Assembly (NCBI GenBank): GCA_027604005.1
Contig: JADGJT010000187.1
Coordinates: 1 to 42,835 of the forward strand
Direction: 5' to 3'
Source of the DNA: Dinochytrium kinnereticum
Lineage: Eukaryota; Chytridiomycota; Chytridiomycetes; Chytridiales; Chytridiaceae
DNA length: 42,835 bases
A program made the position numbers and the translations under genes. Shown here piece by piece: positions 1 through 42,835 of the stretch (its first letter is position 1; every line of letters begins with the position of its first letter). The notes beneath the pieces were generated by a model that saw only the letters and a list, made by a program, of their open reading frames with translations, searched no databases and had not been told where the DNA came from.

Positions 1-40
1 TGGATCAAAGAATAAATAACAAAAGGAGTCTTTCCCCGGA

Positions 41-394
41 TCAAACCCACGATTCGTCGCCACAACGTGGTCGTCTCTTGTTCCTCTTGAAGAATTCCTG
101 GCACCTCTTGATCCTGGCATCTTTTGCGGTCATTTTTTGCTTGAAGTTGATGCGAGCCGGCGCCCAGTCTTTGACTTTGGAGGGAAGAACATAAGTTAGG
201 CACCATGAAAACAGGAGAAATTATAAACTTACTCTGACGGTGGCCACCTTGCTTGATGGAGTTTCGCCTTCTTGCCCTTCGCTCCGCAATGATGGTTGCA
301 TATGGCACCTGAAATTTCTTTTCATAAACCAAACCCCACCAACACTCGCCCACGAAATTCTCATCCAATCTCGACCCTGAGCATCCAGTCGCCC
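41..394 (-). CDS. 3' end of an unidentified gene (last two exons)
   Basis: Two exons (394-233 and 174-41) can be joined across a good GT-AG intron (175-232; donor GTAAGT, branch-like CCTAAC, acceptor CCAAAG). The spliced frame is open to a TGA at 41-43 and ends in a basic tail rich in Arg and Lys (for example FFKRNKRRPRCGDESWV). An acceptor (TTTTCAG) precedes 394, so further exons lie upstream, but I could not place them or a start. I recognise no family. A competing frame of exon 394-233 stops soon after splicing, so the reading frame is a choice made on length and composition. It lies tail-to-head behind SNRNP35 on the same strand. Confidence 0.35.
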
Positions 395-823
395 CTGAAA
401 ATGTGGTGAGAGTGCCATGAGGCACAGAAAAGGATTATTACCAACTGAGCATAGAGATTGACCATATTTAGATAATGTTGGTCGTGATCTTATCCAGTGT
501 CTAAAGAGAAGCCAGACAAATGTGTGAACGATGGGGGAGTGTACAGAGGGAATTACTATTATTGAATGGGTATCAAACATCACGCCAAAAGTAAATGGGT
601 GTTATAGGGAAGGAACCGCGTGCCTGGGTTGAATACTGATTTAAGATGAATTATATCACCAAACATCAATGCCAATCGCTATGTCTTTACGATATCTTGC
701 TTACTGTGGCAAGCATACGTCTATGTCCAGCACAGTTCCTTCCGCAAATGCTGTGGTACGATATGGTTTCTTCGTGCAAAGTCAGACAGTGCTCAACGCT
801 CGAATAAATAATCCTCAAGACAT

Positions 824-1530
824 TTACCTTGGATATTTGAAAGGTCGTTCACGGCCCCCGAACCTCATCTGCCCAGACCCTTTCTTTCCACCAAAACCGC
901 CTCCTAGCCTTCTTGGCTTCCATCCTTCCATGATCCTTCCGCGTTCCATGTCAACAAACATATTTTTGGGCTTGCTTGAGATGAATCGAAAGCCCTTCAA
1001 ACATTTAAAATGGGCCTGACAGAAGGCCAGAAGTGTGGTCAAAAGGATTCTCACATGATATGCACCCATGCAATCCTTAACCTTCTTGAATTCGATAAAG
1101 GCGTAACCTCGAGATTCCCCAGTGACAAAGCTTCTCACTACGCGCACATGGACGATGGGACCAAAGCAATCAAAGAGCTTTCGTAAGTCATCTGGCATTG
1201 ATTCAGCATGATAACGAGCGCGGAGGGGATGATATATATAAGGTCAATACCTTCCACCATAGAATGCTCAATCTTTCCAACGAAAAGAGTTGAGTTTGGT
1301 TCCTCAGTCACGGAAGCATTTCTTTGCTGAGTTGGAGGATTGACTAAAGTAAAAAGTTAGAATTTGGAGCCTTGATGACCCCTACACTTTGCATCAGACG
1401 CTCTCAGTAGAGCCTTATCATGAGGAACGGTTCCAGAGCCATCCAGAGACCTATGCGCATGATGTGAGTGGTGGCTGCAATTGCTCACTCACCCAGCTTG
1501 AATGGGGTCGAACTTGTCCAAAAACCACAT
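824..1530 (-). CDS. SNRNP35: U11/U12 snRNP 35 kDa protein (minor spliceosome)
   Basis: Five exons: 1530-1493, 1450-1386, 1343-1251, 1191-1055, 1015-824; 174 residues. The protein starts MWFLDKFDPIQAGSLDGSG, matching the family's short N-terminal FDP-x-KAGSIDGT block. It then has one RRM (about residues 50-125; RNP2 TLFVGKI, RNP1 SRGYAFIEF), followed by the diagnostic box RRLGGGFGGKKGSGQ and RFGGRERPF. In the family this protein sits on the U11 particle, which recognises 5' splice sites of U12-type introns. The model is shorter than the animal protein (about 246 residues) because the Arg/Asp-rich tail is missing. The last codons CCAAG/GTAAAT could be a donor, so a further 3' exon is possible. 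All its own introns are ordinary GT-AG. Confidence 0.9.
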
Positions 1531-1565
1531 TGAGTTTTTTGTGTTCGAGCGTACTGGTGATCCTG
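1531..1565. promoter_or_regulatory. 35-bp bidirectional promoter SNRNP35/Alba
   Basis: Only 35 bp separate the two start codons, so both 5' leaders and core promoters must overlap each other or reach into the opposite gene. No TATA-like box is visible. Confidence 0.55.
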
Positions 1566-1970
1566 ATGGATAACTATCAACGGGCTCCTGCACCCGCTTC
1601 TGAGGGAGCATCCAACATCCAGGACGGTCCAGGAACGTTTCGCATCCAGGGAGCCAAGAAGGCTCAGCAGTATGTCCCGCTGGTGCTGGAAGCGATTAAG
1701 GTTTGACTTTTTATCTTACTTTTGCCAAAGAAAAAAAAAAGTAATGACCAGTAATACTTATGGTCTTTAAAAATGGTGCAGGTGGATAAGACTGTCGTAG
1801 TCACGGCTAGCGGAAAGTCAATCAACGTGGCCATAACCGTGGTGGAACTGTGCAAGAGGCAGTTGGGCGCTGGTTGGCAGCAAGTGACGGAAATCAGTAG
1901 TGAAAGCCAGACAGATACTTGGGAGCCCAAGGAAGAGGGACTGGACCAGTTGAGCATCTTATTCTGTTAA
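1566..1970 (+). CDS. Alba-domain nucleic-acid-binding protein (Rpp25/Pop6-like)
   Basis: Two exons (1566-1700, 1782-1970) with an 81-nt intron give 107 residues. An Ala/Pro-rich leader of about 24 residues precedes an Alba fold: FRIQGAKKAQQYVPLVLEAI, then the KTVVVTASGKSINVAITVVE segment typical of the family, ending in ELCKRQLGAGWQQVTEI. Alba-family proteins bind RNA or DNA; eukaryotic members include the RNase P/MRP subunits Rpp20 and Rpp25 and the plant/protist Alba proteins. This sequence alone does not say which subgroup it belongs to. It is transc­ribed divergently from SNRNP35. The donor is GTTTGA rather than GTRAGT, a form seen often in this window. Confidence 0.8.
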
Positions 1971-2326
1971 TTCATCAATCTTTTTATTACTGCGAGACGT
2001 ATGTTAAGGCTGACCACACTCTCTGTTGTTGTTTTTTCACTTTAGAATACAAGTTCAACGCTTCATCCCATCTATCCACATCACTCTGAGACTTCCTGAA
2101 GAATAACAGCAGGCAGGGCATGCAACTACCATGTCGTTGTAGCTATCTGATAACTTCACATTTCCTCACGTATCAATTCGCCTGATACATATACCCCTTA
2201 AAGCATACGCACTTGACCCACCATAATACTTATGCATGCTAAAAGTTCCAGTGAAAGGCCTTGGAACTCCATTATGCACGCGTGGGAGCATGGCGTAGCG
2301 CACCAAACTATCTTATCTGAGATGGC
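1971..2326. other. Gene-free tail-to-tail spacer, 356 bp
   Basis: Convergent 3' ends of the Alba gene and RPAP3. I see AT-rich 3'-UTR-like sequence with a T-rich run near 2028-2041, no open frame with family similarity and no tRNA-like cloverleaf. Confidence 0.5.
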
Positions 2327-4519
2327 TTACTTTGGAGCTAGACGGAACTGTTGACAGACGCTTTTGGTCTCATCTGTAGTTAGGTCCGCCTTGATACTCT
2401 CAACGACCCTTCGCATGGCTGCAATAATAGAGTTAAAATACATACATAGATTCACGCCAGCATTTGATTTTTAGGTTACCTTCTTTATCCTTTTTCGACA
2501 TGAAAAGGGCGATAGTATCAAATCGATCAATAGTCGAAAGTCCTTTCAGGATATTGAAAATCGATCTTGCAGGTTCGATGCTAAGCACATTCGAGAAAAA
2601 GAGAACATGTTGGTAAAGATAATAATAGAAGGTGAACTAAGGCTTAGAAGCCTACATACCCTACGAATCGCTTATCAAGAACAGAGATAAATACTTGAAG
2701 ATGCCGCGATTCAAATGAGCTTTTAAAGAGAGATTTGAAAGCTCCAGGTTGCAAGCTCTGTGTATATAATGAACATGATGAGAAGGTAGAGAAAACAATA
2801 TCAGCACCTTTATAAGACGGCACAAGGCGTCATCATCGTTCTTGCATTCTTTCAGAACACGCTCAAATTCAAACATGGTCGTGGGCGAGATCACCGTCGG
2901 TTTCGTGTCCACCAAATTTCTTTCACTAATCCTTGGACTGATTTTCTCGATATCCTTATCCACATCGCCCGTTTTCGAATTTTGGAGTATTTCTATACTT
3001 CTAGCCTTTTCAGACGGGTAGCTGACTGCAACTTTCTTTCCAAATGGAAAATCGGTTTCAGTCATCTCAGTTATCTTCGGTTTTTCGTGAACTTTCGGTT
3101 CGACTGATTCTATCAGCTTTCCTCTTTGGGGGCTGAGGAAAGCAGTGAATAAAAATTAAAGCAGAGAGAAAACCTCTTTACGTCTATCGCTGTCTCTACA
3201 TACTCGCCGTATTCGCGAATCTCTATGGTTCTCCTTCTCGGTGGGATTTTGGCTGGAACCTCTGCTACTGTTTCGGAAATTTGTGTGGACGACTCAGGCT
3301 TTTTAAAATCTGATGAAACGACATTGGACGTCTTTTCAGGTCTCTTCGCAGCTTTGAGTTCTGGAGTGGTGCTCTTTGGCTGCAGATGGTTATTTACATG
3401 ATTTGTGAGCTGAAGGCAAAAAAAGAAATACAGGCGTTCAAACCTTATTCTTTAAAACATCTCGGACCTTCGAAAGTTCTTCTTTTATCAATTGATTCGA
3501 GGGCTCAAGAGTCAAAGCTTTCTGAAGGTCTGCCAAGGTACGAATTGGAATTTTAAGCAAAAAGAATGAAAACCTACCTGCTTCTGCATCTAGTAGAAGT
3601 CCTAGGGCCGATCGAGCGACGCCACGTCTCCATAGCGCCTTGATATTTTTTGGCTCAAGATTTAATCCCGAAGTGCAATCTTCTTCCGCCTTCCGCCAGC
3701 TATTTCTCTCGTTAATACTACGGTAGATCATATGAAAGTGCCACACTTTTTCATCTTCAAATGTACAAGAGCCCTATTGATGAGTGGGGCTGTTTGAGAA
3801 TGGTCGAACAAGATACTGAGGCTGTAGTGTTTCAGCGCTTTTTTCAGTTCACCCCGTTTGAAGTACTCGTTACCCTAGAAAGCAATGGCAAAAATATTAG
3901 CAAGCAAGGTCAAGCCGTCAAGAATAATTTAATAATACTCTAATGAGGTGTATAATATCTCACCTTTTCCTTATGAATAAGGCTTTTCTCAATCCTTTCC
4001 TCCTCCTCCGCTTCATCCTCCTTCTCAATTTCTTTGGGTAGCTGAATCTTGCTGGAACTCTCAGGAGGTCGGTCAACATCATTTGCGGCTGCATCCTTTC
4101 CTTTGGTCAGAAATCTCATGGTAGGGCGTCATCAGTCGCCTACCGCATCAAACTTGTCCCATGCCTTAAAGTCATAACCTGATATCCGTTTGGGTTTTGC
4201 CAATGGCTTCTCGGCCACAGCGTCCTTCTTCTTCTCCTCCTTCGCATAAGTAAGGCTTCCAGAATCTCGTATAGGAGGTGCATCACTCCTTGAAATAGAG
4301 GAAGCCGACTTTTTGGATGTCTTCGCATGGCTTTTGTCCTTTTCTTTAATGTCCCTCTCCCAGCTGAGCAGCTCCTTCAAGCACTCCTGAAATTCCACGG
4401 CAATGGTCAGTACGGTATCCAGCCAATTCACGATCCTCGCTTAAGCTCACCCGCTGCTCCTCGGCATTCCTTCGAACCTGGAGCGCAAGGTCGGCAGCGC
4501 TCGAGCCTTGCGACAGCAT
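2327..4519 (-). CDS. RPAP3: RNA polymerase II-associated protein 3 (R2TP co-chaperone)
   Basis: Eleven exons (4519-4451, 4386-4144, 4095-3964, 3874-3747, 3717-3578, 3529-3444, 3379-3174, 3132-2808, 2757-2660, 2580-2480, 2418-2327) give 539 residues. The N-terminus has the family blocks ALQVRRNAEEQ, LLSWERDIKEKD and SGYDFKAWDKFDA. A TPR array follows (about 148-265; GNEYFKRGELKKALKHYS, then NIKALWRRGVARSAL). Next come a charged linker and the RPAP3_C domain (about 430-539; FEFERVLKECKNDDDALCRL, DRFDTIALFMSKKDKE). RPAP3 tethers HSP90 to the RUVBL1/2-PIH1D1 R2TP complex, which assembles RNA polymerases, snoRNPs and PIKKs in the cytoplasm. The intron at 3718-3746 is only 29 nt and is needed to keep the TPR in frame. 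Its start codon is 53 bp from that of MCU. Confidence 0.9.
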
Positions 4520-4572
4520 CGTTTGCTTTCGTTGAGGTTTGTCCTGAACCGAATTGTGCAACTCCAAGACAA
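4520..4572. promoter_or_regulatory. 53-bp bidirectional promoter RPAP3/MCU
   Basis: The start codons of RPAP3 (minus) and MCU (plus) are separated by 53 bp. No TATA-like box is evident. Confidence 0.5.
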
Positions 4573-5913
4573 ATGCCCATTGCCAGGAGGATCCTCAGGC
4601 ACTTCATTCAGGGCCCATCTGCTATCACCGGCTTCACCTGCGATCGCAACCTCACCACTCGGATAGCGAGAGGCGCTGTCGCTTGTTCGCCCCTTGGCCA
4701 TCATCTCCCGTCCTCATCACCGTTCGGAGCGTTCACTGGCCCGCATCACCTCCGCCGCTTCACCTCAGCAACAGAATCACAGCAGAACGACGATGCACCG
4801 CGCATTCACTTTGTTAAAGATGAGGCCTATCTCACTATGGACGTCGGGAGCGCAAAGACCACTTTCAGGGTTAGTGTGCTATTTGCTCGCTATTTGCTTA
4901 AAGTGTATCCCCACCAAGTTTGTTTCCCCAAATCAAACGCATCTCCCATATACAGCGATGGACCTGCATTGCTATCCGTGGCTGCTAAATGCACTCAAAT
5001 GGCCTAATTGAAAATTCTAGGTATACGAAGAGAGGCCCATTTCAAACCTCCTTGCCGCACTTCACGAGGAAGATCCCGCTTTAAACGTAGTGTCCATCCG
5101 AGACGGTACTGGACCTGACTCTGCCCGCTGGGCCCGATCAACAATTGGTTCGGACATTCTCGAGGTGGCCATGAAGAGAGGAGAGCTTGCTCTTGATTTG
5201 AATGGGAAAACATTGGCTGTCCAGGTGCAACCTCTTCATGAAAGATTGGAACCACTGGACAGAGAGATGCTGTCAATAAAAGAGGAGCTGCAGCCTTTAG
5301 AAGAGAGAAAGCTGGCTCTGGACGCGGCAGCCGAGCGTAGGGCCAGCATGGTTAGCTGGGCAGGTTTGCTATGGCTCTGCGCACAGTGTAAGGCCTTTTC
5401 CTATTGCTGAACATTTCATATTTGACACTCTTAAAATACTGACTGACCTTGGTCATCTTTCAGTGGGAATTATGGTCAGGCTTACATGGTGGGAATATTC
5501 ATGGGTGAGTTCCTTATTTGTTTGTTGCTGGGGTCCTTTCGGCTCACATATCCATTTTCTTAGGATGTGATGGAGCCGATATCGTACGTTCTCTCAGCAG
5601 CGACTGGAATCATGGCGTACTGGTTTTTTGGTATCTAAATCTCTTTCTTCTTTGTGTTGTACTGTTCCCATAAGTCGCCACCATGTTGATACTTTTCATT
5701 TTGCGCGAAACAGTGCTAACGCGCAAGGAATATACCTACGAGGTTCTTCATGAGCTTACTGTCAGCAACTCACAACGCGCACTTTACGCGAGAAAGAAGT
5801 TTGACTTTGTCCGATACTCTGAGCTGAAGGAGAAGCTACGCGAACTGGACCACAAGAAGGAGGACCTTTACGAGCTGTACGGAGTGGATGAGCCAGCCCC
5901 TCCCACCCTCTAG
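4573..5913 (+). CDS. MCU: Mitochondrial calcium uniporter pore subunit
   Basis: Five exons (4573-4869, 5021-5387, 5464-5504, 5564-5630, 5714-5913) give 323 residues. The Arg-rich, acid-poor N-terminus (MPIARRILRHFIQG) looks like a mitochondrial presequence. A matrix domain follows, then coiled coil 1 (LEPLDREMLSIKEELQPLEE). TM1 reads WAGLLWLCAQLGIMVRLTWW, then comes the selectivity-filter motif WDVMEPISY (about residues 235-243; the family's WDIMEP with Ile to Val), TM2 and coiled coil 2 (FDFVRYSELKEKLRELDHKK). The filter Asp and Glu are present. The Trp of the filter ends exon 3 and the Asp starts exon 4. MCU carries Ca2+ across the inner mitochondrial membrane. Many fungi lack MCU or keep it without EMRE; no regulator gene is visible here. 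Confidence 0.95.
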
Positions 5914-6473
5914 ACGCTGCCTGATTCTCTGCCCACCACACAGAGTAACAGCAACACCCACCCATATATCTGCTGCGTATTTGCTGCAGGCAGGCAGAAG
6001 GCAGTCACCACCAAATTGTTCGTTGGTGAAAGTGAAAAAATCGAATAAAGGCCAGCGTAAATCAAGCGTCGATCCCATCCTCGCAGCCATTGGAGCAGAT
6101 GCAGCGAATGCCCGTGACTGAGAGGAAATCCCTTTCTCTGCACATAGGGATTGCCATTCGCCAATGGGCAGGCAGGGGATGCAAGAGCGCTTGTCAGAGG
6201 CGAACCTGCTCAGAGTAGCTTGACAACTCACTCCCTTTTCCCCGTTTGACCTCCTCACCAACGACCTCCTGCGATCCGCTCTCCCTTCACACACCGCTCC
6301 ACTCCTCTTGACTCACTTCACGTAAGCTACCGTCGTCACTCGTTGCGAAGGGTGCGCTGCTTCTGTTCCCCAGCTCACGAGGGTCTTAATAGCTGCTATC
6401 TGGAGAAGCACAGAGTCTTTTGCTTGAAGAGAAACAGGATCAGATCAGGACTGAACACTGACGACCTCACGGT
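5914..6473. promoter_or_regulatory. 560-bp spacer upstream of the glycosyltransferase fusion gene
   Basis: This is the longest clean 5' region in the window apart from that of eL13, in a locus where promoters are usually under 140 bp. It should hold the 3' UTR of MCU and the promoter of the large membrane glycosyltransferase gene. Pyrimidine-rich stretches lie at about 6233-6300. Open frames inside it are short and show no family resemblance. Confidence 0.4.
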
Positions 6474-9400
6474 ATGGGTCAGTTTAACTACTCGGAGGGG
6501 GAGGCCCTTCTGGGCAATACCTCCATCAACACACCAAAGAAGCATGAGCAACGGAGGGGGTTTGTCAAGTGCGCAGGAAGGGTTGGCCTGGCGTTGTTGG
6601 CTTTGATGACCGCCGGTGGCATCGTTATGTACTCGTTGAGGAACAGGAGTGTTCAATCGCAGGTTTGTTAAACCCCGCACCTGTTGAAGGCGGCACTGTT
6701 GACCTAACTGTCACCCCTTCGCTATATGTTGTTCAGATTGAATACTTCAAGGAAAGCTTGACCGACTACGCCATTGGTAAGCGAGTCAAACTTGAATAAG
6801 ATTCTTTGCTAACGTGCGTTTAAGGCCTTGTAGGAGAGCCCACGACGTTCCAGTGCTCGGGTCACGGTGTTATCACAACACGCGGCGAGTGTCTGTGCGA
6901 TCTTGGCTACACTGGCCCCTCATGTTCCGACATATCATCAACTGGTACTTTTTTTTAACGTTTTGATACCAGCTTACCATGAAAATATTTAGACTCACCT
7001 CTTTCCGTATCAAATCCCAAATCCGTCTGCATGGTCGTTGAGAACTTTGGCTTCATGGGTGATGCCCGTGACGGTCGTGGTCACTCCCAGGCTGAGCTTG
7101 CCATGTCAATGTCTAGGCGAGGCTATGAAGTCACTGTACTTTATGTTGGTGCCGAAAATGGTCAACTTGCACGTATGGCAGAAAAGTTTGCAGAGAGAAG
7201 GGTGACCATCATTCAGTAAGTAACTTGAGAGGTTCAGTTCTTTGTCATAGAATCTGGACTGTGCATACTGACAAAATATGTTCTCAATAGACTCCCGTCA
7301 ACCGGCGTCAACCTAGGGAAGCAGTCCGTCGAAACAGTGTCCTACGAAGTTTACCAATACCTTTTGCGAACACCCGCCTTTTCGCATGTCATCTTTACCG
7401 CTTCTAGTGGCACGGCCTACTATACGCTACAGGCACAGAAGCAAGGTCTCCTCTGTTCGAACACTCGCTTCATTGTTGGTGTTGACAGTCTGTCAAAGGG
7501 TGCCCAGGAGCGTATTGAGTCTGGAGATCCCGAGTACCATCCTGTTGCTGTCGACACTCTCAAAAATGACTTTTTGACCCAACAATCTATTGAGATGGCT
7601 GTAAGACAACATCGTTTTCATTTGACTGAGTTTTATTGATGCTAATTAAATTTTGTTTCCATCTTTAGGACACTGTCGTATTCTCTTCCAGCCTGTTGGT
7701 TGATGAAGTTCGCGCTGAAGGTATCAATGTCAAGGCTAGCCGCATTATCAGCAGTCTTCCACCTCAGTGGAGGATTCCTGAGAAGTACAAGGCTACCCAA
7801 AAGGCGATTAAGGAGCTTGTTTTCGTTGGTCCTATGACGATTTCAGGCGGTATCAAGATTTTCTGCGATGCCCTTGACCAGATTGCTGGTCATATTTCCA
7901 CCCAGGGAATCAAGGTTACCTTTCTTGGATTCTCATCCTCCGTCCTAGACATGACCTCCGAGGAGTATATTGAGCTTCGTGCGCTGGCATGGGAGTCTTA
8001 TGATCTTCAGTGGACAATTCAGACCGCTGATAGCTTGAAGAGCATTCTGAACTACATGTCGACTCCTGACCTGGACAAGGTTGCGGTTATGCCTTCGGAG
8101 TTTGACTCTTTTGCTGGTATTTCTCAGATGCTCTACTACTCAGGAGTCCCCTTTATTGGTTCATCGATGAGCGCAATCAAGGAGATTATCGATATCGCCG
8201 ACCACAGCCGCATGATCTCTAACCCGGATGGTGTGGAACTCTCGACTAAGATTAGCAAGGTTATAAACGGAGCCTGTAAGTTAATCCTCTGTTCATCTTC
8301 GTTAAAATCTACTTACAATATTGTTACCTTCAATATGAATAGCTGCCATCTCCAAGCCCCGAACAGAGCCTAAAGCCGTCTTCAGCAAGTGGCTTGAGAT
8401 CCTTCAGGAAAAGACAACTAAGACCTGCATCCGCAGTTATGAGGAGCTTGAGGAGAAGCCACTTGTGTCTGTCGTTATTGTCCACCACAACCGTCCGAAG
8501 TTCCTTCAGCAGACTATCGAGTCCATCAACGCCCAAACCTACAAGAACATTGAAGTAGTCCTTGTTGACGATGGTTCGACTGACCCTGAGGCAATCAAGT
8601 ACCTTGATGAGATTTCATGGAAGTGGTGGGAGGAGAAGGGTTGGAAAATTCTTCGCGAGCCGAACCGCTACCTTGGATCTGCGCGTAACACTGGTGCCAG
8701 GAATGCGGCCGGAAAGTTCATTCTCTTTGTTGACGATGACGATTACTCCAAGCCCCACCACGTCGAAACTCTTGTCCGTGTAGCGGTCAATACTAAGGCT
8801 GAAATCGTTAGCTCTGGCCACGATACCTTCTCGGGTCTCCGCCGTCCTACATCTGGCAAGGCTGGAGAGCGATACGTCCCCATCGGAAAGGCTAAACTGG
8901 CTGGTATGCTTGAAAACGTCTTCGGAGATTCGTCTATGATGATCAGGAAGGAGTACTTCGCAATCTCAGGCGGTTTTACTGAGGACAGAGGCGTCGGATT
9001 TGAGGATTACGAATTCTTTGCTAGGCTTTCCCTTACTAACGCTACGATGGAGGCGGTCTCAGAGCCTCTTCACTGGTACCGTCGTCACAGTCAGACTATG
9101 TCGACTAAGACGAACCTCAAGGCGAACCAGCTTCGTATGCTTCGTCCCTACCTTGCCGCTCGAGGTGTTGTGCCTCCTGAAGAGAAAGCCGTCCTTGAGC
9201 ACACCCAAACCCTCTTCTTTGAGCGCCATGGTATTTCATCCGCTGAAGAAAGGGCCTTGTTTAGGGAGGCTCAGGCCAACAACACTCAGCCATCTCCCAG
9301 GCCCAAACCTTCACCTGTCAAGATTAGCTGTGAGGCCTACCTCGACCAAAGCGGTGCTTCCGGCTTTCAGTTTGGTACCGTAAAGGTTTGGACCGACAAG

Positions 9401-12400
9401 GTTGCTTCTTGGTAAGTATTTATTTCCGTTAGGCATCACTCTCTTTTGTGTTCTAAAAACATCCTTTCATCAAATTAAAGGTGCTGGGACTTCGGAACAC
9501 GTTCCACGCTCAGTGATAAGAAGGATACCGCTGCCTTGATTATTCCCTTCCTTCAACCGATTTACCCTAACGGCACTTCAGCCGGAAAGGGCGTTATCGC
9601 CTCTCTTCCTTGCCAGGCCGGTTATTCGGACGCTTTCGCTATTATCCAAGTGGTTGTTGACAAGAATGCTGAGTTTGACGGGGTATTTATACTTCTAAAT
9701 TTTTGGACTTAACTTTGTTACTTTACTTTTGATGTGAACTAACATTGGCATGAACACATCCTCAGTTCAAGGACTACACTTCTCTTTTCCTTGGATCTCC
9801 TTTGAACCAATTCTACCAACAAGAGAGCTTCTACAACTACCCCTTGGTCCCACCCGGAAGTAGGACCATCAACTTCTCCCCGAAATCGGATCTTCCCATG
9901 CCTCAAATGAAGCAGGCGTGGTATGAGTAAGTGCCTTAACCTTTTCATAAATATCGAACGAATGTTTGTCGTGCACTAAAGACTATGTCATTAGAAAAAA
10001 GCCGGTTTTCTACTATGACATGGGCAAGATTCCCAACCTACCCATCCAGGCAGGTTCGGCGTTGACATCGTTTGCTGTGGATGTCTTGAAACAGGGTGCC
10101 ACCTTTGGCTCCCCGGTTCTTCAGTACGGCCTTAGCAAGTCCACCGGTTTCTACGCGTATGTTCTAAATCGCGGTTTTATGTTTATCTGTAAATTATGCG
10201 ACTAACTTTACTCAAAAAATGTAGTTCGAAGTTCATCGACGTCTCAGCTCTTCCGTCATACAAGGAGGATGACTTCAAGTCTATCGACCAACTCGGAACC
10301 CCCTACCAACCCTACGACCAATCCCGTATCTGGAACTGTCCCATTGCCTTTACGGAGGTTCTTTCGAGCTCACGAGGAGATGAGTTCAAATTTGATGGTC
10401 TCGAGCCCTCGGTTATTCCCAACCTTCCATCAGTCAAGATTATCCTTTCGGGTTCAGGTTTCTCGAGTTCAAACGTTATCTACATCAACCAGGCTCCTGT
10501 CCCGGCTGCTAACGTCACCTTACTCAGCAGCTCTTCAATCGCGGTCGACATTGATGCTTCTGTATTCCCCGGTACTAGCGGGCTTGTAACCGTCTACATC
10601 GACGACTCTCTCTCGTACGATCTTTACTACTACAACTCAAAGGCTCAGATTCTTTCGATCGAGGCACCAAGCCTGTACACTGGCCTTGCCGATCAGGCGG
10701 TTTCTATTAAGGGTCAGTTCCTTGCTGACTTCCCCGACTCGATTTGTGTCTTCAACACTACCGTTGAGGGTGTGTCGACTCCTCTTACTGTGGAGAACTC
10801 TACATACGCATCTTGCCCTCTCCCAGAAGTTGAGGAATCGTCATTCTACAGCGTAAATGTTCTTTTCTCGAAGCCGAAGTTCAACGTACCTACAAATAAG
10901 CTAGCCATCCCTGAGGAGAGTTCGGATCTTAACCGCCAGGATCTTTTCGTTCCGCTTGCTGCTAACGCTTCCAACTCTTTGAAAGTGTTGGCTCCAGCGC
11001 CTAGGGCTGTCTATGCTGAGTTCCTTCAGTCTGGTGGTAGTATCTATGTTCAGCTTGACAACCCGGCAACCGTGATTGACTTTAATGCCTACCAGAACTC
11101 TAAGGTGGTCAACCCGAGGGATATCGAGGAGCCGTTCCCTTGCTCGTGGATTTTCGTTCCAGACCCCAAGGGCGGAAATGTTGTTCCTGGTAAGCTAAGT
11201 CGCGAGAACAAGGATGACGATTGCTTGGTCACCATGCTGTCTGCATCTGAGTTACTCTTGGAACTTAGTGCCGAATTCACCTCTGCTGACAAGGATGCTG
11301 TAGCTCCTTTGAGGAGAATCTATATTCGCTCCGGAGCTCTTTGGTATGAGGGTGCAGACTTCTCCGAAACCACTTCGAGCTTCGTGACAGTGCAGGCTCC
11401 GGAGGAGATTGAAACTCCCGTTATCGAGATTAACGCGCCTCTCTACGTTGCTGCTTGCTCTGACATTGTCCTGGACCTTTCGGAGACGACCGGTCATCTT
11501 GGGCGTCTATTCACGTCGGGTCAGATCTCTTACTCGAGCCCTAGTCCTCTTCCAACTGCCCAGGATCAGTCATTGACCAGCGCGTTGGTTGCTGGTTTCA
11601 GCGACTACATGGCTGGAAAAACTGATTCAATTGTTGTCCCTGCCTCGGCTCTGTGGACCCCTGCTGGAGCTGACTTTATGACCTACGCTTTCACCATTAA
11701 GGTGGTTAACTTTATGAATAAGGCGGCTTCGGCCACGGTTTTGGTCAACCGCATGAACGACAACTCTGCACCTTACGTCGTAGTCAACGACCCCAGCGGT
11801 AACCCATCTGCCGGAGAGGCAATTACTGTGGTTGCATCAACCGACCCTATCTGCAACATCCGTGATGGTATTTCTTACCGATGGTCCGTTCAGAGTTGTC
11901 CTGGCCTATCAATCCCGTCTTCGTTCTCTAACGCGGAGCTTTACATCGCACCGTTCACTCTTGCCCCAAACACCAAGTGCGAGCTGAGGATTGAGTCGAA
12001 GTACACGAAGGACTCACTCTGGAGGTCCTACCCTATCTCTTTCACCACACGCAGAGACGTTTTGATGATCTCCCCTGGCCCTTCGAGGACAGTGAGAGCT
12101 GACCTGGACTTGATCATCAGCGCTGAGATTTCGGTTGACGCCTACTCCACTGAGCCCTCGAACCTCCAATGCCGATGGGTCTGTGTCGCCGGCGGTGGTC
12201 TTTGCAGCTCGGCCTTAAGCTCAAGGCTGACCTCATGCCGCAACAACGTTATTCCCCGTGGCACTCTTACTCCTCAGGTCTACAACTTCACCGTCTCTGT
12301 GACTAACCCCACTACGGGATCCACGGCTACTAGCAGATTCAGTAGCCTCATTACTGTCGTCTCGAACAAAGTTCCTGCGGTTACCATTACGCCATCGCAA

Positions 12401-14437
12401 GTCTTCCCCTCGGCCAACTCTGATGGTTTCTCAATTGAGGCAATTGTTGACTCTTCGTCCGTCTCATCTGTCTCATCTCTTGTCTACAAGTGGGGTAACT
12501 GCGCATCGAATGACCCGAGGGTGTCTAGGATCGACTTCAATAGGACCTCTAACTTCGCCTCCGACATCAAGAGCCGTGACCTCAGGACCTTAAAGTTTGC
12601 TGCTGGCACCTTGAGGCCTGCTGCTAGATACTGCGTGTCAGTTGCCGTTACTGATGGCACTACCAACGGCTATGCCGAGTACAGGTTCGTAACCAGAAGT
12701 GCTCCCGAGGCCGGATTCTGCCAGATGAGCGGCACTAAGTACCAGTGTATTGGTTTCACCACGGATCCGCAGTCGTTCCCTCTTTACTACTCATTCTTTG
12801 TCCGCAGTGGGAGCGACCAGCCTTGGAGTCTTGTTCAGCCTCGGTCTACCTCTTCTATTTTCGATGCGTCGACCTTAGCTGGTGTCTCGTATCAAGTTCA
12901 AGCTCAGGTCTCCGACGCTGCTGGATCAATTGGTCGATGGGATAAGGTCGAGACAGTTTCTGGTGGTTCTAGGCTGCGAAAGAGGCAGGCTAGTTGCGCG
13001 ACGCCATCTTGCATCCTTAACCAGGCCATAACGAACTACCAGCAGACAAAGAACGTTGCGGCTGCCGAGCGAGCTTTGGGTATTGCGACCTTGTCCATTA
13101 AGCCTTCGGACAGCAACTTCGGTTTGGCTATGCAACTTATTAATTCGATCGCCAATGATGTGACCGTTGATACTCAGGTGCACGGACCCTTCCTAGTCAA
13201 TCAGTTAAGCAACATTGTGGGTGCCGGCTATGGCCTTCAAAAGAGTGACTGGAACTCGGTTATTACTCTAGCAAAGCAATTGATAGTTAGTATCAAGAGC
13301 AGTGGAAAGGCTGAGGTCCCGGCCAACTGTGTTGGATCTGCCTCTTCATCCCAATTGTTGGCGATTGTTGATCAGATCTATGGAATGGCCGTTTCTACTT
13401 CTCAGAGCGATGCTGACAAGAAGGACCTCCTAATTAAACTCTCGGATGTCCTCGGTCACGTTGAGACTTGTACTGCCAGAAGGAAGGCTGCCCAGGAAAA
13501 CCCCTTGACTTTCGCTTCCAAGTATATGGGACGTCGTATTGGTGTTACCTTCGTGGATCAAGCATCCTCTTACTGCAGCTTTACTGTTGGAGCCAACCAG
13601 GTCGACACGTCATCGAAGACTGTCACTTACGGCTGCGGTAGCTATGACGCGAAGGTGTTCCCTAACAACTCAGCTGTTTTCGACGCCAACCCGATCTTAA
13701 CTGATGTAGCCCTCTGGGATGTGAGGCAAGAGATGTCCGTCGGCCTGAAGGGAGTTATTGTCACATCTATTCCTATCGAAAACAGCTTCGATGCTAAATA
13801 CAAGCTTAGCACCTATGTCATCCCCGACCCTGACAACGCGAACGCCATCGACTACTCGAAGAACAAGTACCCGGACCAAAGCTTCCGCCCTCAATGCTCA
13901 ACCTTTGACTTGAAGAGTCAGGAATGGTCAACTGACTCATGCATTCCTCAAAGGGTCGCTGGGAACGCCGTGGAATGTAGATGCAACAAAGTTTCCACTA
14001 TCGGGCTTGCAGCAAAGGCTATACCGCCCCCGTCGGACGTCAGCGTAAACAGCAGCGGCTCCTCAAATGCGGGTGCTATTGCTGGAGGTACTATTGCGGC
14101 TGCGATTGTCGTTGCCGCCATTGCAGGTCTCGTGTGGTACCTCAGGAAGAAGGGATCCGCAAACAAGACTAAGGAGGCTCCTCTTCCCACAACCACGACG
14201 CAGGCGGCAGCAATGTCAAAGAGGCTATCAAAGAAGGAGTCTCAGATTGAAAAGTCCGCCGCGATCGCGTCCAGGACGTCAGATACGACTCCTGGAAGAA
14301 CGGCGGAGGAGCTAGAGATCGTTGTGGACAATGCTCCACTGGCGGTTCGAGCGTCTCGTGCGCGCGCCAAGCTTCCTGAATACGTTCGCCCTCCCTCGTA
14401 TGAGGAGCATTTGTCGAGGAGAGGACGCTCCAAATAA
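6474..14437 (+). CDS. Giant membrane glycosyltransferase fused to a REJ/GPS-like adhesion ectodomain
   Basis: Eleven exons (6474-6662, 6737-6776, 6825-6944, 6993-7215, 7291-7600, 7669-8275, 8343-9411, 9481-9682, 9766-9926, 9995-10156, 10225-14437) give 2431 residues. Order: short cytosolic N-terminus, signal-anchor TM (37-55), EGF-like module (CSGHG...GECLCDLGYTGPSC, about 84-113), GT-B/GT4-like domain (about 128-496), GT2 domain (about 538-760; VVLVDDGSTDPE, then FVDDDDYS as metal-binding Asp cluster), an unassigned region, an IPT/TIG-like sandwich (about 1090-1166), a long Ser/Thr-rich REJ/PKD-like region (about 1425-1940), a dibasic RLRKR site (about 1944), a GAIN/GPS-like Cys module (about 2252-2290), a second TM (about 2309-2335) and a basic tail with PPSY. 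Two TMs would put everything between them in the lumen or outside the cell. Domain calls beyond GT2 and EGF rest on motif shape. The fusion lies in continuous exons: exon 11 alone holds 1400 codons. Confidence 0.85.
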
Positions 14438-14872
14438 GGCCTCATTCACATTTGTCACATCCACCGTTTCGACTTGTTCATTAACTTTCGCCGCCTATGT
14501 TTGTCGGCGCGCTACCCCTAGTTTTAAATTGCGTTGAGCCCTCGCCCCATGTTTAATCATGTGTCTTATATTACCCCTCACCTCCTCTCCACACGCAGCT
14601 TGATGCACCCCAAAGGTCGAATATTTTTCCGTTGGTTTTTTTTTTGTTACTTTATCCTACATATCTTCATCATTCCTATTTAATGCCCCAAGTTTCTTCA
14701 CATTTCTTTTTGTTTTTCTTTGTAAAAACTGCAGTCGCTTCAAGTTTGGATTTTTTTGGTGGGCTGAGGCCAGTGAAGGCTGGTTTGGAAGCGACAACGA
14801 CATAGGGTAAATAAATAGCCTGAACAACTCAATCTTGGCTTCGAATGAATGCTTAAAATATATTACAATGCT
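14438..14872. other. 435-bp tail-to-tail spacer with possible hairpin
   Basis: Long 3' region between the glycosyltransferase fusion gene and NSMCE3. It holds T-rich tracts (around 14635-14645 and 14701-14722) and an inverted repeat: GTCGCTTC at 14734-14741 pairs with GAAGCGAC at 14788-14795 across a 46-nt loop. No open frame or tRNA is seen. Confidence 0.4.
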
Positions 14873-15871
14873 CTATGCTGTAGCTCTCTGGACGGCGATC
14901 TTTATCGCATCTACACTTAGTTGCGGAAATACCTTAAAGAAAAAATAAAAATAAATAAATATCATTGTATGAACTTCACATGCCATATTTACCTCTGTCA
15001 AAAAGCTGATAAGGGAATCACCACCAAACTCAACTTTGGCTCGGGGTCCCCAAAAGACGTCAAAAGACTCAAACTCGCTTCCAACTCGCTGTCCCTTGAC
15101 TTTACCCAAATATCCCTCTTTAACAAAAAGTTCGATGAGGTCCAGGACACTCCCATACGACTCTTCCAATGACCCTTCGAACTTTTTCAGGTATTTTCGT
15201 AGGCTTTCTATTGGCGAATTAGTCATGAAAACAACATGTAATGTCATCTAACCCTCCGGCATTGTTTGTCCTGAGGCACAAATCACGGAAAGAGTTACGC
15301 ATAGCAAAACGGTATATGAAAGTTCAGACGTCGCTATTGCCATGTCCTCTGTTTCCTCGGGAGGCAAAACCGATCGGAGCACATAGCTGTTACTCTTCGA
15401 GCCTTCAACCAACTTTAGCCCGTGCAATTAAACAAATCCCGTACTTTGTGAGCTTAAGCCGTCCTTTGGTCCAGTCTTTCGTTCTCTTACAGGCAAATTA
15501 ACCAGCTCAACGCCAAACAGCATCCGTAGCCTTTCCTGTGCCCTCTCGAAAATAGCTTGGAATGCACGGCTGTTGTCGACTAACCGTCATAAGGACGGAT
15601 TTCAAAATGCTTAATTCTCTCACCCCTTTTAACTAGATCATCTTTCTTGATATTCGTTCGTTTTGTCTCAGCACATAGGGCAAACCGGACAATAGCCTTA
15701 ACTTGGCGATCAATCTCCTACTGAACATCAGAGAAAGCGTACGTCGCCGATTTAATTATAGACACCAACGTCTTCGCTCTGCTCCTTCAGATATTTCTCA
15801 GACGGGTGTGTTCTGCGATGCTGCAGCGCCTGGTCGTCGTCGCTTGAGGCTTCTCCTTCGGACAAGGCCAT
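14873..15871 (-). CDS. NSMCE3: Non-SMC element 3, MAGE-domain subunit of SMC5/6
   Basis: Six exons (15871-15770, 15717-15624, 15579-15491, 15412-15253, 15207-14993, 14932-14873) give 239 residues. After an acidic leader the protein shows the MAGE winged-helix blocks: EIDRQVKAIVRFALCAETKR, RAFQAIFERAQERLRMLFGVEL, then LIELFVKEGYLGKVKG and the hallmark FDVFWGPRAKVEF. A single short MAGE protein in a fungus corresponds to Nse3. It joins Nse1 and Nse4 on the head of the SMC5/6 complex and stimulates its ubiquitin ligase in DNA repair. The first donor (GTTGGT) is weak, so the first junction is the least certain. The start codon is 23 bp from that of the divergent neighbour. Confidence 0.85.
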
Positions 15872-15894
15872 GGTTGTCAAACTGCAGTACAGTA
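15872..15894. promoter_or_regulatory. 23-bp bidirectional promoter
   Basis: Only 23 bp separate the start codons of NSMCE3 (minus) and the tail-anchored coiled-coil gene (plus). The plus-strand start could be placed otherwise: an out-of-frame ATG lies at 15870. Confidence 0.4.
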
Positions 15895-16902
15895 ATGTTG
15901 CTCGTCATACAAGAGGTATGGGTTGATGAGCTAGGCAGTCCGCAGACGAGGCCTGGGCAACAGCTGCTGGTCCCGGAAGTCAGCTCCGGTGCGCATGTTT
16001 TCAAGGTTGCCAGTTTGACAGAAGAGAACCTGGACCTTCTGGAGCCGATCATTGACTCTCATGGGGTCAGCTATGAGGGTTTGGCGATGGTGCTTGAAAC
16101 TAGTTCCTCACCTTGCCTGTAGACGAGACAGCAATTCCGTTTCCGATAAACTTCTCTGTGCTAAAAGGTGCTCTCGTGGATGCTTTTGAAACGGCTGGAA
16201 TAGAGGATCCTCTGGTTCTTCAGATTGGATTCAGATTCTTTAGAGCCCTGTCACCAGTTGCAAAGGCCGCTTTGAAGTCACATCTTGATTCTCCCCCTGG
16301 TATGTGGGCACGGTTTTTTCTTGATAGGCACTGATATCTTTTGATCAGGATTTCAAAATAAGGCATCGCAAACCACCACGGGCGAGAGGGCCATACGAGA
16401 GTTCCTATACGACCTACAAACTTATCGGAACTTGTTGAACGAAATAACTGAGCTGCAGCGGCATACGGAAGCGCGACATCTTGCTGCTCAAAAGGCAGAA
16501 AACAAATTACGACTTATTGATGGCAGAGTTTTGAACTTGAGTGAGACGATGCGTATTGCCAATAGACAAAGCTCTTTGTTGACGAACAAGCTTGAGACCT
16601 TGACCAAATCGCATTCGGAATCGTTTCAGAAGCTGAGCTTATTGAAAAGTAGGCTACAGAACTGTTCAAAAGCGCTCAGTTCAAACGAAAAAAAAGTATA
16701 TATATCTATTGTTTGTTTGCTGCTTTTAAAATCCCGTTCCAATTAATGACTTTACATGGGACAGCTCCAAGCACTCACTGGAGCCTCAGCCAAGCCCAAA
16801 GACCACCTATATCACAGTATACTGAAGGACATACGATACTCTCTGCCAATCGCCGCTGCCTTACTCCTTATTGTGACGTATCTCATCACATCGTTGGCCT
16901 AG
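15895..16902 (+). CDS. Unidentified tail-anchored coiled-coil protein
   Basis: Four exons (15895-16078, 16123-16299, 16349-16695, 16765-16902) give 281 residues. The N-terminal half is globular and slightly acidic (ENLDLLEPIIDSHG, then LVLQIGFRFFRALSPVAKAA). The middle (about 140-240) is a heptad-rich coiled coil (LRLIDGRVLNLSETMRIANR, LTNKLETLTKSHSESFQKLS). The C-terminus is one hydrophobic segment, LPIAAALLLIVTYLITSLA, directly before the stop, so the protein should be tail-anchored with the coiled coil in the cytosol. This layout suits SNARE-like, Golgi-tether or outer-membrane adaptor proteins, but I see no family signature. Its stop codon ends 3 bp before the LMBRD2 stop on the other strand. 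Confidence 0.65.
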
Positions 16903-16905
16903 CCT

Positions 16906-19529
16906 TCAAACGTCATCAAAGATGTTCCTAGGGCCAGTCTTTTTCGGGGGCGGGGCAATCTGTTGAGGGGCTGGCACGGGAGATGACTGATTTGAGGATC
17001 CGAAAACACGGGCTGACCCTACTGGATTCCTCGACTCATTTAATCGCTCGGTACTCGCCCCTCCCCTTGCTGGAGAATTTTCTTGGGAGCGGCCCAAAGT
17101 CGGCGATCTCCCAAATCTTCGAGCACTGGAATCTTCAATCTCGTCCTCGAGACGTCTGTACGTTCCCGCCGCCTCCGAATTGGATGGCTTCGCACTGGCT
17201 TTCAACGCAAAGAAAGATGGTTTCATTGAAAAGCTTGAGCCAGTTGGGAGAGATCTCGACAGGACGGGTGACTCTCTCAAATTCTCCGTTGAGGTGCTTC
17301 CTATGGCATTGCTGCGTTGGGGTTCCTCGTTGGTTTTCTTTGACTTGTATTTGGCCAGTAAATCTTTCGTATTCGTAGCCCTTGGAGTGTTCCTATTTCG
17401 ATCTGTACCGAAATTTCCGCCCCTCACATTCTCTTCTGGTCCTCCCGCTCGGTTTTGACGGCGTTCTTCCATGACTCGAGCTAAGGTGATTAGTTATCTT
17501 CAAGGGCTTAAGGCAGATTACCTTGTGAGATAATGTTCCTTCCTTCCTCCAAGTCCGAGTCTGACACATTGCGTGAAACTTCAGCGTAGAGGTATTGTTT
17601 TACTCGGAACAAACGCAGAATTCGACCATACAAATTCAGCAGCGTAAGAACACTGAAAAGGAGGACAAGTTGCGGAACCCAAGTTACGAAGCCATCTCCC
17701 AATAAAGGTGTCAAATCTGCTGATTTGCCTTGGTACTAAGGCAACAATATCAGAAGATTTAAAAAGAAATGGATGTAAACCTTCACAAAAACAGAATTCT
17801 GATCATCCTGGGCCATGTTCAAGAAGTTGTAGCAGAGAGGGAACATAAGCCGACTGTGTTGTTATGTGAGCATGAGAGGCCATATAAACTTATAGTTACC
17901 AAAGGTAAGCGCCTACAAAAAGAAGACTGTTTTCGTCCGTGTGGTGGTCTGGCACCACAACGTAGTAATCGAAAATCTTCAACTGGAACAAGACTGAATA
18001 TGCCGAAGTACACATGTACAGCAAAAAAGTTATCGATATGAACTAAAAGCTTAGACGATATGGCATCAGAACTGATATTTACCTCTACCGCTACAAAGGC
18101 AAGCTTATGCTTCAATATAAGTGCAGGAATAGAGAGTGTAAAATTTGTGACCTGGAAAGTTGACTCGGACCAAATCAATGCAGCAGATGAAAGAATACAA
18201 ATCACGCTGAGCGCTCTCATAGTAATAGGCTTTATCCAGATATACCACCACCATACTAGGTAATGATTAGGGAGTCATACAATACTTCAAGATCACTCAC
18301 GAAATTGGAGACGGATGTCACTATACTTGCTCTGGGGAAGCTGAACAAGAGGAGATTTGAACTTCTTCTCCAGGTTGTTCTCGTTTTGAATAATATCACT
18401 CAAAAGCCATGCTTTTTCCAGAAGAAAACGGTATTGCCTATGAATTCATTATTAGATTCGTTATTCTGTGTAAAGGTGTGAACTCACGCCTTGTGCCTTT
18501 CATGCACTCGAATACCGTATTTAATCCTGGCGTGCAAAGATTTGAGATAATCAACTGTAACTTCACTAGGGCGATCGGCGTCATCTGGCATGCGCTCATT
18601 TAAAGCCAAAGGGCACTTTTCCAACAACTTGTCCACATGCGGCCTCAGTGCATTGTCTGAAGCAACAACTCGAGACACATAAGCCACATCCTGGCGAGAC
18701 TGTCAGCAACGTCATTGCGCTTGAATGGTACCTTTGCAACATCATAAAGCTCTGCCTCCGAGTCGACCATAGCCTCTCGAGTTTTCGGAGCCTGCAATTC
18801 CAAGAATCTCAAACTCCACCGTGTGTTTGCATGGTACCACAACTTTCGCGGAATGTCGACGAACCCGTACCCGAGCATGAACGTGCAGAGCAAAAGACCC
18901 CAGGCGTTTGCAGCAGCCATCAAGAAATCCATTAGGTCTCCCCTATAAAATCTTAGAATGAAAGAATAAGGAGTCGCATACATTGTGTTTTTCTTAAGCC
19001 CGAAGATGATGTAGAGAAGCGCAACAACTCCGATCGCCCCAAAGATTGCATACCAAAACAGGTTCTCCTTCACCGCATTGATGAACCTTGACCAGCTGCT
19101 GAATTCTCCGGATCTCATCCTACGGTTATGTTTGATTATTCAAAAGCAATGCATCTGCAAGGCCTTACCAAGCTTGCATGACGGGAATTGTGAACCAAGT
19201 GAGGCTGAACATGGTCCAGTACAAGATGTGCCAAAAGACCCATAAAAACTGCTCAGAGACGTAGGCGAACGGCTCGTCGCAATTATCTTCAGGTCCGCAC
19301 GCACGGTATAGAGTCTTTTAGACGGGAGTTAGCGGTGTGTTCCGGTCTCGCAGGCAGTTACCGAAGCCAGATCCAGCGGAAGGATCAGGATGATGGAGAA
19401 CGGGAACATCCACGCAACAAAGCACGTTACTTGCACGTACCATGGGTACGTTCGCCAGTTCCCAAAGTACAGCAGCAGGTTGGCGACGCCCACTCCCAGG
19501 AGCAGCAGCAGCAGGATGGCGACCCACAT
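16906..19529 (-). CDS. LMBRD2: LMBR1 domain-containing membrane protein
   Basis: Eleven exons (19529-19362, 19314-19169, 19119-18982, 18942-18732, 18690-18488, 18437-18301, 18255-18083, 18042-17900, 17853-17781, 17735-17522, 17480-16906) give 726 residues. About nine hydrophobic segments are spread as in LMBRD2: five N-terminal, then a cytosolic coiled region (VDYLKSLHARIKYGIRVHER) and a C-terminal set. Conserved stretches include FSIILILPLDLAS, MLGYGFVDIPRKLWYH, VVVPDHHTDENSLLF, FPLCYNFLNMAQDDQ and the extreme C-terminus NIFDDV. The Ser/Pro/Asn-rich tail (last exon, about 190 residues) is disordered. LMBRD2 is a plasma-membrane protein linked in animals to GPCR signalling; its role in fungi is unknown to me. 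It starts 139 bp from the divergent CFAP92 gene. Confidence 0.9.
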
Positions 19530-19668
19530 CTTGGGCAGGTTGCAGATTGTGAATGTGCAACAGACAAGTCCTTGTCTGAACAACAAAGAGATCTCCCACC
19601 ATGCCACAACCGCAACGCGTTCGTTCGAAGTCTGCCATCCGCTGTTTGGTCGCTGCTGCCCGACGGAA
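19530..19668. promoter_or_regulatory. 139-bp bidirectional promoter LMBRD2/CFAP92
   Basis: Largest of the eight head-to-head intervals in the window. I looked for an RFX X-box-like inverted repeat, expected for ciliary genes in some lineages, and saw no clear one. Confidence 0.45.
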
Positions 19669-22600
19669 ATGGGTGATTCCGAGCCTGCCATCGCTGCTGA
19701 TGATGGACAGCCTGCGGCGGCACTACCCGAACCGCTGCACTTGGTCCAGCTTATGCTGAAGGTCAACTATCAGGTTGACAAATCGTCGTTTCCCTTCCAC
19801 GTCCACCGCCTCAACGAGCTCAAGCAGCAGGGCCAGATATCGAAAGTTGTGCTAAAGAAGGAAGACTATCTTCATTCCTTCTTTGTTACCTTCTGCGGCC
19901 CCGGTATCGAGGGCAAATCGCCGCCTTTACCAGCCGACGGCACCTCCTGGTCAGCTGGCGTCAGCATTGGCGTGGACGTTCCCCTCATTCATGACGTGTT
20001 AAAGAGTCCACTGGAGCTCTGCATTTTTGAAACTGTGAAAGTTCCCGTGGCTTTAAGCACTGACCGTGCGGAAAAGGCAAAGCTTAATGCCGGGGCTAAT
20101 CTAAAGTTCAATTTGGCGAACACTGGGTTGACGAATGCTCAGCAACGTATCAAACGCGCAAAGAAGAAAAAGGATGAGCAAAACGCAGTCTGTCAGATTA
20201 ACGGTTCCAACGAGTCGCAAAATGATTCCACGGGGGCTCGGCCGGCGTCTATTCTACAAGGTCCAGCCAAGATGCCTGGTTCGTCATATGAGAATGACCC
20301 ACTGGCAATCAAAGCATTACAAGGCTACGGCTATACCGAGGACTCGAGAATAACTACGGCTAGCACCATGAAAGCAAATAACACAAGGATGAATACCGCT
20401 CAAGGAAAAGGCGTGACTGTTATAGCGAAAGGAGAGAGATCCCGGGGTATCGGTTCAAGCATGGGTTCAAAACCACAACGTAGCAGTTCAAAAAGTCGAC
20501 CATCCAGTCAAGATCTGGACCAAGAAAAGGGCCGTAAAGAAAGCCCGCATCCCCATCACTTCGATCACCCCGAGCGTCATACCCCATCTGCAGGTGGTCT
20601 AAAGAGATCCCGGTCGGCTCTTTCGCTTGCTAGCTTGAGTCAGCTAACCATGCGCCCCAAAACTCCACCACAGCCTCATCATTTTGATCATCCTATTTCC
20701 ACACTATTTCCTAGAAAGGCGCGGTCTGGTAGCGTTGGAAAGGAGATAAATCGACAAGATTCGATAAGATCTTCTCATCCCACCGATGAACCTTACGGGT
20801 TGAACACCAACTCCAATAATATCTTACGAGCTGATCGAAAGGATGTAAGTTTCATTGACTCGCTTTTCTTGACTCACCTTTATTGCCGCTTGTGATTAAG
20901 AATGAATGGTTTATAAAAGATTATGCAAATGACTCTGAGCGTCCAAAAAAAGTCGAGAAAGCGAATCATCACGTTGTCTCATTTAAAGTTTCTAGCGAAT
21001 TCTCCTCAAGGACGGTTGACGCCCTCGACCTAGACTTACCTAACTTAAGCTCGAAAGGACGGAAGACGCGACTCTCAGATGAGGATAAATCAGATCGCAC
21101 AACTCAGTATACAGAATCTCTTCTTGATCCGGATTCTATACACTATATGCTCGCTTTTAGAGAAGATAGAGCAAAGAAAGAAAGACGCGGTCAATTTACA
21201 TTAGAGAGCCGAAAGATACTGGTTGGAAAGATAAAGATTGATTTGACGCCTCTAGTTTTAGGCCAAACGAAGATTGAAAATAGGTGTGGTTTCGTAGTGC
21301 CTATTCTTCAGAGACTTTTTGACTGAGAAAAGTATTAGCTGTGAAACTGTGATAGGCGGCCTTTCGTCCATTGCCTGCGAGGTAAAGGTAGACCAGCCAC
21401 TTCTTTCTACAGACCAACAGAAACGGTAAGATCAAATTCTCTCTGCCTTATTTTAAATGTCTCAGTTTGAATCCGTTAGCGATTACCATCGACAAAGCAG
21501 AATACATGCCGAACCTTCCAATTAGTTTCGCAGAGCTTGACAGGGCCTGCAACAATACAGCCGCTTCTTTTAGGTTCTATGGGTGGCCTACTGTTTACGA
21601 CACGCGACAAAGTGCAAACCATGGGTCATTTGTATCATTTAGGGCCACACACGTTATTTTGTGTGGACTGATGGACGAGTATCGATTGAAAGAGCAGCTT
21701 AGCACAGCGCCATTTATTGTTGAGATGCATGATCGTCAAGTTCGGCATGAGGTTGAGATGGATGGTTTTTGCCCGTATTGTCCCTATGGTGAAGCAAGGT
21801 TTGGTGCGTATTCCTTGCTCGTTATGAGAGTTTCGGGTTTACTTACTCCGATGCTGAATTGGTTTAAAGATCTCTCAGACATTGCCAAGGGCCAAAAAAA
21901 TCTACACCTTAGAGTACCAATTTTGCCGTGTAAACGGCCTATGAAGTGTTGCATTCCACCAGGCCTTTGGGTTGAATGTGGTTCGACCTTATCAATCCGC
22001 ATATCGATACAGTATCCGCTCGCTCCAGAATACGATCCTACTAGGGTCATTCTCGAAAGGCCGTTTTACCGTGCTGTTTTAATATTACCGTAGGTATATT
22101 TCCAATAGATTATCTAAAGAATTAGAACGACAATGGTAAAAGAAGCCTGTGAAGTTGAGGATGCTATGAACACTGCGAATAGTAATAGCTTATATATATG
22201 CACACCGGATTTGGAGTCTCGACGAAAAGCTTTAGTCGAGTTTGTGATTGGGGAGGAAGTTGATTCACCAGCCTTGGATATTATTGCTGGGTTTTGCTTT
22301 TTTGATGAAGATGTCAAAATCTACGTCTTCGAGTGTCCAAATGGACCAGGCTTTCAGCTTCTTCAAGATGTTGTTGCAAGACAGTTGGCCCAGTTAGTTC
22401 AATATCGTTTTCTCGTTTTCTTTGTTAAAAAGAAGGCATAAAAAAACTAATATTATATTGTGTAGGAATAAAATGTCTACTCCCGGCCAGTCTCTACATT
22501 GGACTTTTTGGCCATGTCATAAGCGTGTTTGGAAGCCCATTTCGGCCGGCATGGTATATGTTAAACTCAAAGAATCACTGCTCGTTTCTGGCAAGATTCC

Positions 22601-23370
22601 AAAAAACTATATTTTCACCAAGATCGGCGCCAATTCGTTTGAATGCATGACCTTTTTAATGAATGTAAGATATTATATAAGCAAGAAGCCCAAAGGAAGT
22701 AGTCCTAATTTATTTTTGCAGCTCTCAACCAGTCGCAACCACGTTCCATTACATTTATATTGTAAAGTCCCTACGATCACAGCGATATTTGAGTTTGTGC
22801 AAGCCTTCGGAGAGATCACAGACTTCTTAGACAGCGTCGTTCCATTTGAGCAAGAAACGAAAGATGAAGGGATAATTAAAGAATGTTTATTGATCGGAAA
22901 GGAAAAGGTTTGATTTTAGATCTCTATGTCGCCTCCCATGCTTATCACTTAACCTAGAAATCGACTGGGTCCATATCTTCTAGAGTTGATCACAAGAATG
23001 CTGCATTTGCTAAGTGGATCACAGCCCGGGAAGGTATTCACATGGACTTTATCGCTGCTTACACGGTAAGATTTCCCCCTTCCTACATGTCACAGTCAAC
23101 ATGGTTATTAACGAAACTTCAAGGCCAAATATCCGCTTTCATCAACCCCACGCATAAGGGAAAGGTTTGGTAAACCGGTCTACAACTACTCCATCCAAAA
23201 GCTATCAACAACATCCATACAGTTAGAGGCCCTCCGGTCTCGCATGAAGCAGGTAAAGAAAAGCAATCCTCCCCTCGAAACCGCGGTCTAACAAACCCTT
23301 GCAGAACACTTCATATTTCTACAGCAAGCCCTTTGATCTCTCACTGGCGCCTATTCAACTTCAAGATTGA
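19669..23370 (+). CDS. CFAP92: Cilia- and flagella-associated protein 92-like (DUF4550)
   Basis: Eleven exons (19669-20844, 20901-21288, 21356-21425, 21466-21803, 21870-22089, 22120-22392, 22466-22664, 22722-22907, 22958-23065, 23124-23252, 23305-23370) give 1050 residues. Residues about 15-150 match the first conserved block (LMLKVNYQVDKSSFPFHVHR). A disordered Ser/Lys-rich linker follows, carrying PHHFDHP twice. The C-terminal half carries the family core: PLLSTDQQKRLNPLAITIDK, FRFYGWPTVYDTR, HVILCGLMDEYRLKEQL, PFIVEMHDRQ and LHLRVPI. The intron 21804-21869 (66 nt) is in frame with no stop, so its retention would insert 22 residues; splicing it gives the more family-like text. Human CFAP92 (KIAA1257) is cilium-associated, so this gene points to a flagellated zoospore. 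Confidence 0.75.
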
Positions 23371-23405
23371 TCTTGAGAAAATATATATATATTTCGAATC
23401 GTTGC

Positions 23406-23723
23406 TTAATGACTCTTTTCCTCCGCCGCCTTTTGCTTGTGCCACTCGTTCTTCACGAACGCTAATCTTAGGAGCTGCGAGAGACCGTTAGGACATGGGT
23501 GGGAGGGGTTGGGGTTGCTCCTCACCTCTTTCCTGTGGTACAGGCATTCTTGGTAGTCCTCAAACTGGAGTTTGCATTCCTTCGGAGAATCAGCTTGAAC
23601 GTAACATTTGGAGAACTCCTGGAAGAAGGGGAAGCAGCGTCCTCGACCGCCGTTGGTGCCGAATCCTGTAAGAGTCGTTTAGGCCCATGATGCTCTCCAT
23701 CAACCAACCCAACCTGAGGACAT
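23406..23723 (-). CDS. NDUFS5: Complex I 15 kDa CHCH subunit
   Basis: Three exons (23723-23714, 23665-23526, 23474-23406) give 72 residues. The first exon is just ten bases (ATG plus seven). The protein begins MSSGFGTNGGRGRCFPF, the form typical of fungal orthologues. A CHCH pattern follows: Cys in GRCFPF, SKCYVQ, KECKLQ and QECLYHRKE, spaced about nine residues within each helix. In the family this subunit faces the intermembrane space, is folded by Mia40 and is needed for assembly of NADH:ubiquinone oxidoreductase. With NDUFA12 at 38.7 kb it shows that this organism keeps complex I. It is divergent from SF3A1 and ends 35 bp from the CFAP92 stop. Confidence 0.88.
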
Positions 23724-23835
23724 TTTTCCCAAAGATTTTTCTGTGGTTTGGAAAAATCACCCTCTCTCTCCTAGACCCTACAAGTGTCCGCCTTTAGCCC
23801 ATCCATACCCTTTCCCTGCACAAACCAAAAAAACG
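23724..23835. promoter_or_regulatory. 112-bp bidirectional promoter NDUFS5/SF3A1
   Basis: Pyrimidine-rich sequence (23760-23830) leads into the SF3A1 start. An upstream in-frame ATG at 23743 exists, but it would leave 19 bp of promoter and add an atypical Pro-rich leader, so the ATG at 23836 is preferred. Confidence 0.45.
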
Positions 23836-25311
23836 ATGGTCGAGGCAACATCCGCCGATAGACCTGCGGGAATCATTTATCCCCCACCGGAAATTAGACA
23901 AGTGGTGGATAAAACTGCCAACTATGTCGCCAAGAATGGAGGGCAATTTGAGGAACGTATTAGAGAGGACAGGAAGCATGATCAGAAGTTTTCGTTTTTA
24001 AATCCGAATGACCCTTACAGGGCATATTATGATATGAAGGTAAAGGAGGCTAAGGAAGGAAACGGTTTGTTCTTTTGTTTTTTTAAGGTTGCATTTTTTT
24101 TGGGAGTATTAACCAGACTTTAACAGTGGAGGCGAAGAAAGAGGATGTTGAAAAGGTTTGGTGAATTTTGTTGTTAGTATGTTAGCTCATATCATCTATT
24201 AAGACCAAGGAAAAGGAAACCGCACTTCCAAAACCCGACGCCAAACCCATCATGAAGGAACCTCCTCCCTACGACTTTATTGCCGAAATGCCAAACATCT
24301 CCGCTCAAGACCTGTAAGAGCACCGTTATTTTCATCCTCCAAATATTTTTCCATTCTAATGACTGAATAAAACAGTGACGTCGTCTGCCTTACAGCCTTA
24401 TTCGTCGCCCGTAATGGTTTACAATTTCAAACCTCCCTGGCACATCGCGAACAACGGAACTTTCAATTTGACTTTTTGAGGCCTACGCATAGTCTTTACA
24501 GTTATTATAGGAGTCTTGTGAGTCAGTACGTTAAAGTGCTTGCTCCTCCAAAGCCGATGATGAGTAAACTCCAAACGACGATGGAGAATAAGTATTCGGT
24601 GAGTTTTTCTTTTCTCTCAATAAAGGGGGTTGACACGCAGCGAAAGGTTTTGGATAGGATCTCGTCTCGGGTGGAGTATGAGCAATTTGTGGCTGACGAG
24701 AAGAAGAAGGCGGAGGCGGAGGCTGATCAGGAGAAATGTAAAGATCTGCATTTGACGCTGGTTACTGACCCATGCTAATAGTGGCTTATGCTATGATTGA
24801 CTGGCACGATTTTGTGGTTGTCGAAACGGTAGAATTTGTCGACGCAGACGAAGTCCTTCAACTCCCACCGCCCATTAGCATTATGGACCTTGAAGGGCTC
24901 TCACTTGCCCAAAAAAGAAGTAAAAGCTTATTTAACACAGCGCCTATCTCCTCACAAGATGGCGAAGACGACGGAGATATGGACATTGAGGTACATAACC
25001 GCTTTAATATTGCCTTTTCCCAACCTTTTCTTTTCTTTCTCTTTGTGCAGGGAGAAATCGACTCCGCCGCTACACGCAATATCACTCAACCCCTCCCACC
25101 ACGTCCTCAACTTCCTCCGCAACCTCGACCTCCTTCGTCTCTCGGGGCGCCGCTACCCCGACCTCCAATGCCACAACTTCCGAATGGCCCGATGTTTCGA
25201 CCGCCCCCGAGGCTTCCGACCTTTCCCCAACCAGGTTCCAAGCCGACTGCAGCGAGGGCATATGAAGGCGATGGGGAGGACAGTGATGCGAAGAGACAGA
25301 AAATACCTTGA
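23836..25311 (+). CDS. SF3A1: Splicing factor 3A subunit 1 (Prp21)
   Basis: Seven exons (23836-24064, 24127-24155, 24204-24313, 24376-24598, 24641-24737, 24782-24990, 25051-25311) give 385 residues. Two SURP modules are clear: IRQVVDKTANYVAKNGGQFE with PNDPYRAYYDMKV, and DVVCLTALFVARNGLQFQ with DFLRPTHSLYSYYRSLV. The family block VLDRISSRVEYEQF and the invariant YAMIDWHDFVVVETVEF follow. The C-terminal third is Pro-rich (PPRPQLPPQPRPPSSL). SF3a belongs to the 17S U2 snRNP and helps the branch site pair with U2. The ubiquitin-like domain at the C-terminus of animal SF3A1 is absent, as in yeast Prp21. Exon 2 is only 29 nt. Confidence 0.92.
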
Positions 25312-26044
25312 TACCTTGATATGTGAATATTATCTTTCTTGATGGGTATCATTGGGGGTAGCGTGGGACTTTTAACGGCCAGATATACTTTTGCAGAATT
25401 TTAAAGTGTTTTGGAGGTTTGTCCTTGAGGTTGTAGTCGCTGGTTCGGTACGTTGATGGTGATGTGGAAAGTGAATGTAATAAAGTTTGTTGTGATATTC
25501 CCTGAGTAATGTGTTCTTGATAGCTGACTTCCTGTGAGGTAAATGCTACTTTGGCGTGGTTGGATTCGTAGAGCCGATGCGCAACACGCGTGAGGCGATT
25601 AAGTGCGTTGGGTTTGTCTCGACGGAGTCAATACCACACAACTATGTCGTACAAGGCTCCCTCTTTTATAATTTTCGGGTATGTATGAGGGCTGCTAGAC
25701 GAGGGAGGGGCCGTCATGGGCCATCGATGCAATGGATCAAGAGGGGAACGGCGATGGAGTCGGGAGGTTACGATAGGCGAGGAGCGGATGGACTTATGCT
25801 GCGGTGGAATCGACGGAATGGATGCGATGGATGGATGGATGGGATTGATGGGAGGACTTTTCATTGGGGTTGGTGGTTGGGGAGAGATTGGTGGAATGGA
25901 AGGCTGCATCTGCTTAGGAAAGGACAGAGCTAATGCTGGCCGGCATCCATCTACTGGATTGTCCTGGAACGGACTCTGGGACGCTTCTGTCACTGAACCA
26001 TGAGTCTAACGACTTATTCCCTCTTCTACCTGCAGTAAGGAAGG
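25312..26044. other. 733-bp spacer with GATGG-rich repeats upstream of eL13
   Basis: Longest gene-free stretch between intact genes. A G-rich simple-sequence patch at about 25800-25860 has several GGATGGATG units. A pyrimidine tract plus acceptor-like CTACCTGCAG (about 26028-26037) lies just before the eL13 start, so a 5'-UTR intron of eL13, common in ribosomal protein genes, is likely. Open frames on both strands across the patch are low-complexity (Pro/Ser/Ile or Gly/Trp/Asp) and not convincing. Confidence 0.4.
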
Positions 26045-26819
26045 ATGAAGCACAACAACCTTTTGCCGAATGCCCACTTCCACAAGGACTGGGCTCTCCG
26101 TGTCAAGACATGGTTTGACCAGCCCGGATCCAAGAAGTCGAGGAGGATCGCACGTGTGAAGAAGGCTGCTCAGATTGCCCCTCGCCCTGTTGACGGACTT
26201 CTCCGACCTGCCGTTCGCGCTCCCACTGTGAGGTACAACCACAAGCTTAGGGCTGGACGTGGTTTCACCCTCGAGGAGCTTAAGGTGGGGTGGTCCCCTT
26301 GGTTTATGGACATGGGTTAACTGGGTTCTTCCTGGTTTTGTTTTAGGCTGCTGGGGTCCGCAGGAAGGAGGCTTTGAGCATCGGTATCGCCGTCGACCAC
26401 CGCAGGAAGAACCGATCCGTTGAGGGTCTTGAGGCTAACGTCAACCGCTTGAAGGAGTACAAGTCGAAGTTGATCGTCTTCCCCAAGAAGCTCAACAAGC
26501 CCAAGAAGGGTGACAGCACCGTACGTACCATTTTACTCTTTTGCGTTTTTGACCTGAACGTCTAGCCGTCATCTAAACAAATGTTTTCTTTTTTTGGAAA
26601 ATACAGGGTGCTGCCCTCACTGCCGCCGTTCAGCTCCGTGGTCCCCTGTTCCCCATTGCCCAGCCCGCCCCCACCGAGACTACCCGTGTCCTTGGCGCTC
26701 CCGGCACTGTTGGTGCTTTCCGCACCCTTCGTGTGGCCAGGGCTGACGCTCGCCTTAAGGGCATTCGTGAGGCCAAGGCGAAGGCTGCTGAGGAGGAGGA
26801 GAAGGCGAAGGCCAAGTAA
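26045..26819 (+). CDS. RPL13: 60S ribosomal protein eL13
   Basis: Three exons (26045-26284, 26347-26520, 26607-26819) give 208 residues, the usual length. The N-terminus [16 protein letters not shown], then [27 protein letters not shown] and [18 protein letters not shown] are diagnostic; the C-terminus is an Ala/Lys/Glu-rich helix. eL13 is a structural protein of the large subunit. Codon use is clearly biased toward C-ending codons with repeated AAG and GAG, unlike its neighbours, as expected of a highly expressed gene. Its start follows a splice-acceptor-like element, hinting at a 5'-UTR intron. The next gene on the strand starts 65 bp downstream. Confidence 0.95.
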
Positions 26820-26884
26820 ATTTCGCCTTTTGTCAAATACAATATTTCGGTCTACGTTTTTGTTTTGGTTTTTATGCTCCATGT

Positions 26885-28054
26885 ATGGGGGGGAATGTAT
26901 CGGTTGAAACGCACCTGACGGTGAAAGATATCTACTCGTTGACGCTGCAGAGTATGTTGATGAATGATGGTTTGTTTTGGTGGCTAAGTTTGACTGTTTT
27001 CAAGCTGGTCTCTCGGTAGCAGAGGTTGAGTATTTGTTCAGAAGATATCGGTCCTTGAACTTGGCATCAGCATCGAGTGTCAGCCCTTTCCAAAATGATG
27101 AAGCAGATACTCTTGCTGCGGGTCATCCGCCGTTAGCTGGTTCTAACGACGATGCGGATGTTCCCAGCCCAACCAAACAAGCGAGAGGGGGCAGCAGCCT
27201 TGCAGTTGACGCTGACTACGGATATCCGATCTTTGTTGAGCAATTGAGAAACGACTGGCTTCTATCAAGGGTAACGCACTGATGGAAAGGACCTTTGACG
27301 AATGTGAAAGGTTTATTTTTCGTTGTTTCCTCCAGGAAAGACCGTGAAGTTTATGGATTACCTTGATGCTGTTGTTGCATGGAAGAAGAAATCGACTGAG
27401 GAGCGGCTTCAATGTAATAACACATATAATATTTACCAGATTCTCTAATGACATACCTAGTTCTGTTCAAGCTCATTGATTATGACTCGGATGGCTCAAT
27501 TTCCGCATCTGACGTGAGCGTGATCTTGCAGCAGATGCAGCATACTCAGGTATACCTTTTGGGCTGTTTTTTAGATATAGCTAAAAAGGGTTGTTCATAT
27601 TTAGTTTTCTCTTGGGGATCGTGTTAGGATTCGGAATGACTCTCGGACGGGGGTGTTGAGGTATTTTGGGGAGACGCGGTTTGCCCCTGGCGTGTGGGCA
27701 GGGTTAGAGCTGGATGAGGCAGGTACGAGCCAGATGATCGCTTTGAGTAATGCTGATGGAGGTAGTTGGAAAGCATGATGGATCAGTGCAGGGCATCCGC
27801 TACTTCTCGTGCGAGGGCAGCAGAGGGATATTCGTTCAATATCACACGATAGAGCTGGTGAGGGATATTCACGGGTTGTCCACTGATTCCACTGATTCCC
27901 GTGAAAGCTTGAACATTACCAGCAGGCGCTGGAGGTGATTTCTCTGTTTGGAGCGGATGAAAGCGACGGCCGCATCTTTGAGCCCCAGTTTGTCGCTCAG
28001 CTTAAGGGGGATTCCTTTGCGCAGGAGCTGCTTGCGAGTGTCTCTCTCTTTTAA
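26885..28054 (+). CDS. Myristoylable EF-hand / CAP-Gly fusion protein
   Basis: Seven exons (26885-26969, 27005-27270, 27341-27413, 27461-27549, 27605-27722, 27766-27857, 27923-28054) give 284 residues. It begins MGGNVS, which fits the N-myristoylation pattern MGxxxS. The N-terminal half resembles calcineurin-B-like proteins (LSVAEVEYLFRRYRSLNL; MDYLDAVVAWKKKSTEERL; canonical EF loop DYDSDGSISASDV, about 150-162). The middle is a CAP-Gly domain (about 172-235; LGDRVRIRNDSRTGVLRYFG, FAPGVWAGLELDE, GIRYFSCEGSRGIFV). A last acidic segment follows (LFGADESDGRIFEPQFV). CAP-Gly domains bind the EEY/F end of alpha-tubulin or EB1, so a Ca2+-dependent membrane-microtubule linker is a reasonable inference. 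I know of no named family with this architecture. Confidence 0.75.
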
Positions 28055-28216
28055 GGAATTCCGATAGCATTACCCTGGACCGTTTTGAATGTTTCAATCG
28101 TGTAATAAATAGTACCTTAAAACACCTTTGATGCATTGGTAAAGTCTTGATGCCTAAACTCAAATTACTTTTTTGAGTTTGTCAAAAGTTGTCTTTGATT
28201 GTCGTCGGGGTCTGAA

Positions 28217-30517
28217 ATGGAGACGTTGAAGCACCTCAATGAGCTCTCGCTCATGTCCCAACGCCTCGACATGCCCTTCCTGCAGCACTTCTTTAAAACA
28301 TTTGATCCCGAAACAGACAAAAACATCGCATCGACCCTCTCGCACTTTCATCTGCGTGAAAACCTCGAGACGACAGATTACCGCTCCGCCTACCACCAGC
28401 TCTGCGATTGGTTCTACGGATGGAATGTTACGGATGGAACAGACTTTTCGACGGAAGCTACCGAGCACTTTCGCATGAAAAGAGTTCCAAGGGACATTGA
28501 TATCAAGGAGAAGGGGGAGCGGTTGGAGAGCGATCGTATCATGAAAACGTACGAGACGCTCTTCATCATAAGTCGCAGAGCACTCAAAAGGATTCATTTG
28601 GAGATTGAAGAAGAGGTTCTTAAGATTGGCACAGGTTTAGGAACCATGGCCACTCAAGGAGGTCGTGAAGAGGATGAGGAAGCAGCGGATCGTGATATTG
28701 ATAAAGAGAGTTTATGGAAGCAACGGAATGAGTTTGAACCTCTTCATAATCAATACCGGGATGAGGATATGGATGATGAGATTGAGGATGAAGATGATCT
28801 TGCTCATTTCACTGCCCTGGAAAGGAGGGTTTCGAGGGTATCGGATGGGATGATAATTAGAAGGAAATCGTCGGTCGCTGCCAATAATCCTGCAAAGCAT
28901 AATCCTGTTCAAAAACTTCAGGCACCTAATGAGTTAGACGAAGTTGAGTCATCAAATGAGGGGATCACATCAGGAGATCACGCTCCGGTCGTTGATGCAT
29001 CCCCTAAAAGCTCTCGAGCTTCGACTCCAAAGACCGAGCTGGCGAGGAGCCCCTCGGACGCCCCATCCATCGAAGCAAACGACGGTAGAAGACAATCCGT
29101 CGCTGCATCCACATCCCGTCGCCAAAGCGTTTCCTCAACAGCAAATCAAGCCTTCCAGTTCTCCCTCGTCAAACCTGTTCATGGACTTCTCCGGCACTCC
29201 AGCGATACTGAAGAAAGCCGTAAACTGATGCAACGCGACATAAACCACATCTACAGTCAAGCCGATCGGTCCATCGACTTTACCCTTGTCTGCGTGTCGA
29301 ATATCTTACTGATATTGGGGTTCTCAGAAATGCTGGACGAACGAGCTACTTTCGAAAAGTACTCTGCCCTTGTTCATGACATTTCGGCAGAGTTTGTATC
29401 GAATACTATGAAGACTGTTTGGGATCTGTTGAACAAGGAGTTGCCCACTCGGATGGATCTGGAAAATCTTCGCAACCCTGACCTTCTCAAGCAACGTTTC
29501 AAAGACGTCATCGACTTGCGTTCAAGTTCCAGTCGCGCGCCTAGAAATAAGATCAAAAAGCTTTACCGAAAGTTCATCCTCATCCACGAACTTCTCATGG
29601 CCTTCGATATTCACATCTTCCCCAACTTTGTCGCCGCACATAAAGAAGGCATAAAGTGCTGCGAATTCTCGGGATTCGATTCATCGCTCTGGTTAACAGG
29701 AGGTTATGACTGCGTTCTAAGAATTCACGATATCCGAGCCTCAAACTCTCACATCTGTCTCGCCCAATACGTTGGTCATAAATCCATCATTACCGATGCC
29801 CGGTTCGCAAAGGAAGACACCATCATCATTAGCTCAAGTTTCGACCGTACCGTTAAAATATGGAACGCCCAATCCTCGTCATGTGAGAGAACTCTTGTAG
29901 GGCACACAGATTCCGTCACGAGCTGCGATATCACCCCAGATGGACGGTATCTCGCTTCCGGGTCCACCGACAACACCATTCGCTTGTGGGATTTCAACAC
30001 TGGTGAATGCCTCTTTGTAATTAAGCGGCACACTCGGTGGGTAAAACGCGTAAGGTTCTCCCATGACGGAAGATACCTAATATCCGCCGGGCTTGACTGC
30101 AAAATGTACACATGGGACGTTAAGTTTCTCCTCAGCGCAAAAGCCGTCTCCCACACTCGATGCATCGAATCGCACACCGATTACATCCTCGATATTGCCA
30201 CATTTAAGCCAACAACACTCTTAAGCACCGGTAGGGACTCCACTGTGCGGGTTCATGACTTTTTGACTGGCCAGGAAATGATTTGTGTGGATCTCTCACC
30301 AAGTTGGGCTTGCACGGTGGCTTTCTCGACGGATGGGACTTATTTTGCCACGGGATCGTTTGACAATAATATTAATATATTTACTGCGGCGGATGGGGAG
30401 AGAGTGCGAGAAATACGTGCGTTGAATTTGGGGATTATGTGTGTAAGGTTTCCGAGGGACCTTGAGTATGTTGTCGTGGGGACTGTTGAAGGGTTTTTGC
30501 AGCAAATATTTTTATGA
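28217..30517 (+). CDS. WD40-repeat protein with long N-terminal extension
   Basis: Single exon, 766 residues, one of only two intronless genes here. Residues 1-130 are helical (MSQRLDMPFLQHFFKTF), then comes an acidic stretch (DEDMDDEIEDEDDL), then a Ser-rich disordered part to about 320, a helical domain (320-470) and six or seven WD repeats to the end. Clear blades: VGHTDSVTSCDITPDGRYLA with GSTDNTIRLWDF; RHTRWVKRVRFSHDGRYLIS; SFDRTVKIWNA. WD propellers are scaffolds; no catalytic site is expected. I cannot name the orthologue. An earlier in-frame non-ATG codon exists at 28199, but the ATG at 28217 is preferred. Confidence 0.8.
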   Translation: METLKHLNELSLMSQRLDMPFLQHFFKTFDPETDKNIASTLSHFHLRENLETTDYRSAYHQLCDWFYGWNVTDGTDFSTEATEHFRMKRVPRDIDIKEKGERLESDRIMKTYETLFIISRRALKRIHLEIEEEVLKIGTGLGTMATQGGREEDEEAADRDIDKESLWKQRNEFEPLHNQYRDEDMDDEIEDEDDLAHFTALERRVSRVSDGMIIRRKSSVAANNPAKHNPVQKLQAPNELDEVESSNEGITSGDHAPVVDASPKSSRASTPKTELARSPSDAPSIEANDGRRQSVAASTSRRQSVSSTANQAFQFSLVKPVHGLLRHSSDTEESRKLMQRDINHIYSQADRSIDFTLVCVSNILLILGFSEMLDERATFEKYSALVHDISAEFVSNTMKTVWDLLNKELPTRMDLENLRNPDLLKQRFKDVIDLRSSSSRAPRNKIKKLYRKFILIHELLMAFDIHIFPNFVAAHKEGIKCCEFSGFDSSLWLTGGYDCVLRIHDIRASNSHICLAQYVGHKSIITDARFAKEDTIIISSSFDRTVKIWNAQSSSCERTLVGHTDSVTSCDITPDGRYLASGSTDNTIRLWDFNTGECLFVIKRHTRWVKRVRFSHDGRYLISAGLDCKMYTWDVKFLLSAKAVSHTRCIESHTDYILDIATFKPTTLLSTGRDSTVRVHDFLTGQEMICVDLSPSWACTVAFSTDGTYFATGSFDNNINIFTAADGERVREIRALNLGIMCVRFPRDLEYVVVGTVEGFLQQIFL

Positions 30518-30865
30518 GCATATAATTATGTATCAAAGAGAAGTTATAGAGGGATAGAAATCGTCTATACAAAATAGAATCCTTTCTTGTCGGAGTATCA
30601 GAGACGTTCCTTCATATTTGACATGTCGTTTCTTACCAAATACTAGTGAAGAGCGAAAGGATAAAAGGGTAATCAAGTAAGACCAAAAAGTCAAGTCTTG
30701 AAATACGTAAGCATAAGACCAATGGGTTAAACCAAAGGCTTGATGCCAATCTACTTGGCTTGGCCAACGCCGTGGAAGTATTAGACCAATCATCAAAAGT
30801 GTGGAGAGCCTCTTCCTTATTGCTATGATGCAAGATAACCAAAAGCCCTTCGTTTATATACGCCA
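30518..30865. other. 348-bp tail-to-tail spacer
   Basis: Lies between the stops of the WD40 gene and the RNA exonuclease gene. Minus-strand frames here have no family resemblance and lie downstream of the exonuclease stop. No tRNA or repeat is seen. Confidence 0.45.
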
Positions 30866-32792
30866 TCAGTAAACGAAACCCTGGCCATTTTTCCGGCTAT
30901 ACAGCTTAACCAAGTCTAACGCAGTCATTGCATCTTCTTTTGGATCATGCCCTGCATGTCCTGTCTGAATTTGCCTACCCAAAACTTTATCCGCCAAATA
31001 CTTTAACGAGTGGCGGGGGAAACTGCTTTGAAGTGCAGGAGTTCTCACGGGGAATAACGCCACCGTGTCGATGATAGACGTGTGAGATATACGCAGCGCA
31101 TTAAGGTCGTTTTCCAATCCATGACCGACCACTATGGTTGATTTCGACATAAATTGGCCCATTTTCGTTTTAACGCCAGCGAGATCGTACTTTGCGCCGT
31201 CCAAGCTTGTTATTCCAGACCCTTAAATTAAGAACAGTTTCATTTGCATGATTTATGCAGATGGTCCCTACATTCGGTATTGAAATCCACAATGGGAAAA
31301 GTCGTTTTCATAAGCTCATCCAGGAGCATTTCACCAGATGCATCGATTACGGTCACTCGCGCCAATTCCATCCCTCCACTCGTATAGACCATCTCGCAAT
31401 CAAGTGCAACTAAACCCTTTTCATCAGCTGCATTATCTGGCATGGTCGTGAACTGAATCTGCAGTTGATAGTTAGGAAACACTCATTTATCTTTAAAAAA
31501 AACCTTTTGATTCAAAGAGTCGAAATCGGACTCCTTGAAAACGTGTGGGCCAATAGTACATCCCACAGACCCCTGCGGCATATTACAGCAAAGATAACTT
31601 TTTGCCCTAACATTCTCAACCTGAGACAAGATCCGTGTTTTCATATAGGCTTTATGATACCGGCACACCTGCGAACACCATTAATCTAAGACATCATGAG
31701 AAGTATATTAAAGAAACCTCGCGGTCTTCCGGCGAAAGAATCAGCCTGGGAGTGAATTCCATGTGACATCTTTCACAAGGCATAGTCCTTTTGATCGATT
31801 TGAAAACGGAATCTTTAGGCTGCATGGATATCAAGTTATATCCCATGCTCACAAGCTTAATATCTGATAGGCACAGTGGCCGCAGATCGTCGACAGTTAT
31901 ACTTGCTTTTTCGGGTACGGCTTATAAGACGTTTAGAGAAGGCAGTACGTATTTCAACCTTCCATTGGTGGTTTATCCACTTTTTGCTTCCATTCGCCGT
32001 CAATGCCGACATCCTCTATATTCCGAGCCACAGGACGCTTCTTTAATCTATAACGATATTCAATTAAACATTTACAACGTAATGGTACCTATTAAGAATG
32101 GGGTTTGCCATAGTAAGGTATGTTAAAGAGGTAGCTTTTGATAAGAGAGCCTTTTCTTGTTTAAGGGCATGCTCTCCGGCAATGGACGGATGAAGTTGCA
32201 GAATAGGTTCGAATATTCGAACATACTGTGAAGGTAATTAAAATCGTACTTGTAGTCCAATAGCCATACTTCCTTGTAGAAATGATCGAGCGCTTTCTGA
32301 CGCTTATCTCGGGGCACTTTCGAGTACAGATCTCCTTGAATCATAGGCCGGCCCAATACCTTTTCTCATCGATATTCAAAAACTCCAACCTCGCAAAAAA
32401 GTATACCTGAACTTTCCTTTCTGGCATTACTTTTTGAGACTTTGAGAGCGGCTAATGACATGTAAGAGAAGCTGTAAATATTCCATGAGGTTTACCTTCA
32501 CCGCCTGCGTTGAATAGCTCGCCACAGGATTATCGGCATATTGCTGGTATTTATCTTGACCCACATTGGTCGTGATCTCCTCCTGCCTTGGTCTCGAAAC
32601 GATCTTCTTTATTTGTTTGGCTTGCTTTGGGCTCTCCAAGTCGTCAGGTCCCCTCTTTGATGTTGCTGTGGGCACAGCAGTTGGCACTTTCAACACCGTG
32701 CTGGGATCATGCGAAAACCAGCATGTTTTCCCAAAAGGACAGCCGTCGACAGCTCCGCAATGGATGGATGAAAGACGACTGCTTTGAAACAT
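30866..32792 (-). CDS. REXO1/Rex3-type DEDDh RNA exonuclease with CCCH zinc finger
   Basis: Eight exons (32792-32496, 32359-32270, 32225-32089, 32047-31959, 31920-31718, 31668-31504, 31458-31272, 31221-30866) give 507 residues. The N-terminus has a CCCH finger (IHCGAVDGCPFGKTCWFSH) and a basic linker. A helical Rex-type region follows (KVPRDKRQKALDHFYKE; IAGEHALKQEKALLSKATS), then a Cys/His region (MPCERCHMEFTPR, VCRYHKAYMK, LCCNMPQGSVGCTIGPHVF). The catalytic domain has ExoI ALDCEMVYT, ExoII VVGHGLENDLNAL and ExoIII HDPKEDAMTALDL, so all four acidic residues and the His are present. Such enzymes trim 3' ends of rRNA, snRNA or RNase MRP RNA in the nucleus. The 136-nt intron 1 is the least certain. 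The gene starts 19 bp after the BRAP stop. Confidence 0.85.
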
Positions 32793-32811
32793 AGTTGAAG
32801 GCCCGTCAAGT

Positions 32812-34800
32812 TCAGCGCTTGCCTTTCTTTTTATTATTTCTCAACACATTAGGTTTGTCCTCAATGACAATCGTTCCCCCTTGCAGCTCATCCTTTAGGG
32901 GGCTTTGGTCAACTTTTTGTTGGGTTTCGAGGTAGAACATCAGGTCACGGACTTGGTCGGCCATGTCCGCGAGAGCCTTTTCTTTCTCCTCCAGCTCCTT
33001 TTCTTTCGCTTGGAGTTGCGTTCTCCAGGAATCTTGGTTACGTCTTAATGCCTCATTGATCTCCTTTTCCTCCTGGTACTTGGTCTCAAGGGTGTTAAAA
33101 CTCTCGGAAAGCCGGTCAATACGCCTCTCAAGTACCCTCTTCTCCTTGACCACAGCGGTCATCTGGATACGAAGGCGATCTAACTCTTTTTGCCTTTCGT
33201 CCGTGCTTTCCTGTTCATGCGGCTTTGGATCCACCGCACTTGCCTCAGATATTTGGTGCACTAGAGACTGCTCAAGCTCTGCCATTTTCGACTCATACCA
33301 AAGCCTTTGAGATTCTAGCTGGGATATAAGAATGTAACTATATTCCAGCCCCATCTCGTCGGATTTTGGCCCAGGATATGGAAGCAACCCGCCCAGACGA
33401 TTTTCCATATCAGCGACAGGAGCTGGAAGCTCAACAAGCTTCCCATCAGCCTTATTCTGAATCAACCTGTGCACGTATCCATCCCCTGCATAGTCCCAGA
33501 CGCGTTGTGTCTCAATCTCTAAAGCGTACGTATGACTTGTTTCATTGAAATGAGCCGCGGCATGGGCAGCTTGATATCGACCGCATCCGAGATTCCCACA
33601 AATCAGACATATCCATAAATTCTCTTTCGACCCACAATCCGCGCACTCGTTTGAGCTATCCTCTTCCGCTCTTTTCGAATCTTTCTGACAGTATCGGCAT
33701 ACAGGGCACGAGCTATCCTCCCACTTGCTGAGACAATGACAGTGGAATGTGTGCTGACAGAGGATGGTTAGAAGCCCCGTGACTGAGGAATCCATCCGGT
33801 CAAGGCAAACAGGACATATTGGCATTTCAACCATCTGCTCTTCTAATCTTTCAGTTACCGTCCCTTGCGATGGCGATATTGTTTGAATCCCAAGGTGACT
33901 GTTTTTCAGACCGTCTTCTTGAGGAATAACCAAGCTGTTCTTCCGCAGTGGTGTGATGCTGGTGCCAGGCAATGTGTCATTGTCAGAGGTGAAGGCGAAC
34001 GATGGTATTACTTGCGACGTGAATTGAACGTTTTTAACGTAAACCACGTGGCAGACTTCTGAATCAAGGGAGTTGAATCTCTTCCCTGAGAATTGACGAT
34101 AAAACGAATCTGTAGACCGAGAGTCTCTCAGCTTAATCAATCCAATGAAACGGTTGGGTATAGAATCGCGAATGATTCGGATATGCGATATGTTTTTTTG
34201 AAATGGTCCAACAAAGCTGAGAAAGTCTTGGGCCGTCATGTAGGAGGGGACGGAGAGAACGCATAGGACGTTTCCTGGGCCCTTAGCATCTTTCACTTCT
34301 TCCCGGCTGAAATTGCCTTCCCCCACGTCTGATTCCCTCGTCTTTTCGAGAATATCGGGAACCTCTGATTTGTTTCTGTAGAGATGCAGCACTCCAGCGT
34401 TGAGCTGTGTTGTGCCCTTTCGAAAAGGGACGAATACACCACTTGTTTGCTGAAATGCCGGAGTGGCTCCTGAAGGCTCCGGGCTATCCCCTTGACCAGC
34501 ATCAGCCTTCTGACACTCCCCTCGATCCTCCATAACCTTACAATCTCCCGCCGATTCCGGAGGAAAGTCAAACCACTCCACAGTAAGGGATCCGAATCTC
34601 CTGTTGTCCAGAATGCTTTTGACGCCAAAGGGCCTCGCAATCTTCCCGTGCTTCACCTTCTTCTTCAAGCGCTGGATGGAGCCCACACGATACGACGGCA
34701 GAAGTTCCTCAAAGATGTCTGACGGCAGGAGGTTGGCCTGATGGGCGGTGGGGGTGGCTGCAGGCAGGGCGATATCGAATGCCAAAGTGAAGAGGAACAT
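32812..34800 (-). CDS. BRAP: BRCA1-associated-protein-type E3 ubiquitin ligase
   Basis: Single exon, 662 residues. Order: N-terminal extension; BRAP2-type RRM-like domain (about 178-250; NVLCVLSVPSYMTAQDFLSF, then IRIIRDSIPNRFIGLIKL); RING-H2 (about 325-370; CPVCLDRMD, CQHTFHCHCLSKWEDSSC, PVCRYC); ZnF-UBP (about 382-445; CADCGSKENLWICLICGNLG, CGRYQAAHAAAHF, HTYALEIETQRVWDY); long coiled coil (about 490-625); basic end NNKKKGKR. In animals BRAP (IMP) binds ubiquitin C-termini through ZnF-UBP, is a cytoplasmic retention factor for NLS proteins and damps Ras-MAPK signalling by blocking KSR scaffolding. All zinc ligands are present. It is divergent from the FSIP1-like gene (39 bp). Confidence 0.93.
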   Translation of the reverse strand: MFLFTLAFDIALPAATPTAHQANLLPSDIFEELLPSYRVGSIQRLKKKVKHGKIARPFGVKSILDNRRFGSLTVEWFDFPPESAGDCKVMEDRGECQKADAGQGDSPEPSGATPAFQQTSGVFVPFRKGTTQLNAGVLHLYRNKSEVPDILEKTRESDVGEGNFSREEVKDAKGPGNVLCVLSVPSYMTAQDFLSFVGPFQKNISHIRIIRDSIPNRFIGLIKLRDSRSTDSFYRQFSGKRFNSLDSEVCHVVYVKNVQFTSQVIPSFAFTSDNDTLPGTSITPLRKNSLVIPQEDGLKNSHLGIQTISPSQGTVTERLEEQMVEMPICPVCLDRMDSSVTGLLTILCQHTFHCHCLSKWEDSSCPVCRYCQKDSKRAEEDSSNECADCGSKENLWICLICGNLGCGRYQAAHAAAHFNETSHTYALEIETQRVWDYAGDGYVHRLIQNKADGKLVELPAPVADMENRLGGLLPYPGPKSDEMGLEYSYILISQLESQRLWYESKMAELEQSLVHQISEASAVDPKPHEQESTDERQKELDRLRIQMTAVVKEKRVLERRIDRLSESFNTLETKYQEEKEINEALRRNQDSWRTQLQAKEKELEEKEKALADMADQVRDLMFYLETQQKVDQSPLKDELQGGTIVIEDKPNVLRNNKKKGKR

Positions 34801-34839
34801 TCGCCTTAACCGGCTGTATCACTCACTAGCCTCAGCAAA
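34801..34839. promoter_or_regulatory. 39-bp bidirectional promoter BRAP/FSIP1-like
   Basis: 39 bp separate the two start codons; the interval contains no clear TATA element. Confidence 0.45.
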
Positions 34840-36114
34840 ATGACAAACTTCAACACGCATCGCCGAACTCTGCGGATGGACGACAGCGCCGGCGGCCTCA
34901 CGCTACTGGCGCCTGACCCTGAATGCGCAGAGGACGCAGTATCAGCTCAAAGTATCCAGGGAAGCATGTCGCAGGTATGCTTGCACGTTCTGCCTCGACG
35001 CTAACGGGTAGATTCAAACGCTATGCCTTGATATGAAAGTGAGGCTGGGCCTCGAGAAGATCCAAGAGCTGGACCAGATACTGAAACAGAAGTTAGAGGT
35101 TCTAACAAAACATATCGATATTATTTCAACTCTTCCAGGTGGAAATGGCCGTAAAGTCATCATCAACTTCACGGTCTGGAACAGGGATGAAGGCTCATCA
35201 TCATGAGCACGTCAGTCACGACTTTGATGAAGAGATTGAAACAAAAAGTGTACATTCTGCAGACTCGAATACATTTGTGACTGAGCCACCTTGGATCAGG
35301 CGGAAGCGGTTGCTTTCCAAACCTTCCAGCTCAACGCAGAAAGGTTATCTACAATCTCATTAATATTGTCTCTAAATCACAATCAGAAGTGGAACATTTG
35401 AAAGGATATGGAAAAGGGAACTTCATTCAGAGAAATATTGCTGTAGGTCTTAAGTTTCTTCTTTTATCTAAATATGCAGTTGGGTCCCAATGCCCGTTAC
35501 TATGATGCTATGACAGAAGAGGAGGAGCTACGAGTTGATCGTTTATTAAGAGACGATGCAAAGGACGAAGAGGAAGAGGTAGTTTTTTTTTTTAACCCCA
35601 CACGGTATGCTAACGCCAGCAGGAAGAAAATGCCATTCAGACCCAGACAATCTCGTCGACTCTAAGCCGCGAAGACCATTTAAAGCTGGATGAAATTGAC
35701 AGGTATATACAAGAAACTCATGAAAAGTCAGTCCTCACACAAATTACTCCAAAAGAAAAATTAGGCGACTATCATCTAGATCTCTTGAATTATCATCGAT
35801 AGAATATCCATTTATTACGCCAAACACCCCAGCAAGAGGTATGAATGCCTCTATAAATATAATTAAAAAATTAGATGCCGATAGCATACTATCAAGCCGG
35901 GTTGAATTCGATAGTCGGGCAATAAGTCTTGATCCTACAGTTGCTCTCAAGCTTAAGCAGATTGATGAGGAGCTCGAAAGACTTCGACACGATGATACGA
36001 GAATAGCGACACCTCAGGATATTCAAAGGTAATCCCGTGGTTGGAGGTAATTGACAGTACTTATCAAGGCTTTTGCAAGAATGCGTCCCAGCCGCAAGGG
36101 ATTTTATCGATTAG
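34840..36114 (+). CDS. FSIP1: Fibrous sheath-interacting protein 1-like (flagellar)
   Basis: Eight exons (34840-34974, 35012-35098, 35139-35343, 35387-35442, 35480-35578, 35623-35726, 35765-36028, 36069-36114) give 331 residues. Matches to FSIP1 are short but in the right order: a helical block (LDMKVRLGLEKIQELDQILK), the core GKGNFIQRNIALGPNARY followed by AMTEEEELRVDRLLRD, and C-terminal LKLKQIDEELERLR. FSIP1 is associated with the flagellar fibrous sheath in animal sperm; in a fungus the plausible place is the zoospore axoneme, but that is inference. The protein is otherwise low-complexity and charged. Its stop codon (36112-36114) overlaps that of SNIP1 on the other strand. Confidence 0.65.
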
Positions 36115-36936
36115 CTACCAGATCCTGAGCCTGAAACAATCTCTTCTGCCATCAAAACGTATTCCCGACTGCTAAACCCGAATTTAATGGAGTCAGTAAT
36201 CTTCAACTCGTAATATCTTGAAGGCGCAATCTTGACAGAATTAATGAATGTGCCGTTTGCGGATTCCAAGTCGATTATATATGGCCTAATTCAAGTTAGT
36301 AATCTGTGTATAGAAACTGTGTCAAGTACTTTACAAATTTTGTGCCGTCATCCGAGTAAACTTGGCGGTATTGCAGCACGGCATGCTGTTTTGAGCAGGA
36401 GGGATGGTCCACAGGAATATCGGCGACAACACGATCCCGTCCAATGAGATATGCGCTCTGTCTGTGTATTTTCAACATATCTTCGTTTTCGCGTCAGACT
36501 ATGGCATATCCAAATCAAAGGGATTCATACCAATTTGGTCTTTTCCCTTAAAGATGTAAAGTCTAAAATGCTTGTTTGTCTTTCTGGCTTCAGGAGGTTC
36601 ACTATGTTCATCATAAGTAGTTGAAAAGAAATGATGGGGAAAAACCTGTATTTCAAAAGAACCCCCTTGAATGTGTTTCCTTCTGCTGCCAAGGCTCCAG
36701 AAAGACCTAGCGAGTCTTAGATGCCGTGTGCATGCGACAGGCAGCCCTACCATAGTTTGGCCGTTCTTTTGGTGGGGCTTCCTCTACAGACACGGTCAGA
36801 AGCTTCACCCATCAAATGAGACACCCGCACCCTCCGCGTCCTCTCCATTCTCCTTCTCCTCGGCTTCTCCCCTCCTCCTGGATTTTGGAGGGGGTTCGTC
36901 GGTTGGTGATTCAGACTGCTTGTTGACTCTCTTCAT
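36111..36936 (-). CDS. SNIP1: FHA-domain SNIP1/Pml1 (RES splicing complex)
   Basis: Six exons (36936-36825, 36783-36751, 36706-36646, 36601-36531, 36480-36330, 36285-36111) give 200 residues. A Lys/Arg/Glu-rich leader (SPTDEPPPKSRRRGEAEEKE) is followed by PPKERPNYGLSGALAAEGNT and EPPEARKTNKHFRLYIFKGK, then the FHA domain: MLKIHRQSAYLIGRDR, IPVDHPSCSKQHAVLQYR, PYIIDLESANGTFIN, IKFGFSSREYVL. The phosphopeptide-binding residues (Arg of GRDR, Ser of SCSKQH, Asn of NGTF) are present. SNIP1/Pml1 is the FHA subunit of the RES complex, which retains and helps splice pre-mRNA. The donor of exon 1 (GTGTCT) was chosen because the alternative GTGAAG gives the wrong phase. Confidence 0.9.
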
Positions 36937-36976
36937 TTTGTGTGTTACGGGCCACCCCGAAAAACGCAAGAATAAG
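36937..36976. promoter_or_regulatory. 40-bp bidirectional promoter SNIP1/uL4m
   Basis: 40 bp separate the SNIP1 and uL4m start codons. No recognisable box. Confidence 0.45.
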
Positions 36977-37805
36977 ATGCTCAGAACAGCCAGTACGAAC
37001 CTGACAGCTTATCGACTCGCTAATGCCCACCATGCAGCAGCACCCACCTCCAGCAGCGTTCATGCATGGATGAAGGAATTCAGATCAGGAAGCCTGATGG
37101 GGTTGATCGACCTGGACAGCTCTGTATTCAACACCCGAGTCAGACAAGACATTCTCTATCGAGCACTGCGCTATGAGGATTCGTGGATGCAGGGTGGAAC
37201 CGAGTCCTCAAAGGCGTTGGGGCAAGTGCGAGGAACAACAAAGAAACCTTATGCACAGAAAGGGCGAGGTCGTGCGCGACATGGAACCCTACGGTCTGCT
37301 CAGTTTGTTGGAGGTAGAATCGAGTTGGATTCCGTGTGCTTATCAATATCAAGGTTATGCCGTTCATGGGCCTCGACCACATGACAAAACCATTGACATT
37401 CAGCAAAAGGTTTATGATTTGGCTATCCGGTCAGCTCTGTCGGCGAAATTCTCACAGGTGATTCAGCCTTTCAAAGTGTTGCATTGACCGTCATAGAACC
37501 AACTACACATTGTTGATCGATTACATTCGGAATCTACATCGACGGAGGCGCTGAAAGAGGCACTCAGCGCCCTCGGCTTATGGGGAAAGAGAGGCTACTG
37601 TATTTATGGGGACCCAGAACCGGCTGTAGGATTGATTCGGAGTGTCAACACTTTAAGAAATGACTCGGATTTTACGCCAAAGCAACGGAGCCTATTAGTA
37701 GGATCAGCGAGGAACGTGCTCGTGAGGCCTTTATTGCAAAATGAATTCCTCCTTTTGGATAAAGCGGCTGTTGAAGTATTGGAAGAGATGTACAGACACG
37801 ACTGA
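36977..37805 (+). CDS. MRPL4: Mitochondrial large-subunit ribosomal protein uL4m
   Basis: Three exons (36977-37313, 37354-37457, 37497-37805) give 249 residues. The N-terminus is a basic, Ala-rich targeting peptide (MLRTASTNLTAYRLANAHHA). The uL4 signature follows: VFNTRVRQDILYRALRYEDS, KPYAQKGRGRARHGTLRSAQ, VGGYAVHGPRPHD, and the helical AIRSALSAKF. The C-terminal half (LHIVDRLHSESTSTEALKEA onward) fits the uL4 Rossmann-like part. uL4 lines the peptide exit tunnel of the mitoribosome. It is convergent with RAB7, with 58 bp between stops. Confidence 0.9.
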
Positions 37806-37863
37806 GAATCCCCGGGATATGATATGGTCAATGCGAGGCTAGTGCAGGCCAGTTGCGGAGGTA

Positions 37864-38668
37864 TCAGCATCCGCAGCCTTGGTCCCTGGCACCTGGCGCC
37901 TCGCCATCAATCTTGATTGGATCCGGGAAGTCGCTGTACCTGATGACACGAATTTCAGCGAACTACGCTTGAGAAAGAACTTACAGCTCAACATCAGTTT
38001 CTTGTTGAAGGGCCAGCTTCGCAATGGTTTGGAAAGCCTGGTCAACATTGATGGCCTCCTTCGCACTCGTCTCGAAATACTAAAATAATCAGAATCTTTA
38101 ATACACAAACGAAGCTTAACTGGAATCTTCCCCTTCTGCTCACACCACGCCAACGCTCTTTTGACGGGCACTTGGCGCTTAGACTCTTCCATATCGACCT
38201 TGTTGCCTGCGAAAAGACGACATGGTCAGACTCTATAATTCAGATCCTCCCGTTTTACCTAAAACAACAAAGGGGAAGTTGTCGGGATCTCTAGGGCTGG
38301 CCTGCAGCAGAAATTCATCCCTCCAGCTGTCCAAGGTTTCAAAGCTCTTGACGTTGTTTACGTCAAAAACCAGGACACAGCAATCCGCTCCTCGGTAAAA
38401 GGCAACACCCAAGCTCTGAAATCTCTCTTGCCCAGCAGTGTCCCAGATCTAGCATGGTCAATCAAAAAGGCCGCCAGCGTTGCCAAACCTGAGTGGTGAC
38501 CTGACGATCTTCCACCATGACCTCCTTTGTCAAGAAGTCCGCACCGATGGTGGCCTTGTACTGGTTGCTAAAGCGCTTGTTGACGTACTGGTTCATCAGC
38601 GAGGTCTTGCCAACGCCGCTGTCTCCAAGGATGATAACCTTCAGCATGACCTTCTTTCTGGTGGCCAT
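37864..38668 (-). CDS. RAB7: Rab7/Ypt7 small GTPase
   Basis: Five exons (38668-38489, 38448-38259, 38206-38121, 38079-37985, 37939-37864) give 208 residues, the family length. P-loop [10 protein letters not shown]; Rab7-type switch [17 protein letters not shown]; switch [26 protein letters not shown] and ETSAKEA guanine-base motifs; C-terminus ending in Cys-Gly-Cys for double prenylation. Rab7 directs late endosome and vacuole fusion through the HOPS complex. All catalytic residues, including the switch II Gln, are present. Confidence 0.96.
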
Positions 38669-38731
38669 CTTTGCAAGTGAAATTCAAAGTGTGGTGAGTA
38701 TGTGTTGCACAGGAAGATAAGTAGCTTGAGT

Positions 38732-39378
38732 TTATTGTGTGCGAGGCTTCACGGCGGCCTCCCAAGACTCATACTTTGGCTTGACGGTGCTGTAGGTCTT
38801 GAAGGCGCCGCTGGTGCCCGTCAGCAGCTCAATGTGAGGAGGGGTGAAGCTGGGCGTGGGCAGCGTGGATTCTGAGGGAATATCGTCCGTCATGCGATGA
38901 AGCCATTGATGCCTATGGGGCGGATCCGAAGAAAGCATCATGAGAACTTGCAAAGCCACCAAATAGATAGATTTCAAACCATTGAGGGGGTACTTGTGTG
39001 GGGTCGTAATTCCACTTTCCGTAGAGAACCCAACGGTCTCGAACTGCATGTTTTTTTATCAGACGAAACGAAAAAACAAAAGAAGATCCTACCAACGATA
39101 TCGGCGCGGTTCTCATAGTATTCGTTTCCTAGCGCATCGATCCCTACCAGAGTTCCCACTCGGGGCTGATCCCTAGGCTTACTGTCAGCAGAAGCTCAAA
39201 GCCAGAAAAAGGAAAATCAGGGAGAAGAGATGCCGCATCACACACAAAGTGATAATCTGCTTGAACGTCCTCTTAAGTCCGTGGGTTCTGACGGCCGAGA
39301 GCTAATCCAGGGTCAGTTGCTGCGACCATCAACCTGCAAGCTCACCGTCGCAGCTGCAAGGTTCTGCCAGGTCGACAT
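38732..39378 (-). CDS. NDUFA12: Complex I accessory subunit B17.2
   Basis: Five exons (39378-39346, 39301-39242, 39177-39093, 39043-38980, 38912-38732) give 140 residues. The diagnostic run is VGTLVGIDALGNEYYENR, RDRWVLYGKWNYDPTQVPPQ and HQWLHRMTDDIPSES, followed by GAFKTYSTVKPKYESW. NDUFA12 caps the matrix arm of NADH:ubiquinone oxidoreductase near NDUFS6, replacing the assembly factor NDUFAF2. It follows RAB7 in tandem (63 bp). Its start codon lies 6 bp from the DOT1 start codon on the opposite strand. Confidence 0.93.
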
Positions 39379-39384
39379 TTTGAG
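39379..39384. promoter_or_regulatory. 6-bp interval between divergent NDUFA12 and DOT1 starts
   Basis: If both predicted ATGs are used, the core promoters must lie inside the opposite coding region or the transcripts overlap at their 5' ends. A second in-frame DOT1 ATG at 39397 would widen the gap only to 18 bp. Confidence 0.4.
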
Positions 39385-41008
39385 ATGAGAACAAAGATGT
39401 TGCACAGACAAACGGGGGTGAATGGAGGCCGCCAACCTCACCGATACGTCTATATCCGCATCAAGGGGGCCTCCCCGTCGTCGGAATCACAGCCCAAACC
39501 TAAAAGATTAAAGTCCGAGGACAGAGGGCAGGATGCATCCTCAGAAATGGAAACGGCAGTGCAATGCATTCAGTCAAAGGACTTGGTCTTGCCTAATCCC
39601 AAATCCTATCGTCCAAGTTGAGTGATTGCTTGAGCAAGTTGTTAAAATTACCTTCAGTACAAAATGAATCCTCTGGATCAATAGGAGATGATTCAAGCCT
39701 TTGGAAAACTGTTGCGCTAGAATATCCGGCATCAAACGCAAGAGAATGGTTTTTTCAGGTTAAATTCCATTATTTTAATTATGTGTCAGGTTTCCTTTGG
39801 CAGAACCCATTCGCAAAGATGAATACAATCCTCTATCTGATCTGAAAAGCACTTCTTATTACATTGTGACTGAATGCATCTCCGGCCCTGATGCAAGTGT
39901 CTTTGGCGATGCCAGCAAAGGCCTTCTGCGATCGATAATCAAAGCTTGCAATAGAAAATCCCCGAACGATTTGGAAACCGCTCTATCTGAATTTAATCAG
40001 GCCATTGGTGTCTGGAGGACAAAGAATCTCCATCTGATGGACAGAAAGCACCCTGCCTCGCCTGAATTTATTGACTTCGTCCTTGAGCAGTCCTACTCCC
40101 GAGCGGTATCCCCACACGTTAGCATATTAAAGTCATATAAAGGTAATGCTATCTTATTTCTCAGCTAAATATTTAGGCTTCTCCAATAATGTCTACGGGG
40201 AGGTCAAGCATAAATTCGTTTGTGACCTTATCGCTAAAACTGGACTTCAGTCTCACCACTGCTTCCTAGATTTGGTAGAAAAAATGGGGGAGATTCCTTT
40301 TTTTTAATCATACATATTCAGGGAAGCGGGGTAGGATCAGTTGTTCTGCAGGTTGCAGCAGAAACTCTATGCGAAGCCTACGGAATCGAAATTATGGACA
40401 ATCCCGCAATGCTTGCTCAGAAGCAAAGTGAGGAGTTTATTTGCAGAATGCGGTACTGTTGTTATGAAAGGCGCGAAGCTTAATACTTTGTTCAAGATAT
40501 TATAATAAGCCTTGCGGTAAGATCACTCTGAAGCATGGCGACTTTTTGGAAGACCCTGAAATCCACAGCGTTCTCAAAAGAGCAGATATAATCTTTGTGG
40601 TAAGAACTTAGTTAATCAATTTTTTTGCATGAATCTAAATCTTTTCAGAATAAGTTTGTAAAATCTCCAATATTTTATCTAACTTTCAGCTATGCCTTTG
40701 ACGCTGAGTTGAATCAGAGTCTTTTGGCTCGTTTTCTGGATTTGAAGGAGACAGCAAAGGTATTGTAATATGTACTTTAGAGGCTCCTCTCACTAGGGTA
40801 AGGTTATCTCTCTCAAAAGTTTCGCATCTTTAGAGAAACGCCAGATAGGGCGTCGAAGCAATGCAATCGAGAACATATTTTCGGTTAAAGAAGTGAGTCT
40901 CTATCTTTTAGATTCGCCATTCACCCATTCTAGTACTTTTTTGGTCAAAACTGCGTTTCCTGGATGAATGAGGCTGGTCGCTTTTACGTCCACACACTGA
41001 ATCGTTAA
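39385..41008 (+). CDS. DOT1: Histone H3-K79 methyltransferase
   Basis: Ten exons (39385-39616, 39658-39748, 39790-40142, 40177-40274, 40322-40452, 40497-40599, 40649-40653, 40690-40759, 40803-40892, 40934-41008) give 415 residues. The leader is basic (KPKRLKSEDRGQ). The Dot1 fold then runs EWFPLAEPIRKDEYNPLSDL, NNVYGEVKHKFVCDLI, the SAM loop FLDLGSGVGSVVLQVA, YGIEIMDNPAML, GDFLEDPE, VNNYAF, LDLKETAKVISLKSF and the final CVSWMNEAGRFYVHTL. Dot1 methylates Lys79 of H3 in nucleosomes and is the only known non-SET histone lysine methyltransferase of this kind. The active-site VNN motif is assembled across a 5-nt exon. The N-terminal splice choices (first two introns) are less sure than the rest. 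Confidence 0.9.
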
Positions 41009-41193
41009 TTAATTAGTTGTTTGGTTTTTCGGTTATTGGCGTGGTTTAGACTATACCCTGTCGTCTTTTGGAACTGAGCCACCAATGGTTTATCTTAGAG
41101 CACACTTTGCCATTGGCTTAGCATTCCATTAGATTTTTATTTTTTTTATTTTTTTCTTTTAATATTGCATTATCATTATTGTTGATATTATAT
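41009..41193. other. DOT1 3' flank, AT-rich
   Basis: No gene. A T-rich run sits at 41132-41160, and a small inverted pair CCAATGG / CCATTGG lies about 41083-41117. Confidence 0.4.
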
Positions 41194-41221
41194 TAGTGGG
41201 TCTCAATATTGAGACCCACTA
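41194..41221. repeat. Perfect 28-bp palindrome
   Basis: The half-site TAGTGGGTCTCAAT is followed directly by its exact reverse complement with no spacer; the symmetry stops at both ends. It sits between the DOT1 3' flank and the first retroelement fragment. It could be a fold-back or terminal-inverted-repeat footprint, or a factor-binding site; nothing in the sequence decides this. Confidence 0.85.
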
Positions 41222-41274
41222 TTATTTGACCATAATTTTTTTCTCTTATTATTAGAAACCATTTACTCATGTAT

Positions 41275-42115
41275 AGTGGAATGGCCATCCGATATTTTCA
41301 CCCGCACCATAAAGTTGTTGGTATCCGCATTTTGCACGGTGGGTCGGGTCATGAGCTGTCGACATAGCTGCCGCGTTATCACAATAAATGATAGAAGAGG
41401 TAGGTTGAGGGTAGCCTAGAAAATCCAGAAGTTTTCGTAATCATAAGCCTTCTTTCACTTCTGAGTCAAGTGCAATGAGTTTAGATGCCATATTGCTATC
41501 CGTTACAATTGATTGACGAGACGATTTAAAAGTAATTGATGCGCGAGATAGTCTTTTCACGTATCCAGTCACTGAACGACCAGTCTTTGTACAATTAGGT
41601 AGCATGATCTGCGTCACTAAACAAGGATAGAACTAGATTTCAGACTTCGGTAAATCATGCTGTAGTCCGTTCTGCCTTTAAGAAATCTGAGAAGGTGTTG
41701 CAACGCATTTCATTTCAGTCTGTTCATCTTAAGTCAAAGGGCGTGAATCATCTAAATCAGTGTCATACTGAGGATTCGATATCGCGACCATAGGAATACC
41801 ATACAAACGTTTTCCCTTTTCATAGTGGTCGACGATGATCCCTTGAGCATAGTGACTTTTCTCGAGAATAAAAGCACCGTTGTCGGAGTCGACATTAAGA
41901 CCAATAAAGTCGCGACGGTTTGTAGTATCTGCGAGTTTATAGAGAGTTTGAGTCTCTGCCACCATTCGTAATACTTAAAATTCCGCATCGGCAGCATAAA
42001 ACTATTAAAGATCATCAACAAAATCGATGCCTGTTTCATGTAAAGACAGGGATCATCAGGACAACGGATGAGACCTACGGAGAGAAAAGCCTTGTTGGCA
42101 TAAATGCATCTTACA
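41275..42115 (-). mobile_element. Decayed Ty1/copia pol fragment (RT end and RNase H)
   Basis: Read on the minus strand, 42115-42030 gives a reverse-transcriptase piece ending DDPCLYMK, 41905-41830 gives FIGLNVDSDNGAFILEKSHY, and 41400-41300 gives the RNase H box IIYCDNAAAMSTA with HDPTHRAKC. These come in the normal RT-to-RNase H order of Ty1/copia (Pseudoviridae-type) elements, but they lie in different frames with stops between them. The copy is therefore a dead pseudogene fragment. No gag, protease or integrase is seen in the window. Confidence 0.75.
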
Positions 42116-42639
42116 CGTGGGCCTTGGCGAATGCATGTGGCATACGCCTTAATAGTTTGTTTCTTGGGTGAGAATGGGTTATTGCTTCATAACCCCTTCC
42201 TTTGTAGCACTTCTTCCAAGCACTTCAAAGAAATAAAGAAATCATGGTGGGCAAATGCCCCTGGACAGGGTAGAGGGAAAAAAAACCCTTACCCTACAGA
42301 CTTGGTTGTTGATAAAAGACTGGGAGAATTTTTCTAAAGGTTGTTTATTGTACTTTAGAAGTAGGTACTTTTCACATACCCAAAACCCGTTCCTTTCAGT
42401 ATTACTTTTACCCAGAAAGACACTTCACTCCACCCTCCATAACCGTGCTAATCTAGGCACCTGATGCAAAAAAATAATGTTCTCTAGCGGCGAACGCCTT
42501 AATGGACAGTAAAAGAATGTTCTAAAACACGAACAAGAAAGTTAACAAGTTAATAATAAAGTGGAGGGATTGTGGATGACAAAGAGATGAAAACAAACAA
42601 ACAAAAGGAAAAAGGAAATGGGTTGTGCCGTGATATTCT
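42116..42639. other. Intervening sequence between retroelement pieces
   Basis: About 520 bp between the two pol fragments. It could contain an LTR or other element remnant, but I found no clear TG...CA-bounded repeat copy. An A-rich run with repeated AAAC units (about 42588-42612) lies just after the pol end on the element's strand, where a polypurine-type tract might be on the complementary strand. Confidence 0.3.
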
Positions 42640-42835
42640 ATGAGGTCTACGTGTCTTTTTAGCGTTGTCATCTTGCATGGGTATCCCTCTTTGACATTAT
42701 AGCCCATGCGTAAGCATTCTAACCGAATGCGCTCCAGGGGCTTTGTGAGCATATTCGCTAGATTGTGCTGGGTGGGGACCCAGTCAAGAAAGACCATGAG
42801 GCTGGTGAGTTTCTCCCAAACAAAATGATTATGTC
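42640..42835 (-). mobile_element. Ty1/copia pol 3' end (runs off the window)
   Basis: The minus strand from 42797 encodes FLDWVPTQHNLANMLTKPLE followed by RIRLECLRMGYNVKEGY, the conserved last block of copia polyproteins (the TKPL motif after RNase H). This end should lie downstream of the RNase H fragment at 41.3 kb, yet it lies upstream of the RT fragment on the same strand. It must belong to a second copy or a rearranged one. Upstream sequence is outside the window. Confidence 0.75.

Follow-up and report, generated by a model that had tools for sequence, protein, structure and literature searches.

Our analysis suggests that a single gene of the chytrid Dinochytrium kinnereticum (Chytridiales, family Chytridiaceae) encodes a lumenal membrane glycosyltransferase (GT) with two membrane spans, in which a GT2 head would be enzymatic and a REJ-GAIN stalk would hold and regulate that head, and that this arrangement is conserved in chytrids. 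We regard this reading, drawn from sequence comparison and structure prediction, as having an even chance of being correct. GAIN domains have been studied as parts of adhesion G protein-coupled receptors (GPCRs) and polycystins; here, GAIN occurs together with REJ in fungi, joined to an enzyme and kept across an order, with a single-span anchor in the D. kinnereticum protein. Such proteins would offer a simple non-GPCR setting for asking what GAIN does alone and would point to a candidate enzyme behind the surface glycans of zoosporic fungi, about which little is known.

Gene structure and domain layout

The window, i.e., the whole 42,835-nucleotide stretch of DNA that was analyzed, is an entire contig of an assembly of 22.4 Mb in 558 contigs; no Rfam families or tRNA genes were found across it. 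The continuous 11-exon frame of 2431 residues claimed in the preliminary description was borne out: the predicted frame is unbroken from the ATG at 6474 to the stop codon ending at 14437, all introns are GT...AG, and the translation of this predicted splice model equals the public D. kinnereticum protein P0001 (HDU67_002921) at every residue. An alternative acceptor for intron 2, giving three residues fewer, fits less well than the longer version, which the close relatives P0002 and P0004 match ungapped at this point.

6474..14437, + strand: 11-exon gene, 2431 aa, translation identical to HDU67_002921
6474-6662, 6737-6776, 6825-6944, 6993-7215, 7291-7600, 7669-8275, + strand: exons 1-6
8343-9411, 9481-9682, 9766-9926, 9995-10156, 10225-14437, + strand: exons 7-11

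A survey for the same architecture, which the preliminary description had proposed, found the layout in ten more chytrid proteins. The resulting family comprises 11 of 29 matched proteins; the 18 left out are 15 large proteins with GT domains in common by their listed Pfam matches and 3 proteins of the reelin type with EGF domains in common. When 10 of the 15 large proteins were rescanned with the GT half, matches fell mainly in the GT2 part. P0003 lacks the N terminus, and P0005 and P0009 lack the C terminus; all members are counted except where stated. The features of the window protein are as follows.

6495..6512, + strand: EGEALL, a motif of the acidic dileucine type (N-terminal tail, aa 8-13)
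6582..6638, + strand: TM1, predicted signal anchor (aa 37-55; hydropathy 1.95)
6851..6928, + strand: EGF-like module in exon 3 (aa 86-111; PF23106, 1.2e-6, 9 of 11 members)
7016..8353, + strand: GT-B, GT4-type domain (aa 125-500, exons 4-7; PF13692 in 4 of 11 members, PF00534 also in 4)
8468..9133, + strand: GT2 (GT-A) domain with DDGS, DDDD, and GFEDYEF (aa 539-760; PF00535, 11 of 11 members)
9329..10396, + strand: module containing Cys and Trp, unnamed in Pfam (aa 826-1085; exons 7-11)
10403..10927, + strand: IPT/TIG-like modules (aa 1088-1262; TIG in 1 of 11 members; profile match to L025, a GT-less paralogue)
10994..11851, + strand: pre-REJ region (aa 1285-1570; profile matches to both GT-less paralogues)
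11852..12931, + strand: REJ domain (aa 1571-1930; PF02010, 6e-16)
12971..12985, + strand: RLRKR, predicted Kex2/furin-type site in the REJ-GAIN loop (aa 1944-1948)
13007..14026, + strand: GAIN domain, helical and then beta subdomain (aa 1956-2295)
13988..13996, + strand: degenerate GPS triad K-V-S where H-L-S/T is expected (aa 2283-2285)
14078..14134, + strand: TM2 (aa 2313-2331; hydropathy 2.37)
14390..14401, + strand: PPSY, a ligand motif for WW domains (C-terminal tail, aa 2417-2420)

Several elements of the preliminary description were recovered directly: the profile searches it had called for gave EGF (1.2e-6), GT2 (1e-27), and REJ (6e-16) in the window protein, hydropathy placed its signal anchor and second span at residues 37-55 and 2313-2331, and RLRKR is present at residues 1944-1948. 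Its full domain set held in part, with EGF, GT2, and REJ above the Pfam cut-off, the GT4 match below it, and GPS unmatched by Pfam, while its IPT-like region has a TIG match in a single member. The REJ match scores 58.5 bits against a cut-off of 25, and the corresponding profile match to the genome lies at 11852-12934. Among the 11 members, Pfam matches with E values up to 0.01 number 11 for GT2, 9 for EGF, 6 for GPS (P0001 not being one of these), 4 each for REJ, Glyco_trans_1_4, and Glycos_transf_1, and 1 for TIG; these counts put REJ and GT4 near the detection limit of single-sequence searches, and GPS goes undetected in the window protein. No Pfam match was obtained for the pre-REJ region and no Pfam family for the module at residues 826-1085, part of which recurs at other loci of the genome.

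Proposed mechanism

We predict an enzyme that is held in a membrane, either within the secretory pathway or at the cell surface. TM1 would act as a signal anchor, and both short tails would therefore be cytosolic, with the EGF, pseudo-GT4, GT2, IPT, REJ, and GAIN parts lumenal or extracellular. The GT2 domain would be the working enzyme, adding sugars in the secretory lumen, and the GT-B domain its noncatalytic partner, by analogy with the GT-B domain of human EXT2, which is reported to be inactive in the available portion of PMC9675754. The stalk would serve as a spacer with a processing point, namely GPS self-cleavage in species that keep H-L-T and, in D. kinnereticum, RLRKR cleavage by a Kex2-type protease only. 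After either kind of cleavage, the enzyme would stay on TM1, and a TM2 fragment bearing the PPxY tail would be released. The dileucine and PPxY tails may set residence in the Golgi, endosome, or plasma membrane, with control exerted through adaptor complexes and a Rsp5-type ubiquitin ligase. A doubtful extension of this scheme is that sugar transfer is switched or moved elsewhere when the stalk is pulled or cleaved, so that in Chytridiales GAIN mechanics would control a polymerase-type enzyme, at the cell surface or in the Golgi, rather than a channel or a seven-span receptor.

REJ-GAIN stalk

Structure prediction, another check put forward in the preliminary description, returned a GAIN/GPS fold in the model of the window protein; for REJ, no solved entry was recognized among the structure matches listed, which is not evidence of a difference. 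The family profile matches solved adhesion-GPCR GAIN domains, and the REJ-GAIN structure alignment covered 6 of the 11 members. The GPS-like Cys module described earlier thus stands as a fold, but its cleavage triad is absent in D. kinnereticum.

GPS self-cleavage needs an H-L-S/T triad, and since the window protein has K-V-S instead, its self-cleavage is unlikely. In the 10 members whose sequence extends this far (P0009 stops short of the triad), H-L-T is found in five (P0004, P0007, P0008, P0010, and P0011) and H-L-G in P0006, and the triad is lost in P0001, P0002 (Q-I-A), P0003 (Q-A-A), and P0005. Both GT-less paralogues also lack H-L-T in the last C-x-C stretch. A search of the D. kinnereticum genome with the GPS family gave no match, but the controls gave none either, which makes this result uninformative.

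The loop carrying RLRKR is of low confidence in the predicted model (aa 1942-1950, model residues 303-311, pLDDT below 50). At least two adjacent basic residues occur in the REJ-GAIN linker of 6 of the 11 members (P0001 to P0005 and P0011), being present in four of the five with a lost or changed triad versus two of the five with an intact HL[ST]. We do not claim that these sites compensate for GPS loss, because they follow lineage and are also found in those two members with an intact triad. Loci encoding S8 plus P domains on contigs C7, C29, and C33 fit Kex2-type proteases.

A stalk of this kind also invites the view, close to one raised in the preliminary description, that the protein is a cell-surface enzyme-receptor on the zoospore or rhizoid, binding or building a surface glycan while GAIN, TM2, and the tail signal inward. 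REJ and GAIN occur in animal surface receptors, the C-terminal tail is conserved, and REJ and GAIN regions are also present in two GT-less paralogues of the same genome; the Ser/Thr-rich open frames upstream of these regions, provided that they are part of the same genes, point to mucin-like surface proteins. We nevertheless find a receptor unlikely, if deserving of some credence, as sugar nucleotides are scarce outside cells, the Pfam scan finds no signaling domain in the window protein's tail, and the GPS triad is lost in D. kinnereticum. For the lumenal glycosyltransferase that we favor, action in the Golgi lumen seems at least as likely as cell-surface sensing in zoospore adhesion.

Through their GAIN/GPS domains, the adhesion GPCRs (ADGRB2/B3, ADGRL1/L3, and ADGRF1) are close known systems, from which the window protein differs in its lost GPS triad, its GT enzyme head, and its single hydrophobic span after GAIN, which is followed by a 100-residue tail rather than belonging to a seven-span domain. 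Polycystin-1 and the sea-urchin REJ receptors share with it the order of REJ and then GAIN/GPS near the membrane. Unlike polycystin-1, the window protein has a GT head and one span after GAIN instead of an eleven-span channel, and neither the polycystin channel part nor PLAT has a Pfam match in it at E values up to 1.

As the preliminary description had supposed, the architecture appears to be previously undescribed: we found no account of a GT head on a REJ-GAIN stalk in the open-access literature, subscription papers lying mostly outside that scope. Neither a REJ domain in fungi or Chytridiomycota nor GAIN joined to a GT domain was the subject of any open-access paper found; judged by their titles, those listed on GAIN and fungi concern receptors, and judged by title and the start of the abstract, none of those listed on polycystin and chytrids concerns the GT-REJ-GAIN layout. 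In the portions of these articles available, the GAIN-bearing complex N termini of adhesion GPCRs are described as a holozoan trait, GAIN itself being older (eLife 2025, PMC12716839), and a survey from 2012 reports adhesion-type receptors among the GPCRs of fungi, with no mention there of the GT-REJ-GAIN kind (PMC3251606). The polycystin-1-like Gal_Lectin domain of Neocallimastigomycota, reported in a 2019 paper on rumen fungi (PMC6712302, available portion), is a domain other than the REJ and GAIN of the window protein.

Glycosyltransferase head

GT2 is the best conserved region among the 11 members, all of which have invariant DDGS, DDDD, and FED, which correspond to the nucleotide- and metal-binding Asp residues and the catalytic acid. 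The PF00535 match in the window protein spans residues 539-668 (9.6e-28; 97.6 bits against a cut-off of 23.3). For the GT half, the AlphaFold model is of low quality (mean pLDDT 58.7, with the C-terminal half of GT2 below 50), and the GT structure alignment covered 7 of the 11 members.

The GT4-type match in the window protein (aa 150-319, E value 0.007) is below the Pfam cut-off, and the GT-B domain, in a weak model, has a fold matching GT4 enzymes. The GT4 donor-site signature consists of Arg, Lys, and E-x7-E. In a register taken from a weak alignment and by eye, the Arg, Lys, and first Glu are replaced in all 11 members, whereas the second Glu is kept by P0011 and replaced in the other 10; the residues at the four positions are P/S, G/N, D, and M/S/A/T/E. 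This domain is probably noncatalytic. K357 is kept in 10 of the 11 members and could stand in for the lost Lys, and the GT-B domain may therefore still be active. The earlier wording of "two glycosyltransferases" is too strong, because the GT4-type domain has lost the GT4 residues across the members; a protein with two active enzymes is rejected here as unproven. The claimed coupling of GT4 and GT2 to EGF and an IPT-REJ-GAIN stalk is present in the sequence and conserved, with GT4 catalysis doubtful.

The loss of these residues and the long IPT/REJ stalk would also suit an adhesin, in which the head binds carbohydrate or adheres and sugar transfer has been lost altogether. We consider this improbable, given the conservation of GT2 and the invariance of its checked catalytic positions in every member.

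By sequence, the nearest solved relatives of GT2 are K4CP and PmHS2 (chondroitin/heparosan synthases) and CgT, bacterial enzymes that do not have the REJ-GAIN-type stalk of the window protein; chondroitin and heparosan synthases carry GT-A domains in tandem. EXT1 and EXT2 resemble the window protein in having a membrane anchor followed by a GT-B and then a GT-A domain, but the window protein differs in its GT4/GT2 families, huge C-terminal stalk, and second membrane span. The exostosin GT47/GT64 domains have no Pfam match in it at E values up to 1, and no solved EXT entry was recognized among the structure matches listed, which again is not evidence of a difference. A search for stand-alone relatives of the GT half (about 447 to 1421 aa, E values up to 1e-20, 7994 candidates) yielded a single distant protein, P0030, in which three GT2 domains are accompanied by a separate GT4.

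Membrane topology and tails

Only TM1 and TM2 exceed a hydropathy of 1.6 in the window protein. TM1 has six Lys/Arg in the 15 residues before it and three after, and TM2 has none before and five after; the flank charges run in the same direction in the 10 members with the TM1 region and the 9 with TM2. TM1 is weak in P0008 (1.52) and P0010 (1.45). Four Chytriomycetaceae proteins (P0006, P0007, P0008, and P0010) have an extra Ala/Val-rich stretch between TM2 and PPxY (hydropathy 2.1 to 2.3), and if this possible third span crosses the membrane, their PPxY tail would not be cytosolic.

Many polymerases of the GT2 family work at the cytosolic face, and several relatives have extra stretches above 1.6 outside TM1 and TM2, which raises the thought that both GT domains are cytosolic and the protein crosses the membrane in some other way. 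This is very unlikely, as the window protein has no stretch above 1.6 between TM1 and TM2, the EGF, REJ, and GAIN parts of the same stretch are extracellular folds, and the charges flanking the two spans oppose it.

The pattern [DE]xxxL[LI] occurs within the first 60 residues in 8 of the 11 members. PPxY is likewise found in the C-terminal tail of eight; P0004 has PPTF, and P0005 and P0009 are without the tail. Both motifs are short. One locus on contig C152, encoding three WW domains and then HECT, fits a Rsp5-type reader of PPxY.

Distribution and origin of the architecture

Nine of the ten relatives are from Chytridiales, namely, Phlyctochytrium (two species), Irineochytrium, Zopfochytrium, Podochytrium, Chytriomyces hyalinus (two proteins), Obelidium, and Entophlyctis; the tenth is from Quaeritorhiza (Chytridiomycetes incertae sedis). 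BLASTP query coverage is 84 to 100% for the former and 32% for Quaeritorhiza, whose stalk was recognized by multiple alignment and its H-L-T. When only the stalk served as the query, the search returned just P0001 to P0003; as it missed known relatives, absence elsewhere cannot be inferred from it.

Separate trees built from the GT half and from the stalk half agree in placing Dinochytrium with the two Phlyctochytrium species, followed by Irineochytrium, and in setting Zopfochytrium next to the Chytriomyces group, within which the order differs between the trees. Because the main groups are shared, the trees fit a single fusion followed by vertical descent. That the annotation joined two adjacent genes, a concern for a gene model predicted from sequence, is rejected as extremely improbable, given the ten further chytrid proteins with the same joint architecture at 33 to 66% identity, the ungapped alignment of 9 of 10 exon junctions in P0002, and the agreement of the half-trees in their main groups.

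The two GT-less REJ-GAIN paralogues lie on contigs C137 and C34. They resemble the window protein in their profile matches to the pre-REJ, REJ, and GAIN regions (GAIN being weak in L024, at 7e-5, and IPT found only in L025) and in having one hydrophobic span by eye; they differ in the Ser/Thr-rich open frames and CGxCxGxGTxC module upstream of the REJ-GAIN part, and the GT profile has no match in the stretches compared. In the Quaeritorhiza protein, the enzyme is separated from IPT by a Ser/Thr-rich stretch and a module reading CGVCGGDGTTC. Because this protein and the paralogues share these features, an older mucin-stalked ancestor is suggested: from these few sequences, with the paralogues seen as open frames rather than gene models, the enzyme head was probably added to a pre-existing REJ-GAIN protein with a mucin stalk, whose mucin part was later swapped in Chytridiales for the module at residues 826-1085.

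Related loci in the D. kinnereticum genome

Two loci of the D. kinnereticum genome, L024 and L025, are REJ-GAIN paralogues of the window protein without glycosyltransferase profile matches in the fetched stretches.

Contig C137, 20500-30400: L024, pre-REJ, REJ and GAIN (weak) profile matches
Contig C34, 38800-48700: L025, IPT, pre-REJ, REJ and GAIN profile matches

In this profile comparison of the two paralogues, IPT was matched in L025 only. Both carry CGxCxGxGTxC modules and upstream Ser/Thr-rich open frames, and the GPS triad is absent from the last C-x-C stretch of each, as in the window protein.

A further GT2 match lies in the 1162-residue open frame of L029 (contig C75, 25500-31500), which can also be aligned to residues 602-759 of the window protein. 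The Cys/Trp module of the latter (residues 826-1085; window 9329-10396), for which Pfam holds no matching family, was found again at L026, L027 and L028, on contigs C330, C207 and C229. At a contig edge (C152, 4-1714), three WW domains and a HECT domain on one strand identify a predicted Rsp5/Nedd4-type ligase.

C-terminal tails

The tails of four Chytriomycetaceae family members contain an additional Ala/Val-rich hydrophobic stretch (hydropathy, 2.1-2.3), possibly a third membrane span.

P0006: residues 2391-2409
P0007: residues 2378-2396
P0008: residues 2375-2393
P0010: residues 2404-2422

Neighboring genes

Upstream of the gene at 6474..14437 lies a mitochondrial calcium uniporter (MCU) exon; the next exon (~5564) reads, by eye, D-V-M-E-P-I-S-Y, which resembles the DIME motif of MCU. 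The other genes listed are ordinary neighbors.

5237-5407: MCU exon (PF04678, 2e-7)
24769-25308: PRP21-like splicing factor
28199-30514: WD40 protein
32815-34818: BRAP2/zf-UBP/RING protein
36671-37381: ribosomal protein L4
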